Assembly (NCBI RefSeq): GCF_000744605.1
Contig: NZ_JQMG01000001.1
Location: forward strand, 1,612,001 to 1,676,000
DNA: 64,000 nt
Reading direction: 5' to 3'
Origin: Methylotenera sp. L2L1
GTDB taxonomy: Bacteria > Pseudomonadota > Gammaproteobacteria > Burkholderiales > Methylophilaceae
Shown here: piece after piece, positions 1 through 64,000 of the stretch
How the letters are laid out: each line of letters starts with the position of its first letter
How positions within the stretch are numbered: position 1 is the stretch's first letter
Program-made: the position numbers and the translations under genes
Notes under the pieces: model-generated
The model's database searches: none
What the model was told of the DNA's origin: nothing
What the model saw: the letters and a program-made list of their open reading frames with translations, nothing else

Positions 1-1442
1 CTTGCTGCACCAGCCGCCATAGGCGGTATACCGCGCAACTCAAAACGAGCTAAGGAGCGACAATCGCTGACCAGTTCGCGTTCACCTTGCACGACATGAA
101 CACTCATTGCGGTTTGACCATCTTTATAGGTGGTGAACTCTTGAGCACGTGCTATTGGCAATGTGCTATTACGATGAATGACTTTTTCTACAAGCCCGCC
201 CATGGTTTCTAGGCCTAAAGAGAGCGGGGTAACATCTAGAAGCAATAAATCATCATCACTCTTGTTGCCAGCCAGTATATTGGCTTGAATCGCGGCGCCT
301 AAGGCAACCACTTTATCTGGGTCTAAATTGGTGAGAGGCTCTTGTTGAAAATACTCTTGTACCGCGTGTCTAATATGCGGCATACGTGTAGCGCCACCGA
401 CAAGTACCACACCATTGATATCTTCAAGGCTAAGCTTGGCATCACGCATGGCTTTGCGAGTTGGCGATAAGGTTTTGCTAACAAGGTGCTCGGTGACTTC
501 TACTAGCTGAGGTGCAGTGAGGGTCACATCCACCAATGTACCGTTGCTTAATCTACATACAATTTGTGCTTCAAAGTTGTCAGTGAGCCATTCTTTGGCC
601 TGACGTGCTTTTGTGAGTAACAGTCTGGTATCTTCTTCGGTCAGTGGTGAGAAATTTGCATTACTTTCGCGTACTTTATCTAACACCCAGCAATAGATGC
701 GGTGGTCAAAGTCGTCGCCGCCAAGTGCTGCATCACCATTGGTAGCGAGTACCTCAAATACACCTTTAGATAAACGTAAGATAGAGACATCAAATGTGCC
801 GCCACCTAAATCGTAAATGACAAAAGTGCCTTCTGCGGCATTATCCAAGCCGTAGGCTACCGCAGCCGCTGTTGGTTCATTCAGTAAGCGTAATACATTT
901 AACCCAGCTAAACGCGCGGCATCTTTGGTGGCTTGGCGTTGTGCATCATCAAAGTAGGCCGGCACCGTAATCACTGCACCCACTAATTCTCCGCCTAGTG
1001 ATTTTTCTGCACGCGCTTTGAGAGATTTTAAGATTTCAGCTGAAATTTCAACTGGTGTTTTAAGCCCCGCACGCGTTTGCAGTTGTAAGCTACGAGTTGT
1101 CGTTGAGTCAGTGCCTTCTACAAATCGATATGGAATATGTGCTTTATTGGCGATGTCGTTCAAGCTACGACCCATAAAACGTTTGACTGATGTAATCGTG
1201 TTGATTGGGTCTTCGCTTTGGTGTGCTTGTGCTTCGTGGCCAACGACAATGTCCCCATTAGGCATATAGCGAACAACAGAGGGTAATAGCGCATGACCAA
1301 AGTCATCTTGCAAAACAGTGCTCATGCTACTGCGAACCGTCGCAATGAGTGAATTGGTGGTGCCTAAATCGATACCTACAGCGAGTCTGTGCTGATGTGG
1401 TGCGGCACTCATGCCAGGTTCTGAAATTTGGAGTAATGCCAT
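1..1442 (-). CDS. hscA: Fe-S assembly chaperone HscA (Hsp70 family), C-terminus cut by window edge
   Basis: Specialised Hsp70 that, with HscB, releases [2Fe-2S] clusters from IscU. My translation of the minus strand is open from the ATG at 1442 to the window edge, giving about 480 residues of a family that is usually near 620. The N-terminal ATPase motif IDLGTTNS, the phosphate-2 region [11 protein letters not shown] and the [11 protein letters not shown] signature are all present, and the substrate-binding domain begins with [17 protein letters not shown]. It is the last visible gene of the isc operon, 84 bp after hscB. A ferredoxin gene usually follows and would lie outside the window. Identity is secure from the motifs and the hscB neighbour. 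Confidence 0.95.
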
Positions 1443-1526
1443 AAGTTTACTAGTTGCTTATCTATTATTTGCTACATTTATGTAATTGCTACGCTGATGA
1501 TTTAACGGTTTTGATCATCCCGTTTT

Positions 1527-2063
1527 TTAATCATCTAATTGTTCAATGACTTGGTCAATGTCTGTACAAACCTTATCAATAAAAATAAGTTTACGTGTGA
1601 CGGCTGTTGCTGAAGTCAGGTCTTTATTAATGTCGAGTAACGCATGTAACTCGTTGATTAATGATTTTGTTTCACCCTTTAACTCGGCTGCGATTTCATC
1701 TAGCGCTGAGATGCTGCGTGCCATTTTTGCATCTTCAATGCGTTCACGCCATTCCATTTGCTGCATCAAGAAATCGGTAGGCATAGCAGTGTTAGTATCT
1801 GCGATAGCGTCTATACCATGCCGTTCCAGTATGTATTTAGCACGTTTTGCAGGGTTCTTTAACACGCTGTAAGCTTCATTAGCTGAAGTGGCCATTTGCA
1901 TGGCAGCGAGTTTTTCTGCTGCTGGCGCACTAACAAACCGGTCAGGGTGATGTGCTGATTGAGTTTTGCGGAAGTTGCTTTCTAAGGTGCTTACATCGAG
2001 GTCAAACTGTTCTGCAATCGCAAATAGTTCGAAATAGTTAATTGGTGTACTCTGCATGTGCAT
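1527..2063 (-). CDS. hscB: Fe-S assembly co-chaperone HscB (J-domain protein)
   Basis: J-protein partner of HscA that delivers loaded IscU and stimulates the HscA ATPase. 178 residues, the usual family size. An N-terminal J domain carries the HPD motif at residues 39-41, and the C-terminal helical domain (about 90-178) matches the IscU-binding region. The gene begins 6 bp after the iscA stop, so it is translated from the same message. ATG codons exist at residues 1 and 3, neither with a clear Shine-Dalgarno, which suggests coupling to iscA. Confidence 0.95.
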   Translation of the reverse strand: MHMQSTPINYFELFAIAEQFDLDVSTLESNFRKTQSAHHPDRFVSAPAAEKLAAMQMATSANEAYSVLKNPAKRAKYILERHGIDAIADTNTAMPTDFLMQQMEWRERIEDAKMARSISALDEIAAELKGETKSLINELHALLDINKDLTSATAVTRKLIFIDKVCTDIDQVIEQLDD

Positions 2064-2069
2064 CTATGT

Positions 2070-2393
2070 TTAAACAGTGAAGCTCTCACCACAGCCACAT
2101 TCATCTTTAACGTTAGGGTTGTTAAATTTGAAGCCTTCGTTCAAGCCTTCTTTAGTGAAGTCCAGCTCTGTACCATCGATGTAAACCAAGCTTTTTGGAT
2201 CGACAATGACTTTAACACCATGGCTCTCAAATGCAATATCTTCTGGCTGCATATCATCCACGAACTCAAGTGTGTAAGCCATGCCTGAGCAGCCTGTGGT
2301 TTTAACGCCCAAGCGCAGACCTACGCCTTTACCACGATTTGCAAGAAATTTTTCAACGCGGCTTGCCGCTGTTTCTGTGAGTGTAATTGCCAT
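2070..2393 (-). CDS. iscA: A-type iron-sulfur carrier IscA
   Basis: A-type carrier that passes Fe-S clusters to apo-proteins. 107 residues, with the three conserved cysteines at C35 (TGCSGMAY) and C99/C101 (ECGCGESF). It lies between iscU and hscB as in other proteobacterial isc operons. The 212-bp spacer separating it from iscU is unusually long for this operon and contains a hairpin (2472-2507), so dosage of iscA and downstream genes may differ from iscU. Confidence 0.95.
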
Positions 2394-2471
2394 GGTTCTT
2401 AATTTGATCCTTTTAAACTACTATTTTATACCACAAAGCTACGTTATTTTTTAACGTACTTTTTTAGTCCC

Positions 2472-2507
2472 TGCAAGATGCAACAGTCGTATTTTTTGTA
2501 TCTTGCA
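2472..2507 (-). repeat. Inverted repeat in the iscU-iscA spacer
   Basis: Eight-base arms TGCAAGAT (2472-2479) and ATCTTGCA (2500-2507) enclose a 20-base loop with a run of T on the plus strand (A on the coding minus strand). This is not a classical terminator for the isc direction. It could be a processing or attenuation structure between iscU and iscA. The function is a guess; the complementarity is seen directly. Confidence 0.35.
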
Positions 2508-2605
2508 TGACTCGCTATATCAAGAAGTGGAACTCGCTTAGGGATCATCTTTCTCAGTTGATATCACTAAACTTGTGCGCTATGCTTCTTGCATAGCCCG
2601 CATGA

Positions 2606-3001
2606 CTAAGCTGTTTCTTTTGCCGCTTGTTTCGCTTTAATATCTGCAACAGCAGCTTTAATTGCATCTTCTGCTAGCACTGAGCAGTGAATTTTTACTG
2701 GTGGCAATGCAAGCTCTTCTGCGATTTCAGAGTTCTTAATGGCATAAGCTTCTTCAATGGTTCTACCTTTTAGCCACTCTGTCACTAATGAGCTAGAAGC
2801 AATTGCAGAGCCGCAGCCATAAGTTTTAAACTTTGCGTCCTCAATAATGCCGCTATCATTCACTTTAATCATCAGCTTCATCACGTCGCCACAAGCTGGC
2901 GCGCCCACCATACCAGTGCCTACTTGCGGGTCGTTTTTATCTAGTGAGCCAACATTACGCGGGTTCTCGTAGTGATCTAATACTTTGTCTGAATATGCCA
3001 T
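2606..3001 (-). CDS. iscU: Fe-S cluster scaffold IscU
   Basis: Scaffold on which IscS-derived sulfur and iron are assembled into [2Fe-2S]. Starting at the ATG at 3001, preceded by AGGAG, gives 131 residues beginning MAYSDKVLDHYENP; a start 12 codons upstream is possible but lacks family similarity. Ligand cysteines are C37 (ACGDV), the YGCGSAIASSS cysteine and HCSVLAEDA. The LPPVK motif recognised by HscA stands just before the third cysteine. Co-directional with iscS and iscA. Confidence 0.96.
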   Translation of the reverse strand: MAYSDKVLDHYENPRNVGSLDKNDPQVGTGMVGAPACGDVMKLMIKVNDSGIIEDAKFKTYGCGSAIASSSLVTEWLKGRTIEEAYAIKNSEIAEELALPPVKIHCSVLAEDAIKAAVADIKAKQAAKETA

Positions 3002-3187
3002 CTTAGTTCTCCTTTGTGTGTTTGAAATACATCGCAAACTCGGTGTTGACTACGCTTCGCCGTACTAACCGTAATGTCCTCAGCTTGTCGCCTTGATTTT
3101 GCTTCCTATTTCAAACGCTTGTATTATTTCTTGAAACATTTATAAAAAACGTTCACTTTCTATTATGACTAGGCTGAAGTGCATGAA

Positions 3188-3227
3188 GTTTAGTTTTTCT
3201 AAACGAATGCGCTGACAACAAAGTCAG
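3188..3227 (-). repeat. Two small hairpins in the iscS-iscU spacer
   Basis: The 244-bp spacer between iscS and iscU holds GTTTAG/CTAAAC around a five-base loop (3188-3204) and CTGAC/GTCAG around a six-base loop (3212-3227). Both lie just downstream of the iscS stop codon in the direction of transcription. They could stabilise or process the transcript between iscS and iscU. There is no long U-tract, so they are not convincing terminators. Confidence 0.3.
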
Positions 3228-3245
3228 GGAAGCAAAGAACGTTTT

Positions 3246-4499
3246 TTAATGTGCTGCCCATTCTACTTTTGATAGATCCACACCATCTTTAAACATTTCC
3301 CAAAGTGGTGAGAGTTCTCTTAATTTATCAATCTTGCCCTTCATTAAACTGATCGTGTAATCAACATCTTCATCTGTTGTGAAGCGGCCAATTGAGAAGC
3401 GGATTGAGCTGTGTGCCAACTCATCGCTACGGCCAAGTGCGCGTAGCACATAGCTAGGCTCAAGGCTGGCTGATGTACATGCTGAACCGCTAGATACTGC
3501 AATGCCCTTAACTGCCATAATGAGAGATTCACCTTCAACATAGTTAAAACTGATGTTTAAGTTGTGCGGTACACGTTGTTCTAGATCGCCATTGACGTAA
3601 ACTTCTTCAATATTTTGTAGACCATTGAGTAGTTTGTCACGTAAGCGACGGATGCGAATGTTTTCTTCATCCATCTCTTCGCGCGCGATACGGAATGCTT
3701 CGCCCATACCAACAATTTGGTGTGTTGCTAATGTACCTGAACGCATACCACGCTCATGACCGCCACCGTGCATTTGTGCCTCAATACGGATACGTGGTTT
3801 ACGACGCACGTACAAAGCACCAACGCCTTTAGGGCCGTAGGTTTTATGTGCACTGAAGCTCATTAAATCTACTGGCAATTTTTCTAAATCAATATGTACT
3901 TTGCCTGTTGCTTGCGCTGCATCTACATGGAAAATAATGCCGTTTTCACGGCAAATATTACCAATCGCGGTGATGTCTTGTATCACACCAATTTCATTGT
4001 TCACTAACATCACAGACGCCAGCACTGTGTCAGGACGGATAGCCGCTTTGAATTTTTCTAAATCCAGTAAGCCGCTTGGCTCTGGGTCTAGGTAAGTTGC
4101 TTCAAAGCCTTGGCGTTCTAATTCACGCACGGTATCAATCACCGCTTTATGCTCAGTGGTCACCGTAATAATATGCTTACCCTTGGCTGAGTAAAAATTG
4201 GCAGCACCTTTAATAGCAAGATTATTAGATTCTGTCGCGCCTGATGTCCATACGATTTCACGCGGGTCAGCGCCTACTAGTTTAGCGACCTCTTCACGTG
4301 CGTTTTCTACTGCTTTTTCTGCTGTCCAGCCATATGGATGACTACGTGAAGCTGGATTGCCAAAATGTTCTGTAATGAATGGAATCATTTTTGCGGCAAC
4401 GCGAGGATCTACAGGCGTAGTGGCTGAGTAATCCAAATAAATTGGATGAAGGTCATGCTCTGAGCCTTTCAATACTTGCATTTCAATTGATGCTGACAT
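3246..4499 (-). CDS. iscS: Cysteine desulfurase IscS
   Basis: PLP enzyme converting cysteine to alanine and passing persulfide sulfur to IscU and tRNA-thiolation proteins. 417 residues; the PLP lysine is K219 ([10 protein letters not shown]) and the catalytic cysteine is C341 in the flexible loop [14 protein letters not shown]. The core begins [13 protein letters not shown], as in housekeeping IscS, after a leader about 15 residues longer than in E. coli. AAGGA lies upstream of the chosen ATG. A second, more divergent desulfurase gene stands just upstream; this one is the IscU partner by similarity and adjacency. Confidence 0.96.
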
Positions 4500-4552
4500 T
4501 TCTTAATTATCCTTACCAGTTACGTTATATATTCATTGTTGGTGCAGGCGGC

Positions 4553-5698
4553 TTAGGCTGCCACACCAGTGAGCTGTTTTAATCTCAAAATTTCATTTTT
4601 AAGCGCGGTTAAAAAATCTGTTACCTGCAATACGGTGTTGTGGGCGCCAAAGCTGACACGCACTGCGCCACGCGCTAGATCTGGCTTAATGCCCATTGCC
4701 AGCAATACATGGCTAGGTTCAGTGCTGTCGCTTGAACACGCCGAGCCGCTCGCAACCGCAAAACCCTTACGGTCTAGTGCCGTCACCAACGTTTCGCCTT
4801 CAATACCATCTAATGCAAAGAAGCTGGTATTGGGTATGCGTGTTGCATTGCTGCTAAACACCGTGATGTTGAGCGATTTTAATCCATGCTCGAATTCATT
4901 ACGTAACATTTGTGTGTGGCTATTAAAATGCGCTAAGTTTGCTATTGCAAGCTCACATGCCATCCCAAAGCCAACGATTGCTGCAGCGTTTTCTGTGCCG
5001 CTACGTAAACCACGTTCTTGGCCGCCACCGTGTAATAGCGGCTGTATATCTACACGTTTATCTAAAATCAGTGCTGCTGCGCCTTGTGGGCCATGAATCT
5101 TATGGCTTGAGACTGTCATCGCATGCACGTTTAACTCAGTAAAGTTAACCGGTATTTTACCTAATCCCTGCACTGCATCGGTATGCATAAAAGCGCCTGC
5201 TTTACGCGAGATTTCAGCAATTTCGGCAATGTTCTGAATGACACCGGTTTCGTTATTCGCGAGCATCACAGATACAACGCTGGTCGGTGTTTGTAGCTGT
5301 TGCTGTAACTGTGCAACTGATAGCACGCCATGTGCATTTACACCAATTTCATTGCTTAACCATCCAGCTTGCTGCATTGCTTTTGCTGGCCGCGATACGC
5401 AAGGGTGCTCAATGGCGCTATGTAAAATCTGGCTGCCTACATGGTTAGCGGCAATACCTTTTACTGCAAAATTATTCGCTTCAGTGCCTGAAGCGGTAAA
5501 GACCACTTGCGAAGCGTAAGCGCCACAGGCTTCAGCCACTTGTGTTCTTGCGTGCTCGACCGCATCTCGCGCTGATCTGCCAAATATATGGCGGCTTGTT
5601 GGGTTGCCACTTTGGTTTTGCATCCATGGCAACATGCTTTCTAGCACGCGCTGATCAAGTGCTGTTGTCGCGTTATGATCTAAATAGATGCTGGCCAT
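4553..5698 (-). CDS. Second cysteine desulfurase, NifS/IscS-like
   Basis: A distinct 381-residue class V aminotransferase-fold desulfurase between iscR and iscS. It keeps the PLP lysine K200 (VSSHKIHGPQG), the substrate-binding LRSGTEN segment and the catalytic loop SGSACSSDSTEPSHV with C321. The core differs from the neighbouring IscS throughout, so this is an old paralogue and not a recent duplication. It follows iscR by 20 bp and is followed by iscS after 53 bp, so it should be under IscR control. Whether it feeds IscU, a tRNA-thiolation enzyme or another acceptor cannot be told from sequence. Confidence 0.9.
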   Translation of the reverse strand: MASIYLDHNATTALDQRVLESMLPWMQNQSGNPTSRHIFGRSARDAVEHARTQVAEACGAYASQVVFTASGTEANNFAVKGIAANHVGSQILHSAIEHPCVSRPAKAMQQAGWLSNEIGVNAHGVLSVAQLQQQLQTPTSVVSVMLANNETGVIQNIAEIAEISRKAGAFMHTDAVQGLGKIPVNFTELNVHAMTVSSHKIHGPQGAAALILDKRVDIQPLLHGGGQERGLRSGTENAAAIVGFGMACELAIANLAHFNSHTQMLRNEFEHGLKSLNITVFSSNATRIPNTSFFALDGIEGETLVTALDRKGFAVASGSACSSDSTEPSHVLLAMGIKPDLARGAVRVSFGAHNTVLQVTDFLTALKNEILRLKQLTGVAA

Positions 5699-5718
5699 GG
5701 GTTTAACCTAATCAAACC

Positions 5719-6246
5719 TTAGTTGGCAACAGCTGTTGCTGTATTAACCACCACACTTTTTTCATGTGTGTTAGCTTTTTCATGAGTGCCAGTACAGTTA
5801 CGCGGTGTGATTAATATTTTTTGACCACTTTGTTGTGATGCCACCATGTCTGCAAGGGTGACGCCTGCCAAGTATTCTAAAATCTTAGTGTTAAGCGAAG
5901 ACCAAAGGTCATGTGTCATGCAACGGCCTTCATCACGGCAGTTTTCATGGCCACCGCATTGCGTTGCATCAATTTGTTCATCGACTGCATTAATAATCTC
6001 AGCCACTGAGATATCGGCATAACTCTTAGCTAGATTATAGCCACCACCCGGTCCACGAATGCTTTTGACTAGACCTTGTCTGCGTAAGCGACTGAACAAC
6101 TGCTCTAAATACGAGAGTGATATATCTTGGCGCTCGCTAATGCCAGCAAGTGTCACTGGTTTAGTGTCTGGTGCGTCTTTTGTCTCGTTGATCGCTAGAT
6201 CCAACATTGCTGTCACAGCAAATCGACCTTTAGTGGTTAATCGCAT
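5719..6246 (-). CDS. iscR: Rrf2-family Fe-S regulator IscR
   Basis: [2Fe-2S]-sensing repressor of the isc operon. 175 residues. The N-terminal winged helix-turn-helix starts MRLTTKGRFAVTAMLDLA. The cluster ligands are in the segment QCGGHENCRDEGRC followed by MTH, which gives three cysteines and the conserved histidine. The C-terminal 35 residues are an extra tail. First gene of the isc run, with its own promoter and a type 1 IscR operator directly upstream, which indicates negative autoregulation. Confidence 0.96.
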   Translation of the reverse strand: MRLTTKGRFAVTAMLDLAINETKDAPDTKPVTLAGISERQDISLSYLEQLFSRLRRQGLVKSIRGPGGGYNLAKSYADISVAEIINAVDEQIDATQCGGHENCRDEGRCMTHDLWSSLNTKILEYLAGVTLADMVASQQSGQKILITPRNCTGTHEKANTHEKSVVVNTATAVAN

Positions 6247-6281
6247 AGTATTTTAGTGAGTTAAGTATCATGAGTGAGCGA

Positions 6282-6310
6282 ATTGTATAATTCCTTACAA
6301 TTTTAGTCAA
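6282..6310 (-). promoter_or_regulatory. Sigma-70 promoter of iscR and the isc operon
   Basis: On the minus strand the -35 box TTGACT (6305-6310) and -10 box TACAAT (6282-6287) are separated by exactly 17 bp. The expected start is about 30 bp upstream of the iscR ATG. The match to sigma-70 consensus is strong, and the promoter is overlapped by the IscR site at 6290-6314. Confidence 0.75.
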
Positions 6311-6314
6311 CTAT
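6290..6314 (-). promoter_or_regulatory. Type 1 IscR operator
   Basis: The 25-bp element begins ATAGTTGACTAAAAT on the minus strand and agrees at about 22 of 25 positions with the E. coli type 1 consensus for [2Fe-2S]-IscR. It covers the -35 box and most of the spacer, so bound holo-IscR would block RNA polymerase. The match is read by eye and occupancy is inferred. Confidence 0.7.
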
Positions 6315-6390
6315 TATGCATTTCAGTTCATGGATGCTGAGTTTAGTTTTAACGTCTCATCATTGCGTCTAAATTGTCAGGTACTTTTGG

Positions 6391-7140
6391 TTATGGCTTG
6401 CTGTTTGTGGCCGGAACATTAAAAGCTTCTGCCACTTCAGTATCACTATGCTCGTCTGTATTTAGGCGTGCCAGCTGTGCTTGTAGCTCAGTAATGGCCT
6501 GATCTTGCTTTGACGCATGGTCGAGCAGTGAGTGTATTGCTTTAATCATGGGGTCATTTTCGTCATTACCAACTGCATAAGCGGCAAATCCAATTTTCTG
6601 CGCTGTTTCTTCGCGTTTCTTTGATTTTTCTTCTTCTAAAATACGTGCAGGGATACCCACAGCAGTTGCATTTGCTGGCACATCCTTGACGACAACGGCA
6701 TTAGAGCCGATTTTTGCGCCTTCACCGATGGTGATAGGGCCTAATACTTTAGCGCCCGCACCAATCACTACGCCAGCTTCTAATGTTGGGTGACGTTTGC
6801 CTTTGTTCCATGAAGTACCGCCCAGCGTTACGCCATGGTACAAGGTACAGTCGTTGCCAATAATCGCGGTTTCGCCGATGACAACACCCATGCCGTGGTC
6901 GATAAACACGCGACGTCCTATTGTTGCACCAGGGTGAATCTCAATGCCAGTGAACCAGCGCCCTATATGTGACAAAAAACGACCGAGCCAGAAAAAGTTA
7001 GCTTTCCATAGCCAATGGCTCAAGCGGTGCATCAGTAGCGCATGCACGCCAGGATAGGTGGTTAAAATCTCCCAATGTGTACGAGCCGCAGGGTCGCGCT
7101 CGAAAACGATAGAAATATCTTCTTTGATGTGGTCAAACAT
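6391..7140 (-). CDS. cysE: Serine O-acetyltransferase CysE
   Basis: Makes O-acetylserine, the carbon precursor of cysteine. The start is placed at the ATG at 7140 ([19 protein letters not shown]), giving 249 residues; a TTG 17 codons upstream has no family support. The N-terminal helical domain is followed by a left-handed beta-helix of hexapeptide repeats (about 75-185) with the catalytic [11 protein letters not shown] and [16 protein letters not shown] segments. The C-terminal 60 residues are a long charged tail. It lies just upstream of iscR, linking cysteine supply with cysteine desulfuration. Confidence 0.94.
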
Positions 7141-7246
7141 GTGGTTTGGCAGTGATTTTAAATAGGACGTAATTATGCCATAAATCAACAATGGTTGACT
7201 AATTTACTAGGGCTCTGGTGTCGGTAGATAATTTGCTAATGCACGT

Positions 7247-8299
7247 TTAGCATTGGCTGGTTTGGCAATCATTGCCTGTTGCAATACCTAGTTTCTCATT
7301 CAGTTGGTTGGCAGCATCTTTGTCTAACAGATCAAGAAGCGTCGCGGTTTTGATGGCTTCATCCTTGTTGCCAGATTCTGCTGCAATCATGCCCAAATGT
7401 AATAAAGCATTAGCATGATGTTTGTTTTCTGCATAAATTTGACCAAAATGCTGTTCAGCTTTTTTTGTCTCTTTAAGGTTGTATTCGGCAATCGCCAAGT
7501 AATTAAGTGCTTCACTTGTTTTTGGTTCTAATTGCAACCATTCGGTGGAAAGTTTTTTAAGGGCAACCCAATCTTTAGTTTGATATGGCTGAATCACACG
7601 CATAAAGTAAGGGCGTTGCTCTTCAGGCGCGTCCCAAAAAGGTAATTCACCTTTAGTGTTGATAGCAATCTCAGGCTGTTTTAATAGGTTTTTAATCCAT
7701 TCAACTGGCATGTTGTAGTAAAACGCGTTTCGCCCAGGGCTTTTTAGGGTGATGATGCCAACAAGCTTGCCGTCATCACTAAACATAGCCCCACCACTGG
7801 CTCCTAATCTAAAGTCGTTGTTAGTGCGGATAATCACGCTGTCATCCATTGGGTATAGCGCTTTAACCGCACCATAGGTGGTGAGCGGCCTAGGGGAGTT
7901 GTTGGGAAAGCTGATGGTAAACACAGACTGTTCATACTGCAAACTGGTGCTTTCACCTAATGTTGCAACGGTTGTGTTTAGGCCGTCAAAGCCGACAATA
8001 CATAGGTCATGCTCCCAGTCGGCTTTTAGGTTAACCGCCCTGTGACTTTCACCAAATTTAATGACGTTAATGGCATGGGCATTGGCAACGACATGGCAAT
8101 TAGTGACCACTTGGTCTTTAGCGACTACTACGCCGGAGCCTACACCATAGTGACCATTAGGGAGTATGACGCGAATTTTGACAACACTGGATTTGAGCGC
8201 ATAGACTAAGTCATCTGGTGGAGTTGCATATACAGTGTTGTTGGTGAAAATGCAGCTAATGCTAAGTATAAAACCAAGGCCAAGTGTCAGTGTGCGCAT
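7247..8299 (-). CDS. Secreted trypsin-like serine protease with C-terminal TPR-like repeats
   Basis: 350 residues with a signal peptide ending near VYA-TPP (about residue 25). The trypsin-fold triad is visible: H69 in VTNCHVVA, D98 in WEHDLCIVGF and S168 in RLGASGGAMF. From about residue 230 the sequence becomes helical, with TPR-like spacing (EALNYLAIAEYNLKETKKA, ALLHLGMIAAESGN). A periplasmic HtrA-like role without a PDZ domain is likely, but the substrate is unknown. It sits between cysE and a pilin-like gene, where related genomes commonly have trmJ next to cysE, so it looks like an insertion into a conserved block. Confidence 0.85.
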   Translation of the reverse strand: MRTLTLGLGFILSISCIFTNNTVYATPPDDLVYALKSSVVKIRVILPNGHYGVGSGVVVAKDQVVTNCHVVANAHAINVIKFGESHRAVNLKADWEHDLCIVGFDGLNTTVATLGESTSLQYEQSVFTISFPNNSPRPLTTYGAVKALYPMDDSVIIRTNNDFRLGASGGAMFSDDGKLVGIITLKSPGRNAFYYNMPVEWIKNLLKQPEIAINTKGELPFWDAPEEQRPYFMRVIQPYQTKDWVALKKLSTEWLQLEPKTSEALNYLAIAEYNLKETKKAEQHFGQIYAENKHHANALLHLGMIAAESGNKDEAIKTATLLDLLDKDAANQLNEKLGIATGNDCQTSQC

Positions 8300-8438
8300 C
8301 AGAGAATCTCCAAAAAATGGATAAAGCTTGAGAGTGCTATTTTTGTAAGAGAATGTTGATAAGGAAAAGTTCTATTAAGGCAGACAAAACAATTAGTTAG
8401 TATTGTTTAAGCCGAAGTGTGAATTTTCTTTTTTTAAT

Positions 8439-9023
8439 TTAGCAGCCACTGGTATGTGCGGTAACAACAGGCGTGCCACTGCCGTTGTAACGATATTGGA
8501 CTGCACATTGGTTAGGCGAGGTTGCAGATTCAACTCTCCAGCCAGCATCTCCACTAGGGATGCTGGAATTGCCAAATCCGTAAAAAGTCAGGCCATTATT
8601 TTCAATGGCAGCATTGCTTAAATAACATCCAGCGGTTGGGACGATAAAGCCTTGTTGTAAAACGCCTATGCCATCACACCAGCGGTCTGGATAGCGATTC
8701 CAAAGTCTGACATCGGTGTTATCAGCCAGTTTGACCCAAGTGATGTTTGCTTGTTGGCCTGCAGAACCAATACCTTTGATCATTACTTGGCCTTCTACCA
8801 GATGTAATGAGCTTCGCACTGATCCTGCTAGGCTTTGTATGGCCGCAACTCTTGCATCTCTACCTAGATTGATGAATTTTGGTAATGTGGTTGAGGCGAG
8901 AACTCCCAATATGACAATCACTACAACTAATTCGACTAACGTAAAGCCTCGTTGTACATAGAAGAGGCTGTTAATATTGTTTTGTGGAATCTTAATTAAA
9001 TTTTTATTAGATTTTTTATACAT
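8439..9023 (-). CDS. Type IV pilin-like / MSHA-type pilin subunit
   Basis: Class III signal: a basic leader ends QRG, followed by FTLVELVVVIVILGVLASTTLPKF with the glutamate at mature position 5, so PilD would cleave after the glycine. The segment PKFINLGRDARVAAIQ resembles MSHA pilin. The C-terminal globular domain has cysteine pairs, including a final C-terminal cysteine, typical of a pilin D-loop disulfide. The ATG at 9023 gives 194 residues with a 26-residue leader; a TTG further upstream is less likely. No other pilus gene is nearby, so this is an orphan subunit. Confidence 0.82.
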   Translation of the reverse strand: MYKKSNKNLIKIPQNNINSLFYVQRGFTLVELVVVIVILGVLASTTLPKFINLGRDARVAAIQSLAGSVRSSLHLVEGQVMIKGIGSAGQQANITWVKLADNTDVRLWNRYPDRWCDGIGVLQQGFIVPTAGCYLSNAAIENNGLTFYGFGNSSIPSGDAGWRVESATSPNQCAVQYRYNGSGTPVVTAHTSGC

Positions 9024-9143
9024 ATTCCCAATGACGAACTGAACGGTACATATTTTAATTCTCAAATATTTCAACCAGTTAATGTCCGGAGATTGTTGTT
9101 ACGATAGTAAAACTATACTTTTTTATTCAAAAGAGTTGGTGGT

Positions 9144-9887
9144 TTAATATTTATCGTGTTTTTTTGGTGTGATTGATAACGTTAATATGCCTCTTAATAG
9201 ATTCACTTCTTCTTTCTCTAGTTTTGCACGGGCATAGATGCGGCGTATGCGTTCACTGAGCTTTTTTGGCGCAGTTGGATTGAGATAGCCAATTTTAATC
9301 AGGGTATCTTCTAAATGCGCATAAAAGCCTTCAAGTGCTTCATTAGTGGCGAGTTCTGGCTGGTTAGTTGCTGCTTCCAGCTTGCCATCCAGTATTGCCA
9401 TGCGGATTTCATACGTCATTACTTGTACTGCTGCAGCCAAGTTCAGTGATGAATATTCTGGATTAGCAGGAATCATGGCCAGTAATTGGCAGCAATCAAG
9501 CTCTGCGTTTGAGAGGCCGCTCATTTCTGTGCCAAATACAAGGGCGATGGGTTGGTTCTGTGCGATGGAGACGGCACGCTCCGCTGCCTCGCGCACGTTC
9601 ACTAGCTCATGGGAGATTTGCCTTTTACGCGCACTCATGCCTATTGCTAGTACGCAGCCAGTGAGAGCCTCTTGCAGGCTGGTACAAACGGTTGCTGATT
9701 CAAGTAAATCAGCAGCGCCTGTGGCGAGTGAGGTAGCTTGCGGGTCCGGAAAGTGTAGCGGGTTCACCAAATACAAATGGTTTAAGCCCATGGTTTTCAT
9801 GGCGCGTGCGGTGGAGCCAATATTACCAGGGTGGCTGGTTTGGCATAAAACGACACGAATGTTATTGAAAATGTTTTGTTTATCCAC
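9144..9887 (-). CDS. trmJ: tRNA (cytidine/uridine-2'-O-)-methyltransferase TrmJ
   Basis: SPOUT-class 2'-O-methyltransferase acting on position 32 of tRNA. 247 residues, starting with IRVVLCQTSHPGNIGSTARAMKTMGL; the knot-forming motifs VFGTEMSGLSNAEL and the SSLNLAAAVQVMTYEIR segment are intact. The gene is divergent from suhB across a 109-bp gap, a classic pairing. In many relatives it is followed directly by cysE-iscR; here two extra genes intervene. Confidence 0.94.
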   Translation of the reverse strand: MDKQNIFNNIRVVLCQTSHPGNIGSTARAMKTMGLNHLYLVNPLHFPDPQATSLATGAADLLESATVCTSLQEALTGCVLAIGMSARKRQISHELVNVREAAERAVSIAQNQPIALVFGTEMSGLSNAELDCCQLLAMIPANPEYSSLNLAAAVQVMTYEIRMAILDGKLEAATNQPELATNEALEGFYAHLEDTLIKIGYLNPTAPKKLSERIRRIYARAKLEKEEVNLLRGILTLSITPKKHDKY

Positions 9888-9928
9888 TTGGCTGACCTAA
9901 ATTGTTAGAAATGACTCACTTAGCGATA

Positions 9929-9944
9929 CTTAATTGGTATTAAG
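9929..9944. repeat. Small inverted repeat between trmJ and suhB
   Basis: CTTAAT (9929-9934) and ATTAAG (9939-9944) flank TGGT in the divergent trmJ-suhB spacer. It could be an operator for either gene, but it is short and AT-rich, so chance is possible. Confidence 0.25.
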
Positions 9945-9996
9945 GTCGATAAAAAGCTAAAATAGCATTTTATCAGTTCTTTTAGAAAATCTAGTC

Positions 9997-10809
9997 ATGC
10001 ATCCAATGCTATCTATCGCAGTAAAAGCCGCTCGTGAAGCGGGACGTATTATTAACCGAGCCTCGCAAGACGTAGGTTCTATCAGCATTCAAACTAAAAA
10101 CTATAATGATTTTGTCAGTGAAGTAGACAGATCAGCCGAGCAGGCGATTATCAGTGTGTTGAAAGATGCGTATCCTGATCACGGTTTTTGGGGCGAAGAA
10201 AGTGGTCATGATAACCACGAAGCCGATAATATTTGGATTATTGACCCATTAGATGGCACGACCAATTTTTTACATGGTTTCCCACAGTACTGTATTTCAA
10301 TCGCTTTGCAGCAAAAGGGTGTGCTTACTCAAGCGGTGATTTATGACCCAGTACGTAATGATTTGTTTACGGCAACCAAAGGTCGCGGTGCATTTCTAAA
10401 TGACAAGCGTATTCGTGTGACTAACCGTAGTAAGTTACAGGACTCATTGATTGCGACTGGTTTCCCATATCGTGATTTTGCTCACTTAGATACTTACTTA
10501 GGCATGTTAAAAGACATGATTAAGAAAACGACAGGTATTCGCCGTCCAGGTTCTGCTGCATTGGATTTAGCCTATGTTGCGGTGGGCTGGGTGGATGGTT
10601 TCTTTGAAATCAATCTATCCGCTTGGGATATTGCTGCAGGTGGCTTAATCGTGCAGGAAGCCGGTGGTATTGTAGGTGATTTTGAGGGTAATGAGAGCTG
10701 GATTGAGACTGGCAATATTGTGGCCGCTAACCCAAAAGTGTTTGCGCAAATGTTGCAGACATTGAATCCTCATTTAACAGATTCACTCAAGACGCCTAAA
10801 AACGCTTAA
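9997..10809 (+). CDS. suhB: Inositol monophosphatase family protein SuhB
   Basis: Mg-dependent phosphatase of the IMPase fold; in E. coli SuhB also binds RNA polymerase in rRNA antitermination complexes. 270 residues. Metal-binding motifs are GEESGHD (near 65), [17 protein letters not shown] (near 82) and the C-terminal [15 protein letters not shown]. Divergent from trmJ and followed by a stem-loop terminator, so it is probably monocistronic. Confidence 0.94.
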
Positions 10810-10829
10810 TTCACCCGTTGTTTTCAATG

Positions 10830-10852
10830 CGCCTGCCAACCTTAGGCAGGCG
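10830..10852 (+). terminator. Stem-loop terminator after suhB
   Basis: A perfect 8-bp stem CGCCTGCC/GGCAGGCG encloses a seven-base loop 20 bp after the suhB stop. The following sequence TTCTCAAT is only a weak U-tract, so termination may be partial. Confidence 0.6.
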
Positions 10853-11192
10853 TTCTCAATAGGTTCAACAGCGTTGTTGAATCGGTACAAAATTAGTTAC
10901 CTAATACATTAAAATAAAACTGAATTTTCGCTGTAAGGTTGGCATGATTTGAATTTTATTGCGTGGTGCAGGTCATTTTATCCATGTATTTTTGAATCAT
11001 GTGCTTTAGATAATCAGCATTTCTATTTAGTTAAACTGCAAATGTCATTTCAGTAGATTTATTCTATATGCTAAATACTTAGCGCAGTATTGCGCTACTA
11101 TTTTAGTGCGTTATCTGTAGCTAGTCGTAGAGAGCCTCATCAGGATGCTTTTAATCTGACAAAATTGTCCTGCTTTAAAATGGAACTTCAAG
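10853..11192. other. Intergenic region between suhB and the Gcr-family gene
   Basis: About 340 bp of AT-rich DNA. I see no open reading frame of note, no tRNA and no clear regulatory motif. The last 100 bp must contain the promoter of the gene starting at 11193, but I cannot place the boxes confidently. Confidence 0.5.
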
Positions 11193-13208
11193 ATGAATAA
11201 TAAAGAGAATAACCATAGCAATTTGATGGAACAAGTGTTTGAGCAGTATGCGCAGCATGATGATGCGCCAAGGCTGATTGCGGACTTGGTAGCACAGGTT
11301 CGTCCAGCTAAGCCTGAGCAAACGGACTCTGCGGTTAAATCAATCCAAGCACTGTGTTACCTATTGAGCACTGATGCAGAAAAAGCGCGCCAGCTTAGAG
11401 GTGCTATTTTATTATTGTTAAGCGCTTACAACCCTCTCTCGCTGTTTTTAATTGCACGCCACTCGGTATTTACTGGCTTTTTCTCTGAGATGCGGAGAAG
11501 AATCTCGCATAAGATTTTACCAGAAGCAATAGACGGTGCTTACTTAGTTGATTTGTTTGCGGTCTTTTTTACCAAGACGACTGATGAGTTATGGGTGAAT
11601 GCAGTGCCAGATGATGTATGGTCGCAGTTGATTAAAGTATTGCGGTTTGATTTGGCAGATAAAGCGTTGAGTTTGTCTTGCCAGCAAAATTTGTTTGCGG
11701 CTTCGCAAGTGCTTTCCTATCGCACCGCTGCACTTGGATTAGAGCCAGAGTTGTTGCGAAACTACCCTGAGCTAGAGCAACATAGTTCGCCATTTGTGAT
11801 GCAACAGGCTGAGTTGGCTGAGTTTATGGGCGCACAGGATATGGATGATACGCATACCGATATTAAGCATATTCTGGTGATGCTGGATCAATGCAAGGCG
11901 ATTGTTGCAAAAGTCCGAAGGAATAGTGCACTCACAGGGACGAGTATTCACTTAACACAGTTGTTACAGCGCATACTCAAGCAGATTGAACGTTTAGAAG
12001 AGTTACTCAGTATTCTGCACTGCTTTCAGCATGGTCAATCGGCAGATGCAGTGATTGTGAAGTTATTTAAAGACTTGGTTTACAGCGAGTGCCATAAGAA
12101 TGACCTGCATGAGTATTGGCAGGAAAGCATGGAGGTGATGGCGGTTCGCGTGACTGAAAACGCAAGCCGTGCTGGTGAACATTACATTACAGAAAATCGC
12201 AGTGAGTACTTTGCACTCATGCGCTCGGCAATGGGGGCGGGGGTGATTATTGCGATGATGGCAATGTTTAAAATTGTGTTGGCCAAACAGCATTTTGCAC
12301 CGTTAGCTGAGGCTATTTTCTTTAGTTTGAATTATGGTATCGGTTTTATGCTGATTCATATATTGCACTTTACGGTGGCAACTAAGCAGCCAGCGATGAC
12401 GGCCGCTGCTATTGCCGCCACTATCGATAATGCTTCTGATGGTAAAACTAAAGATATGCATAATTTAGTGACCACCGTGACCAATACAATGCGTAGCCAA
12501 GCAGTCGCCATTTTTGGCAACGTGGTCGTGGCGATTCCGGTCGCGATGCTATTGTCTTGGGCTGTACTTTATTTATCTGGGCAACACTTTGTGACCCCAG
12601 AAAAGGCTCATCAATTGTTGAGCGATATTCATCCTGTCACCAGTGGTGCATTCTTTTATGCTGCTATTGCGGGTGTCTGTTTGTTTTTATCAGGCTTGAT
12701 TGCTGGCTATCATGATAATTTGGCGGTGTACAACAAGATTCCTCAGCGTTTAAAAGCCATTAAGTGGCTACAGCGATTTTTGGGGGTGGAGCGCTTAGCG
12801 CGTGTTGCACATTATGTTGAGCACAACTTAGGTGCACTGGCAGGTAATTTCTATTTTGGATGCCTACTCGGTGGGATGGGGTCTGTCGGGGTGTTGTTAG
12901 GGTTGCCGATTGATATTAGGCACATTTCATTTTCTTCTGCCTTTGTGGGGTTTGCCAGTTTTAGTTTAGATTTTATGCTGACATGGCAGGCTGCTGTTTA
13001 CGCTGCGTTGGGGTTAGCCTTAATTGGCCTAGGTAACTTGATAGTAAGTTTTAGCTTAGCGCTTTATGTGGCAATGAAATCTAGAAAGGTACGATTTAAT
13101 GACTGGCGCTTACTGCTACGTAATTTAGCTAGCCGCCTCAATCAGCATCCTGCTGAGTTTATATTCCCGCCAAAAGCATTAACGAAGCAGCCTGAACCAG
13201 AAGCTTAA
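11193..13208 (+). CDS. Gcr/SpecificRecomb family polytopic membrane protein
   Basis: 671 residues matching the family annotated site-specific recombinase Gcr (COG4389). The N-terminal 330 residues are soluble, helical and leucine-rich. The C-terminal half has several hydrophobic stretches: around 346-400, 437-460, 485-505 and 545-630, the last including FYFGCLLGGMGSVGVLLG. No tyrosine- or serine-recombinase catalytic motif is visible. The architecture suits a membrane-embedded protein better than a DNA recombinase, so the family name should be read cautiously. It is a single gene flanked by terminators, and its true function is unknown to me. Confidence 0.8.
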   Translation: MNNKENNHSNLMEQVFEQYAQHDDAPRLIADLVAQVRPAKPEQTDSAVKSIQALCYLLSTDAEKARQLRGAILLLLSAYNPLSLFLIARHSVFTGFFSEMRRRISHKILPEAIDGAYLVDLFAVFFTKTTDELWVNAVPDDVWSQLIKVLRFDLADKALSLSCQQNLFAASQVLSYRTAALGLEPELLRNYPELEQHSSPFVMQQAELAEFMGAQDMDDTHTDIKHILVMLDQCKAIVAKVRRNSALTGTSIHLTQLLQRILKQIERLEELLSILHCFQHGQSADAVIVKLFKDLVYSECHKNDLHEYWQESMEVMAVRVTENASRAGEHYITENRSEYFALMRSAMGAGVIIAMMAMFKIVLAKQHFAPLAEAIFFSLNYGIGFMLIHILHFTVATKQPAMTAAAIAATIDNASDGKTKDMHNLVTTVTNTMRSQAVAIFGNVVVAIPVAMLLSWAVLYLSGQHFVTPEKAHQLLSDIHPVTSGAFFYAAIAGVCLFLSGLIAGYHDNLAVYNKIPQRLKAIKWLQRFLGVERLARVAHYVEHNLGALAGNFYFGCLLGGMGSVGVLLGLPIDIRHISFSSAFVGFASFSLDFMLTWQAAVYAALGLALIGLGNLIVSFSLALYVAMKSRKVRFNDWRLLLRNLASRLNQHPAEFIFPPKALTKQPEPEA

Positions 13209-13281
13209 CGTGCTGAAGTGAGCATGTGTTTGCAGTGGGCTAGATTAAGATTTTTGCTTCTAGATGATAGGTTTTTGTCTG

Positions 13282-13311
13282 ATGAATGGCAGGTGTTAAG
13301 CTGCCATTCAT
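13282..13311. terminator. Bidirectional terminator between convergent genes
   Basis: An 11-bp perfect stem ATGAATGGCAG/CTGCCATTCAT with an eight-base loop lies between the stops of the Gcr-family gene (+) and the chemoreceptor gene (-). T-rich sequence (TATTCTTATCCTTTT) follows on the plus strand. Confidence 0.65.
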
Positions 13312-13331
13312 TATTCTTATCCTTTTAATGA

Positions 13332-16300
13332 TTAAAAACTATCCCAATGGCCATTGCTATAATCAGCAGCCCTGATTTTATTTAGTTGCTTCTGGTTGCT
13401 AGCCACTGTTAGTTTTGTGATGGGGTGCATTCTAATCACATTGTCAGTATGTGTTTGATGCTGTTCATCTAGTTTAAATACACCGACTGCATCAGCCAAC
13501 GCACTAGCCTGTTCTAATAGTGATTGTGCGGCAGCGGTGGCTTCTTCCACAAGTGATGCATTTTGTTGCGTTACTTCATCCATGCTAGTCATGGCTGCGT
13601 TGACTTGGTCTATTCCTGTACTTTGTTCTACAGATGCGGCGGCGATTTCACTAATGATGTCTGCAACCTGTTTAACTGAGGCTACGACTTCCTCCATAGT
13701 TTTACCTGCGTTTTCAACCTGTTTTGTTCCTTCGTAGGTTTTACTCACAGAGTCATTAATAAGTGCTTTTATTTCTTTAGCTGCGCCAGCTGAACGCTGA
13801 GCCAAGCTTCTTACTTCCCCTGCAACCACTGCAAAGCCACGGCCTTGCTCGCCAGCTCGTGCTGCTTCAACCGCAGCATTGAGGGCAAGAATGTTGGTCT
13901 GGAACGCAATGCTATCAATCACGCTGATAATGTCTTCAATTTTCCGCGCACTTTCGTTAATCGCCGTCATGGTCACTACCGCATCTGAAACGACCACACC
14001 ACCTTTGATGGCAACGCCTGAGGCATTGAGTGCTAATTGGTTGGCGCGTTTTGCGTTATCCGCATTTTGTTTAACGGTTGAGGCTAACTCTTCCATGCTG
14101 GCTGCAGTTTCTTCTAGGCTTGCGGCTTGTTTTTCAGTACGTGCAGATAGGTCGTTATTGCCTGATGTGATTTCTGCTGCTGCGGTATTGATGGTTTCTA
14201 CCGATGTTTTTACGGCGGCAATAGGGCCAACAATCATCTCTAATGTTTCGTTAACGCCTTCAACAATTCTTCTAAAATCTCCTAAATGCGTGCTTGCATC
14301 AACACGCACAGAGACTCTGCCACCATGCGCTGCGTTGGACAGTGTATTGACATCACTGACTAAGGCGTTGATGGAGGTAATGCAGGTGTTGAGATTGTCT
14401 TTAATGTGATTAAAATCGCCATTAAAGTTTGCCGTGATTTTTTCTGGAATTTCCCCACGTGCTATGTAATCTAAGTGATTGGCCGCTATATTAAGCGGCG
14501 TCACAATAGCGTCTAGTGTTGCGTTAAGACCTTCAATCACTTTACGATATTCACCAAAATGTTTAGCGCTATCTGCACGCGTTGTTAGGGCGCCAGCTTC
14601 TGCATTTGCTGCCAGCAGGCTAGCATCAGCAACCAGTGCTTTAATGGCAAACCCGCAGGCATTGAGATTGTTTTTGATGATATTAAAGTCACCGTGGTAG
14701 CCATCGGTAATTTCGTCAGGAATGACGCCTTTTGAGAGGTTATCCACATAGTTCGCAGCCATGGTGAGCGGTGTGATGATGGCATCTAATAGCTCATTAA
14801 TGCCGCTGCTGATGTCTTTAATCACGCCATTAGGTAGGGTGTTGGTGTCAATTCGTTTGTTGAGGTTGCCCGCGACGGCTTGCTGGATAAGCTCAGCTAC
14901 ATTTTTTTCCGCAACGATTTCAGCAGTGCGATCGTTCCATTGGGTCATTCTACCTAATGCATAACCATCGGACTCATCATATACATCGTTAATCACCAAT
15001 TGTAGGTGGTGGTCTGCCATCGTTGTATCTATCAACTTTTGTGTATTAATTTCGTTGTTAAATTGCTCACGATCAGTATCGTTTTCCAAATATTGGTCTA
15101 GGCGCTCGCCCATCATCGCTGCTGCTGATGTGAAATCTGGATGATGTTTTTTAATACCTGCACTCATCTTGTCAAATAGTGTCTGTGCGGCATTATTCAT
15201 ATAAATGAGACGATTGTCTTGATTTGACAATGTAACGGCGATGGAAGCTTGGTCTAGCGTGGATTTAATCCGATGGATGCTGCTGACGGTTTCTGTATGG
15301 TCAACATCTAGCCTAGTTTTAAGTGCATGGTAAGCGTCAACTACATCGGTTAATTCATCTCTCTGCACTGATCTAGGTACGAGATTGTTATTCATTTCCT
15401 CAGCACTTTCTCGCAAATTGCTGCCGATAGCACGTAAGCGTGGAATGATAGAGCGGTTTAGGTTAAAGCCAAGTAGCCCGCATATCATCAGCGCGACAAT
15501 AATAAATGCAATCGCGTAGTTTCTATGTTTTATGTAGTTGAGTTGTGTGGTTTCATATTCAGTGGCAACACCAGCATAATGCAGATTAATCAGTTGGTTA
15601 AGGCTTTCTGTTAGTGGGTCAATCGCTTTGTAGACATCAGAAGTATTAAACGTCATCAGCCGTTCAATATCATCACTACGAATAATTCCTTGTAGTAACA
15701 CAGCCGACTCTAAGGCGGTATCAAATAATGGTTGAATATCGTTTGCTAATTTTGACTCCATTGCATCATGGGGGCTGGCCAGATATTCTTTCCACTGTTT
15801 TTCTAATGTTGATAATGCTTGATCAACATTAGCGGCAGCCTCGCTGGAGGTGATGATGCCTCTCTGCAGTTTTTGAGCAGTACTGACAATATTAGTGCTG
15901 TACATGTCATTGATGATTTTTAATTGCTTCAATGGTAAGACCCTGTTTTTGTAAACATTTTCTAACCCATTGTTGCTTTCTTTAATGCCGGATACGCCGC
16001 TAAAACCAAGCATTGATGTCGTTAAGGAGACCATGATAAAGATGCATGCAATTTTATTGCTGATTGTTATACGGTTGCTGAACTCTTTAATTTTTCTAAA
16101 TATTGCGGTATACCAGCGCTCTTCATGTTTGATTGCTCGGTAATGTTCGCGAGCTTTCTCAATCTGCTCTTGGCTCGCTTTTTTGCTGACAGAAATGTAA
16201 CCAACTACGACTCCTTTTTCACGCACAGCCGTTACGCAGGAGTAAACCCAAAAATGATCACCATTTTTACAGAGCCCTAGTTCTACACCAATCCAAGGTT

Positions 16301-16529
16301 TTTTAGCTTGAAGTGTCATCCAAATGTCTGTGAGCACCTCTGACGGCATGTCTGGGTGATGGATAATATTCTGTTTTTTACCAATTAAGTCTTGCTCAGT
16401 AAAGCCGCTAATTTCCGTAAAGTCGCGATTGATGTAAGTTATTTTTCCTTCTAAATCAGTTTTTAAGACCATGGAAGCTGACGCATTAATCTCACGTTCA
16501 CTTTGCGTTAATGTGATGTTTTCTTTCAT
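13332..16529 (-). CDS. Methyl-accepting chemotaxis protein with PAS domains and tandem HAMP-like repeats
   Basis: 1065 residues. An Aer-like N-terminal PAS domain (about 15-115, with KITYINRDFTEISGFTEQDLIG) precedes TM1 (157-180), a helical periplasmic domain (181-335), TM2 (338-357), HAMP (358-410), a second PAS-like domain (418-535) and a chain of HAMP-like repeats (540-770) with two near-copies of about 92 residues. The signalling hairpin follows, with the tip near IAFQTNILALNAAVEAARAGEQ. The last five residues, HWDSF, match the xWxxF CheR/CheB tether. The PAS-first topology suggests redox or energy sensing plus a periplasmic input. The gene stands 107 bp downstream of the co-directional EAL-GGDEF gene, possibly in one transcript. 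Confidence 0.93.
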   Translation of the reverse strand: MKENITLTQSEREINASASMVLKTDLEGKITYINRDFTEISGFTEQDLIGKKQNIIHHPDMPSEVLTDIWMTLQAKKPWIGVELGLCKNGDHFWVYSCVTAVREKGVVVGYISVSKKASQEQIEKAREHYRAIKHEERWYTAIFRKIKEFSNRITISNKIACIFIMVSLTTSMLGFSGVSGIKESNNGLENVYKNRVLPLKQLKIINDMYSTNIVSTAQKLQRGIITSSEAAANVDQALSTLEKQWKEYLASPHDAMESKLANDIQPLFDTALESAVLLQGIIRSDDIERLMTFNTSDVYKAIDPLTESLNQLINLHYAGVATEYETTQLNYIKHRNYAIAFIIVALMICGLLGFNLNRSIIPRLRAIGSNLRESAEEMNNNLVPRSVQRDELTDVVDAYHALKTRLDVDHTETVSSIHRIKSTLDQASIAVTLSNQDNRLIYMNNAAQTLFDKMSAGIKKHHPDFTSAAAMMGERLDQYLENDTDREQFNNEINTQKLIDTTMADHHLQLVINDVYDESDGYALGRMTQWNDRTAEIVAEKNVAELIQQAVAGNLNKRIDTNTLPNGVIKDISSGINELLDAIITPLTMAANYVDNLSKGVIPDEITDGYHGDFNIIKNNLNACGFAIKALVADASLLAANAEAGALTTRADSAKHFGEYRKVIEGLNATLDAIVTPLNIAANHLDYIARGEIPEKITANFNGDFNHIKDNLNTCITSINALVSDVNTLSNAAHGGRVSVRVDASTHLGDFRRIVEGVNETLEMIVGPIAAVKTSVETINTAAAEITSGNNDLSARTEKQAASLEETAASMEELASTVKQNADNAKRANQLALNASGVAIKGGVVVSDAVVTMTAINESARKIEDIISVIDSIAFQTNILALNAAVEAARAGEQGRGFAVVAGEVRSLAQRSAGAAKEIKALINDSVSKTYEGTKQVENAGKTMEEVVASVKQVADIISEIAAASVEQSTGIDQVNAAMTSMDEVTQQNASLVEEATAAAQSLLEQASALADAVGVFKLDEQHQTHTDNVIRMHPITKLTVASNQKQLNKIRAADYSNGHWDSF

Positions 16530-16636
16530 TGCACACCTTTTTTATTATCTGGATAACCAATATTGAATAGATCTGATAGATGACGTTGAATTGGCTATTT
16601 ATTTACATGGCCGAATCTTGTCTTGATTTTTTATCG

Positions 16637-18439
16637 TTATGCCGCTTTTTCGACGATAGACTCATGAGGGCTGCGGCGCTCTATAAAAAGGCTATTACCT
16701 GCAATCGCCTTGGCCTGTTTTTTTGCATTAACACAAGCGGTGGATACCTCGTGGTGCGAGTGGTAAAGCGTTGAGTCAACAATTAATGCGCCAATAGAGA
16801 GGCTAATGAACGGGTGAAAGCGTTGTTCCCCCTGACGGTCTTGCGTGGTAATGCCACCATTGAGTTGATCATGCGTCGAGTAAAACGATGGGAACGTATT
16901 TGCAATAAGGGATAGCAATGTATTGCAGCGATTTTCCCAGTTTCTACTTTGGAAAAGCACGATGAAGTCGTCACCACCAATATGCCCAACAAAATCATAT
17001 GGGCCACAAGCCTCTGAAAGTAGTTGCCCTGTTTTTTGGATGACTTCATCGCCTTTTTTATAGCCATATACATCATTAAACGGTTTGAAGTGATCCAAGT
17101 CGCAGTAGCATGCAACAAATTGTGTACCTGATTGCAGCAGACTATCGATTTGCTCACTAATTGGCACATTGCCAGGCAGTAAAGTCAGTGGGTTGGCGTA
17201 TCGTGCAGTATCAATCTGCATCTTGGTAATCAGCCTTAGTAAGTCATGTCCACTTGCCATGCCGATGTACTGTGCATTTTCGGTAATGATGAACCCAGCA
17301 GAAAGATGATGTGGCTTACTTTGTAATATCAGATTGCTAAGCTCTTTGAGACTGGTGTCTTTATCTACAATGATGGCAGATTGATCCATCATCATTTCAC
17401 ATGGGCGCTGGCCGTAAAGCTCCCGGCGAAAAGGGCGAGCATAATCGTTAATCATGACAGAGCGATTAATCAGCCCAACAGGTTTGCCATCTAGCACTAC
17501 TGGGATGGAGTAGAGCTCTGTATTTTCATCGAACATTTTAAACACATCTTCGTTATGATATGTAGGGCCGACAGGCAATACGTGTTTAAGTAACTTTTCG
17601 ACAGTGGCTCTATTTTGCAATAGATTCTCACGCTCTACTTCAAATCTAACAAGTTGATGGGTGACGTCTGATGACGCCTCATGTAAAGGTTCTGCATGTG
17701 GTCTTGCAATATGATAGCCTTGGCTGTAAGCGATGCCTAAGTCTCTAATTGCCATCAGTTGCTCATGGGTTTCTATTCCTTCAGCAATCACTTTGGCACC
17801 TGATTTTGCAGCAATCTCTTGAATCGAGCGTGCAAATTGCTGTTTCACTGGGTCTAGATGAATATTTTGTGTGAAATGTTTGTCGATTTTTACGTAGTCA
17901 GGGCGAATCTCTGACCATAGGCGTAGCCCAGAAAAGCCTTCACCTAGGTCATCGATGGCGATTTCAAACCCCATGTTTCGATAGTGATGGGTTGCATCGC
18001 GCATGAGCTGGTAATCCAGTGTTTGTGCGTTTTCTGTTAGCTCAATAATCACTTGATTAGGCTGTAGGCCAAGCGCCTCTATGTATTTAAGTGTTTCGCC
18101 TGATTTTGAGTATTTTTGTAATAAGATATCAGGGCTGATATTAAGAAATATCTTGCCCGGCAGTTTAAGTCTAGCAAAAGACTCAAGCACTGTTCGGCGC
18201 GCAAGGTATTCTAGCTCAGCCACTAAGTCACACTTTCTCGCCATTCCAAACAATGCTATTGGTGAGTGAAGCACGCTATTGACTGGGCCTCTGATTAAGC
18301 CTTCATAGCCAATAAACTTGCTTTGTTGCATATCGAGTATTGGTTGGAAAACAGCCGTGAGTTGCTTGCCTTGAATAATGTCATGTAGATGTAGGCACGC
18401 GGCCTCATGAGAGCATGCTGTGTCATTCACTGTACTCAT
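16637..18439 (-). CDS. EAL-CBS-GGDEF cyclic-di-GMP protein
   Basis: 600 residues with the order EAL (15-250), CBS pair (285-405), GGDEF (425-600). The phosphodiesterase motif is EGL (46-48) and the domain keeps ELTEN, the IDDLGEG metal aspartates, YVKID lysine and AEGIET glutamate, so the EAL domain is probably active. The cyclase signature is GGDDF (488-492), a conservative change, and the RxxD inhibitory site usually just upstream is replaced by GPYD. The CBS pair may bind adenine nucleotides and tune output by energy state. No signal peptide or membrane segment. Next to a chemoreceptor gene, consistent with control of motility. Confidence 0.92.
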   Translation of the reverse strand: MSTVNDTACSHEAACLHLHDIIQGKQLTAVFQPILDMQQSKFIGYEGLIRGPVNSVLHSPIALFGMARKCDLVAELEYLARRTVLESFARLKLPGKIFLNISPDILLQKYSKSGETLKYIEALGLQPNQVIIELTENAQTLDYQLMRDATHHYRNMGFEIAIDDLGEGFSGLRLWSEIRPDYVKIDKHFTQNIHLDPVKQQFARSIQEIAAKSGAKVIAEGIETHEQLMAIRDLGIAYSQGYHIARPHAEPLHEASSDVTHQLVRFEVERENLLQNRATVEKLLKHVLPVGPTYHNEDVFKMFDENTELYSIPVVLDGKPVGLINRSVMINDYARPFRRELYGQRPCEMMMDQSAIIVDKDTSLKELSNLILQSKPHHLSAGFIITENAQYIGMASGHDLLRLITKMQIDTARYANPLTLLPGNVPISEQIDSLLQSGTQFVACYCDLDHFKPFNDVYGYKKGDEVIQKTGQLLSEACGPYDFVGHIGGDDFIVLFQSRNWENRCNTLLSLIANTFPSFYSTHDQLNGGITTQDRQGEQRFHPFISLSIGALIVDSTLYHSHHEVSTACVNAKKQAKAIAGNSLFIERRSPHESIVEKAA

Positions 18440-18684
18440 TCAAATCTCTTTTTTTATTAATTTGACTAGGCATGGTGACTGACTAATGTGACAGTTTGAT
18501 GAATATTGCTCATGTGTAGAGCTAGGTGGAATGCGATACTCAAACTTGGCGTTTTATATTGGCTAACTAAATCTAGCATTTAAAATAAAGGGTATTTAAA
18601 AACGAGTTTAGTCACGACTTTAGTGCGTTCATCTGTGCGTGATAGGTTAAAATTAAACTTACTTAAAAATCTGTGAATTGTTGA

Positions 18685-21309
18685 ATGACTATCGCGCCAT
18701 CTTCCAATGTTTCTAGTTCTTTAGCACCCAACGAAAGCCACACGCCCATGATGCGTCAGTACCTTGGCTTAAAGGCGCAGCACCCTGATATGTTGTTGTT
18801 TTATCGCATGGGCGATTTTTACGAACTGTTTTTTGAAGATGCTGAAAAAGCCTCTAGATTACTTGGCATCACTCTAACGCATCGCGGCAGCAGCAATGGT
18901 CAGCCCATTAAAATGGCAGGGGTGCCTTATCACGCAGCCGAGCAGTATTTAGCCAAACTTGCCAAAATGGGCGAGGCCGTCGCTATCTGTGAGCAAGTGG
19001 GTGACCCAGCAACCAGTAAAGGCCCTGTAGCACGTGAAGTGGCCCGTATTCTCACGCCTGGTACACTCACCGATGCCGCATTGTTAGATGAGTCTCGTGA
19101 TAACCAATTGCTTAGTATTTTTCAGGCGAATGGGGTTGTTGGCCTTGCGCGATTGAATTTAGCATCCGGTAGTTTCATCCTTAGTGAAATTGCTGTGGGG
19201 CTATTGGCACAAGAGGTGGAGCGTATTGCACCTAGTGAAATATTGCTTTCAGATGACTTTCAACACGGCTCGCTAAACGCCAGTAAAGTGGCTAAACGAC
19301 GCTTAAGTGCATGGCAGTTTGATTTTGATAGTGCATTTAGTACGCTGACTAAACAGTTTAATACGTATGATCTGAATGGTTTCGGTTGTGCCGATATGTA
19401 CCCTGCAATTTGTGCGGCAGGTGCTTTGCTCGATTATGTGAAGCATACACAACGCACCACCTTGCCACATATTAATGCCTTAAGTGTAGAAGCGACCAGT
19501 GCCTATTTACAGCTTGATGCCGCAACCAGACGTAATCTTGAAATTGATTTGACCTTGCGCGGTGAGGCTAGCCCTACGCTTTACTCCTTGCTTAATACCA
19601 CGCAAACCGCAATGGGTGCACGTTTGCTACGGCATTGGCTGCACCATCCCTTGCAAGACCGCAACCTAGTGATGAAGCGCCATGAGGCGGTTGCAGACCT
19701 GATGCAAACTAACCAACACTTGAGTTTACGGCAGACCTTAAAGTCTGTGGCGGATATTGAGCGTATCACTGCGCGCGTTGCCCTTAAAACAGCACGCCCA
19801 AGAGATTTATCTGGCCTAGCCGTGAGCCTGCAGCAGTTGCCTTTGTTGCAAGCACAACTTAATCAGCAATCGGCTAGTTTATTGCAGACCTTGGCTAGCA
19901 ACCTAACACCGCCAGCTACGGTATTAAACTTGCTCATCACTGCTATTAAAGCGGAGCCTAGTGTCGTGCTCCGTGAGGGCAGTGTGATCGCGGATGGCTA
20001 TGATGCGGAGCTGGATGAGCTGCGTGCGATACAAACCAATCATGGTGAGTTCTTATTACGATTTGAAGCGGCAGAAAAAGAGCGGACTGGTATTAGCAAC
20101 CTCAAGGTGGAATATAACAGCGTACATGGTTTCTATATTGAAATGAGCCGCACGCAGGCAGAGAGTGCACCTGCAGAATATAGACGCCGCCAAACCCTTA
20201 AGAATGTAGAGCGGTTTATTACCCCTGAACTCAAAGCGTTTGAAGATAAAGTGCTCAGTGCGAATGATCGCGCTTTAGCCCGTGAAAAAATGCTATACGA
20301 GCAAGTGTTAGTTGAACTTGGCCAATTTATTTCTGCACTACAAACCAATGCAGGGGCTGTGGCTAGTTTAGACGTGCTGTGTTGTTTTACTGAGCGCGCC
20401 ATCAGTTTAAATTATGTCGCGCCTACATTTACAACAGAGGCTGGGTTAGAGGTCGTGAACGGCCGTCACCCTGTTGTTGAGCAGATTTCTATGCAATCAT
20501 CAGGGCAGCCTTTTATTGCCAATGATGTGTCGCTTAACCCTTATCGTCAACTGTTGCTGATTACAGGGCCGAATATGGGTGGTAAATCGACCTTTATGCG
20601 GCAAACCGCATTGATTGTGTTGCTGGCATATTGTGGCTGTTATGTGCCGGCGACGAGCGTAAAGATTGGTGAGATTGATCGCATCATGACACGAATTGGT
20701 GCATCGGATGACTTAGCGGGTGGACGTTCAACTTTTATGGTGGAAATGACCGAAACCGCCAATATCCTGCACAACGCTACCGATAAGAGCCTAGTGCTGT
20801 TGGATGAAATTGGACGTGGAACCTCTACGTTTGACGGTTTAAGCTTAGCTTGGGCAGTTGCCAAACAGTTGTTAGAGAAAAACCGCGCTTATACTTTGTT
20901 TGCTACGCATTACTTTGAGCTGACGCGTATTGTGGATGAGTTTAAATATGCCGCCAATGTGCATTTAGATGCGGTTGAGCATGGTAACAACATTGTCTTT
21001 ATGCACAAAGTTGAAGAGGGTGCGGCTAACCAAAGTTACGGTCTGCAAGTGGCGCAACTTGCAGGGATTCCTAAGCCCGTTATTAGTGCAGCAAAAAGAA
21101 AATTAGCGCAATTAGAGCTAAATCAGGTAGTTAATCAAGATGCAACGGCAGTGCCGCAAGTCGATATGTTCATGATGAATGAGCAAGTCGAGGACATTCC
21201 ATTACACCCAGTGCTCACTGAATTAGAATCACTGCAAGTGGATGATCTCACGCCTAAGCAGGCTTTAGATATGCTTTACAGGCTAAAGGCGGCTGTCAAT
21301 CAATTGTAA
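18685..21309 (+). CDS. mutS: DNA mismatch repair protein MutS
   Basis: Mismatch-recognition ATPase. 874 residues, near the usual MutS1 length. The mismatch-binding Phe-x-Glu motif is in [13 protein letters not shown] (about residue 50). The Walker A motif is [10 protein letters not shown] near 630, with Walker [14 protein letters not shown] and the signature [17 protein letters not shown]. The C-terminal helix-turn-helix follows. A single gene, followed by a stem-loop terminator; no partner mutL is in the window. Confidence 0.97.
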
Positions 21310-21348
21310 AAATGCCAGCTCGCGCTTGTCATGGCTAGTTGGCATTTT
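21309..21348 (+). terminator. Stem-loop terminator after mutS
   Basis: AAAATGCCA and TGGCATTTT form a 9-bp stem that begins at the mutS stop codon and ends in four T residues. The loop is 22 bases, longer than ideal but able to form smaller internal pairs. Confidence 0.6.
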
Positions 21349-21419
21349 CAAAGGTATCACCCCATCAATCTTGAAGTGCATCATTAAGTGCGCTTTGTCT
21401 GGGTACAACAGTGTGCGTG

Positions 21420-21436
21420 CGCACCTTATTTGTGCG
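21420..21436 (+). promoter_or_regulatory. NtrC-like enhancer site upstream of nasT
   Basis: CGCACCTTATTTGTGCG contains GCAC-N7-GTGC and agrees at 10 of the 13 fixed positions of the NtrC consensus TGCACC-N4-TGGTGCA. Its centre is about 120 bp upstream of the start expected from the sigma-54 promoter at 21521-21536, a normal enhancer distance. Binding is inferred from sequence only. Confidence 0.6.
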
Positions 21437-21520
21437 AACAGCTAGCGCTACCACTGTTCACTTCATGCCATAAAGTACGCTATTCCATATTAAACAAGTG
21501 GTTAAGCTATTTTTTAATAG

Positions 21521-21536
21521 TTGGCACATCTATTGC
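21521..21536 (+). promoter_or_regulatory. Sigma-54 promoter of nasT
   Basis: TTGGCACATCTATTGC keeps the invariant GG and GC with ten bases between them and nearly the full TTGGCAC/TTGC core. It lies 33 bp before the nasT ATG, leaving room for a start near 21548. Sigma-54 control fits nitrogen-limitation induction through NtrC. Confidence 0.82.
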
Positions 21537-21569
21537 TTATACTAGTTCAGTCTATCGAGTTAAGCTGCT

Positions 21570-22145
21570 ATGTTAAAAGTAATGATTGTTGATAATAATT
21601 TGGAGCGTGTTAAACCACTCAAGCAGTCCTTGCTTGATAACGGTTACGACGTCATCGCCCATTTAAGAGATACCATCAATTTAAATGATGCATGCAGTAA
21701 GTTGCAACCAGACGTAGTGGTGATCGATACAGATTCACCTAGTCGCGACACATTGGAGCATATCTGTGTCATGACGATGAATGATCCGCGTCCAGTGATG
21801 ATGTTTACCCATGATGGCGATAAAGAGCAGATTAAATTAGCAACGCAGGCCGGTGTGTGTGCTTATGTGGTGGGAACTTTACCTAATGAGCGCCTGCAAC
21901 CAGTGATTGATGCTGCGGTTGCCAGATTTGAAGAATTTAAGAATTTACGTGTTGCCTTGCAAGAGGCAAATACCAAGCTAAGCGAGCGCAAAGTAATTGA
22001 ACGTGCAAAAGGTTTGATTATGAAACAGCGCAATGTGGATGAAAATGAAGCCTATAGCATGTTAAGAAAGATGGCGATGGAAAAACATACGCGCATCGGT
22101 GCTTTGGCAGAACAAATTGTTGAAGCAGCACAGTTGCTACTTTAG
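21570..22145 (+). CDS. nasT: ANTAR-domain transcription antiterminator NasT
   Basis: 191 residues. The N-terminal receiver-like domain (1-120) starts MLKVMIVDNNLERV, and the phosphoacceptor region reads VVVIDTDSPS, an atypical pattern. A coiled linker (about 118-135) leads to the ANTAR RNA-binding domain (135-190: ERKVIERAKGLIMKQRNVDENEAYSMLRKMAMEK). NasT proteins bind twin-hairpin leaders and let polymerase pass a terminator when nitrate or nitrite is present. Exactly such a leader lies between nasT and nrtA. The usual partner NasS, a cytoplasmic NrtA-like nitrate sensor, is not encoded here. Confidence 0.93.
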   Translation: MLKVMIVDNNLERVKPLKQSLLDNGYDVIAHLRDTINLNDACSKLQPDVVVIDTDSPSRDTLEHICVMTMNDPRPVMMFTHDGDKEQIKLATQAGVCAYVVGTLPNERLQPVIDAAVARFEEFKNLRVALQEANTKLSERKVIERAKGLIMKQRNVDENEAYSMLRKMAMEKHTRIGALAEQIVEAAQLLL

Positions 22146-22185
22146 CTGATAAGTTAATACCAATTCGGTGGTGGTAGAGTCCAAA

Positions 22186-22248
22186 AGTCCAATGACGGAC
22201 TGGTGAGCTAAATCATCCAAGCAGTAAAAAAAGAGCCAATGGTGGCTC
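22186..22248 (+). promoter_or_regulatory. ANTAR-binding twin-hairpin RNA leader of nrtA
   Basis: Two perfect 5-bp hairpins with six-base loops: AGTCC-AATGAC-GGACT (22186-22201) and GAGCC-AATGGT-GGCTC (22233-22248). Each loop has A at position 1 and G at position 4, the defining ANTAR recognition features. A strong intrinsic terminator follows 21 bp later. The structure is read directly; the mechanism, NasT dimer binding to permit readthrough into nrtABD, follows from the characterised NasR, NasT and EutV systems. Confidence 0.88.
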
Positions 22249-22269
22249 AGATCAAGTAATACAAGACAA

Positions 22270-22336
22270 AGGCGTCTTGATAAGCAATCAACTCTTTAAT
22301 TTAAGAGCTGGTTCAACTTATCAGACGCCTTTTTTT
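22270..22336 (+). terminator. Intrinsic terminator in the nrtA leader (NasT target)
   Basis: A long hairpin formed by AGGCGTCTTGATAAG and CTTATCAGACGCCT with a single bulged A and an inner CTCTT/AAGAG stem, followed by a run of eight T. It lies 44 bp before the nrtA start codon, so default termination would stop transcription before the transport genes. Confidence 0.88.
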
Positions 22337-22380
22337 ATGGATTTTTTTTAGATTGTTTGGATTATTTTAGGAGAGCTAAG

Positions 22381-23685
22381 ATGGGCAATGACAATATTAG
22401 TAATAAACAAATTAAAGTAGGTCAGCAATCAGATTTGGTGATTGACCCTGCGCGCCGTGACTTTTTTAAAATGAGTGCGATGGGGGCTTTAGGAGCAGCA
22501 GCGATGATGGGTTTAGTGCCGAACGGTATCCGTACACAAGCTTACGCAGCAGGTTCAGATGCACCAGAAATCAAAGAAGTGAAAATTGGTTTTATTCCAT
22601 TAACAGATTGCGCGCCGATTATCGTGGCTGCGGAAATGGGTTTTGATAAGAAATACGGTATCAAAATCACGCCTTCAAAAGAAGCATCTTGGGCTGCAGT
22701 GCGTGACAAGGTTTCTAACGGTGAGTTGCATGCAGCACATATTCTGTACGGTATGGTATATGGCGTGCAACTAGGCATCGGTGGTCAGCAAAAAGACATG
22801 GCTGTGTTAATGGGTTTAAACCATAACGGTCAAGGTATTACGCTTTCTAACCAACTTAAAGATAAAGGTGTTAAAGACGGTAAAACACTAAAACGTTTAA
22901 TTGATAACGAAAACCGTGACTATACCTTTGCACAAACATTCCCAACCGGTACGCACGCAATGTGGCTTAACTATTGGCTTGCTGCAAACGGCATTAATCC
23001 AGTCAAAGATGTCAAAAATATTGTAGTACCTCCACCGCAAATGGTCGCCAATATGCGTATTGGTAACATGGATGGATACTGTGTTGGTGAGCCTTGGAAC
23101 GCTAGGGCGATTTTCGACAAAGTAGGTTTCACTGTCGCTACAACGCAAGATATCTGGGCAGACCATCCTGAAAAAGTATTGGGTGCAACTGCTGAGTTCG
23201 TAGATAAAAACCCAAATACAGCACGTGCCATGATGATGGCGATTCTTGATGCATGTCGTTACATTGATGCAGCTGAAAATCGTGCGAAAGTGGCTAAGCT
23301 GATTTCAGGTAAAGCTTACGTGAATGCGCCAGAACAAGTAATTGCAGGACGCTTTGTGGGTGATTACGACAATGGTAATGGCAAGGTGTGGAAAGACCCT
23401 AATTACATGAAGTTCTTTGATGATGGCAAAGTGAACTATCCGTTCTTATCAGATGGCATGTGGTTCTTAACACAGCATAAACGTTGGGGCTTACTCAAAT
23501 CTGACCCTGACTACTTAGGTGTGGCAACTAAGATCAACCAAGTAAAACTTTATTCTGAAGCCGCATCGCAATTAGGTGTCGCTGTGCCAAAAAGCACAAT
23601 GCGTAGCAGTAAATTGATGGATGGCACTGTGTGGGATGGCTCAAATCCAGCCGCTTATGCTGCATCGTTCAAAATTAAAGTGTAA
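22381..23685 (+). CDS. nrtA: Nitrate ABC transporter substrate-binding protein NrtA (Tat-exported)
   Basis: Periplasmic nitrate/nitrite-binding protein. The ATG at 22381 with AGGAGA upstream is preferred over an in-frame TTG at 22357, giving 434 residues. The leader carries a twin-arginine motif (ARRDFFKMSAMGALGAAAMMG), with cleavage expected near YAAGSDA. The binding fold starts VKIGFIPLTDCAPIIVAAEMG, as in NrtA/CynA-type proteins. First gene after the ANTAR terminator; nrtB and nrtD follow closely. Because it is exported, it cannot serve as the cytoplasmic NasS sensor. Confidence 0.93.
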   Translation: MGNDNISNKQIKVGQQSDLVIDPARRDFFKMSAMGALGAAAMMGLVPNGIRTQAYAAGSDAPEIKEVKIGFIPLTDCAPIIVAAEMGFDKKYGIKITPSKEASWAAVRDKVSNGELHAAHILYGMVYGVQLGIGGQQKDMAVLMGLNHNGQGITLSNQLKDKGVKDGKTLKRLIDNENRDYTFAQTFPTGTHAMWLNYWLAANGINPVKDVKNIVVPPPQMVANMRIGNMDGYCVGEPWNARAIFDKVGFTVATTQDIWADHPEKVLGATAEFVDKNPNTARAMMMAILDACRYIDAAENRAKVAKLISGKAYVNAPEQVIAGRFVGDYDNGNGKVWKDPNYMKFFDDGKVNYPFLSDGMWFLTQHKRWGLLKSDPDYLGVATKINQVKLYSEAASQLGVAVPKSTMRSSKLMDGTVWDGSNPAAYAASFKIKV

Positions 23686-23730
23686 GCCATGATGCATCGC
23701 ACAAATAGAGTTGCGCCTTAAGGAGTTGAA

Positions 23731-24576
23731 ATGACAACAAATACTGTAAATAAAATAATGCCTACCGCTAAATATTTCTCTTTAAGCAGTTCACGTAATT
23801 TAAATACGCAGGCTTATCGTTTTTTTAGATGGGTGCTACCGCCAATTTTTGGGTTGTTCTTGCTAGTGATGATTTGGTCATTGATTGCAGAGCATAGACA
23901 AGAGTTGCCAGGACCAATTAAAACTTGGGCCTCAGCGGTTGAATTGTTTAGTGATCCGTTTTATGACCATGGCATCAATGACAAAGGGGTGGGTTGGAAT
24001 ATCCTGGCATCATTGGAGCGCGTTGGTTTGGGTTTTGGTTTAGCTGCGCTGATTGGAATCCCGCTTGGTTTTGTCATTGGTCGTTTTGAGTTTGTGGCAA
24101 GAATGACTGCACCAGTGATTAGCTTGTTGCGGCCAGTCTCGCCACTTGCATGGTTGCCAATTGGGTTGCTGGTGTTTAAAGCAGCAAATCCTGCAGCGAT
24201 TTGGGTAATCTTTATTTCGGCAGTATGGCCTATGATTATCAACACGGCAGTCGGCGTGAGTAAAGTGCCACAAGACTATATGAACGTGGCAAAAGTGTTG
24301 AACTTAAGTGAATGGAAGATCGTTACCAAAATACTGTTTCCGTTTGTGCTGCCTTACATGATGACCGGTGTGCGCCTTTCTATCGGTGTTGCATGGTTGG
24401 TGATTGTGGCGGCTGAAATGCTAACAGGTGGCGTTGGTATCGGTTTCTGGGTGTGGGATGAGTGGAATAACTTGAATGTTGAGCACATCATCATCGCAAT
24501 TTTCGTCGTAGGGATTGTTGGTTTGTTGCTTGAGTTAATCCTCACGCAAATCGCTAAACGATTTAGCTACGAATAA
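23731..24576 (+). CDS. nrtB: Nitrate ABC transporter permease NrtB
   Basis: Inner-membrane permease of the NrtABCD system, 281 residues. About six transmembrane segments are visible, the first at FGLFLLVMIWSLIA. The cytoplasmic EAA-like loop reads MNVAKVLNLSEWKIVTKILFPFVLPYMMTG and would contact the ATPase. AGGAG precedes the start. It lies 45 bp after nrtA and 28 bp before nrtD. Confidence 0.94.
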   Translation: MTTNTVNKIMPTAKYFSLSSSRNLNTQAYRFFRWVLPPIFGLFLLVMIWSLIAEHRQELPGPIKTWASAVELFSDPFYDHGINDKGVGWNILASLERVGLGFGLAALIGIPLGFVIGRFEFVARMTAPVISLLRPVSPLAWLPIGLLVFKAANPAAIWVIFISAVWPMIINTAVGVSKVPQDYMNVAKVLNLSEWKIVTKILFPFVLPYMMTGVRLSIGVAWLVIVAAEMLTGGVGIGFWVWDEWNNLNVEHIIIAIFVVGIVGLLLELILTQIAKRFSYE

Positions 24577-24604
24577 CCCACTTAAATATCCTTTAGGAAC
24601 GATC

Positions 24605-25408
24605 ATGGAAAAAGCAAACGCTGACAAATATGTACAACTAGAGCAAGTGGATATGACCTTTCATACCAAAAAAGGGACATTCAATGCGCTTAAGGGTATT
24701 AATCTAAATATTAGAGAAGGCGAGTTCATTTCAATTATTGGGCACTCTGGTTGCGGTAAGTCTACAGTGCTGAATTTAATCGCAGGCTTGTTGCAGCCTT
24801 CAGAGGGCTTGTTGTTCTGCGCAGGCCGTGAAATTGCGGGGCCAGGTCCTGAACGTGCAGTCGTGTTTCAAAACCACTCTTTATTGCCATGGCTAACTTG
24901 TTATGAAAACGTGTATCTCGCAGTAGAGCGCGTATTTAGCACCGAGACCAAAGCCCAACTTGAGGCGCGCACGCATGCCGCTATCGAGTTGGTAGGGCTG
25001 TCACACTCTAGCGACAAACGACCTAATGAAATTTCAGGTGGTATGAAGCAGCGTGTTGGCATTGCCCGCGCTTTGGCCATGGAGCCAAAAGTACTGTTGC
25101 TGGATGAGCCTTTTGGCGCGCTAGATGCATTGACTCGTGCCAATCTGCAAGATGAGCTGATGAAGATTATGGCGAAGTCTGGTTGTACTGCGGTAATGGT
25201 GACACATGATGTGGATGAGGCTGTATTGCTATCAGACCGTGTCGTGATGATGACCAATGGCCCAAGTGCAACGATTGGTGAAATTTTAGAAGTTAACTTA
25301 CCACGTCCAAGAGCACGTTTGGCACTGGCAGAAGATAAAGAATACAACCATTTACGTAGTGAAGTGCTGCGCTTTTTATATGAGCGACATGCTAAAAAAT
25401 CGGCATAA
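24605..25408 (+). CDS. nrtD: Nitrate ABC transporter ATP-binding protein NrtD (NrtC/D type)
   Basis: 267-residue ATPase. Walker A GHSGCGKST (about 48-56), signature SGGMKQRVGIARA, Walker B VLLLDEPFGALD and the switch histidine in VMVTHDVDEA are intact. It lacks the NrtA-like C-terminal domain of cyanobacterial NrtC, so one ATPase presumably works as a homodimer. The porin gene starts 55 bp after the stop, so it belongs to the same transcript. Confidence 0.94.
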   Translation: MEKANADKYVQLEQVDMTFHTKKGTFNALKGINLNIREGEFISIIGHSGCGKSTVLNLIAGLLQPSEGLLFCAGREIAGPGPERAVVFQNHSLLPWLTCYENVYLAVERVFSTETKAQLEARTHAAIELVGLSHSSDKRPNEISGGMKQRVGIARALAMEPKVLLLDEPFGALDALTRANLQDELMKIMAKSGCTAVMVTHDVDEAVLLSDRVVMMTNGPSATIGEILEVNLPRPRARLALAEDKEYNHLRSEVLRFLYERHAKKSA

Positions 25409-25463
25409 AAGCCAAGGATTTAAAAAGACTACATCAATATTATTACTTATAAAAGGGATTAAC

Positions 25464-26915
25464 ATGAAAACCAAAACAGTGTTCAAGATGAATATGATCA
25501 TGGCTTGTACCGCGCTAGCGCTGACTGGTATGGCACAATCAGCTTACGCAGAAGATGAGGCGGTTACTGAATATACTTTCTTAGATGCTATCAAAGATGG
25601 TAAGCAAATGACTAACTTCCGTTTACGTTACGAAAGTGTGAATCAAAATGGCTATCAGTCAACAGCTGGGTCATCAAAGAAACTTAACACAGGCGAGGCG
25701 TTTACTTTACGCAGCTTGATTGGGTGGCAAACTGCGCCATACAAAAACTTTAGTATCGGTGCACAAATCACAGATGTGCACGAATTTAACGATGACTTTA
25801 ATGACCGTAGAAATAATGTGCCTGAGCACAGTAATGCTGGTGCGGTGGGTGCGGCGGCTCTTAATAAAGCGCTATATCCTAACATTGTAGATGCTGGCTT
25901 TACTGATATTAATCAACTTTATGTGGATTGGACTGGTATCAAAAACACTAAAGTGCGCTTGGGTCGTCAACAACTTAATTTAGACAATGTGCGTTTCATT
26001 GGCGACATTGCGTTTAGACAAAATATGCAAGTATTTGACGGTGTTTCTGTCTTAAACAAGAGTATTCAAGATGTAGAGCTTTTTGCTGCACACTTTGATA
26101 AAGTTCGCCAAATTACCACTAAAGATCGTCATGGTAATATTGATATTGTGAATGCAAAATACCGTATTTCACCTTCTGAGTCGTTGGTTGGTTATGGCTA
26201 CTTGATTGATGTGGCTAACTTAGGCCAAAACAATGGTAACCCAGCTGCAATCGGCACTGCAGCACAAGGCGGTAACGGTTTAGGTGCTAGCCAAGACACT
26301 GCTTCTACAGCAGGAGCAACGACTGATGCTAGTAGCAAAACTTTTGGTGCGCGATTAGACGGTGTACGTGCGATTAATCCTGACTGGAAAGTGCTGTACA
26401 CAGCAGAATACGCTAAACAAACTGACATGAGTGGTGGTAGTCCACTAATCGATGCGCATTATTTTAAATTAGGTGGCGGTGCGGCATATGGTGCATGGTC
26501 AGTGCGTATTGATCATGAAAAACTTTCTAGTAACGATGGTCAATATGCATTCCAGACACCACTAGGTACTAACCACCTATTCCAAGGTTGGGCAGATCAC
26601 TTCTTGGCAACCCCGCGTCAAGGTATTGAAGATAGCTTTGTTACAGTAGCTGGTGCTATCGATAAAGTGAAGTTATATGCTGAGTATCATGTGTTCAAAT
26701 CTGATGAAAAATATCAGTCTACCGATGGAAGACTTGGTGATAAATACGGTAGCGAGTTTGATGTAAGTGCTACTTATCCCTTCAGTGACAAGTTGTTAGG
26801 GAAGGTTGAGTATGCAAAGTTTAATGAAAGTGATATTTACGGTACTACCTTACAAAATGCAGCACGTAAAGGCGATAAAGAGATTGTTTGGGTAACCGGC
26901 ATGTACACATTCTAG
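25464..26915 (+). CDS. Outer-membrane porin, alginate-export family
   Basis: 483 residues from the ATG at 25464, preceded by AAAGGGA; an upstream in-frame start overlapping nrtD is rejected. The signal peptide ends AYA-EDEA. Alternating beta strands and the closing strand ending VWVTGMYTF identify a beta-barrel with a terminal phenylalanine. Similarity is to alginate-export/AlgE-like porins. Its position as the last gene of the nitrate ABC operon suggests it passes nitrate across the outer membrane. The substrate is inferred from context only. Confidence 0.85.
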   Translation: MKTKTVFKMNMIMACTALALTGMAQSAYAEDEAVTEYTFLDAIKDGKQMTNFRLRYESVNQNGYQSTAGSSKKLNTGEAFTLRSLIGWQTAPYKNFSIGAQITDVHEFNDDFNDRRNNVPEHSNAGAVGAAALNKALYPNIVDAGFTDINQLYVDWTGIKNTKVRLGRQQLNLDNVRFIGDIAFRQNMQVFDGVSVLNKSIQDVELFAAHFDKVRQITTKDRHGNIDIVNAKYRISPSESLVGYGYLIDVANLGQNNGNPAAIGTAAQGGNGLGASQDTASTAGATTDASSKTFGARLDGVRAINPDWKVLYTAEYAKQTDMSGGSPLIDAHYFKLGGGAAYGAWSVRIDHEKLSSNDGQYAFQTPLGTNHLFQGWADHFLATPRQGIEDSFVTVAGAIDKVKLYAEYHVFKSDEKYQSTDGRLGDKYGSEFDVSATYPFSDKLLGKVEYAKFNESDIYGTTLQNAARKGDKEIVWVTGMYTF

Positions 26916-26960
26916 GCATTGCGTTAAGTAATGTTGCATACTAAATGTGTAGCAAAGCAT

Positions 26961-26994
26961 AATGCACCATTATGGAATTCCATAATGGTGCATT
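26961..26994. promoter_or_regulatory. 34-bp perfect palindrome with two NtrC half-sites, upstream of nirB
   Basis: The 17-base arm AATGCACCATTATGGAA is followed by its exact reverse complement, a perfect palindrome of 34 bp centred at 26977/26978. It contains TGCACC-N4-TGG and CCA-N4-GGTGCA, each an intact half of the NtrC consensus TGCACC-N4-TGGTGCA. It lies about 115 bp upstream of the sigma-54 promoter at 27092. The best reading is an enhancer for the nirB operon; an alternative is a U-tract-less terminator for the porin transcript. Confidence 0.6.
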
Positions 26995-27091
26995 GGCACT
27001 GTTAGAGAGCTGATGCTAATAAAGTGGTATTTGGCGAAAAAAATAAGTAATTGTTTTAAATGAATAAAATTATTTTGCGAAATTGTAAAAC

Positions 27092-27107
27092 TTGGCATGA
27101 ATCCTGC
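27092..27107 (+). promoter_or_regulatory. Sigma-54 promoter of the nirB-nasA operon
   Basis: TTGGCATGAATCCTGC has the invariant GG-N10-GC spacing and the TTGGCA/TGC core. It lies 46 bp upstream of the nirB ATG, so transcription should begin near 27119. It matches the promoter found before nasT and fits NtrC control of both halves of the nitrate cluster. Confidence 0.8.
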
Positions 27108-27153
27108 CTATATGTGAGCGGAATGACAATTTAGATTAATTGATGGTGAAAAC

Positions 27154-29583
27154 ATGCAAAAGATGAAATTAGTAGTAATTGGTAACGGTATGGCCGGGAT
27201 GCGAACAGTGGAAGAGTTGCTGAAAATAGCGCCTGATCTTTACGATATCACCGTGTTTGGTGATGAGCCTTACCCTAATTACAACCGCATTATGTTGTCT
27301 CCGGTGCTTGCAAATGAGCAAACGATTGATGACATCATTTTAAATACCAGAGAATGGTATGCAGAGAACAATATCACCCTGCACACAAGTGCACGGGTGA
27401 ACAAGATCGATCGTAAAAACCGTGTGGTTTATACAGAAGATGGCGTGAGCGCCGCATATGATCGACTATTAATTGCAACAGGCTCTAAGCCGTTTATGCC
27501 GCCAATCCCTGGTAATGAATTTGAGGGGGTGTTGGGCTATCGCGATATTAAAGATACAAACGACATGATTGAGGCTGCAAAAGTCTATAAACATGCCGTG
27601 GTAATTGGTGGCGGTCTATTAGGTCTAGAAGCAGCTAACGGCTTAAAAATCCAAGGTATGGATGTAACGGTTATCCACAAAAACGAATGGTTATTAGAGC
27701 GTCAGTTAGATAAAACTGCAGGTGGTATGTTACAAAAGAATCTAGAAGCCAAAGGCCTTAGTTTCTTATTGAATAAAAATACACAGCAGTTGGTTGGAGA
27801 TGACAAAGGCCGCGTGAAATCAGTGAGATTTAGCGATGGTCAAGAAATCCCGGCAGACTTAGTAGTGTGGGCAGTCGGTATTCGTCCAAACTATGCATTA
27901 GCTGAGTCAGCAGGCATTTACTGTAATAAAGGTATTGTGGTGAACGACACGATGCAAACTTATGACCCACGCGTGTATTCAGTGGGTGAGTGTGTAGCGC
28001 ACCGCGGTATCTCTTACGGACTGGTTGCGCCATTGTTTGAAATGGCTAAAGTGTGTGCAACGCACTTGGCTAACTTTGGCATAGGTCAATATAAAGGATC
28101 AGTGACATCAACCAAACTTAAAGTAACAGGTATTGATTTATTCAGTGCGGGTGATTTTATGGGCGGTGATGACACAGAAGAAATTGTTTTGCACGACGCA
28201 GTTGGTGGGGTTTACAAAAAGCTCATCATCAAAAATGACAAAATCGTTGGTAGCGTGCTTTATGGGGATACCACGGATGGTTCGTGGTATTTTCAGATGT
28301 TAAGAGATGGTAAGGCGATTCACGAGATTCGTGATCACCTGATGTTTGGTCAAGACTCACTGGGTAATAGCGGTCATCAAGGCCAAGATAAAGCAGCTGC
28401 CATGACCAATGAAATGGAAGTGTGCGGTTGTAACGGTGTATGTAAGGGAACGATTGTTAAAGCCATTCAAGACAAAGGCTTGTTCACTATTGATGATGTG
28501 AAGAAGCAAACTAAAGCCGGTTCTAGCTGTGGTTCTTGCGTAGGTTTGGTTGAGCAGATTCTAGCTTCTACTTTAGGTGGTGGCTATGCGCCTCCATCCA
28601 CAAGTAAAGCTGTATGTGGATGCACTACAAAGAGCCATGAAGAGGTGCGCGCAGAAATTCGTACCCATAAATACCTGAGCATTCCAGATGCAATGCAAGG
28701 CATGGCTTGGTCTACACCAAACGGTTGCGCAACTTGTCGACCAGCCCTTAACTACTATTTACTTTCAACTTGGCCGCATGAAGCAAAAGATGACCCGCAA
28801 TCACGTTTCATTAATGAACGTGTGCATGCAAACATCCAAAAAGATGGTACATACTCAGTGATTCCACGTATGTACGGTGGTGTGACTACGCCAGATCAGC
28901 TCAGAAAAATTGCTGATGTTGCAGATAAATATGCAGTGCCTATGGTAAAAGTAACAGGCGGTCAACGTATTGACTTACTGGGCGTGAAAAAAGATGACTT
29001 GGTTGACATGTGGAAAGACTTAGACATGCCATCAGGCTACGCTTACGGTAAGAGTATCCGTACAGTTAAAACCTGTGTTGGTTCAGAGTTCTGCCGTTTT
29101 GGTACACAAAACTCTACGCAATTAGGCATTGATATCGAAAAAGCATTTGACCATATGTGGGCGCCGCATAAAGTAAAATTTGCGGTTTCTGGATGTCCAC
29201 GTAACTGTGCTGAATCAGGCGTTAAAGATGTCGGTATTATTGGTGTAGATTCAGGCTGGGAAATTTATGTAGGCGGTAACGGTGGTATTAAAACTGAAGC
29301 AGCGCAGTTCCTATGTAAAGTAAAAACTTCAGATGAAGTCATGGAGTACTCAGGTGCATTTATCCAGATTTATCGTGAAGAAGCGCGCTATTTAGACCGT
29401 ACGGTACATTGGATTGAACGTGTTGGTTTAGAGTATGTAAAACAGCGTATTCTTGAAGATGCTGAAGGGCGTAAAGCGGCATACGAACGCTTGATTTACG
29501 CGCTACAAGGTGCATCAGATCCATGGGCTGAGCGTGTGAATAACCGTGAGCAACATAAAGAATATGAAACAATTACTGTGTAA
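27154..29583 (+). CDS. nirB: Assimilatory nitrite reductase large subunit NirB
   Basis: Cytoplasmic NAD(P)H-dependent siroheme enzyme reducing nitrite to ammonium. 809 residues. The FAD/NAD(P)H domain occupies 1-400 (VVIGNGMAGM, VVIGGGLLGLEAA). A BFD-like [2Fe-2S] domain follows, with C424/C426 and C459/C462. Siroheme/[4Fe-4S] ligands are C641 and C647 (TCVGSEFC) and C681 and C685 (SGCPRNC). Lacking the extra C-terminal domains of fungal enzymes, it pairs with NirD encoded three genes downstream. First gene of the second sigma-54 operon. Confidence 0.96.
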   Translation: MQKMKLVVIGNGMAGMRTVEELLKIAPDLYDITVFGDEPYPNYNRIMLSPVLANEQTIDDIILNTREWYAENNITLHTSARVNKIDRKNRVVYTEDGVSAAYDRLLIATGSKPFMPPIPGNEFEGVLGYRDIKDTNDMIEAAKVYKHAVVIGGGLLGLEAANGLKIQGMDVTVIHKNEWLLERQLDKTAGGMLQKNLEAKGLSFLLNKNTQQLVGDDKGRVKSVRFSDGQEIPADLVVWAVGIRPNYALAESAGIYCNKGIVVNDTMQTYDPRVYSVGECVAHRGISYGLVAPLFEMAKVCATHLANFGIGQYKGSVTSTKLKVTGIDLFSAGDFMGGDDTEEIVLHDAVGGVYKKLIIKNDKIVGSVLYGDTTDGSWYFQMLRDGKAIHEIRDHLMFGQDSLGNSGHQGQDKAAAMTNEMEVCGCNGVCKGTIVKAIQDKGLFTIDDVKKQTKAGSSCGSCVGLVEQILASTLGGGYAPPSTSKAVCGCTTKSHEEVRAEIRTHKYLSIPDAMQGMAWSTPNGCATCRPALNYYLLSTWPHEAKDDPQSRFINERVHANIQKDGTYSVIPRMYGGVTTPDQLRKIADVADKYAVPMVKVTGGQRIDLLGVKKDDLVDMWKDLDMPSGYAYGKSIRTVKTCVGSEFCRFGTQNSTQLGIDIEKAFDHMWAPHKVKFAVSGCPRNCAESGVKDVGIIGVDSGWEIYVGGNGGIKTEAAQFLCKVKTSDEVMEYSGAFIQIYREEARYLDRTVHWIERVGLEYVKQRILEDAEGRKAAYERLIYALQGASDPWAERVNNREQHKEYETITV

Positions 29584-29613
29584 TATCTTGTTATAAGATT
29601 AGGAAACAACATA

Positions 29614-30819
29614 ATGAAATCTAGTTTTTGGAAATCAGGTCATACCCCGACCTTACTATCATCTTTTTTGTATTTTGATTTAAGTTTTATGGTGTGGGTG
29701 CTGTTAGGCCCATTAGCAGTGCAAATTGCGACGGACCTGCAACTTACACCGGCAGAAAAAGGCCTGATGGTGGCAACACCTGTCTTAGCTGGCGCTTTGT
29801 TGCGTATTGTCATGGGTGTTCTCGTTGATCAGATTAAACCGAAGATGGCTGGTTTAATTGGTCAAGTTGTTGTACTGGCTAGCTTGTTAGTTGCGTGGTT
29901 ACATGGCTTACAAACTTTCCAACATACTTTGATGCTAGGTTTGGGTTTAGGGTTTGCTGGCGCTGCGTTTGCTGTTGCATTGCCTTTAGCTAGCCGTTGG
30001 TATCCACCTGAGCATCAAGGTACAGCATTGGGTATTGCTGGTGCAGGTAACTCTGGTACAGTGTTTGCAGCATTGTTTGCACCAGGTTTAGCTGTAGCGT
30101 ATGGTTGGAATAATGTATTTGGATTAGCGTTGATTCCATTAAGTATCGCCATGTTTATTTATATTATTTTTGCAAAAGATGCACCTGACGCACCTGCTGC
30201 AAAATCGTTAAGTCAATACATGCAGATTCTTAAAGATAAAGACGCTTGGTGGTTCATGTTTTTCTACAGCGTTACCTTTGGTGGTTTTGTAGGCTTGGCA
30301 TCATCACTGACTATTTACTTCAATGACTTATATGCGCTAGGCCCTGTAGTTGCTGGCTACTGTACCGCAGCATGTGTATTTGCAGGTTCGCTAGTACGTC
30401 CTTTAGGTGGCTGGTTAGCTGATCGTGTTGGTGGTATACGCACTTTACTTACCATGTACATATTGGCTTCAATATTGTTGGTAGTGATGAGTTTTGGTCA
30501 ACCAACATATCAATTGGCGTTATGGGTGATTGTGCCTACAATGGCGATTTTAGGCATGGGTAACGGCGCGGTATTCCAGTTAGTGCCACAACGTTTCCGT
30601 AAAGAAATTGGTGTCATGACCGGTTTGGTGGGCATGGCGGGTGGTGTTGGTGGTTTTTACTTAGCATCAAGCTTAGGTATCATTAAACAAGCCACGGGTA
30701 GCTATCAAGTTGGTATACTGATTTTTGCTGGGCTTGCTGCTTTAGCAGTATTAGGTTTAGTTGGTGTTAAAACACGCTGGCGTACTACTTGGGGAGCAGC
30801 AACGACTGCCAAGGTATAA
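29614..30819 (+). CDS. narK: Nitrate/nitrite transporter, NarK/NasA type (MFS, NNP family)
   Basis: 401 residues with about twelve hydrophobic segments. Nitrate-signature-like glycine-rich stretches are visible: GIAGAGNSGTVFAALFAPGLA in TM5 and GMGNGAVFQLVPQRF followed by GLVGMAGGVGGF later. The loop after TM2 carries the MFS-like RIVMGVLVDQIKPK. It sits between nirB and the kinase gene, in the same operon. The cell thus encodes both an ABC and a secondary nitrate uptake route. Confidence 0.93.
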   Translation: MKSSFWKSGHTPTLLSSFLYFDLSFMVWVLLGPLAVQIATDLQLTPAEKGLMVATPVLAGALLRIVMGVLVDQIKPKMAGLIGQVVVLASLLVAWLHGLQTFQHTLMLGLGLGFAGAAFAVALPLASRWYPPEHQGTALGIAGAGNSGTVFAALFAPGLAVAYGWNNVFGLALIPLSIAMFIYIIFAKDAPDAPAAKSLSQYMQILKDKDAWWFMFFYSVTFGGFVGLASSLTIYFNDLYALGPVVAGYCTAACVFAGSLVRPLGGWLADRVGGIRTLLTMYILASILLVVMSFGQPTYQLALWVIVPTMAILGMGNGAVFQLVPQRFRKEIGVMTGLVGMAGGVGGFYLASSLGIIKQATGSYQVGILIFAGLAALAVLGLVGVKTRWRTTWGAATTAKV

Positions 30820-30839
30820 AATAGGTATTAAGAGTTTCT

Positions 30840-32534
30840 ATGTCACTTCAATTTACTGTAGGCCAATCTAGCCTTGTCGGACCTAGAACACGTAATGAAG
30901 ATTATGTTGGCCTAGTAACGCCATCCGGTGAGCAATTAAGTGTGAAAGGTGCACTGTTTGCAATCGCGGATGGTGTAAGTGGCAATGCTGGTGGTGGTGA
31001 GGCTTCTGAGATGACGGTGCGTACCGTCACCACAGATTACTACGCCACACCAGATACTTGGGAGCCGCTTACTTCTTTAGACAAAGTGCTGACAGCTGCA
31101 AATCGCTGGCTAATTGCACAGGCCAATGCTAACAGCGATATGGTTGGTATGGCGACAACGTTGTCATTACTGGTGTTGCGTGGGCAGCGTTATTATGCAG
31201 CGCATGTGGGCGATACACGTATTTATCTATTACGGAACGGTGTACTAAAGCAACTAACGACAGACCACGTTTGGGATAGACCAGATATGCGTCATGTTTT
31301 AAAGCGCGCAGTGGGTTTAGATCGACATCTAGAAGTAGACTTCTCTGAAGGTGCATTACAAGCAGGTGACGTGTTTGCTTTAATGAGCGACGGCGTGTGG
31401 GATAGCGTAGGTGAGCAAGGTATCCATAAGCTGTTGGGCTTATACAATAACCCACAAATGATTTGTGATCACCTCACTAAAACGGCGATTGAAAAAGGCA
31501 GTCAGGATAACTCGACTGCGGTTGTGTTAAGAGTCACTGCCTTGGGTGAAGATACCCTATTGGAGCTTTTAGCTGGTGGTAAGCATCTCACTGTGCCAGA
31601 TAAGTTAAGTGTGGGTGACTATATTGATGACTTTGAAGTACTTGAAGTGATGTATGAGTCACGGGCTAGTTTGCTATACAAAGTACGGCATGCGACGACT
31701 AAACAACTGTTTGTATTAAAGACCCTGCAACCAGCCTTAGCAACTGACACTGAGAGCTGTCATGGCTTGCTCAATGAAGAGTGGTTAGCAAAACGTGTGG
31801 TTTCTCAGTATGTGCCACAGGTGTTTCCAGTTTCAGTAGAGAAGCGAAGCAAGCTTTACTATGTGATGAGCTGGCATGAGGGTGCAACGTTACAACAACG
31901 ATTAGATAGCGGACACCACTTTACGGTAGCTGGTATCCTTAAAGTTGGCATCGATATGATGCGCGGTATTGGCGCCTTACATCGCCTCAATATTGTACAT
32001 AGAGACATTAAGCCTGCCAATGTGCATCAGGGCAGTGACCAGCGACTGCGTATTTTAGATTTAGGCGTTGCATTGAGTATGCAAACGAATAAATCGGATG
32101 TAGTACAAAATCCAGGTACGCCTAGCTATATGGCGCCGGAGTTGTTTGAAGGTGAAACGGCAACACCTCAAAGTGATATTTATGCGGCAGGCGTTACGCT
32201 GTATCATTTGCTCACACGTAAATATCCGCATGGTGAAATAGAACCTTTTCAGCACCCAAAATTTGGTAGCCCTACAGCACCGACAAGATACCGTCCGGAT
32301 ATTCCGTATTGGTTAGAAAACATTGTATTAAAAGCAATTGCCACCGACCCTAAAGTGCGGTTTGAAACGGCAGAAGAAATGCTGATTGCACTTGAGCATG
32401 GTGAGTTAAAGCCTATTTTGCCTCCGGCACGTACACCTTTGATTGCACGTGCTAGGTTGGTTAAATGGCAATGGATAGCGATTTTTTCGTTAATCTTAAA
32501 TTTTTTATTGATTTATTTGTTAGCAGTTTCGTGA
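30840..32534 (+). CDS. PP2C phosphatase-Ser/Thr kinase fusion with C-terminal membrane anchor
   Basis: 564 residues. The PP2C-type phosphatase (1-235) has its metal motifs RTRNEDYVG, AIADGVSG, HVGDTRIYLLR, LMSDGVWD and SQDNST. The Hanks-type kinase (260-525) has the ATP lysine K294, catalytic HRDIKPAN (387-394), metal motif DLG (407-409) and GTPSYMAPE. The glycine-rich loop is degenerate (EVMYESRASLLYKV). A final hydrophobic helix (541-563) anchors it in the membrane, with both enzymes cytoplasmic. It lies between narK and nirD, so post-translational control of nitrate uptake or reduction is likely. The target is unknown. Confidence 0.9.
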   Translation: MSLQFTVGQSSLVGPRTRNEDYVGLVTPSGEQLSVKGALFAIADGVSGNAGGGEASEMTVRTVTTDYYATPDTWEPLTSLDKVLTAANRWLIAQANANSDMVGMATTLSLLVLRGQRYYAAHVGDTRIYLLRNGVLKQLTTDHVWDRPDMRHVLKRAVGLDRHLEVDFSEGALQAGDVFALMSDGVWDSVGEQGIHKLLGLYNNPQMICDHLTKTAIEKGSQDNSTAVVLRVTALGEDTLLELLAGGKHLTVPDKLSVGDYIDDFEVLEVMYESRASLLYKVRHATTKQLFVLKTLQPALATDTESCHGLLNEEWLAKRVVSQYVPQVFPVSVEKRSKLYYVMSWHEGATLQQRLDSGHHFTVAGILKVGIDMMRGIGALHRLNIVHRDIKPANVHQGSDQRLRILDLGVALSMQTNKSDVVQNPGTPSYMAPELFEGETATPQSDIYAAGVTLYHLLTRKYPHGEIEPFQHPKFGSPTAPTRYRPDIPYWLENIVLKAIATDPKVRFETAEEMLIALEHGELKPILPPARTPLIARARLVKWQWIAIFSLILNFLLIYLLAVS

Positions 32535-32562
32535 TTAAACTAGATATAAAGGTAGGACTAAA

Positions 32563-32877
32563 ATGAGTAATTGGGTAAGAGTTGCACCTCTTGAAGAAAT
32601 CCCTAAATTAGGTGCACGTGTTGTGCGCAGTAAAGATATTGATATCGGCGTGTTTCGCTTAGCAGATGACCGTATCTACGCTGTAAATAATAGTTGCCCA
32701 CACAAAGGCGGCCCATTATCAGAAGGTATTGTGTACGGTGACAAAATTGCTTGTCCATTGCATAGCTGGAAAATCAGCCTAGTGGATGGTAAAGCGGATG
32801 AACCAGATGAAGGCGCAACCGCATGTTTCAACACTAAAATTGAAGATGGCGTCGTTTATTTAGAATTAAAAGAGTAA
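32563..32877 (+). CDS. nirD: Nitrite reductase small subunit NirD (Rieske type)
   Basis: 104 residues. It keeps both Rieske pairs, CPH in NNSCPHKGGPLSEG and CPLH in IACPLHSWK, so it should bind a [2Fe-2S] cluster, unlike NirD forms that have lost the ligands. Partner of NirB. It is separated from nirB by narK and the kinase gene, and 5 bp precede nasA. Confidence 0.93.
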   Translation: MSNWVRVAPLEEIPKLGARVVRSKDIDIGVFRLADDRIYAVNNSCPHKGGPLSEGIVYGDKIACPLHSWKISLVDGKADEPDEGATACFNTKIEDGVVYLELKE

Positions 32878-32882
32878 TTGAC

Positions 32883-35600
32883 TTGATTAAGCAAACTAAA
32901 AGTACTTGTTGTTACTGCGGCGTTGGCTGCGGGGTGATTATTCACTCTGAAAATGACAAAATTATCGATGTTAAAGGTGATCCGCAACATCCGGCAAACT
33001 TTGGACGTTTGTGTACTAAAGGTTCTACGCTGCATCTTTCAGCTAAGCTGGATAATCGCCTGCTTTACCCTGAGCTGCGCACTAATCGTGATTTACCACG
33101 CAAGAAAGCTACATGGGATGAGTCGCTAGACTTAGCGGTTGAGAAGTTTGCGAAAACAATAGAAACACATGGTCCTGATAGTGTTGCTTTTTATCTTTCT
33201 GGGCAATTACTCACTGAAGATTATTACGTATTTAACAAACTTGCCAAAGGCTTGATTGGCACTAACAACGTAGATACTAACTCGCGCCTGTGCATGTCAT
33301 CTGCGGTTGCTGGTTATAAAGTGACTTTAGGTGCCGATGCACCACCTGCCTGCTATGAAGACATTGACCATACCGAGTGTTTATTCATTGCAGGCTCAAA
33401 TACTGCATTTGCGCATCCGATTATTTATCGTCGTATTGAAGATGCAAAAGAGAAAAATCCTAATTTAAAAATAATAGTGGTTGACCCACGTCAGACTGAC
33501 ACAGCTAAAGCAGCAGATTTGCATTTGGCGATTTTGCCGGGCACTGATGTTGCACTATTTAATGGCATGCTGCATGTCATGTTATGGGAAGGCATGTTGG
33601 ACAATGCCTATATTGATGCATACACCAATGGTTTTTCTGAGCTAAAAGAAACCGTACGCGAATATACACCTAAAATGGTGGCCGATATTTGCGGCATTAA
33701 AGAAGTGGATATCATCACTGCGGCCAAATGGTTTGGTAAAGGCCCAAGCCTTTCTATGTACTGCATGGGCTTGAACCAGTCTATCCACGGCACAGAAAAA
33801 AATGCGGCGCTTATCAACTTACATTTGGCTACCGGGCAAATTGGTAAGCCTGGTGCTGGGCCATTCTCACTGACGGGTCAGCCTAATGCCATGGGCGGAC
33901 GTGAAGTGGGCGGTATGGCTACGCTGTTATCTGGTCATCGTGATTTAGCGAATGCAGAGCATCGCGCAGAGGTGGCCAAGTTGTGGGGTGTGGAAAGCGT
34001 GCCTGAAACACCGGGTAAATCAGCCATTGAAATGTTTAATGCAGTCAAAGATGGCAGTATTAAAGCCATTTGGATTGCTTGTACTAACCCTGCGCACTCC
34101 ATGCCAGACTTGAATAACGTGCTAGAAGCATTAGACACCGCTGCGTTCGTGGTGATACAAGATGCCTTTAATAATACTGAATCTGCTCAATATGCCGATG
34201 TGATGCTGCCAGCCAGCACATGGGGTGAAAAAGAGGGCTCTGTTACTAACTCTGAGCGCCGTATCACGCGAGTGAACCCAGCGGTTGCCACACCAGCAGA
34301 GGCGCGCCATGATTGGGAAATTGTGGTGGATTTCGCACAGCGTTTAGAGCGTAGACTTGCAAAAAATAGTGAATTATTTCCCTATACTACTACCGAGCAA
34401 ATCTTTAATGAGCACCGTGAAACCACACGCGGAAGAGATTTAGACATTACTGGCTTGAGCTATACTTTGCTTAATGAGCAAGGCCCACAACAATGGCCAT
34501 TTAAAGAAGGTGATGTCACAGGTCAAGCGCGCCTGTATGCTGATGGCGTGTTTCAAAAGCCTGATGGTAAAGCGCAGTTTGTGAACGCAGTTTATAAAGG
34601 CACTGCTGATAAAACAGATGCGCGCTACCCGTTGCACTTGCTCACGGGCCGTTTACGTGACCAATGGCATGGCATGAGCCGCACCGGTAACGTTGCTCAG
34701 CTGTTTAACCATGCGGAAGAGCCAGTGATTCACATGAGTGCTGACGATATGATGCGGCGCTCTATTAAAAACGGAGATATCGTCAAAGTCAGTAATAAAC
34801 GCGGCAGTTTAGTGTTGCCGGCTCAGCTGTCAGACGAGGTAAAACCGTCACAGACCTTTATCCCGATGCACTGGGGTAGCCAGTATATGAACGGTTTAGG
34901 CGTTAATGCATTAATGCCGTCAGCGTATGACAAAACCTCTAAGCAGCCGGAACTTAAGCACACAGCGATTAAGCTAGAAAAGTTAGAACTTCCTTGGCGT
35001 ATGACGGTAATGCGCACTATTCATAGTTTAGACGTGATGCAACAAATAAGAGGCTTTTTATCTCATTTTGAGTACGCTAGCTGTGGGCTTTTTGGTCGGG
35101 AGACAGAAACCCATTGTGGTATGCTTATCCTAAGGGCAGCACACACAGAAGCGCCTGATGCGCAGGTGATTCAAGACATAGATGCGCTACTTGGTATGAC
35201 AGGCGACGCGCCTTTACTCAACTATCTGGATGCTAAGCGCGGTATTAGTAAGCGTATTCTAGTTGAAACAAACTTGGAAAATAAGGCGGAGGTAACAGGT
35301 GTTAGGTTGGTGGGTGAAACTTTAGCCACTGCTTGGCTTAAAGATGTGATGGGAACAGGCGAGTTTAGCCCTGAGTTACGTCGCTGGGCGTTGGCGCCAT
35401 TAAGTGCACCGCCTGCCGGCCAGCGTAGCCGCGGTAAAATCGTATGTAACTGCCTAGATGTTGCAGAGAACGAAATTATCGACAATATCCAATTGGGTGC
35501 AGACTTACTGACATTGCAGAGCAAGCTTAAGTGCGGTACGCAGTGCGGATCATGTGTGCCAGAATTGAAGCAGTTGGTACGCATACACGCTAAGCATTAA
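32883..35600 (+). CDS. nasA: Assimilatory nitrate reductase, molybdopterin catalytic subunit NasA
   Basis: 905 residues, cytoplasmic Mo-bisMGD enzyme reducing nitrate to nitrite. The N-terminal [4Fe-4S] ligands are CCYCGVGC (C9, C12, C16) and C44. The molybdopterin core spans 50-690, with NSRLCMSSAVAGYK and GLNQSIHGTEKN. The C-terminal 50 residues form a BFD-like [2Fe-2S] domain (CNCLDVAEN, then CGTQCGSC). The start codon is TTG at 32883, with a weak AAGAG upstream, which may limit yield relative to nirD. Last gene of the operon, ended by the terminator at 35671. Confidence 0.95.
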   Translation: MIKQTKSTCCYCGVGCGVIIHSENDKIIDVKGDPQHPANFGRLCTKGSTLHLSAKLDNRLLYPELRTNRDLPRKKATWDESLDLAVEKFAKTIETHGPDSVAFYLSGQLLTEDYYVFNKLAKGLIGTNNVDTNSRLCMSSAVAGYKVTLGADAPPACYEDIDHTECLFIAGSNTAFAHPIIYRRIEDAKEKNPNLKIIVVDPRQTDTAKAADLHLAILPGTDVALFNGMLHVMLWEGMLDNAYIDAYTNGFSELKETVREYTPKMVADICGIKEVDIITAAKWFGKGPSLSMYCMGLNQSIHGTEKNAALINLHLATGQIGKPGAGPFSLTGQPNAMGGREVGGMATLLSGHRDLANAEHRAEVAKLWGVESVPETPGKSAIEMFNAVKDGSIKAIWIACTNPAHSMPDLNNVLEALDTAAFVVIQDAFNNTESAQYADVMLPASTWGEKEGSVTNSERRITRVNPAVATPAEARHDWEIVVDFAQRLERRLAKNSELFPYTTTEQIFNEHRETTRGRDLDITGLSYTLLNEQGPQQWPFKEGDVTGQARLYADGVFQKPDGKAQFVNAVYKGTADKTDARYPLHLLTGRLRDQWHGMSRTGNVAQLFNHAEEPVIHMSADDMMRRSIKNGDIVKVSNKRGSLVLPAQLSDEVKPSQTFIPMHWGSQYMNGLGVNALMPSAYDKTSKQPELKHTAIKLEKLELPWRMTVMRTIHSLDVMQQIRGFLSHFEYASCGLFGRETETHCGMLILRAAHTEAPDAQVIQDIDALLGMTGDAPLLNYLDAKRGISKRILVETNLENKAEVTGVRLVGETLATAWLKDVMGTGEFSPELRRWALAPLSAPPAGQRSRGKIVCNCLDVAENEIIDNIQLGADLLTLQSKLKCGTQCGSCVPELKQLVRIHAKH

Positions 35601-35670
35601 GACGCGTAATTAGGTCGATTCGTATTGAGTGCTGATTCTTATACTTGGGCTGAATACTTACCACTAGAAT

Positions 35671-35708
35671 AAAAAAGCGCGCCATGAGTATTCATGGCGC
35701 GCTTTTTT
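35671..35708. terminator. Strong bidirectional terminator between nasA and the DUF4202 gene
   Basis: A perfect inverted repeat with arms AAAAAAGCGCGCCATGA and TCATGGCGCGCTTTTTT and a four-base loop. The A-run and T-run flanks make it functional in both directions, suiting the convergent gene pair. Confidence 0.92.
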
Positions 35709-35759
35709 ATGATCATTTCTTTATATCGTAGTGATTAATTGGCGATAGTTCGGTATTGG

Positions 35760-36374
35760 TTAAAAGTGTTCTGCGACTAACTTTTTCACCAATGGCGCTA
35801 ATGCCGTTGGTAATGTGGTCATGGTGAGGATGAACTGGTGTGCCTCTTTAGAGGTTTTTCTTAAAGACTTCACTAAGATATCTACAAACTTTGATTCTTC
35901 ATAATCACTATGTGTGGCAACAAATTGCTCAAGATAGTGTTCAAGAAATACTAATACGATTACATCTTCAAGCGTTTGCGCTTCAATATCGGTTCTTGGC
36001 AGTTCTTTTCTAACTAACGTGCACACGCGGTCTATGACGGAATCATCATACTTAAGCTCACTTAAAATGTTTTGTGCGGTGTCTGCATGAAATGACTTTA
36101 GCGCGTTTCGCCACTGATGGTATCCAGCTTTGGTCATTGGATAGTCAGTGCGTGGTGTTTTCCAACGGCCAATATGCTGACATCTCGCTGCAAGTTGTAA
36201 AGCTTCCGATGTATTTTCTGTATAACGATTAAGCATTGCTGTCATTCGTTGCGCATAAAGTAATTCTTTTGCGAAAGTGATGCCATCAGCAACTTCTAAG
36301 TTAGGATCAGCCGCATTAAATGCGTCGAAGTGCGCAATCGCTTGGTCAAATTTTGATAGGTTTGAGATATTCAT
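35760..36374 (-). CDS. DUF4202 family protein
   Basis: 204 residues, soluble and helical, without a signal peptide. The central signature AARCQHIGRWKTPRTDYPMT followed by KAGYHQWRNALKSFHAD, and a later VFLEHYLEQF, is characteristic of DUF4202. The histidine pattern recalls HD-domain-like helical metalloproteins, but the fold and function are not known to me. It is convergent to the nasA operon and separated from it by a strong terminator, so a functional link to nitrate use is possible but unproven. Confidence 0.8.
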   Translation of the reverse strand: MNISNLSKFDQAIAHFDAFNAADPNLEVADGITFAKELLYAQRMTAMLNRYTENTSEALQLAARCQHIGRWKTPRTDYPMTKAGYHQWRNALKSFHADTAQNILSELKYDDSVIDRVCTLVRKELPRTDIEAQTLEDVIVLVFLEHYLEQFVATHSDYEESKFVDILVKSLRKTSKEAHQFILTMTTLPTALAPLVKKLVAEHF

Positions 36375-36598
36375 GTATTGATGGAAGTCCTTGAGAGTTG
36401 AGTCTACGTCTTAACGTAACTGATCGGTTAAACATTAGCGTATTGCGCCTAAGGTTTTCACTTTTCTGAACTGGAATGATGAATCAAGTCAGTACTTTGC
36501 TGGCATTGAGCCTATGGTAAATCCCATGTGTTGATGGAGGCTCGCTTAATGCGCTAGATTCACGTGCTAATTTGAATTAATGAGTAATCATTAATCGA

Positions 36599-37114
36599 CT
36601 AGTCACTTGCTTTGCCTGTGGCCAATGACTTCTCTGATGCAACATTACCAGCAGGGGAGTACGGGTTTTTCTTAAGTCGCTTCGCTTCTTTTAACAGTTC
36701 TTCAGCAAGCTTACTTTGCTCTTTTTGCTGCATACATGACTGTTCAATCGCATTTTTCACTTCTAAAGAGGTGCCTCGGTTGTTGTAAACCTCGTTCACT
36801 AGTGCCTGAGTCTGCTCGTCTTCGGCTCTCTCTAACTGTTCTTCTTTTGTTTTACCTGTCTCACGAAGCCACATCATTTTCTTTGCCGCATCACCACGTT
36901 GTTTGCAGTCTGCATCGACTTGATATGGAGATAAATCTCCATTTTTTGCCGTAGAGTTACTAGCCTTGGCAGCTTTCATGCTCTTACTGTAGTTCTGGTT
37001 AGCACATGGAGTGTCTTGGAAACTGTTGCCACAACGATACATCGTGGCAGCCAGTGCCACCTGTGCAGAACAAAACAACACACAGGTGGTGACGCTAAGC
37101 AAGAATGGTTTCAT
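36599..37114 (-). CDS. Secreted DUF4124-like protein
   Basis: 171 residues. The signal peptide MKPFLLSVTTCVLFCSAQVALA is followed by the short DUF4124-like head TMYRCGNSFQDTPCANQ with a cysteine pair, then a charged helical tail rich in Lys, Glu and Gln. Such proteins are common, uncharacterised periplasmic proteins of Betaproteobacteria. It lies upstream of the DUF4202 gene on the same strand but 224 bp away, so it is probably separate. Confidence 0.75.
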   Translation of the reverse strand: MKPFLLSVTTCVLFCSAQVALAATMYRCGNSFQDTPCANQNYSKSMKAAKASNSTAKNGDLSPYQVDADCKQRGDAAKKMMWLRETGKTKEEQLERAEDEQTQALVNEVYNNRGTSLEVKNAIEQSCMQQKEQSKLAEELLKEAKRLKKNPYSPAGNVASEKSLATGKASD

Positions 37115-37157
37115 ATGAGTAGGCTGTGAGCGTTTTTAGGTAAATGATAGTTGCTTA

Positions 37158-37637
37158 TTAGTGGTGATGGCCGCCTGCACCGTGCACATGTTGGTGCGCC
37201 ACTTCTTCTTTGTTTGCAGTGCGAACATCTTTAATGGTTGCAGTGAACACAACGCGTTCGCCAGCCCAAGGGTGGTTTCCGTCAACAATCACTTTGCCGT
37301 CAGCAATTTCTGTGACTGTGTATAGCACAACATCACCAGTTTCATCTTCACCTTCAAATTGCATGCCTACTTTAAGCTCAGCAGCAGGGAAAGCGCTTGC
37401 TGGTTCAATTTGTACTAATTCTTCATCGTATTCACCAAACGCATCAGCAGGTTGTAAATCGACAATCACTACATCGCCGACATCTTTACCATGCATGGCT
37501 TCTTCTACTTTTGGGAAAATATTGTCATAACCACCATGTAGGTACGCTACTGGATCATTGCTTGATTCAAGCACGTTGCCATCAGCATCTTTAAGTTCGT
37601 AAGTCATTGTGACAACAGTGTTCATTGCAATTTGCAT
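37158..37637 (-). CDS. SlyD-type FKBP peptidyl-prolyl isomerase
   Basis: 159 residues with the FKBP split by the inserted-flap domain: TMTYELKDADGNVLESS, then YLHGGYDNIFPKVEEAMHG, the insert from about 70 to 125, and VDGNHPWAGERVVFTATI. A histidine-rich tail (HQHVHGAGGHHH) may bind nickel, as in SlyD. GAGG precedes the chosen ATG. Acts as a cytoplasmic folding factor and possible metal chaperone. Confidence 0.92.
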   Translation of the reverse strand: MQIAMNTVVTMTYELKDADGNVLESSNDPVAYLHGGYDNIFPKVEEAMHGKDVGDVVIVDLQPADAFGEYDEELVQIEPASAFPAAELKVGMQFEGEDETGDVVLYTVTEIADGKVIVDGNHPWAGERVVFTATIKDVRTANKEEVAHQHVHGAGGHHH

Positions 37638-37728
37638 GGTGAAATCCTCTACCTAGGTTTTTTAAAAATTAATGTTGAAATTTTAATCTATATTTTTGAA
37701 AATGCTTAAATGTAGGCAATATTTATTT

Positions 37729-38193
37729 TCAGGTTTGTACGTGCTTCAGGTGTTTAGCGATTAGTTTATCTAGTGATGCAGCAAACGCTTGTCTGTCACC
37801 TTGGTTAAAGGCTGATTGCCCACTGATTTCCACACCATTGCTACGTAGCTCCTCCACCAGGTTACGCATACTTAGGCGCTCCTTAATGTTAGCCTCAGTA
37901 TAGAGCTCACCACGTGGATTTAGGGCATATGCACCTTTTTCCACGACTTGTGCAGCCAGTGGAATATCTGCCGTAATCACCAAGTCTCCAGCCGCTAGTG
38001 CGAGCACGATATGGTTGTCTGCCACATCAAAACCACTGGGTACTTGTATGGTTTTGATATAAGCAGAAGGCGGGGTGCGTAAAAACTGATTAGCGACGAG
38101 TGTCGTCGTAATTTTGGTGCGCTCAGCTGCTCTAAATAAAATCTCTTTAATCACAACTGGGCATGCATCGGCATCAACCCAAATCTTCATCAT
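37729..38193 (-). CDS. YaiI/YqxD family protein (DUF188)
   Basis: 154 residues with the conserved start [18 protein letters not shown], the middle [23 protein letters not shown] and the late DPRGELY-like [12 protein letters not shown]. The family has a PIN-like nuclease fold with conserved aspartates, but its role has not been established to my knowledge. It begins 21 bp after rhlE and may be cotranscribed with it. Confidence 0.9.
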
Positions 38194-38214
38194 TTATGTT
38201 ATTTAATTATTGCT

Positions 38215-39705
38215 TTAGCGGCTTCTGCCACCAGTTCTGTGTTGGCTGCCTGAGTTTGCTGTGCCTCTGTTTTGCTGACCACGCGGAGCATGGCTACGGT
38301 TGCCGTTGTTGGTTGGCTGTGGTGCAAATATTGCAGCTTGCGGCATGGCTTGGTGTCTAGCTGCCTCAGACATTGGTTTTTGTGACCGAGGTTGAGCTGG
38401 TGCGGTCTGTGTACGCTTCGGTTGTTGACCGTGGGTTGGGGCGCCATTTTTTTGTGGCGCAGCTTGTCTGCCGTTTTCCTGTGGTTTACGACGTTGGCCT
38501 TGTTGTGGGCGAGGGGCACGTGGCGCTTCTGGCTCTGGGTTGGCTGCTGGCGTAAATCCTTCAACGCTTATTCTTGGAATTTCGCGTTTAATTAATTTTT
38601 CAATGTCTTTTAATAGCTTAATTTCCTCTCTATCAACCAACGAAACTGCTGCACCACTGCTGCCAGCACGGCCAGTACGTCCAATACGGTGTACATAGTC
38701 TTCCGGCACGTTTGGTAATTCAAAGTTCACCACTTGCGGCAATTGGTCAATATCTAAACCACGTGCTGCAATGTCGGTTGCGACTAACACGCGCATACTG
38801 CCGTCTTTAAATTGAGCAAGTGCTTTGGTACGAGCGCCTTGGCTCTTATTGCCATGAATTGCTGCTGCCTGAATGTCGTCTTTAATTAACTTTTCAGCTA
38901 AGCGGTTAGCGCCGTGCTTAGTGCGAGTGAATACTAACACTTGCTTCCAGTCGTGATGCTTAATCAAGTGGCTCACTAAGTCACGTTTATGTGCCTGTGG
39001 CACCATATGGACTGTTTGTTCAACCAATTCAGACGCTGTGTTGCGGCGTGCAACTTCAACAAAGCCCGGATTGTGTAATAGGCCATCGGCTAAGGTTTTG
39101 ATTTCTTCAGAGAACGTTGCTGAGAACAGTAAGTTTTGACGTTGCTTTGGCAGCATCGCGAGTATTTTCTTGATGTCACGGATAAAGCCCATGTCTAACA
39201 TACGGTCAGCTTCATCTAATACTAAAATTTCGATACCAGACAAATCAACATTTTTTTGATTAGCATGGTCAAGCAAGCGACCTGGTGTTGCGACTAAAAT
39301 ATCGAGTGGTTTTTTCAGTCTTGCAATTTGTGGGTTAGCGTTTACGCCACCAAAAATTACAGTCGAAGTAAGTGGTAGGTATTTACCATAAGTTTTTACT
39401 GACTCTTCAATTTGTGCAGCAAGTTCACGTGTGGGGGTGAGCATTAAGCAGCGCGGGCGGCTTTTTGCAACTTCTGCTAATGGCTTTTGGCTAAGTAAAT
39501 GTAAAATCGGTAAGGTAAAGCCTGCGGTTTTACCTGTGCCAGTTTGAGCGCCAGCCAATAAGTCGCCACCGGTTAATACGAGTGGAATGGCATTGGCCTG
39601 AATTGGGGTTGGTGATGTGTAGCCTGCGTCGTTAATCGCGCGCAAGATAGGTTCAGATAAACCTAACGCATCAAAGTTAAGTGTGTTTGTTGTTTCAATA
39701 GTCAA
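38215..39705 (-). CDS. rhlE: DEAD-box ATP-dependent RNA helicase RhlE
   Basis: The TTG at 39705 has GGAG six bases upstream and gives [17 protein letters not shown], 496 residues; in-frame sequence further upstream lacks family similarity. Motifs in order: Q motif [23 protein letters not shown], Ia PTREL, II DEAD, III SAT, then ARGLDID and HRIGRTGR. The last 110 residues are an unstructured tail rich in Pro, Gln and Arg that would bind RNA. RhlE helicases assist ribosome assembly and cold adaptation. Confidence 0.93.
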
Positions 39706-40127
39706 AGTGTAGCTCCAGCTTGGAAATTTAGCGAAGTTCTGTATGAGTGGTTGAACGGTTAAACAGCTAGCTGGCAATACTATTGTTTTTACAATATTTG
39801 CGTTGGGCGCACGATGCTATTTATTACGCTCGCTGACTTTTTCAGCGCTTCTATCGCCAACCCATCACTATCAAAGTAACACCAATCGAGGTAGGCAACA
39901 GTAATCATCATTTATTTGTGTGAATAAAGATGAGAGGTAAAAAGACCGCTACGCTGATTGGTTGCGTAGGGCATTAGATTTTTTGTGATTATACGGTAGA
40001 TTGAAATTAAAGCTAGATAAAAATATTTGTAATGTCAACATCAAATGGTTGGTCAAATGATGGACACAGATGAAGTAATACTAAGGCCCAAGAGATTGGT
40101 TTTTCGTTTAATCGCTAGTGCTTTGTA
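39706..40127. other. Long intergenic region between nadB and rhlE
   Basis: About 420 bp without a credible gene. It must carry the rhlE promoter and leader on the minus strand. A CTACGC/GCGTAG inverted repeat with a nine-base loop lies near 39952-39972. Long leaders are common before cold-inducible helicase genes, but I see no specific thermosensor or riboswitch. Confidence 0.4.
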
Positions 40128-41768
40128 CTAATGTTTGGCATGGTTGTGACCATGTTCACGGTCTAATATGCTGTAGTAGTTTGAGGGCTCAAGCACTGTA
40201 GGAATAGGGTCTTCGTCAGTGTTGGGATGATCTTTGCTGAAATGTAAGCCTCTGCTCTCTTTACGCTCAATCGCGCTTCTTACAATCAATTCAGCAACCT
40301 GTAGCAAGTTACGTAGTTCTATTAAGTCATTACTGATTTTAAAGTTGCTATAAAACTCATGTACTTCATCGCGCAACATGTGAATACGGTGCAATGCGCG
40401 GCTCAGGCGTTTATCTGTGCGCACAATCCCAACATAGTTCCACATGAATCGACGTAACTCATCCCATGTATGGGTGATGAGCACTTCTTCATCTGCGTCA
40501 GTCACGCGGCTTTCATCCCAATATGGCAAATGCGGCAGTGCACGTGGTGTTTGATTAAGAATATCTTCAGCGGCTGCCTTGCCAAACACTAGGCATTCTA
40601 ATAATGAGTTGCTGGCTAATCGGTTTGCGCCATGCAAACCAGTGCAAGAGGTTTCACCAATCGCATATAGATGCTTGACGTCTGTTTGACCTTTATCATC
40701 TGTCATGACGCCACCACAGGTGTAGTGCGCTGCCGGCACAACTGGAATAGGTGTTTTGCTGATATCAATGCCTAATTCCAAACAGCGCTTATAGATATTA
40801 GGAAAGTGTTCTTGAATAAAGTCGAGTGGTTTATGTGAAATATCCAGATAAACACAGTCAAGCCCGCGCTTTTTCATTTCAAAGTCTATGGCACGCGCCA
40901 CAATATCTCTCGATGCAAGTTCTGCACGCGGGTCATGCTCAGGCATAAATCGAGTGCCATCCGGCAGCTTGAGCAAACCACCTTCGCCTCTTACTACCTC
41001 GGAGATTAAAAACGATTTAGCATGGGGGTGAAATAAACAGGTTGGGTGAAACTGGATAAACTCCATGTTTGCAACACGGCAACCCGCGCGCCATGCCATT
41101 GCCATGCCATCGCCAGTGCTAACGTCTGGGTTAGTGGTGTATAAATATACTTTTCCTGCACCACCTGTGGCTAATACAGTGTTGTGCGCGCCAATCGTTA
41201 TTACTTTCCCGCTGCTATTGTCCAGCACGTAAGCGCCAAGGCATGCGTTGTCGTCAGCAATTTTTTGGTTGGGATTTTTAACCTTATGCGTCGTAATTAA
41301 ATCGACGGCAATGTGATTCTCAAGTAAGGTGATGTTGGGGTGCTGCCTGACTTGGTCAGCGAGCGTAGTTTGAACCGCATTACCTGTTGCGTCTGCTGCA
41401 TGGATAATGCGGCGATGGCTGTGGCCACCCTCACGGGTTAGATGGTAATTGCTATTATTGTTTTCGCGTGTGAATTTGACGCCTTGTTCTATTAACCACT
41501 CTACGGTTTCTTTGCCGTGTTCTACCACTTTTTTTGTGACTGCTTCGTCACAAAGTCCTGCACCTGCAATCAGAGTGTCCTGAATATGTGCATCAATTGA
41601 ATCATCATTGTTAAGGACTGCGGCAATACCGCCTTGCGCCCAGTTGCTGGCTGTATCGTTAATGCGGCGCTTGCTGACCAGACAGATTTTTTTATGATCA
41701 GCAGTCCGCAGTGCAAGCGATAGTCCTGCTAAGCCACTGCCAATAATTAAAACATCAAATTGCTGCAT
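40128..41768 (-). CDS. nadB: L-aspartate oxidase NadB
   Basis: FAD enzyme making iminoaspartate for NAD biosynthesis. 546 residues. The FAD-binding [12 protein letters not shown] lies at the N-terminus, followed by [12 protein letters not shown], the capping-domain [14 protein letters not shown] and YTCGGVMTD. The C-terminal helical domain is a little long. Single gene, divergent from rpoE with a 159-bp gap; nadA and nadC are not in the window. In many proteobacteria nadB lies beside rpoE, as here. Confidence 0.95.
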
Positions 41769-41806
41769 AATTTACAAGAATTGTGTGGGGGAGAGTTGAG
41801 TTGTTA

Positions 41807-41836
41807 GGAACTTCTGAGAGTGTATCGCGGTCATTA
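41807..41836 (+). promoter_or_regulatory. Sigma-E-type promoter upstream of rpoE
   Basis: GGAACTT (41807-41813) is a perfect sigma-E -35 box. After 17 bases TCATTA (41831-41836) resembles the -10 box TCNNA. The spacing is at the upper end of the known range. It points to autoregulation of rpoE-rseA-mucB-rseC. Confidence 0.65.
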
Positions 41837-41927
41837 CAAAAGGCAATAGAAATAACGTTGTAAATATAAATAAAGTAATCGTTTAATTTATTTAAATGAA
41901 AATTTTTAAGCTGTGGAGGCGAACGTA

Positions 41928-42686
41928 ATGATACAACCCAGTAAAATTCAGGAATTAGCCCAATTTAACTTCATTCAACCTGCTGGCCAAGGTTATACTT
42001 ATAGAAGTGAGAAATTTGATAATAAAATTGGACAGGCTAAAGTGGGTCTGGCAGAAGGGTTGCAACTAGTGGCTACTGCGCCAGCTTCTGGTAATCGTGA
42101 AATCGATCATGAGCTTGTTTTGCGCGCGCAACGCGGGGATAAGCGCGCGTTCGGGCTGCTGGTTGATAAATATCAGCGTAAATTGGCTCGATTGTTGTCA
42201 CGCATGATTCGCGACCAAGCCGAAATAGAAGATGTCGTGCAAGAGTCATTTATTAAAGCTTATCGTGCATTGCCAAATTTCAGAGGCGATAGTGCTTTTT
42301 ATACTTGGCTATATCGTATCGGTATCAATACGGCAAAAAATTACTTGGTTTCTATGGGGCGTCGTCCCACTGTGTCTACTGATATTGAAATCGAAGATGC
42401 TGAAAATTTCGATAGCGGTGACGAATTACGTACAACAGAAACACCAGAATCTAGCATGATGACCAAGCAGATCGCGCAGACTGTTAATGATACCGTTGAG
42501 GGCTTGCCTGAGGAGTTGAAAACGGCAATCACTTTGCGCGAGATTGAAGGCTTGAGCTATGAGGAAATTGCAACCATCATGAGCTGCCCAATTGGTACAG
42601 TGCGCTCAAGAATATTTAGGGCACGCGAGACCATTGCGCTGAAATTAAGACCTTTGTTGGATACGCCAGATAACAAACGCTGGTAA
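41928..42686 (+). CDS. rpoE: RNA polymerase sigma factor RpoE (sigma-E/AlgU), N-terminally extended
   Basis: ECF sigma factor for envelope stress. The ATG at 41928 with GGAGG eight bases upstream gives 252 residues, about 50 more than the usual 190-205. Region 2 (EIDHELVLRAQRGDKRAF, IEDVVQESFIKAYRALPNF, AFYTWLYRIGINTAKNYLV) and region 4 (LREIEGLSYEEIATIMSCPIGTVRSRIFRARE) are complete. A GTG at codon 48, preceded by AGAAGGG, would give a family-sized 205-residue protein. rseA follows after 57 bp. Confidence 0.94.
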   Translation: MIQPSKIQELAQFNFIQPAGQGYTYRSEKFDNKIGQAKVGLAEGLQLVATAPASGNREIDHELVLRAQRGDKRAFGLLVDKYQRKLARLLSRMIRDQAEIEDVVQESFIKAYRALPNFRGDSAFYTWLYRIGINTAKNYLVSMGRRPTVSTDIEIEDAENFDSGDELRTTETPESSMMTKQIAQTVNDTVEGLPEELKTAITLREIEGLSYEEIATIMSCPIGTVRSRIFRARETIALKLRPLLDTPDNKRW

Positions 42687-42743
42687 TTAAATTAAAGCCC
42701 GAGAGTAACAATGCATTGTTTAAGAGTGTATTAGGAGTAAATA

Positions 42744-43235
42744 ATGAGTGAACAAATATCTGCTTTAATGGATGATGAAATCGCAGTAGATGATGCTGAT
42801 CATCTGATTACGTCAATTCATGCCAATAAGCAAGCTTCGCAGACTTGGAATCATTACCATTTGATTGGTGATGCGATGCGCGGTGATGTCGCTCTTGCTT
42901 CGGACTTTAAGCAAAGGCTGATGCAGAAGATTGAGCAGGAGCCGACAGTGTTGGCTCCTAGTGCTTCGCAAGCAGTCATCAACAAAACGGAGCTGCTTAA
43001 AGATAAGCTGCCTGCAAGATGGTCAATTGCCGCATCATTTGCAGCGGTGATGGTGGTAGGCTGGATGGCTTTGCAGCAACAGTCCCAACCAGATCACCCG
43101 TCAGCTGTAATAGAGGTCGCTGAAGTGACCGCTACGACCAATGAATCAATCCCTGCCGAGTATTTAACGGCACATCAATCATCAGCACCATCAACAAGTT
43201 CATACTATATTCAATCGGTGAATTATTCAGAATGA
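42744..43235 (+). CDS. rseA: Anti-sigma-E factor RseA/MucA
   Basis: 163 residues. The N-terminal cytoplasmic sigma-binding domain reads MSEQISALMDDEIAVDDADH and WNHYHLIGDAMRGD. One transmembrane segment (about 94-110, WSIAASFAAVMVVGWMAL) is followed by a short periplasmic region. It would hold RpoE inactive until cleaved by site-1 and site-2 proteases. Its stop overlaps the rseB start (ATGA), so the two are coupled. Confidence 0.93.
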   Translation: MSEQISALMDDEIAVDDADHLITSIHANKQASQTWNHYHLIGDAMRGDVALASDFKQRLMQKIEQEPTVLAPSASQAVINKTELLKDKLPARWSIAASFAAVMVVGWMALQQQSQPDHPSAVIEVAEVTATTNESIPAEYLTAHQSSAPSTSSYYIQSVNYSE

Positions 43236-44227
43236 TTTCAATCAGTCGAGTTGTTTTGGCTAAAGTTCTTGCAGGAATTGCGCTATTTGCGCTATGTGTA
43301 ACAAGCTTTGCTGGTTATGCTGCCACAGATGATGAGCTATGGATTATGTTGCAAAAAGCGGCTGTTGCAGCACGCGCGTTAAGTTACGAAGGTATTTTTG
43401 TTTGTCAAACCGGTCAGCAGGCCAAGTCTGTACAAATCACCCATTTATTTGATGGCAGAAATGAGTTTGCCAGAAATGTTGTGTTAGATGGTGCAACTCG
43501 TGAGGTGTTAAGTCAGGGTAGTAATCTCGTTATCTACAATCAAAAAAATGAAAAAATTGTTATTGAAAAAAGACGTGGCCAGAATATGTTTCCTGCCATA
43601 TTGCCGTTAAATTTTGATACGATAAAAGACAATTATTCTGTACATTTAAGTACTCATGAGCGTGTGGCTGACCGACAGGCGCAGGTTTTGTTTTTAGAGC
43701 CAAAAGATCGATTGCGTTATAGCTATAAATTTTGGATCGACAGTGAGTATGGTTTGTTGTTGAGATCCGTTAGGTTTAATCAGCGCAGTGAGATTATAGA
43801 AAGCATTGGGTTTAACCGATTGTCATTATTAAACTCAGTGGGGCTGGATTGGTTTACACCAAAAATTGATAGCAAAAAGAATTACGTGATGGAGGATGAG
43901 CCGGTTATTCTGCCTGATGGAAAATTGTCGGTGACTTGGGAAATTAAAGAGCTACCAGCCGGCTATCGTAAAGTAGACCAAATGGTGCGCATGGTGCCAG
44001 GCAAGCCTTACCCCGTCATGCATATGATTTTCTCAGATGGATTAGCATCAGTCTCTTTATTTATAGAGCCTACTAATAAAAGTGGTAAGACTAAAGTTGC
44101 ATTGGTGACCACTGGTAGCACTAGCTTTTATGCTGCGGTTAATAATGGGCACCTAGTCACCGCGGTTGGTGAGGTGCCAGAGGCAACTGTCGTGCAGATT
44201 GCAAATGCAGTGGTCATTAGTAAGTAA
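43232..44227 (+). CDS. rseB: Periplasmic sigma-E regulator RseB/MucB
   Basis: 331 residues with a signal peptide ending near SFA-GYAAT. The two-domain MucB/RseB fold is visible: AVAARALSYEGIFVCQTGQQ at the N-terminus and the C-terminal KPYPVMHMIFSDGLASVSLFIEP. It binds the periplasmic part of RseA and protects it, sensing mislocalised lipopolysaccharide or lipoprotein. Overlaps rseA by four bases. Confidence 0.93.
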   Translation: MISISRVVLAKVLAGIALFALCVTSFAGYAATDDELWIMLQKAAVAARALSYEGIFVCQTGQQAKSVQITHLFDGRNEFARNVVLDGATREVLSQGSNLVIYNQKNEKIVIEKRRGQNMFPAILPLNFDTIKDNYSVHLSTHERVADRQAQVLFLEPKDRLRYSYKFWIDSEYGLLLRSVRFNQRSEIIESIGFNRLSLLNSVGLDWFTPKIDSKKNYVMEDEPVILPDGKLSVTWEIKELPAGYRKVDQMVRMVPGKPYPVMHMIFSDGLASVSLFIEPTNKSGKTKVALVTTGSTSFYAAVNNGHLVTAVGEVPEATVVQIANAVVISK

Positions 44228-44253
44228 GCGTAAGGTCGGTTTTAGTTATTACT

Positions 44254-44718
44254 ATGATAGAAGAATATGCCGTAGTGGTTCAGTGTCAGCAGGGGCTCGC
44301 TGAATTGGAAATTGAACGTAGGACTGCATGTGGTATTTGTGGTCAAAAACGTGGTTGTGGAAATGCAACCTGGGGCAAGTTAGTTGGTCATAAAACCCAA
44401 ACATTTATAGCGCAGAATGCCATCCATGCAAAAGTAGGCGATAGTGTCGTGGTTGGCATTGATGAGCGTGTTGCATTGCGATCGGTTTTTTTTCTTTATG
44501 TTGTGCCGTTGTTGAGCCTCATTATCTTTTCCGTGGTGGCTGATGTCTTAGCTCACAATCAACTATACGTGATGGTCTCTGCTATATTTGGATTGCTCAT
44601 CGGTTTTGTGTGGGTTAAGTCGCATCTAGTTGATGACACTAAACAGCAGGCAATCATATTGCGCCATGCAGATGGTGTGTCATCCTGTGATGTTGATAAT
44701 GACGCCAAAGATACGTGA
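44254..44718 (+). CDS. rseC: SoxR-reducing/positive sigma-E regulator RseC/MucC
   Basis: 154 residues. The cysteine cluster CGICGQKRGCG lies near residue 25, after the N-terminal segment EEYAVVVQCQQGLAELEIERRTA. Two transmembrane segments follow (about 78-98 and 105-123). Fourth gene of the rpoE operon, as in Pseudomonas muc and E. coli rse clusters. The mechanism is not settled in the family. Confidence 0.9.
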   Translation: MIEEYAVVVQCQQGLAELEIERRTACGICGQKRGCGNATWGKLVGHKTQTFIAQNAIHAKVGDSVVVGIDERVALRSVFFLYVVPLLSLIIFSVVADVLAHNQLYVMVSAIFGLLIGFVWVKSHLVDDTKQQAIILRHADGVSSCDVDNDAKDT

Positions 44719-44768
44719 CACGATCATATTGATTTAACATGATTTTTCAAACTAAACGAGGTGAGTAG

Positions 44769-46178
44769 ATGATAAGAAATTGGCTTGCTGCAGTGACATT
44801 TTTTTTGTTTTCTGCGGTTAATGTGAATGCTAAAGATTTGCCGGACTTTACTGAGTTGGCAGAGAAGCAGGGGCCTGCTGTGGTTAACATTAGTATCACA
44901 CAAAGTATGCGTGCAAGTAATGTGCAGCTTCCTGGTATGTTGGGCGATGAACAAATGCAGGAGTTCTTTAAGCGCTTCGGCATTCCTAACCTTCCTGGTC
45001 AAAATGGCGGTGCGCAACCCGAATATAAATCTCAGTCTTTAGGTTCTGGTTTTATTATTAGTAGTGATGGTTATATTTTAACCAACGCGCATGTGGTGTC
45101 TGAAGCTGATGAGGTGATTGTTAAATTATCAGATAAGCGTGAATTTAAAGCGAAGATTATTGGTGCAGATAAACGTACTGATGTTGCACTGGTTAAAATC
45201 GAAGCAACAGGCTTACCTAAAGTGGTGACTGGTGACCCGAATAAGCTGAAAGTAGGTGAGTGGGTAGCAGCGATTGGTTCTCCATTTGGTCTGGAGAATA
45301 CGATGACCGCAGGTATCGTGAGTGCAAAGGGTAGAGCTTTGCCACAAGAAAACTTTGTGCCATTTATTCAAACCGATGTGGCCATTAACCCAGGCAACTC
45401 TGGTGGGCCATTGTTTAATCTGGCTGGTGAAGTGGTGGGGATTAACTCGCAAATTTATAGCCGCAGTGGTGGTTCTATGGGGCTGTCTTTCAGTATTCCT
45501 ATTGACGTGGCGCTTGAGGTGACTAATCAGCTAAAAGCTTCTGGCAAAGTAACCAGAGGTTGGCTGGGTGTGGTGATTCAAGAGTTGAGCAAAGATCTGG
45601 CAGAATCATTTGGTATGAAGAATACCAATGGCGCTTTGGTGGCAGGTGTTGAAAAAGGTGGGCCTGCTGATAAAGGAGGCTTAGAGGCTGGTGATGTGAT
45701 TACTAAGTTTGATGGAAAGTCGATTGCCAGTTCTTCTGATTTGCCTAGAGCAGTTGGCACTGCTAAGCCTGGCAAAGCTGTACCTGTAGAGATTTTACGT
45801 AAAGGCAATGAAAAAATATTGAGTATTGCTGTTGGTGAAATGCCTTCGGATTCATCAGAGTCTGCGCAAGCGAATAAGCCATCTGTGAAGCAGGAGGCTG
45901 ATCGTGTTGGTTTGATTTTAAAAGAACTGACGCCACAGCAAAAGAAAAAACTCAATGGGAAAAATGGCCTGTTGGTGATTGAGGCGCAAGGTGTGGTTGC
46001 TCAAGCTGGTATTAGACGCGGTGATGTCGTGCTGGGCTTGAACAACACAGAGGTACAAAGTCTTGAGCAGTTTAATAAGCAGCTAGCCAGTTTTGGTGCA
46101 GGCAAATCTGTTGCCTTGCTTGTGTTGCGTGGTGAGAATACCTTGTATGTGCCGGTTAAAATCCCAGCAGCTAAGTAA
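44769..46178 (+). CDS. mucD: Periplasmic Do-family serine protease MucD/DegP
   Basis: 469 residues with signal peptide MIRNWLAAVTFFLFSAVNVNA. The triad is H in LTNAHVVSEADE, D in KRTDVALVKIEA and S in NPGNSGGPLFN. Two PDZ domains follow: GWLGVVIQELSKDLAESFG near 255 and KNGLLVIEAQGVVAQAGIRRGD near 395. It degrades misfolded envelope proteins and is the standard last gene of the algU-muc operon. A stem-loop lies about 85 bp downstream, before lepA. Confidence 0.95.
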   Translation: MIRNWLAAVTFFLFSAVNVNAKDLPDFTELAEKQGPAVVNISITQSMRASNVQLPGMLGDEQMQEFFKRFGIPNLPGQNGGAQPEYKSQSLGSGFIISSDGYILTNAHVVSEADEVIVKLSDKREFKAKIIGADKRTDVALVKIEATGLPKVVTGDPNKLKVGEWVAAIGSPFGLENTMTAGIVSAKGRALPQENFVPFIQTDVAINPGNSGGPLFNLAGEVVGINSQIYSRSGGSMGLSFSIPIDVALEVTNQLKASGKVTRGWLGVVIQELSKDLAESFGMKNTNGALVAGVEKGGPADKGGLEAGDVITKFDGKSIASSSDLPRAVGTAKPGKAVPVEILRKGNEKILSIAVGEMPSDSSESAQANKPSVKQEADRVGLILKELTPQQKKKLNGKNGLLVIEAQGVVAQAGIRRGDVVLGLNNTEVQSLEQFNKQLASFGAGKSVALLVLRGENTLYVPVKIPAAK

Positions 46179-46251
46179 ACACCATCTTGCAACGTAATTA
46201 GACAGTAAGCTTAATCTATAGATGTTAATACTTTGAATTTGCTGTAAAATC

Positions 46252-46330
46252 CGAGCTGTTCGGTTAACAATAAGGGCGCCTAGTGCGCCCTTATTGTTAA
46301 GCTCGCTTTTATTGTTATCTGAACAGCTCG
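46252..46330. repeat. Nested inverted repeat between mucD and lepA
   Basis: The inner hairpin has a perfect 16-bp stem starting TTAACAATAAGGGCGC (46264-46279) with a five-base loop, and ends at 46300. Around it, a separate perfect 10-bp repeat CGAGCTGTTC (46252-46261) and GAACAGCTCG (46321-46330) forms an outer pair. The inner part can act as a terminator for mucD in either orientation. The outer arms would close a larger cruciform-like RNA or DNA structure just before lepA. Confidence 0.7.
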
Positions 46331-46364
46331 TTCGCCGTCAATTTAGTCATTATTAAAATTAAAC

Positions 46365-48158
46365 ATGAAAAACATTCGTAACTTCTCCATTATTGCTCAC
46401 ATCGATCACGGTAAATCCACCTTGGCAGATCGAATTATTCACTTGTGTGGTGGCTTGGAAGATCGTGAGATGGAAGCGCAAGTGCTTGATTCTATGGATA
46501 TTGAGCGTGAGCGTGGTATTACGATTAAAGCGCAAACAGCAGCTTTGGAATATAAAGCAGATGACGGACAGATTTACCATCTGAATTTAATTGACACTCC
46601 GGGTCACGTGGATTTTAGCTACGAGGTTTCGCGCTCACTCTCAGCTTGCGAAGGTGCGTTGCTGGTGGTTGACGCCAGTCAGGGTGTAGAAGCACAAAGC
46701 GTGGCTAACTGCTATACCGCATTAGATTTGGGCGTTGAAGTGACTGCGGTGCTGAATAAAATTGACTTGCCCTCAGCAGACCCTGATCGCGTGATTCAGG
46801 AAATTGAAGAAGTGATAGGCGTGGATGCCTCAGATGCTGTGCGCTGTTCCGCAAAAACCGGTGTAGGTGTTCGTGATGTATTGGAAGCAGTGATTGCTAA
46901 AGTGCCACCACCTGTGGGTGATGTCACTAAGCCATTAAAAGCCTTGGTCATTGATGCTTGGTTTGATAACTATGTGGGCGTGGTAATGCTAGTGCGCGTG
47001 ATAGACGGTACACTAAAACCTAAAGATAAGATTCGCCTGATGGCGACTGGCTCTGAGCATTTGTGCGAGCAGGTGGGCGTGTTTACACCAAAATCATTAC
47101 AGAAGACCTCGCTGTCTGCAGGTCAGGTAGGGTTTGTGATTGCCGGTATTAAAGAGCTGGCTGCAGCTAAAGTGGGGGATACTGTGACCTTGGCTGGTAA
47201 GCCGGCAGCAGAGCCGCTGGCAGGCTTTAAAGAAGTCAAACCGCAAGTGTTTGCAGGTTTGTACCCAGTTGAGTCAAACCAGTTTGAAGCGTTGCGTACC
47301 GCACTGGAAAAGCTGAGTTTGAATGATGCGTCCTTGTTGTTTGAGGCAGAAAACTCAACGGCATTGGGCTTTGGTTTCAGATGCGGCTTCTTAGGCCTGT
47401 TGCACATGGAGATTGTGCAAGAGCGTTTAGAGCGCGAATACGACATGGACTTGATTACTACTGCACCAACGGTAATTTACGAGTTGCTGCTAAAAAATGG
47501 CGAAGTGACGCAGATTGAGAACCCATCACGCTTGCCTGAACCATCACGTATTGAAGAGATTCGTGAGCCGGTGATTGTGGTGAATTTATTGATGCCACAA
47601 GACTATGTTGGTCCAGTGATGACCTTATGTAATGGCAAACGTGGTATTCAGCGCAATATGCAATATCTGGGTCGTCAAGTGATGCTGAGCTATGAAATGC
47701 CATTGAATGAGGTAGTGTTGGACTTCTTTGATCGACTAAAATCTGTATCACGCGGCTATGCAAGTATGGATTACGAGTTTTTAGAGTTCCGTGCGGCTGA
47801 TTTGGTGAAACTGGATATCATGGTGAACGGCGAGCGCGTAGATGCATTGAGTTTAATCGTGCATCGCAGCAATAGTGTTTACCGTGGCCGTGAAGTGGCA
47901 GCAAAAATGCGTGAATTAATCCCACGTCAGATGTTTGATGTGGCAATTCAGGCTTCAATCGGCGCCAACATTATTGCGCGTGAAACCGTAAAAGCGATGC
48001 GTAAAAACGTGATTGCAAAATGTTATGGCGGTGATATTACCCGTAAGCGTAAGTTGCTAGAGAAACAAAAAGAGGGTAAAAAACGCATGAAGCAAGTGGG
48101 TAACGTTGAAATCCCGCAAGAAGCGTTTTTAGCAATTTTAAGAGTAGAAGACAAATAA
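46365..48158 (+). CDS. lepA: Elongation factor 4, LepA (EF4)
   Basis: Ribosome-associated GTPase. 597 residues, the family length. G1 [10 protein letters not shown]2 [10 protein letters not shown]3 DTPGH and G4 NKID are intact. The C-terminal domain unique to LepA ends [23 protein letters not shown]. First gene of the lepA-lepB-DUF4845-rnc-era-recO run, preceded by the nested inverted repeat and a TGTAAAAT extended -10-like element at 46243-46250. Confidence 0.97.
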
Positions 48159-48226
48159 AAGCTGTACATAAAACAAAAGCTATATATGTACAAAAGTAAT
48201 ATAAATAAGAAAATAAGGTAAACGCC

Positions 48227-49006
48227 ATGATGTTCGCGCTTTTCATGATAGTCGTATTGCTGGTGACAGGGCTGATATGGCTGTTTGATAGTTTAGTGTT
48301 AAGTAAGAAACGCCCAGTAGGGGTAGATGAGCCTGTCTTGGTTGAGTATGCTAAAAGCTTTTTTCCGGTCATTTTAGCGGTATTTCTAATTCGCTCGTTT
48401 ATTGTAGAGCCATTCAAAATACCATCAGGCTCAATGATGCCAACTTTATTGGCAGGTGATTTTATTTTAGTGAATAAATTTACCTATGGGCTACGTGTGC
48501 CAATTTTAAACAACACATTCTTGACGGTGAATAAACCGGCACGTGGTGATGTGATTGTGTTTCACTACCCACCTAATCCTTCTATTGACTACATTAAACG
48601 CGTAGTTGGGTTGCCAGGAGATAAAATCAGTTATCAAGATAAGCGCTTAACGATTAATGGGCGCCCAGTTGAGGTGAAAAGTGCTGGAAATTATGAGTAT
48701 GTGATGTCTGGGCTTAATGTGGTTGAGGCCCAGCAATACCACGAGCAGTTAGGCGCTAAAAAACATGATATTTTAGTGCATGATGTGATTGGTAACTATG
48801 ATGCGGACACGATAGGGGCTAAATTTGCAGAGGGCGAAGATGTCACCGTGCCTGATGGACATTATCTGGCGATGGGGGATAATCGTGATAATAGTTCAGA
48901 TAGCCGCGTATGGGGGTTTGTTCCTGAGCAGAATCTTGTCGGCAAAGCGTTTTTTATCTGGATGAACTTTGATCAGGGGTCTAGAATCGGTAATAAAATA
49001 GAGTAG
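48227..49006 (+). CDS. lepB: Signal peptidase I LepB
   Basis: 259 residues. Two N-terminal membrane segments (3-22 and 45-60) precede catalytic S69 in IPSGSMMPTL. The general-base lysine is in YIKRVVGLPGDK and box E is GDNRDNSSDSR. Removes signal peptides from exported proteins. Between lepA and the DUF4845 gene in a conserved run. Confidence 0.96.
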   Translation: MMFALFMIVVLLVTGLIWLFDSLVLSKKRPVGVDEPVLVEYAKSFFPVILAVFLIRSFIVEPFKIPSGSMMPTLLAGDFILVNKFTYGLRVPILNNTFLTVNKPARGDVIVFHYPPNPSIDYIKRVVGLPGDKISYQDKRLTINGRPVEVKSAGNYEYVMSGLNVVEAQQYHEQLGAKKHDILVHDVIGNYDADTIGAKFAEGEDVTVPDGHYLAMGDNRDNSSDSRVWGFVPEQNLVGKAFFIWMNFDQGSRIGNKIE

Positions 49007-49046
49007 TTCTTTAGTCGTACCAACTTCAATCAGTATGGAGATCAGC

Positions 49047-49433
49047 ATGGTAAATAAATTGATGAATATGAAAAGTGCTAAAAATCAACATGGTGCAACT
49101 TTACTTGGCATGCTGATAGTCGGTGTGTTTATCGTATTTATTGCTTTAATTGTCATGAAGGTGACGCCAGCTTATATTGAGTTTATGTCGGTAAAAAAAG
49201 TGTTGAAAGCGATGCAAGACGAATCGCTTAGCACGATGACGACTAAAGAAATAAAAGATTCGTTTAATAAACGCGCCTCTACTTCATATGTTGAGGTTGT
49301 GACTGGTGCTGATCTTGTGGTTGAAAAAGGTGCGAGTGGTACGGTGGTCATGGTGGACTATGAGGTTGTCAGGCCTATTATTGGTAATGTAAGTGTGCTG
49401 ATTGATTTTTCAGCCCGTAGTGATGGTAAGTAG
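49047..49433 (+). CDS. DUF4845 single-pass membrane protein
   Basis: 128 residues from the ATG at 49047, which has GGAG six bases upstream; an ATG four codons earlier overlaps that ribosome site. One N-terminal membrane helix (LLGMLIVGVFIVFIALIVM) with pilin-like spacing precedes a small periplasmic domain. DUF4845 genes characteristically sit between lepB and rnc in Betaproteobacteria. The function is unknown. Confidence 0.88.
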   Translation: MVNKLMNMKSAKNQHGATLLGMLIVGVFIVFIALIVMKVTPAYIEFMSVKKVLKAMQDESLSTMTTKEIKDSFNKRASTSYVEVVTGADLVVEKGASGTVVMVDYEVVRPIIGNVSVLIDFSARSDGK

Positions 49434-49478
49434 TGGATTTTAGAGATATAAATAAGCAGGTAACTTTTGGTGGTGTTG

Positions 49479-50171
49479 ATGTCTAAGCAAGACTTATTAA
49501 GGCGCTTGTCGCATCAATTTGTGAATGAAAACTTGTTAACACAAGCGCTCACTCACCGGAGCTATGCTGGACTAAATAATGAACGCCTAGAGTTTTTAGG
49601 CGATGGTGCTTTAAATTTTATTATTGCGCATCAGTTGTATCAGCGCTTTCCAAAATTGGCCGAGGGCGATTTAAGTCGTCTACGTGCGCAAATGGTTAAA
49701 GAGGCGACTTTGTCTGAAATTGCCTTATCACTCAATCTTGGTGATGCTTTGCTCTTGGGCGAAGGCGAGCTAAAGAGCGCAGGCTGGCGTAGACCTTCTA
49801 TCTTAGCCGATGCGCTTGAGGCGATTATCGGCGCAGTTTATCTTGATAGTGGCTTTGAAGCCGCCCAAACCTTTGTGTTAGGGCTTTATGCTAATAAATT
49901 AGAGACGATTGATCCTAAAGTGATTGATAAAGACCCTAAGTCTTTATTGCAAGAGTTGTTGCAAAGTAAAAAAATCGCAGTCCCCGAATACACGGTCACA
50001 CACACTAGCGGTGAAGCGCACGAGCAAAAATTTGTGGTGGAGTGCCTGGTTGAAAAACATCAAATTCGCACAGTAGGTGAAGGCAGAAGCCGTCGCATTG
50101 CTGAACAGCAGGCAGCAGAACTTGCTTTGCTTGCGTTAAATAAACTCCATATTGGAAAAGCTAAAAAATGA
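49479..50171 (+). CDS. rnc: Ribonuclease III
   Basis: 230 residues from the ATG at 49479; several TTG/GTG codons just upstream are in frame but less likely. The catalytic signature [16 protein letters not shown] lies near residue 38. The C-terminal double-stranded RNA-binding domain starts [14 protein letters not shown]. Processes rRNA precursors and structured mRNAs. Its stop overlaps era (ATGA). Confidence 0.96.
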
Positions 50172-51097
50172 CAGATATTAATCAAGAGCTTGAAGTGAAA
50201 GCAGTGACTGCTTTCGATGGCCCCTTTAAGTGCGGTACAGTGGCAATTGTCGGGCGCCCGAACGTGGGTAAGTCCACGCTACTAAACCATATTTTAGGGA
50301 TGAAGTTGGCGATTACTTCACGTAAGGCGCAAACCACACGCCATCGCCTATTAGGTATACATACCACAGACGATACGCAGTATTTATTTGTGGATACGCC
50401 AGGTTTTCAGCAAAAACACTTAAATGCGCTGAATAAAGGTCTTAATAAGACCGTCACACAAGTGCTGACAGAGGTAGACGTAGTACTGTTTGTGATTGAG
50501 CCAATGAAGTTGGGCGACGCAGATCGCAAGGTATTGCAGTTATTGTCAGATAAGACACCGACTATCTTAGTGGTGAATAAGCTGGATTTGATGGGCGATA
50601 AAGGTAATGTGTTGCCATTGATTCAGGACTTTGACTTGGAATTCCCGTTTTCGGAAATCGTCCCGGTCAGTGCTAAGAAGAGCTTGAATTTAGATGAATT
50701 ATTAAAATCTATTCGCACCTATTTGCCTGAGCAAGCGGCGATGTACTCTGAAGATGAGTTGACCGATAAGAATGAACGCTTCCTTGCGGCTGAGTTAGTC
50801 CGCGAGAAAATATTCAGGTTGCTTGGCGATGAAATTCCATATTCAGTAGCGGTGGAAGTTGAAAAGTTTGAAGTGGTAGGTAAATTGCGCCGTATTTTTT
50901 GCGCCATCATTGTCGATAAAGAGAGCCAAAAGCCAATGTTGATTGGTAAAAATGGTGAAAAGCTCAAGCAAATTTCTACCGAAGCACGACAAGACATGGA
51001 AAAACTGTTTGGCGGTAAAGTTTATCTAGAAACATGGGTGAAAGTTAAAGGCGGCTGGGCGGATGATGCGCGTGCGCTAAAATCATTAGGCTATTAA
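50168..51097 (+). CDS. era: Ribosome-assembly GTPase Era
   Basis: 309 residues. G1 [10 protein letters not shown]3 DTPGFQ and G4 NKLD are followed by the KH domain with [15 protein letters not shown] and the final [19 protein letters not shown]. Binds the 3' end of 16S rRNA. Translationally coupled to rnc through a four-base overlap. Confidence 0.97.
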
Positions 51098-51131
51098 TGC
51101 GCTAGTAGAGAGATATATAAGTAGAGACCCT

Positions 51132-51866
51132 ATGGCCTCGGTGAGTACACATCGTCAGGATAATCAAGCCGTTTACGTGCTACATACTTATCCTTTCAAA
51201 GAAACCAGTTTAGTGGTGGAGTTATTTGCGCGTGACTTCGGGCGCGTTGCCACGACTGCAAAAGGTGCGCGACGCCCACGCTCTGCAATGCGTGGCATGT
51301 TGCAGGCTTTTCAGCCTATGTTAGCTACTTGGTCTGGTAAGTTAGAGCTAAAGACACTGCATAGTCTTGAATGGAATGGTGTGTTGCCATTACTGCAGGG
51401 AGAGGCGCTGATGTGTGGTTTTTATCTCAACGAATTATTGTTGAGGTTGCTACCGCGAGAAGACCCGCATGAAACATTGTTTGAGTATTATGCAGATACC
51501 TTAAAGTCATTGGCGATTAGTCAGGACTTGGCAACGACGCTACGTCGCTTTGAATTGAAGTTTTTGCAAGAGTTGGGATATGCAATCCCGTTACACTTAG
51601 ATGCCAATAGTATGCCTATACTTACAGAGCAACATTACCGTTATGAAGCCGAGCATGGTGCATACCCAATACGAGGTACATTAAGTCGCCATGAAACTGG
51701 TGTGCCATTATCTGGCAAGACTTTAATTGATATGTCGAACGATGATTATCGTGATGAGCAAACGCAACAGCAGAGTAAGCAACTGATGCGTTATTTATTG
51801 GCGCATTACTTGGGCGACAAGCCTTTACATACCCGACAATTATTAATTGATTTACAGGGCTACTGA
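51132..51866 (+). CDS. recO: DNA repair protein RecO
   Basis: 244 residues. The N-terminal OB fold starts AVYVLHTYPFKETSLVVELFARDFGRV, then KGARRPRSAMRG, and a helical C-terminal domain follows. The zinc cysteines of some RecO proteins are absent, as in many proteobacterial forms. Part of the RecFOR pathway loading RecA. 34 bp after era. Confidence 0.94.
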   Translation: MASVSTHRQDNQAVYVLHTYPFKETSLVVELFARDFGRVATTAKGARRPRSAMRGMLQAFQPMLATWSGKLELKTLHSLEWNGVLPLLQGEALMCGFYLNELLLRLLPREDPHETLFEYYADTLKSLAISQDLATTLRRFELKFLQELGYAIPLHLDANSMPILTEQHYRYEAEHGAYPIRGTLSRHETGVPLSGKTLIDMSNDDYRDEQTQQQSKQLMRYLLAHYLGDKPLHTRQLLIDLQGY

Positions 51867-51943
51867 CTAACTTCTTGAGGCAGCTCAATACTGCGTTTGT
51901 ATGAGGACTGCCATAATATTACGATTTATAGGGTTATAAAATC

Positions 51944-52672
51944 ATGATTAAATTAGGTGTTAATATTGATCACGTTGCAACGATTCGTCAGGCACGTGGC
52001 ACTAAATATCCTAGTGTAGTACAAGCTGCTTTGCGCGCAGAACAATCTGGTGCGGACAGTATCACTCTACATTTGCGCGAAGATCGCCGCCACATGCAAG
52101 ATGCTGATATCTTCGCATTGCGTCCACTGTTACAAACCAAAATGAACCTAGAATGTGCAGTGACCGATGAAATGCTCGATATCGCGATTAAAGTGATGCC
52201 ACAAGATGTGTGCTTGGTGCCTGAGCGTCGTGAAGAGCGCACCACTGAAGGCGGGCTAGATGTGATTGCCCATTTTGACAAAGTTAAACATGCGGTACAG
52301 AAACTGAGCGATGTAGGTATTCGTGTGTCACTGTTTATTGCACCGGATTTAGCACAGATTGACGCAGCGGTTAAAACTGGTGCGCCAGTGATTGAATTGC
52401 ATACAGGGACTTTTGCGGATGCTGAAGTTGAGCGTGTACAGATTGCAGAGCTAGATCGTATAGAACGCGCTTTGCATCATGCTAAAGATGCGCGACTGGT
52501 GGTAAATGCGGGTCATGGCTTGCATTATCATAATGTACACCACGTTGCACGTATGTATGGATTTGAAGAGCTCAATATCGGCCATGCGATTGTGGCACAT
52601 GCCTTATTTGTGGGTTGGGATAATGCAGTACGTGAAATGAAGTCTTTGATGAAAGAATTTGCACCTAAGTAG
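51944..52672 (+). CDS. pdxJ: Pyridoxine 5'-phosphate synthase PdxJ
   Basis: TIM-barrel enzyme making pyridoxine phosphate, the precursor of PLP. 242 residues. The start [23 protein letters not shown] and the phosphate-binding [11 protein letters not shown] are diagnostic. It follows recO and precedes acpS, the usual order. Confidence 0.97.
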
Positions 52673-52700
52673 TACTCTGGTAACAGCTAAAAGGCGATTA

Positions 52701-53078
52701 ATGATTTTTGGAATTGGTACAGATGTGGTTGAAGTTGCGCGTATTAACGACTCTGTTGCAGAGTTTGGTGATACGTTTGCAAAAAAGATTTTGGCAGAAA
52801 GTGAAATGCCAAGTTATCAGCAATCCAATATTAAACCGCGTTTTTTAGCAAAACGGTTTGCTGCAAAAGAGGCTTTTTCTAAAGCGCTAGGTACAGGGCT
52901 ACGTGCGCCTGCTACTTTGCAGAATATCGCAGTTTCTCATGACGATTTAGGTAAGCCTATCTTGTTGTTGGCACCGGTGCTACAAGCATTTTTGGATTCA
53001 AAAAGTATCAGTAAAACGCACATTAGTATTAGTGATGAGAAAAACTTGGCTGCTGCATTTGTGGTGCTGGAAATATAA
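52701..53078 (+). CDS. acpS: Holo-[acyl-carrier-protein] synthase AcpS
   Basis: 125 residues from the ATG at 52701, with AAGG six bases upstream; a longer frame beginning inside pdxJ is rejected. The motifs GIGTDVVEVARI and RFLAKRFAAKEAFSKALGTGL bind magnesium and coenzyme A. Transfers phosphopantetheine to acyl carrier protein. Its stop overlaps the tcdA start by one base. Confidence 0.95.
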   Translation: MIFGIGTDVVEVARINDSVAEFGDTFAKKILAESEMPSYQQSNIKPRFLAKRFAAKEAFSKALGTGLRAPATLQNIAVSHDDLGKPILLLAPVLQAFLDSKSISKTHISISDEKNLAAAFVVLEI

Positions 53079-53887
53079 TGGCAACAACTGCAAGCTTGCT
53101 TGATTTAAATACACCAGATATTGCACGCCGTTTTGGTGGTGTTGCTCGGCTGTATGGTGCAGATGGACTAGCTAAGCTGCAGTCATCGCATATTTGTGTC
53201 ATTGGTATTGGTGGGGTAGGTAGCTGGGCGGCAGAAGCCTTAGCGCGTAATGCGGTGGGGACGATTACTTTAATAGACTTGGATAATGTAGCAGAATCTA
53301 ATGTTAACCGTCAGTTACATGCTGTAGATAATACCTTTGGTAAAGCCAAGGTAACTGCGATGCGCGAGCGTATCCTGAGTATTAATCCATACGCACAGGT
53401 GCATGAGATTGAAGATTTCGTGACCGTTGAAAACGTAAGTGTGATGTTAAGCCGTTCATATGATTACGTGATTGATTGTATTGATGATGCTAAAGCCAAA
53501 ATAGCGATTGCTGCTTACTGTCGTCAACACAAATTGCCACTGGTCACGGTAGGTGCAGCAGGCGGTAGGCTAGACCCTACACGTATACAAGTCGCTGATT
53601 TGGCACATGTGTCTGGTGACCGCTTATTGGCGAAAGTGCGTAACCAGTTACGTCGAGATTATCAGTTCCCTAAAGCGACTAACTCCAAAAAATCTGATAA
53701 GTTTGGTATACAGGCAGTCTATTCCGATGAGGAAGTGATTAAACCGGATGCTGCCTGTGATGTAGAGTCAAACGCAGGTGTGACAGGCCTTAACTGTGCT
53801 GGTTATGGCTCTAGTGTATGCGTAACTGCGCCATTTGGTTTTGCAGCAGCAGCTTTTGCGCTTAAAGCTTTACTTAAAGTTTATTAG
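53078..53887 (+). CDS. tcdA: ThiF/MoeB-fold tRNA threonylcarbamoyladenosine dehydratase TcdA
   Basis: 269 residues of the E1-like family. The ATP-binding glycine loop is VIGIGGVGSWAAEAL, and DLDNVAESNVNRQLHA and DCIDDAKAK follow. The C-terminal GLNCAGYGSSVCVTAPFGFAAAAFALKALL is the hydrophobic tail typical of TcdA. Forms cyclic t6A37 in tRNA. Last gene of the lepA-acpS run. Confidence 0.92.
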   Translation: MATTASLLDLNTPDIARRFGGVARLYGADGLAKLQSSHICVIGIGGVGSWAAEALARNAVGTITLIDLDNVAESNVNRQLHAVDNTFGKAKVTAMRERILSINPYAQVHEIEDFVTVENVSVMLSRSYDYVIDCIDDAKAKIAIAAYCRQHKLPLVTVGAAGGRLDPTRIQVADLAHVSGDRLLAKVRNQLRRDYQFPKATNSKKSDKFGIQAVYSDEEVIKPDAACDVESNAGVTGLNCAGYGSSVCVTAPFGFAAAAFALKALLKVY

Positions 53888-54015
53888 CAAAGTGATGGAT
53901 TACTGACCTAATCTATCTGAATGTTTAGCTGGTCACACATGATGAGTCGCTGAGGCCGCTTGGTAGATGAAAGCATACATAATAGCTGAAATGTAATCAT
54001 AGATAGGTAAAGCTA

Positions 54016-55002
54016 ATGAATTTAAGCGACTTCTTAAATCAATCTTGCGTTACGCTAAGTCACTCCAACCAGTTATCTCAGTTAATCTTGAGCATCGCAG
54101 AGGCCGGTAAACAAATTGCGGCTTTAGTTGCAAAAGGTAAGTTAGCTGGCGTTAGTCATCATCTAGATAGTATCAATGTGCAGGGCGAAGCCCAAATGCA
54201 GTTGGACATCAGCAGCCATGATATTTTCATCAATTGTTTAGCAGCAACTAAATTAGTTGTTGGGGCTGTGTCAGAAGAGTTAGCTTCCCCCCATTATTTT
54301 CCAGACCACCTCCCAGATGCGCCATATTTGGTGTGTTTTGACCCACTAGATGGCTCTTCCAATGTTGCGTTCGACGGCGTGGTTGGCTCTATTTTCTCTA
54401 TATTACCTGCACCACCTAATGCTGTACGCAGTGAAGAAATGTTTCTGCAGCAAGGCGTTCATCAGATTGCCGCTGGCTATGTATTGTATGGGCCTGCGAC
54501 CATGCTAGTGATTTCAGTAGGTGCCGGCACACACGCTTTTACCTTAGACCCCGATACGCAGGCCTTTGAATTAACACATCCTAATTTACAGATTCCAGCA
54601 CATTATCCAGAGTTTGCGATTAACGCTAGCCGACAACGCTATTGGGAGACACCAATGCAGCAATATATTGCTGATTGTCTTGCAGGCGAAGAAGGAGTGC
54701 GGCAATGTAATTTTAATATGCGCTGGATGGCGAGTATGGTGGCTGATGTTCATCGCATATTAATGCGGGGCGGGGTATTTCTTTATCCAAAAGATAATCA
54801 AGTAATAGATAGGGCCGGTAGATTAAGATTATTATATGAAGTGAGCCCCATGAGTATGTTGATTGAGCAGGCTGGTGGAAAAGCCAGTACTGGCCGTGCG
54901 TCAGTATTAGATTTATATCCCTCACAGATTCATCAGCGCGTACCTGCTATATTAGGGTCTATCAACGAAGTCGATTTAATTGAACAGTATCACCAACGTT
55001 GA
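54016..55002 (+). CDS. fbp: Fructose-1,6-bisphosphatase class I
   Basis: 328 residues. The metal site is FDPLDGSSNVAFDG near residue 108, with EELASP and LYEVSPMSMLIEQAGGKAS later, matching class I FBPases. Hydrolyses fructose-1,6-bisphosphate in gluconeogenesis and sugar-phosphate cycling. First of three sugar-phosphate genes on this strand. Confidence 0.95.
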   Translation: MNLSDFLNQSCVTLSHSNQLSQLILSIAEAGKQIAALVAKGKLAGVSHHLDSINVQGEAQMQLDISSHDIFINCLAATKLVVGAVSEELASPHYFPDHLPDAPYLVCFDPLDGSSNVAFDGVVGSIFSILPAPPNAVRSEEMFLQQGVHQIAAGYVLYGPATMLVISVGAGTHAFTLDPDTQAFELTHPNLQIPAHYPEFAINASRQRYWETPMQQYIADCLAGEEGVRQCNFNMRWMASMVADVHRILMRGGVFLYPKDNQVIDRAGRLRLLYEVSPMSMLIEQAGGKASTGRASVLDLYPSQIHQRVPAILGSINEVDLIEQYHQR

Positions 55003-55052
55003 GGGTTTTACACTAAGTTATCATTAACTGAGTTGTCATTAAGGGGCGTTCT

Positions 55053-56096
55053 ATGGCGATGATATCTTTAAGGCAGTTACTAGATCATGCCGCCGAGCAT
55101 GATTATGGGTTGCCTGCATTTAATATCAATAATATGGAACAGATACACTCGATTCTGTTGGCTGCAAACGAGGTAGACAGCCCTGTTATTTTGCAAGCAT
55201 CCGCTGGTGCGCGTGGTTATGCAGGTGAGCCATTTTTAAGGAAAATGGTTGAGGCTGCGATTGAGCAATACCCACATATCCCGATTTGTATGCATCAAGA
55301 CCATGGCGCATCACCTGCTGTGTGCCAAATGGCTATTCGGAGCGGATTTTCTAGTGTGATGATGGATGGATCATTGTTGTCTGATGCTAAAACCCCAGCT
55401 AGCTATGAATACAATGTTGATGTGACTAGGCGTGTGGTGGAGTTTGCGCATGCCGTGGGCGTTTCTGTAGAGGGGGAGCTAGGTTGCTTAGGTTCTTTGG
55501 AAACTGGGCAGACAGGCGATGAAGATGGCAGTGGCGCGGTAGGGATATTGAGCGAATCACAATTGCTAACTGATCCTGATGAGGCGGTTGCCTTTGTGGC
55601 GGCAACTAACGTGGATGCCTTAGCCATTGCGATTGGTACGAGTCACGGCGCTTATAAATTCAGCCATCCACCCACAGGAGACACGCTGGCTATTGATCGC
55701 ATTAAAGCGATTCATGCGCGCATCCCTAATACGCATCTGGTGATGCACGGCTCTTCCAGCGTTTCTCAAGCATCATTGGAGATGATTCGAAAATATGGCG
55801 GAAAAATCAAAGAAACTTATGGGGTGCCTGTATCACAAATTGTAGAAGGCATTAAAAATGGCGTGAGAAAAGTGAATATAGACACTGATATACGCTTAGC
55901 CATGACCGCTGCGATTAGAGAAAGTATGGCCTTGCATCCAGAGGAGTTTGATCCACGTATCTATTTTAAATCTGCCATCTTGGCTGCACAGCAATTATGT
56001 AAAGATCGCTTTGAAGCATTTGGCAGTGCAGGGCGTGCCAGTCAGATTAAAGTGGTCTCAATGGAGCAAATGGCAGCGCGCTATGCTAAGGATTAA
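55053..56096 (+). CDS. fba: Fructose-bisphosphate aldolase class II
   Basis: 347 residues. Zinc ligands lie in MHQDHGAS and the later HGSSS; the substrate and metal segment is [13 protein letters not shown]. The form resembles the Calvin-cycle CbbA type of Proteobacteria. It lies 50 bp after fbp and 6 bp before tpiA, so the genes act on the same triose/fructose-phosphate steps and are likely coexpressed. In a methylotroph these steps would serve the ribulose monophosphate cycle, but that is an inference. Confidence 0.94.
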
Positions 56097-56102
56097 GCAA
56101 AT

Positions 56103-56909
56103 ATGAACTCTCGGCGCAACTTGGTTATAGGTAATTGGAAGTTGCATGGAACCTTGGCAGGGAATCATGATTTATTGTTGCAGCTATTAAGCAACCTTAA
56201 AGGCTTAAATGCAGTAGATTTTGCAGTATGTTTACCTTATGTGTATTTATTCCAAGCACAACAGCTACTAGCTGGGAGCAATATTCTGTGGGGCTCGCAG
56301 AATGTGAGTCAATATCATGAAGGCGCTTATACCTCTTGCATTTCAGCCGCGATGATTGCGGAGTTTGGCTGTTGCTTCGTGATTCTTGCCCATTCAGAAC
56401 GGCGTATGTTAAGACTAGAAGGCCATGAAGTGACCGCTCAGCGTTTTTTAAGGGCGTTAGAAGGCGGCTTAACGCCAATTTACTGTGTAGGCGAGGCGCA
56501 AGCTGAGCGTGATGCAGGGGTGGCCGAGGATGCAGTTAAGAAGCAAGTGCTAAACATGTTGCACAGCTTGGATGATGATGCGTTCGCACGTGCCAAGCAC
56601 TGCAATATGGTTGTGGCCTATGAGCCTGTTTGGGCGATTGGTACTGGTCAGAATGCAAGCCCGCAACAAGCACAATCAATGCATGCTTATATTCGGCAAC
56701 TGATTGCGACCAGAGACCCGGATTTTGCACAGCGTATACGGATTATTTATGGCGGAAGCCTAAACACTGATAACGCACATGCACTGCTGGAAATGCCAGA
56801 TATTGATGGTGCTTTGCTTGGTCGTTCTGCGCTAATGGCAGAATCCTTTACTGAGATTTGCCGTATCGCTAATCGCTTGGCTTTAGAAGCGTATCAGCAG
56901 TCAACCTAA
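56103..56909 (+). CDS. tpiA: Triose-phosphate isomerase
   Basis: 268 residues. Catalytic residues are K in NWKLHG, H in ILAHSERRM and E in VAYEPVWAIGTG; the phosphate loop IIYGGSLN closes the barrel. Slightly longer than the usual 250 and rather divergent in surface segments, so a second tpiA elsewhere in the genome is possible. Follows fba by 6 bp. Confidence 0.94.
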   Translation: MNSRRNLVIGNWKLHGTLAGNHDLLLQLLSNLKGLNAVDFAVCLPYVYLFQAQQLLAGSNILWGSQNVSQYHEGAYTSCISAAMIAEFGCCFVILAHSERRMLRLEGHEVTAQRFLRALEGGLTPIYCVGEAQAERDAGVAEDAVKKQVLNMLHSLDDDAFARAKHCNMVVAYEPVWAIGTGQNASPQQAQSMHAYIRQLIATRDPDFAQRIRIIYGGSLNTDNAHALLEMPDIDGALLGRSALMAESFTEICRIANRLALEAYQQST

Positions 56910-56946
56910 ATAGTGAACCTCTGGCAATGGCTATAGTCATTCTAAG

Positions 56947-57111
56947 ATGTCTCATACCACTCACTTATCATTTAAAGGTAACAAGTCTTACCTCCCCAGC
57001 AAAGTTTGCACGCAATGTGGGCGCACCATGACATGGCGTAAGTCATGGTCTAAAAATTGGGATTCTGTTAAATACTGTTCAACCGCATGTAAGCAAAGCG
57101 CAAAAAAATGA
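56947..57111 (+). CDS. Small zinc-ribbon-like DUF2256 protein
   Basis: 54 residues, found by reading the sequence between tpiA and the photolyase gene. It contains CTQCGRTMTWRKSW followed by NWDSVKYCSTACK, two cysteine pairs that suit a zinc site and match DUF2256. Its stop TGA overlaps the ATG of the photolyase-related gene, so the two are translationally coupled. DUF2256 proteins recur beside photolyase or cryptochrome genes, suggesting a helper role, which is unproven. Confidence 0.88.
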   Translation: MSHTTHLSFKGNKSYLPSKVCTQCGRTMTWRKSWSKNWDSVKYCSTACKQSAKK

Positions 57112-58655
57112 TGAGAAATGTGATCGTGATATTGGGTGACCAGCTCAATCTGGATAACCCAGCGTTAGAAGGGTTTGACCATCAGCAGGATGTGGTGTTG
57201 ATGGTTGAGGCGCAACATGAATCGACGCATGTCTGGTCACACAAAGCGCGTATTGCCTTGTTTTTATCTGCGATGCGTCATTTTGCACAAACCTTGCAAA
57301 GCCAAGATTACCCATTGCGCTATTTAAAGCTTGGTGATCATGATTATGTCGATTTATCCAGCGCATGGTTAGCCTTGCTGTCAGAGTATGATCCCCAACA
57401 AATCATTGTTTGTGAGCCAGGAGATTATCGTGTTTTAACAGCGCTAGCGAGTTGCGCTTTAGCCTTAAATAAACGGCTTATCGTGCGTGATGATACGTTT
57501 TTCTTATGTAGTCAAGCCGACTTTAAGCGTTGGGCTGGGCAAAGTAAGCAGTTGCGCATGGAGTATTTCTATCGTTACATGCGCAAGCGGTATCAAGTGT
57601 TGATGGCGGGAGATGAGCCGGTTGGTGGAAAGTGGAATTATGATCACGAGAATCGTCAATCCTTTAGCAAGAATGGTCCACAGGATATTCCCATTGTTTC
57701 CCCGTTTGAAATAGACCAAATTACTCAAGCGGTTTTTGCGGATGTTGAGCGACTTTTTCCAGAGCATCCGGGCATGCTTGATCATTTTTGTTGGCCTGTC
57801 ACACGAGCGCAGGCACTCGTATTTTTGCAACACTTTATAGTGAGCAAGTTAGCAGACTTTGGTGCGCATCAGGATGCAATGTGGCAAAGTGACTTAGCCT
57901 CAGGCGCATTTCTATGGCACTCATTGTTAGCCTCCTCGCTAAATTTAAAGTTACTTCACCCGAAAGAAGTGATCGACGCGGTAGCGCAAGCTTATGTGAA
58001 AGATAATTTACCGTTAGCCAGCGTAGAAGGATTTATTCGACAGATTCTAGGATGGCGAGAGTTTATCCGAGGCCTGTATTGGCTAGATATGCCTGCAATG
58101 GCTGAGGCTAACCACTATGCACATCAGCGAGATTTACCGATTTGGTACTGGACAGGTAAAACCTATATGAACTGTATGCGTCAAACCATACAACAGACCA
58201 TGCAATATGGATATGCGCATCATATTCAACGCTTAATGGTCACGGGCATGTTCGGTTTATTAGCAGAAATTGAGCCCAAACAAGTTGCAGATTGGTATTT
58301 AGCTGTCTATGTTGATGCGGTAGATTGGGTTGAGTTGCCCAATGTGGTCGGTATGGCTTTACACGCGAATGGTGGAAGATTCACAAGCAAGCCCTATATT
58401 GCTAGTGGTGCTTATATTAAACGCATGAGCAATTACTGCAATAATTGCCGTTATCAGCCAGATATTAAAACCTCTGCAAAGGCTTGCCCAGTGACCACGC
58501 TATACTGGAACTTTCTCATCAAGCATGAGCAAGTGCTGCTCAACAACCCAAGAACAGTGCTAATGGTTAAAAATCTTAATAGATTTAATGATGAAGAAAA
58601 GACATTGATTCAACAGAAAGCCCAGCAGGTCTTAAATGCACTTGATGAAATTTAA
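57108..58655 (+). CDS. Photolyase-related (6-4)/FeS-BCP type cryptochrome-photolyase protein
   Basis: 515 residues. The N-terminal Rossmann domain starts VIVILGDQLNLDNPALEG. The FAD-binding helical C-terminus contains GWREFIRGLYWL, HHIQRLMVTGMFGL and GGRFTSKPY. Four cysteines at 356, 444, 447 and 460 reproduce the 3- and 13-residue spacing of the [4Fe-4S] ligands in bacterial PhrB-type (6-4) photolyases. Repairs UV (6-4) photoproducts or acts as a light sensor. Coupled to the DUF2256 gene. Confidence 0.92.
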   Translation: MMRNVIVILGDQLNLDNPALEGFDHQQDVVLMVEAQHESTHVWSHKARIALFLSAMRHFAQTLQSQDYPLRYLKLGDHDYVDLSSAWLALLSEYDPQQIIVCEPGDYRVLTALASCALALNKRLIVRDDTFFLCSQADFKRWAGQSKQLRMEYFYRYMRKRYQVLMAGDEPVGGKWNYDHENRQSFSKNGPQDIPIVSPFEIDQITQAVFADVERLFPEHPGMLDHFCWPVTRAQALVFLQHFIVSKLADFGAHQDAMWQSDLASGAFLWHSLLASSLNLKLLHPKEVIDAVAQAYVKDNLPLASVEGFIRQILGWREFIRGLYWLDMPAMAEANHYAHQRDLPIWYWTGKTYMNCMRQTIQQTMQYGYAHHIQRLMVTGMFGLLAEIEPKQVADWYLAVYVDAVDWVELPNVVGMALHANGGRFTSKPYIASGAYIKRMSNYCNNCRYQPDIKTSAKACPVTTLYWNFLIKHEQVLLNNPRTVLMVKNLNRFNDEEKTLIQQKAQQVLNALDEI

Positions 58656-58696
58656 GTGGATATTGATGCTAGGTTGGTATTGATGGCTTTTGTGAA

Positions 58697-58714
58697 TTTT
58701 CATGATACTGTCAT
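58697..58714 (+). promoter_or_regulatory. Pho box upstream of ppk
   Basis: TTTTCAT-GATA-CTGTCAT fits the PhoB direct-repeat pattern CTGTCAT-N4-CTGTCAT, with 5 of 7 matches in the first half and all 7 in the second. Ten bases later TATGCT (58725-58730) is a -10 box at the spacing found in Pho promoters. The ppk start is 28 bp further on. Regulation is inferred. Confidence 0.55.
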
Positions 58715-58757
58715 AATTGGCAATTATGCTGAATGAAACAATTAATTAAAAAACATC

Positions 58758-60836
58758 ATGCGTTCAGTTAACTCTCCTCTCAAATTACTCAATCGAGATA
58801 TCAGCATATTAGCGTTCAACGCGCGCGTCTTGAGTCTTGCACAAAACACAGAGTATCCTCTGCTAGAACGTTTACGTTTTCTTTGTATCGTATCTTCTAA
58901 TCTGGATGAGTTTTTTGAAGTACGCGCAGCACCGCATGTGGATGCCATGCGCGATAATGAAAAAAAGACGGATGTTAACGTCCAAAGCTATTTAGAGATT
59001 TCTAAGGCTGCCCATACCTTAGTAGAAAAGCAGTATGAAATCTTTAATACAGATTTAATGCCAGCGTTAGCGAGTCAAGGTGTGCATCTCGTCTCCCATG
59101 GTGACCGTACACTAGAGCAAAAGCGCTGGGTGGCTAGATACTTTGAGACTAGCGTCCGTCCTTTATTAGTACCGGTCGCACTTGATCCCTCTCATCCTTT
59201 TCCGCAGGTTGCTAATAAGTCACTCAACTTTATTGTGTCATTAGGCGGCACTGATGCGTTTGGCCGCAATAATAATATTGCGATTGTGAAAGTGCCAAGA
59301 GCACTGCCTAGATTAATTAAGCTGCCAAAAAACCTCAGTGGCAAGCAACAAAAGTTTGTCTCTTTGTCTAGTATCATCCGCGCGCATTTGGCTAGCTTAT
59401 TTACTGGCCGTGAAGTGCTGTGCTTCTCGCAGTTTAGGGTTACCCGACACTCTGACTTGGCAGTAGATGAAGAAGACGTTAAAAACTTGCGTACTGCACT
59501 CAGAAAAGGCTTGGTGCAAAGGCACTTTGGCGAAGCAGTGAGGTTAGAGGTGTCGCATGGATGTGATGAACGGCTGGCCAAGTTACTACTACAGCAGTTT
59601 GATTTACCTAAGCAGTCGCTTTATCGCGTTAACGGTTTGGTGAACTTAGCGCGGCTAATGCAATTGGCGGACTTGGCAGAAGGCGACCATCTTAAATTTA
59701 AGCCTTATGAGCCGCAAATAAGCCAGCAGCTAGTACCAAATCAGTCATTTTTCTCCCAGCTTAAACAGCAAGATATTCTCATTCACCAGCCCTATGAGAG
59801 TTTTGAATCGGTAATTGACTTCTTGCGTGAGGCGGTGCATGACCCTGATGTGCTTTCCATCCAGCAAACCATCTACCGTACCGGTTCTGATCCGCGCATG
59901 CTAAAGTTGTTACAAGAAGCGGTGCGTCGTGGTAAAGAAGTGATGGCTGTTGTTGAACTGAAAGCTAGGTTTGATGAAGAGGCCAACATTAACTGGGCAG
60001 AAGACTTGGAGTCAGTCGGCGCACAAGTGGTATATGGCATTGTGGGTCTGAAAACGCATGCAAAAATGTTGCTGGTCATGCGCCGTGAGACAGGTGGCCT
60101 TAAATATTATGGGCATGTTTCTACTGGTAACTATAACCCGCGTACCGCGCGTTTATATACGGATGTCAGCATGCTGACATCCGATGCGCAGATTACCCGT
60201 GATATGGAGCATTTATTTAGACATATTGCCAGTCAAGTAAAACTACCCCGTATGCAGAAGCTACTGGTTGCGCCTTTTAATTTACACAAACAGATGCTTG
60301 CTAAAATTAGGGGCGCAGAGCTATGCGCCAAAGCTGGAAACCCAGCCTCGATTATTTTAAAGATGAATGCATTAACCGATGAGGCGCTAGTGAAAGCATT
60401 GGTAAAAGCAGGGCGTGCTGGAGTACAAATTGACCTGATTCTGCGCGGCGCTTGTATTTTACCGATTGATGCACCTGGACTGGATGGGCGGATTCGTGTG
60501 CGTTCGGTGATTGGCCGCTTGCTTGAACATTCCCGCGTGTTTTATTTCAAAATTGCCGATGTTGAGCATATGTGGCTATCCAGCGCCGACTGGATGAATC
60601 GTAACATGATGCGCCGTGTTGAAATTGCATGGCCAATTACTGATGCAAAAAATCGCGCACGTATTTTGCAGGAATGCTGCCAAATGTATTTGGACGATAA
60701 TCATGATGCGTGGATATTAAATGCAGATGGTAGTTATCAGCCTATTGCGGCACAAGTACACAATCGTGCTAAGCCTAACGAACCTGTTCGTATTTTTAGG
60801 GCGCAACAACAACTATTGCAGAAATATACAGATTAA
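58758..60836 (+). CDS. ppk1: Polyphosphate kinase 1
   Basis: Polymerises ATP gamma-phosphate into polyphosphate. 692 residues. The N-terminal segment LLNRDISILAFNARVL, the catalytic histidine in LKTHAKMLLVMRRE and the following YYGHVSTGNYNPRTARLYTD are diagnostic, and the second HKD-like domain contains SADWMNRNMMRRVEIAWP. The Pho-box-like promoter suggests induction on phosphate starvation. sixA follows after 21 bp. Confidence 0.96.
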   Translation: MRSVNSPLKLLNRDISILAFNARVLSLAQNTEYPLLERLRFLCIVSSNLDEFFEVRAAPHVDAMRDNEKKTDVNVQSYLEISKAAHTLVEKQYEIFNTDLMPALASQGVHLVSHGDRTLEQKRWVARYFETSVRPLLVPVALDPSHPFPQVANKSLNFIVSLGGTDAFGRNNNIAIVKVPRALPRLIKLPKNLSGKQQKFVSLSSIIRAHLASLFTGREVLCFSQFRVTRHSDLAVDEEDVKNLRTALRKGLVQRHFGEAVRLEVSHGCDERLAKLLLQQFDLPKQSLYRVNGLVNLARLMQLADLAEGDHLKFKPYEPQISQQLVPNQSFFSQLKQQDILIHQPYESFESVIDFLREAVHDPDVLSIQQTIYRTGSDPRMLKLLQEAVRRGKEVMAVVELKARFDEEANINWAEDLESVGAQVVYGIVGLKTHAKMLLVMRRETGGLKYYGHVSTGNYNPRTARLYTDVSMLTSDAQITRDMEHLFRHIASQVKLPRMQKLLVAPFNLHKQMLAKIRGAELCAKAGNPASIILKMNALTDEALVKALVKAGRAGVQIDLILRGACILPIDAPGLDGRIRVRSVIGRLLEHSRVFYFKIADVEHMWLSSADWMNRNMMRRVEIAWPITDAKNRARILQECCQMYLDDNHDAWILNADGSYQPIAAQVHNRAKPNEPVRIFRAQQQLLQKYTD

Positions 60837-60857
60837 CTAAACTGATTAAATTAAATC

Positions 60858-61331
60858 ATGGCTAACTTAATCATTTGGCGGCATGCCGAAGCTGAAGTGC
60901 ACAGTGAAACAGGTGACGATAGTGACCGTGCATTAACCAAACGCGGCAATAAAGATGCTACTAAGATTGCAAAGTGGCTACATAAGCATGCGCCTGACAA
61001 TATTGAGATACTGTGTAGTCCAGCACGCCGCTGTTTACAAACCGCTCAGGCCCTACATAATTTGAATCAAGTGGAAATCAAAGTCGCTGACTTTCTCAGT
61101 GTGGATAGTAACGTTGCACGTATTGTTAAAGAAATTTCAAATACCAATGACACCAAAACTATCCTAATTGTTGGGCATCAGCCTAACTTAGGCTTGTTAA
61201 TCAGCCAGCTTTTAGGGTTGCATGAAAGAGCGTGTGTGGTGAAAAAAGGCGCTGTTTGGTGGTTAAAGCAACGTAAAGCAGGACGTTCTGCGCTTTATTA
61301 TATTGAAGCAGTCAAGCAACCTAGTTTGTAA
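60858..61331 (+). CDS. sixA: Histidine phosphatase SixA
   Basis: 157 residues of the phosphoglycerate-mutase-like fold with the RHA motif in LIIWRHAEAEVHSETG and the second catalytic histidine in ILIVGHQPNLGLLISQL. SixA dephosphorylates phosphohistidine proteins. Its position beside ppk suggests a role in phosphate or phosphotransfer metabolism; the substrate here is not known. Confidence 0.88.
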   Translation: MANLIIWRHAEAEVHSETGDDSDRALTKRGNKDATKIAKWLHKHAPDNIEILCSPARRCLQTAQALHNLNQVEIKVADFLSVDSNVARIVKEISNTNDTKTILIVGHQPNLGLLISQLLGLHERACVVKKGAVWWLKQRKAGRSALYYIEAVKQPSL

Positions 61332-61576
61332 ATTGAGTGCTTTCTCCGTCTTGATTAGTCTGCATGCTGGTAGCGTGATGTTTCCTAGTGACGCTTTACT
61401 TGTACACGCTGATTAAACTGTGTTAACTTAGTGCTGTAGGCATATTTTGATACTCGTATTTGATGATCTTAATAGCTGTCCTATTAATACCATTTGAGTG
61501 AGCTAAAAGATACCAAGCGTCTTTCTAACTAAATTTTATGGATGTTTAAAAATTTTAATGATAAGGAGTACTTACC

Positions 61577-61972
61577 ATGGTTTTTGTTAAACGTTTTTTC
61601 AGTGCCTTTCTAGCGGCTTCAATTTTATTTACAGGGTCTATTCAAACAGTACAAGCAGCCATGATCAGCTCAGCGCAAGTGGCTGAGCAAGCATTCTCAG
61701 CCGCTGCTGACCAAGATCGTGCGCGTATTATCAGCGCATTGTCGCGTGAAGATGTGCAGGTTGCGTTAGTTGCGCGTGGTATTGACCCTGTGCAAGCACG
61801 TGATCGCGTAGCATCTTTGACCGATGAAGAAGCAAGCACAATGGCATCGCAAATTGAAAACTCACCAGCTGGCGGTATCATTGGTGCAATTGTATTAATA
61901 TTCTTCGTACTATTGCTTACAGATATTCTTGGTTTTACTAAGGTATACCCATTTACACGTTCAGTTCGTTAA
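61577..61972 (+). CDS. PA2779 family membrane protein
   Basis: 131 residues with AAGGAG before the start and a signal peptide ending VQA-AMISS. A conserved helical region (SREDVQVALVARGIDPVQARDRVASLTDEE) is followed by NSPAGGIIG, then one membrane helix (IVLIFFVLLLTDILG) and a short TKVYPFTR tail. This is the PA2779 family of unknown function. Forty-six bases separate it from the PA2778-type peptidase gene, and the two families travel together. Confidence 0.85.
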   Translation: MVFVKRFFSAFLAASILFTGSIQTVQAAMISSAQVAEQAFSAAADQDRARIISALSREDVQVALVARGIDPVQARDRVASLTDEEASTMASQIENSPAGGIIGAIVLIFFVLLLTDILGFTKVYPFTRSVR

Positions 61973-62018
61973 TCACAAGCTAATTTACTTAGCTAGGGTT
62001 ATACAATTGGTTGCCAGC

Positions 62019-62963
62019 ATGGTTCGTAAAGGTCTCATGCTGGCTTTCTTTTTGTTATTGAATGCCTGTGCTGCAACAGGTGTTCGTGAGACCGTACAAA
62101 ATAAAGAGCTCCCTAGGCAGTATGAGCTGACAGAAACACCATTTTTCCCTCAAGATTTATATCATTGTGGCCCTGCCGCATTAGCAACAGCACTCAATGC
62201 AATTGATATCCGAGTGACACCAGACCAACTGGTGCCAGAAGTTTATATTCCAGCTCGTCAAGGTAGCTTGCAAATTGAAATGTTGGCCGCAGCACGTAGG
62301 CATGGTGCATTGTCGATAAAAATTACGCCTAAACTAGATGCGGTATTAAAAGAAGTGGCTGCAGGCAATGTTGTGCTGGTCATGCAGAATTTAGGGTTGT
62401 CTTGGGCGCCATCATGGCACTATGCAGTAGTGGTTGGCTACAATCTTGACCAAGAGCTCATTTGGTTGCGTTCGGGGACTTTTGAGCGGTTTGAAATGAC
62501 TTTGAGCACTTTTCAGCGGACTTGGGCGCGTAGTGAGTATTGGGCTTTTATTGCATTAAAACCAGGTACTTTACCTGCGGGTGATGAACCAGATGCAGTA
62601 GCTAAGGCGATAGTAGCGTTTGAAAAAAATTCAAATAAGACCGATGCTTACTTGTCATATAGTGCGGCAGTTAAACGCTGGCCTAATCATTTAGTATTGC
62701 TGATGGGGCTGGGTAATAGCGCTTATACATTAGGGAATTACTCACAGGCAGCCAGCGCGTTTCGCGATGCAATAATTGCACACCCTAACTCAGCCGCTGC
62801 TTACAATAATTTAGCCAATATACTGTTGATTCAAGGGGATACCCGTGCAGCAAAAGTGGCCGCAGAGCAGGCTCTGCAATTAGCTGATACTGATCAAGCC
62901 ATGCGGGTGCAGGTTGTAAAAACGCTTGATGAAATCAACGGCCACCTTGTCAAGAAACCTTAG
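62019..62963 (+). CDS. PA2778 family C39-like cysteine peptidase lipoprotein with TPR
   Basis: 314 residues from the ATG at 62019; in-frame sequence upstream overlaps the PA2779 gene. The lipobox FLLLNAC sets lipidation at C17. The peptidase region has the catalytic cysteine in YHCGPAALATALNAI and the histidine in PSWHYAVVVGYN, typical of C39 double-glycine peptidases. TPR repeats follow (about 205-300, ALGNSAYTLGNYSQAASAFRDAI). It is probably periplasmic and membrane-tethered, and the adjacent PA2779 protein is a candidate substrate. Confidence 0.86.
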   Translation: MVRKGLMLAFFLLLNACAATGVRETVQNKELPRQYELTETPFFPQDLYHCGPAALATALNAIDIRVTPDQLVPEVYIPARQGSLQIEMLAAARRHGALSIKITPKLDAVLKEVAAGNVVLVMQNLGLSWAPSWHYAVVVGYNLDQELIWLRSGTFERFEMTLSTFQRTWARSEYWAFIALKPGTLPAGDEPDAVAKAIVAFEKNSNKTDAYLSYSAAVKRWPNHLVLLMGLGNSAYTLGNYSQAASAFRDAIIAHPNSAAAYNNLANILLIQGDTRAAKVAAEQALQLADTDQAMRVQVVKTLDEINGHLVKKP

Positions 62964-63090
62964 TAGTTAAATTTACATGACCTGATATCAAGTTGACGTC
63001 AGGATAATATCAAGCTGTATGTTTGATGTTAAGTACGACAATGCTTGCCTAGCGAGAGTGACGCGGGTTGAGCCTCATCTTTTATCGCAC

Positions 63091-63120
63091 AATGGTAGTA
63101 GGTTCATACCGGCTACCATT
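63091..63120. terminator. Stem-loop between convergent genes
   Basis: AATGGTAG and CTACCATT form an 8-bp stem around a 14-base segment that contains an inner GGT/ACC pair. It lies between the PA2778-type gene (+) and the DNA-binding-protein gene (-). No U-tract follows in either direction, so termination strength is doubtful. Confidence 0.4.
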
Positions 63121-63148
63121 CGCGCGAAATATACCAAACTATTTGAAT

Positions 63149-63637
63149 CTATTTCTTTTTAGGTCTGCCAGTTTTAATCGCAGGCACTTTGCTCATCGCG
63201 GCTTTCAATGCTGCATCTGTCATAGCACTTAATTGCATGATGCCGGCACGTAGTAACTCGCTCTTTTTAGCGGGTTGTCCCAGTTTAGTCAGACGTTCTT
63301 TTAATACAGAAAATTGTGCATATTCTGTTTTTGGCATCGTGAAACTGTCACGTTCCATTTTTAGTTTTGGTGTTTTCTCTTTAATCACTTTTGTTTTTTC
63401 AACTTTTTTAGTGACAGCAGTAGGTGCTTTTGCAATTGCCTTGGCTGGCGTGGCTTTTGCTACAACAGGTTTTGTCGGTGTTGGTTTGCTTGGTGCAGGT
63501 TTTACCGCTACTTTGCTAGCAGGCTTTGCTGCTGTGGCTTTAGGCGCTACTGGTTGGCTAGGGGTTGTACTTGTGGCTTCAGATTTTTCTGGGCTTGATT
63601 TTAATGCTTCAGCTTGTGTGGCATTGATTTTTGACAT
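63149..63637 (-). CDS. Lysine/alanine/proline-rich DNA-binding protein (H1-like tail, RHH-like domain)
   Basis: 162 residues. The N-terminal half (about 25-90) is a low-complexity tail of KPA, KATPAK and AKAP units like histone H1. The C-terminal domain (95-150: RDSFTMPKTEYAQFSVLKERL followed by GQPAKKSELLRAGIMQLSAM) resembles a ribbon-helix-helix fold. The end GRPKKK is an AT-hook. Similar unannotated proteins occur in Betaproteobacteria. GGAG precedes the ATG. A 16-bp-arm palindrome lies 12 bp upstream of the start, possibly its own operator. Confidence 0.75.
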   Translation of the reverse strand: MSKINATQAEALKSSPEKSEATSTTPSQPVAPKATAAKPASKVAVKPAPSKPTPTKPVVAKATPAKAIAKAPTAVTKKVEKTKVIKEKTPKLKMERDSFTMPKTEYAQFSVLKERLTKLGQPAKKSELLRAGIMQLSAMTDAALKAAMSKVPAIKTGRPKKK

Positions 63638-63648
63638 GGTTTTGCTCC

Positions 63649-63683
63649 AAATAAACGGTATAAATAGTTTATACCGTTTATTT
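63649..63683. promoter_or_regulatory. Perfect 16-bp-arm palindrome upstream of the DNA-binding-protein gene
   Basis: Arms AAATAAACGGTATAAA (63649-63664) and TTTATACCGTTTATTT (63668-63683) are exact reverse complements around TAG. On the minus strand it lies between ppx and the next start codon and contains a TATAAA -10-like element. It may be an operator, or a hairpin that ends the ppx transcript; no clean U-tract follows. Confidence 0.6.
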
Positions 63684-63713
63684 TTGAATGCAAATGAATT
63701 TTTTGTGACAGAT

Positions 63714-64000
63714 TTATAAAACGCTGGTCAGCTCAAATTGCCAGTTTATTTTCTGCCAAGCTAGGGTTTCTTCGTCCAGCAGATAGTAGGATTGAGGATA
63801 TTTGGCTGACCATGCTTTAGGTAATGTGAGTTTAAAGCCATTATTGTTTATTGCTAACTGTATACCGCGGAGGTTGGGCATTTGTCTGGCATGGCATAAA
63901 ATGACTGCTAGCCGCATACAAATTAGTTGCATGACAAATACGCGATCAGAGAAATCAGCTTCCAATCGTTTCAATTTCCCACGATGACCTAAAATAATTA
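63714..64000 (-). CDS. ppx: Exopolyphosphatase Ppx, C-terminal end (N-terminus beyond window)
   Basis: About 95 residues open to the window edge, starting IILGHRGKLKRLEADFSD and continuing VMQLICMRLAVILCHARQMP, then GFKLTLPKAW. The LGHRGKL segment and the late hydrophobic helix match the C-terminal domain of Ppx/GppA phosphatases. The N-terminal ATPase-fold domain is outside the window. Opposite in strand to ppk1, so polyphosphate synthesis and degradation genes are close but separately transcribed. Confidence 0.88.
   Translation of the reverse strand, partial: IILGHRGKLKRLEADFSDRVFVMQLICMRLAVILCHARQMPNLRGIQLAINNNGFKLTLPKAWSAKYPQSYYLLDEETLAWQKINWQFELTSVL

Follow-up and report, generated by a model that had tools for sequence, protein, structure and literature searches.

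The locus raises the question of how the nitrate-uptake genes of Methylotenera sp. L2L1 (Methylophilaceae) are switched on in this methanol-consuming bacterium, and what the short stretch between nasT and nrtA contributes. The window, defined here as the whole 64,000-nucleotide stretch of DNA that was analysed, belongs to a genome of 2.64 Mb that is a single contig and is rated 100% complete. Its gene order is mutS, nasT, the leader, nrtA, nrtB, nrtC, a porin-like gene, nirB, and an MFS transporter gene of the NarK type, the NCBIfam NarK match of which is below its cut-off. We read the leader as a transcription attenuator under the control of NasT, placed between nasT and nrtABC, with a probability of roughly 0.88, and it probably decides whether the nitrate-uptake genes are read. 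It is a known kind of RNA switch, with three candidate docking hairpins compared to the textbook two. The features of the locus are listed in Table 1.

Table 1. Features of the nasT-nrtA locus, in window positions.
Feature	Position	Strand	Description and evidence
NtrC-type site	21421..21435	.	GCAC-N7-GTGC, GCACCTTATTTGTGC; 8/8 fixed bases; 101 nt from the sigma-54 motif
Predicted sigma-54 -24/-12 promoter	21522..21537	+	TGGCACATCTATTGCT; strict motif, 59/62 loci
nasT	21570..22145	+	Receiver-like + ANTAR protein, 191 aa; PF03861 66 bits, PF00072 33.6 bits
H1	22186..22201	+	AGTCC-AATGAC-GGACT, extra A1/G4 hexaloop hairpin; hairpin search, fold, alignment
H2	22233..22248	+	GAGCC-AATGGT-GGCTC, classical upstream hairpin (P1); hairpin search, fold, alignment
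H3	22262..22279	+	CAAGAC-AAAGGC-GTCTTG, predicted antiterminator hairpin (P2), 6 bp, loop AAAGGC; shares 22268-22279 with the terminator
Intrinsic terminator	22268..22336	+	AAAGGCGTCTTG...TCAGACGCCTTT + T-run; stem 22268-22332, T-run 22330-22336; strong terminator before nrtA
nrtA	22381..23685	+	Tat-type nitrate-binding protein; PF13379 365.9 bits; 2g29 NrtA E 4.3e-89; RRDFFK motif
nrtB	23731..24576	+	Permease; TIGR01183 above cut-off
nrtC	24605..25408	+	ATPase; TIGR01184 above cut-off

The original prediction described a complete ANTAR leader of two perfect hairpins with A at position 1 and G at position 4 of a hexaloop (A1/G4), followed by a strong intrinsic terminator and nrtA. Both hairpins are exact and the terminator was confirmed. 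The leader was not complete with two hairpins; a third A1/G4 hairpin (H3) had been overlooked. The 21-bp gap claimed between H2 and the terminator is filled by H3, which runs into the terminator, and the terminator 5' arm begins with the loop and 3' arm of H3. If five or more Watson-Crick pairs are required, the 64-kb window has 10 A1/G4 hexaloop hairpins on the plus strand and 3 on the minus strand, and three of the ten (H1, H2, and H3) sit within 94 bases of leader. H2 carries a caveat, as A1 and T6 of its loop can pair and the minimum-energy fold shows it as 6 bp with a tetraloop. The region 22176-22350 has a fold energy of -58.0 kcal/mol with the terminator and -45.3 kcal/mol with H3 forced. 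RNA cut at 22282 folds H1, H2, and H3 all together. Termination by default with a transient H3 would be the expected behaviour.

Leaders of this kind are described for EutV of E. faecalis. As far as the accessible text of PMC3369931 and PMC8934654 goes, the eut leaders share with this one A1/G4 hexaloops, the downstream of which overlaps an intrinsic terminator, and EutV, like NasT, has receiver-like and ANTAR domains. The A1/G4 hexaloops and the overlap of H3 with the terminator support the ANTAR-type reading. A geometry different from overlapping designs had also been suggested. This fails, as H3 overlaps the terminator 5' arm like P2 in the Ramesh 2012 model, where the dual hairpin is defined (accessible parts of PMC3369931). 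The L2L1 system differs from EutV in its three A1/G4 hairpins, in its nitrate genes, and in a NasT that lacks the receiver lysine. EutV (6wsh) is the best solved match of NasT, with E 5.4e-36 for alignment A3 of NasT as the query, and AmiR (1qo0) is also among the structure matches of the NasT profile. Ordinary phosphorylation of NasT is unlikely, because the alignment with EutV has no lysine at EutV's lysine position.

On the EutV model, H3 would be the antitermination hairpin, and H2 and H1 would be candidate recruitment sites. H2 and H3 would then make up the ordinary dual-hexaloop motif, with H1 as an added docking site. The available portion of PMC8934654 (Walshe 2022) states that the EutV dimer binds a single hexaloop at a time, proposes that a recruitment hairpin hands EutV over to the antitermination hairpin, and mentions an additional single hexaloop in EutX RNA. 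The H2-H3 linker of 13 nt compares with natural eut linkers of 5-12 nt and with an eutP linker of 14 nt (or 3 nt) that greatly reduced induction, according to the part of PMC3369931 available. H1 may be too distant to matter, since the H1-H2 linker is 31 nt.

The proposed sequence of events is as follows. Transcription would begin upstream of nasT, driven by NtrC and sigma-54. In the default state, H1, H2, and then the terminator would fold in the RNA downstream of nasT, and RNA polymerase would stop before nrtA. Active NasT would bind the A1/G4 loops of H2 and/or H1 while these hairpins emerge from the polymerase, pass from them to H3, and keep H3 closed. The terminator could not form while H3 is held, because the H3 loop and 3' arm are shared with the terminator 5' arm, and nrtA would be transcribed. 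We infer NasT binding, antitermination, the role of H1, and nitrate as the signal.

Two nitrate systems are comparable. The NasS-NasT system of Paracoccus has NasT and a hairpin leader ahead of nitrate assimilation genes (PMC3795266, PMC5424462, accessible parts). It differs in that no NasS was found in L2L1, where the leader lies between nasT and nrtA. For the Paracoccus leader, the accessible text of PMC5424462 gives two hairpins, HI and HII, compared to three here, and PMC3795266, in the part available, words the nas leader as a "series of hairpins". Bradyrhizobium NasT targets are covered in PMC6759348, also available in part. The NasR-nasF leader of Klebsiella is likewise a case of ANTAR antitermination in nitrate assimilation (PMC3369931, PMC5424462, accessible parts), and NIT-ANTAR proteins occur in sister genomes. 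Unlike NasR, the regulator of L2L1 is not NIT-ANTAR, and the NasR-type leaders of the family mostly have no near A1/G4 hairpin. The ANTAR leaders of the accessible literature are described as dual hexaloops, whereas this family has two conserved candidate recruitment hairpins. We found nothing in the open PMC literature about NasT leaders of the Methylophilaceae or about a nas leader with three A1/G4 hairpins; single leaders may have been noticed earlier, for instance in subscription papers or in the Ramesh 2012 hit tables.

Conservation was followed in 187 genomes of the family, where the NasT query matches 125 at E <= 0.001, 64 of them below 1e-60. NasT of L2L1 shares 98% identity with its counterpart in a Methylotenera sp. 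MAG (L098), and it is the only ANTAR match in the complete L2L1 genome. Loci L001 and L002 were dropped as repeats of the L2L1 locus. The 68 loci L003-L070 gave 63 leaders, and 51 after removal of 12 near-copies. The loci without a leader are L024 and L068, which are cut by contig ends, and L058, L069, and L070, where none was seen; L071 and L072 have no NasT match by tblastn. Loss of pairing or of A1/G4 in close relatives had been named as evidence against the leader. Both are kept in the five nearest relatives (L004-L008), and this check therefore came out in its favour.

The 51 leaders contain 84 A1/G4 hexaloop hairpins upstream of H3, whereas 200 dinucleotide shuffles gave 6.0 on average (sd 2.5, maximum 15); this conservation rules out a chance origin. 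No such excess is seen for hexaloops whose positions 1 and 4 hold other letters (60 observed, 71 in shuffles). The number of leaders with two upstream hairpins varies by rule. By the enrichment count, 32 of the 51 have at least two (0.36 in shuffles). The energy rule gives two in 38, one in 10, and none in 3, and two in 0.0% of shuffled leaders. By the anchor rule, H1+H2+H3 are present in 40, H1+H3 in 5, H2+H3 in 3, and H3 only in 3, so that H2+H3 are present in 43. Anchors are the best A1/G4 hairpins, and A1/G4 at anchors is therefore 100% by construction. Those of seven loci were placed by hand: L045, L046, and L061 were moved, and for L063-L066 the hit of the H2 search was used as H1 and H2 was left empty. 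H1 and/or H2 are without A1/G4 in 11 leaders, and both are in 3.

H3 is the most conserved hairpin. Its core GAC-AAAGGC-GTC has pairs 1-4 and both A1 and G4 in 51/51 leaders, which were recognised by H3, so none is scored without it. Its overlap with the terminator passes a strict rule in 45 leaders and fails it in six (L022, L023, L031, L032, L034, and L049). The loop-to-loop gap between H2 and H3 is 11-28 nt in 37 of 43 leaders and 40-45 nt in the other six. Covariation counts, which are inflated by the relatedness of the sequences, were obtained for H2+H3 and for H1. For H2+H3 (37 rows), 92.1% of cells are paired compared to 82.1% in shuffles, the score is 0.344 (0.188 shuffled), and both values were reached by 0/500 shuffles. 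For H1 (45 rows), 84.9% are paired compared to 70.1%, the score is 0.539 (0.258 shuffled), and both were again reached by 0/500; H1 pairing is partly by construction, because the alignment rows were picked as best A1/G4 hairpins. Pairs of H1 changed on both sides (reached by 288/500 shuffles) and its pair types (149/500) were not above shuffles.

The leaders can also be compared by the type of regulator. The NasR-type set consists of 20 sister genomes (L178-L197) without a close NasT. An ANTAR-end match lies in a 425-466 aa frame in 19 of the 20 and in a 170-aa frame in G080; in G063, G068, and G080, most of NasT is also matched, at 26-27%. NIT and ANTAR domains were confirmed in both proteins scanned (G053 and G050). 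H3, the sigma-54 motif, and the Tat-type NrtA are kept in all 20. Within 47 nt of H3, 45 of 51 NasT-type and 4 of 20 NasR-type leaders have an A1/G4 hairpin (Fisher p 7e-8, uncorrected for relatedness), so the H2 loop tracks NasT. This tracking of the regulator by the near hairpin is a natural experiment for the EutV recruitment and handover model. Worth adding is that nasT has stop codons in L058 (G079) and L069 (G042), and that in L070 (G044) it is split into two pieces, one of which has stop codons; no leader follows in any of the three. About 2 kb from the nasT remnant of G079 there is a 448-aa frame with an ANTAR-end match, as if an exchange of regulators were under way.

H1 might have no function of its own, the leader being a plain H2-H3 switch and H1 an old duplicate or an RNA stability element; we consider this possible and clearly the less probable reading. 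The dual motif suffices in known systems (PMC3369931, in the part available). The leader was also recognised in 37 of the best 80 of 586 named loci (38 sites), and 19 of these sites have one A1/G4 hairpin ahead of H3. Against it, 16 of the same 38 sites (two of them Methylotenera) have two upstream hairpins, compared to 0.7% in shuffles; the remaining 3 have none. Among the NasT-type leaders, 39 of 51 retain a far A1/G4 hairpin, as do 15 of 20 NasR-type ones; such a hairpin recurs in a second leader that may be switched in trans, and in five leaders H1 is the sole A1/G4 hairpin besides H3. The reading of H1 as an added docking site is preferred. Three-hairpin leaders are found among the named loci in Pseudomonas, Paramagnetospirillum, a Hydrogenophilales MAG, Herminiimonas, and Aquabacterium, and the design is thus wider than the Methylophilaceae, though not universal.

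The upstream part of the switch was searched with what we take to be the consensus sequences of an NtrC-type site (GCAC-N7-GTGC) and of a sigma-54 -24/-12 promoter. TGGCAY-N5-TTGCW, a pattern that also admits near forms, is present ahead of nasT in 59 of 62 loci; it is absent in L062 and L067, L026 has a weak form, and L016 is too short. GCAC-N7-GTGC with 8/8 fixed bases is upstream in 53 of 60 loci, compared to 0.10 expected, and lies 101-115 nt ahead of the sigma-54 motif in most of the 48 loci listed. With both motifs present, the predicted NtrC/sigma-54 promoter agrees with the initiation that had been proposed. The position of nasT just upstream of the leader was borne out, and a single transcript probably runs through both, given the conserved sigma-54 promoter ahead of nasT.

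The description of the unit as self-contained is doubtful, because NasT is known to need NasS, a cytoplasmic NrtA-like nitrate sensor (accessible parts of PMC3795266), which was not found in the genome, and because another part of the genome holds a second predicted target. One PF13379 (NMT1_2) protein is encoded in the complete genome, and as this is the Tat-type NrtA, no NasS was found. In the AmiC-AmiR system, which is a model for NasS-NasT, a binding-protein-like sensor holds the ANTAR antiterminator; in contrast, no dedicated sensor gene was found in L2L1. NMT1_2 matches above 200 bits number exactly one in 57 of the 64 nasT genomes, many of which are drafts, and two in 4 (G115, G133, G032, and G165); 3 have none or fragments (G125, G072, and G040). 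Of 62 NrtA N-termini inspected by eye, 57 have an RRxF-type Tat motif, 4 are signal-less (L060, L062, L066, and L067), and 1 is masked; the extra copies in G032 and G165 are also Tat-type. These four signal-less loci form a second nasT locus type, with an NrtA-like (NasS-like) protein after the leader and a middle hairpin without an A1/G4 hexaloop, and in three of them only H3 has A1/G4. Absence of a second NrtA-like protein is not general, because 5 of 11 named beta-proteobacterial genomes searched whole have a second match and 6 have a single one above 200 bits.

The missing NasS raises a testable question, namely how NasT learns about nitrate. NasT might not report nitrate at all. Without NasS it would be active whenever made, and the leader would be a delay or threshold that opens as NasT accumulates under NtrC, since nasT precedes its own terminator. 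The lack of a detected NasS and the position of nasT upstream of the leader and behind a sigma-54 motif in 59/62 loci are consistent with this. A nitrate-binding protein gene right after the leader in most loci argues against it, as do the NasR-type sister genomes (two checked), in which the leader at this position is served by an ANTAR protein with a NIT (nitrate/nitrite sensing) domain. We regard a simple delay as unlikely, though not remote, and retain the attenuator that responds to nitrate through NasT.

NrtA is the obvious candidate for the nitrate sensor in this genome. Extra constraint on NrtA in NasT genomes was found in 1 column, compared to 1 in the reverse control (36 NasT-linked and 20 NasR-linked proteins), and gives no support for a sensor role. 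The Tat motif is no argument for such a role either, because all 20 NasR-type genomes keep it. An internal nrtA start that would give a cytoplasmic isoform was rejected; AGGAG-N8-ATG is present in the signal region of the window's nrtA but is not generally conserved. The ANTAR protein of L2L1 has a receiver-like domain and no NIT fusion. The one NIT match of the genome is elsewhere (C1:2432073-2432813), in a 1029-aa frame, and is another possible nitrate sensor.

Export of the NrtA-like protein varies outside the family. Among the best 80 of 586 named loci, beta-proteobacteria mostly have a Tat-NrtA directly after nasT, many marine gamma-proteobacteria have a signal-less protein at that place, and Pseudomonas has a signal-less protein upstream of nasT. 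A quick tree was built from 100 proteins, after one of 101 rows had been discarded because of its length and the export labels of 21 loci had been hand-set, 12 of them changed. In this tree, 12 Pseudomonas and 4 signal-less Methylophilaceae proteins group with the beta-proteobacterial Tat-NrtA with support 100. This clade has 63 rows, 46 Tat and 17 labelled cytoplasmic, and is apart from other signal-less and other exported proteins. Two separate signal-peptide losses in this clade, suggested by the quick tree, are not claimed, as a careful tree does not reject a single signal-less clade (p-AU 0.456). The NasS-position proteins of Pseudomonas L143-L177 share the post-Tat stretch WxxGSDAPEK with the beta-proteobacterial Tat-NrtA. 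A joint reading would have beta-proteobacterial NasT work without a dedicated NasS, NrtA act as the nitrate sensor in the cytoplasm before export, and two docking sites relay NasT to one antiterminator; the Pseudomonas NasS would be a signal-less relative of this NrtA, and the same NasT would switch a dCache-CheW gene in trans. Taken as a whole, this combination is rather improbable.

Two further explanations concern the hairpins themselves. H1 and H2 could be the working pair, preventing termination at a distance by an unusual geometry. Both have A1/G4 in 40 of 51 leaders and neither overlaps the terminator, but the most conserved hairpin is H3, which does overlap it, and among these leaders, all recognised by H3, five keep H1+H3 and three keep H2+H3 with the partner lost, making this pairing very improbable. 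Chance hairpins beside an ordinary terminator, with no regulation, would agree with the Rfam scan of the window (no family at gathering score; the 9 weak matches near the leader all score much lower than their gathering thresholds), but are contradicted by the fourteen-fold enrichment of A1/G4 loops only and by the covariation in H1 and in H2+H3, and can be dismissed.

Additional leaders were identified with R1, a covariance model of H2+H3 built from 37 leaders, the matches to which are by construction. Of the 187 family genomes, 69 have R1 matches at E <= 0.01. In L2L1, R1 scores 61.7 bits in the window and 50.4 bits at C1:2086928-2086978, and no other site exceeds noise. The other 12 of 14 matches, at 18.3 bits or below, were taken as noise, and a match within a coding gene (G167:C47) was taken as chance. 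The second leader (L084:3980-4135), absent from the R1 training set, has three A1/G4 hairpins and a terminator by eye. It precedes an 854-aa dCache_1 and CheW protein (ORF L084:4235-6799; C1 ~2086880-2089700), and no sigma-54 motif was seen there by eye. This suggests nitrate or nitrogen control of a sensory gene. The paper listings of the open PMC literature showed nothing on NasT/ANTAR control of chemotaxis genes.

Extra leaders in relatives (L085-L091; G111, G109, G157, G043, and G032) lie ahead of a homologue of the dCache-CheW protein, of two PAS-GGDEF-EAL genes, of two PilJ-Hpt-ATPase genes (the latter with a sigma-54 motif by eye), of a formate/nitrite transporter gene, and of a second Tat-NrtA. 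NasT may therefore act in trans on sensory genes. Beyond the family, the exact H3-terminator pattern is present in 10 of 369 genomes of the class, at 11 sites, with one, two, or no upstream A1/G4 hairpins. In L087 and L088, a hairpin with CCC/GGG-type arms and an apparent seven-base loop starting AATG was seen by eye about 60 nt ahead of H2.
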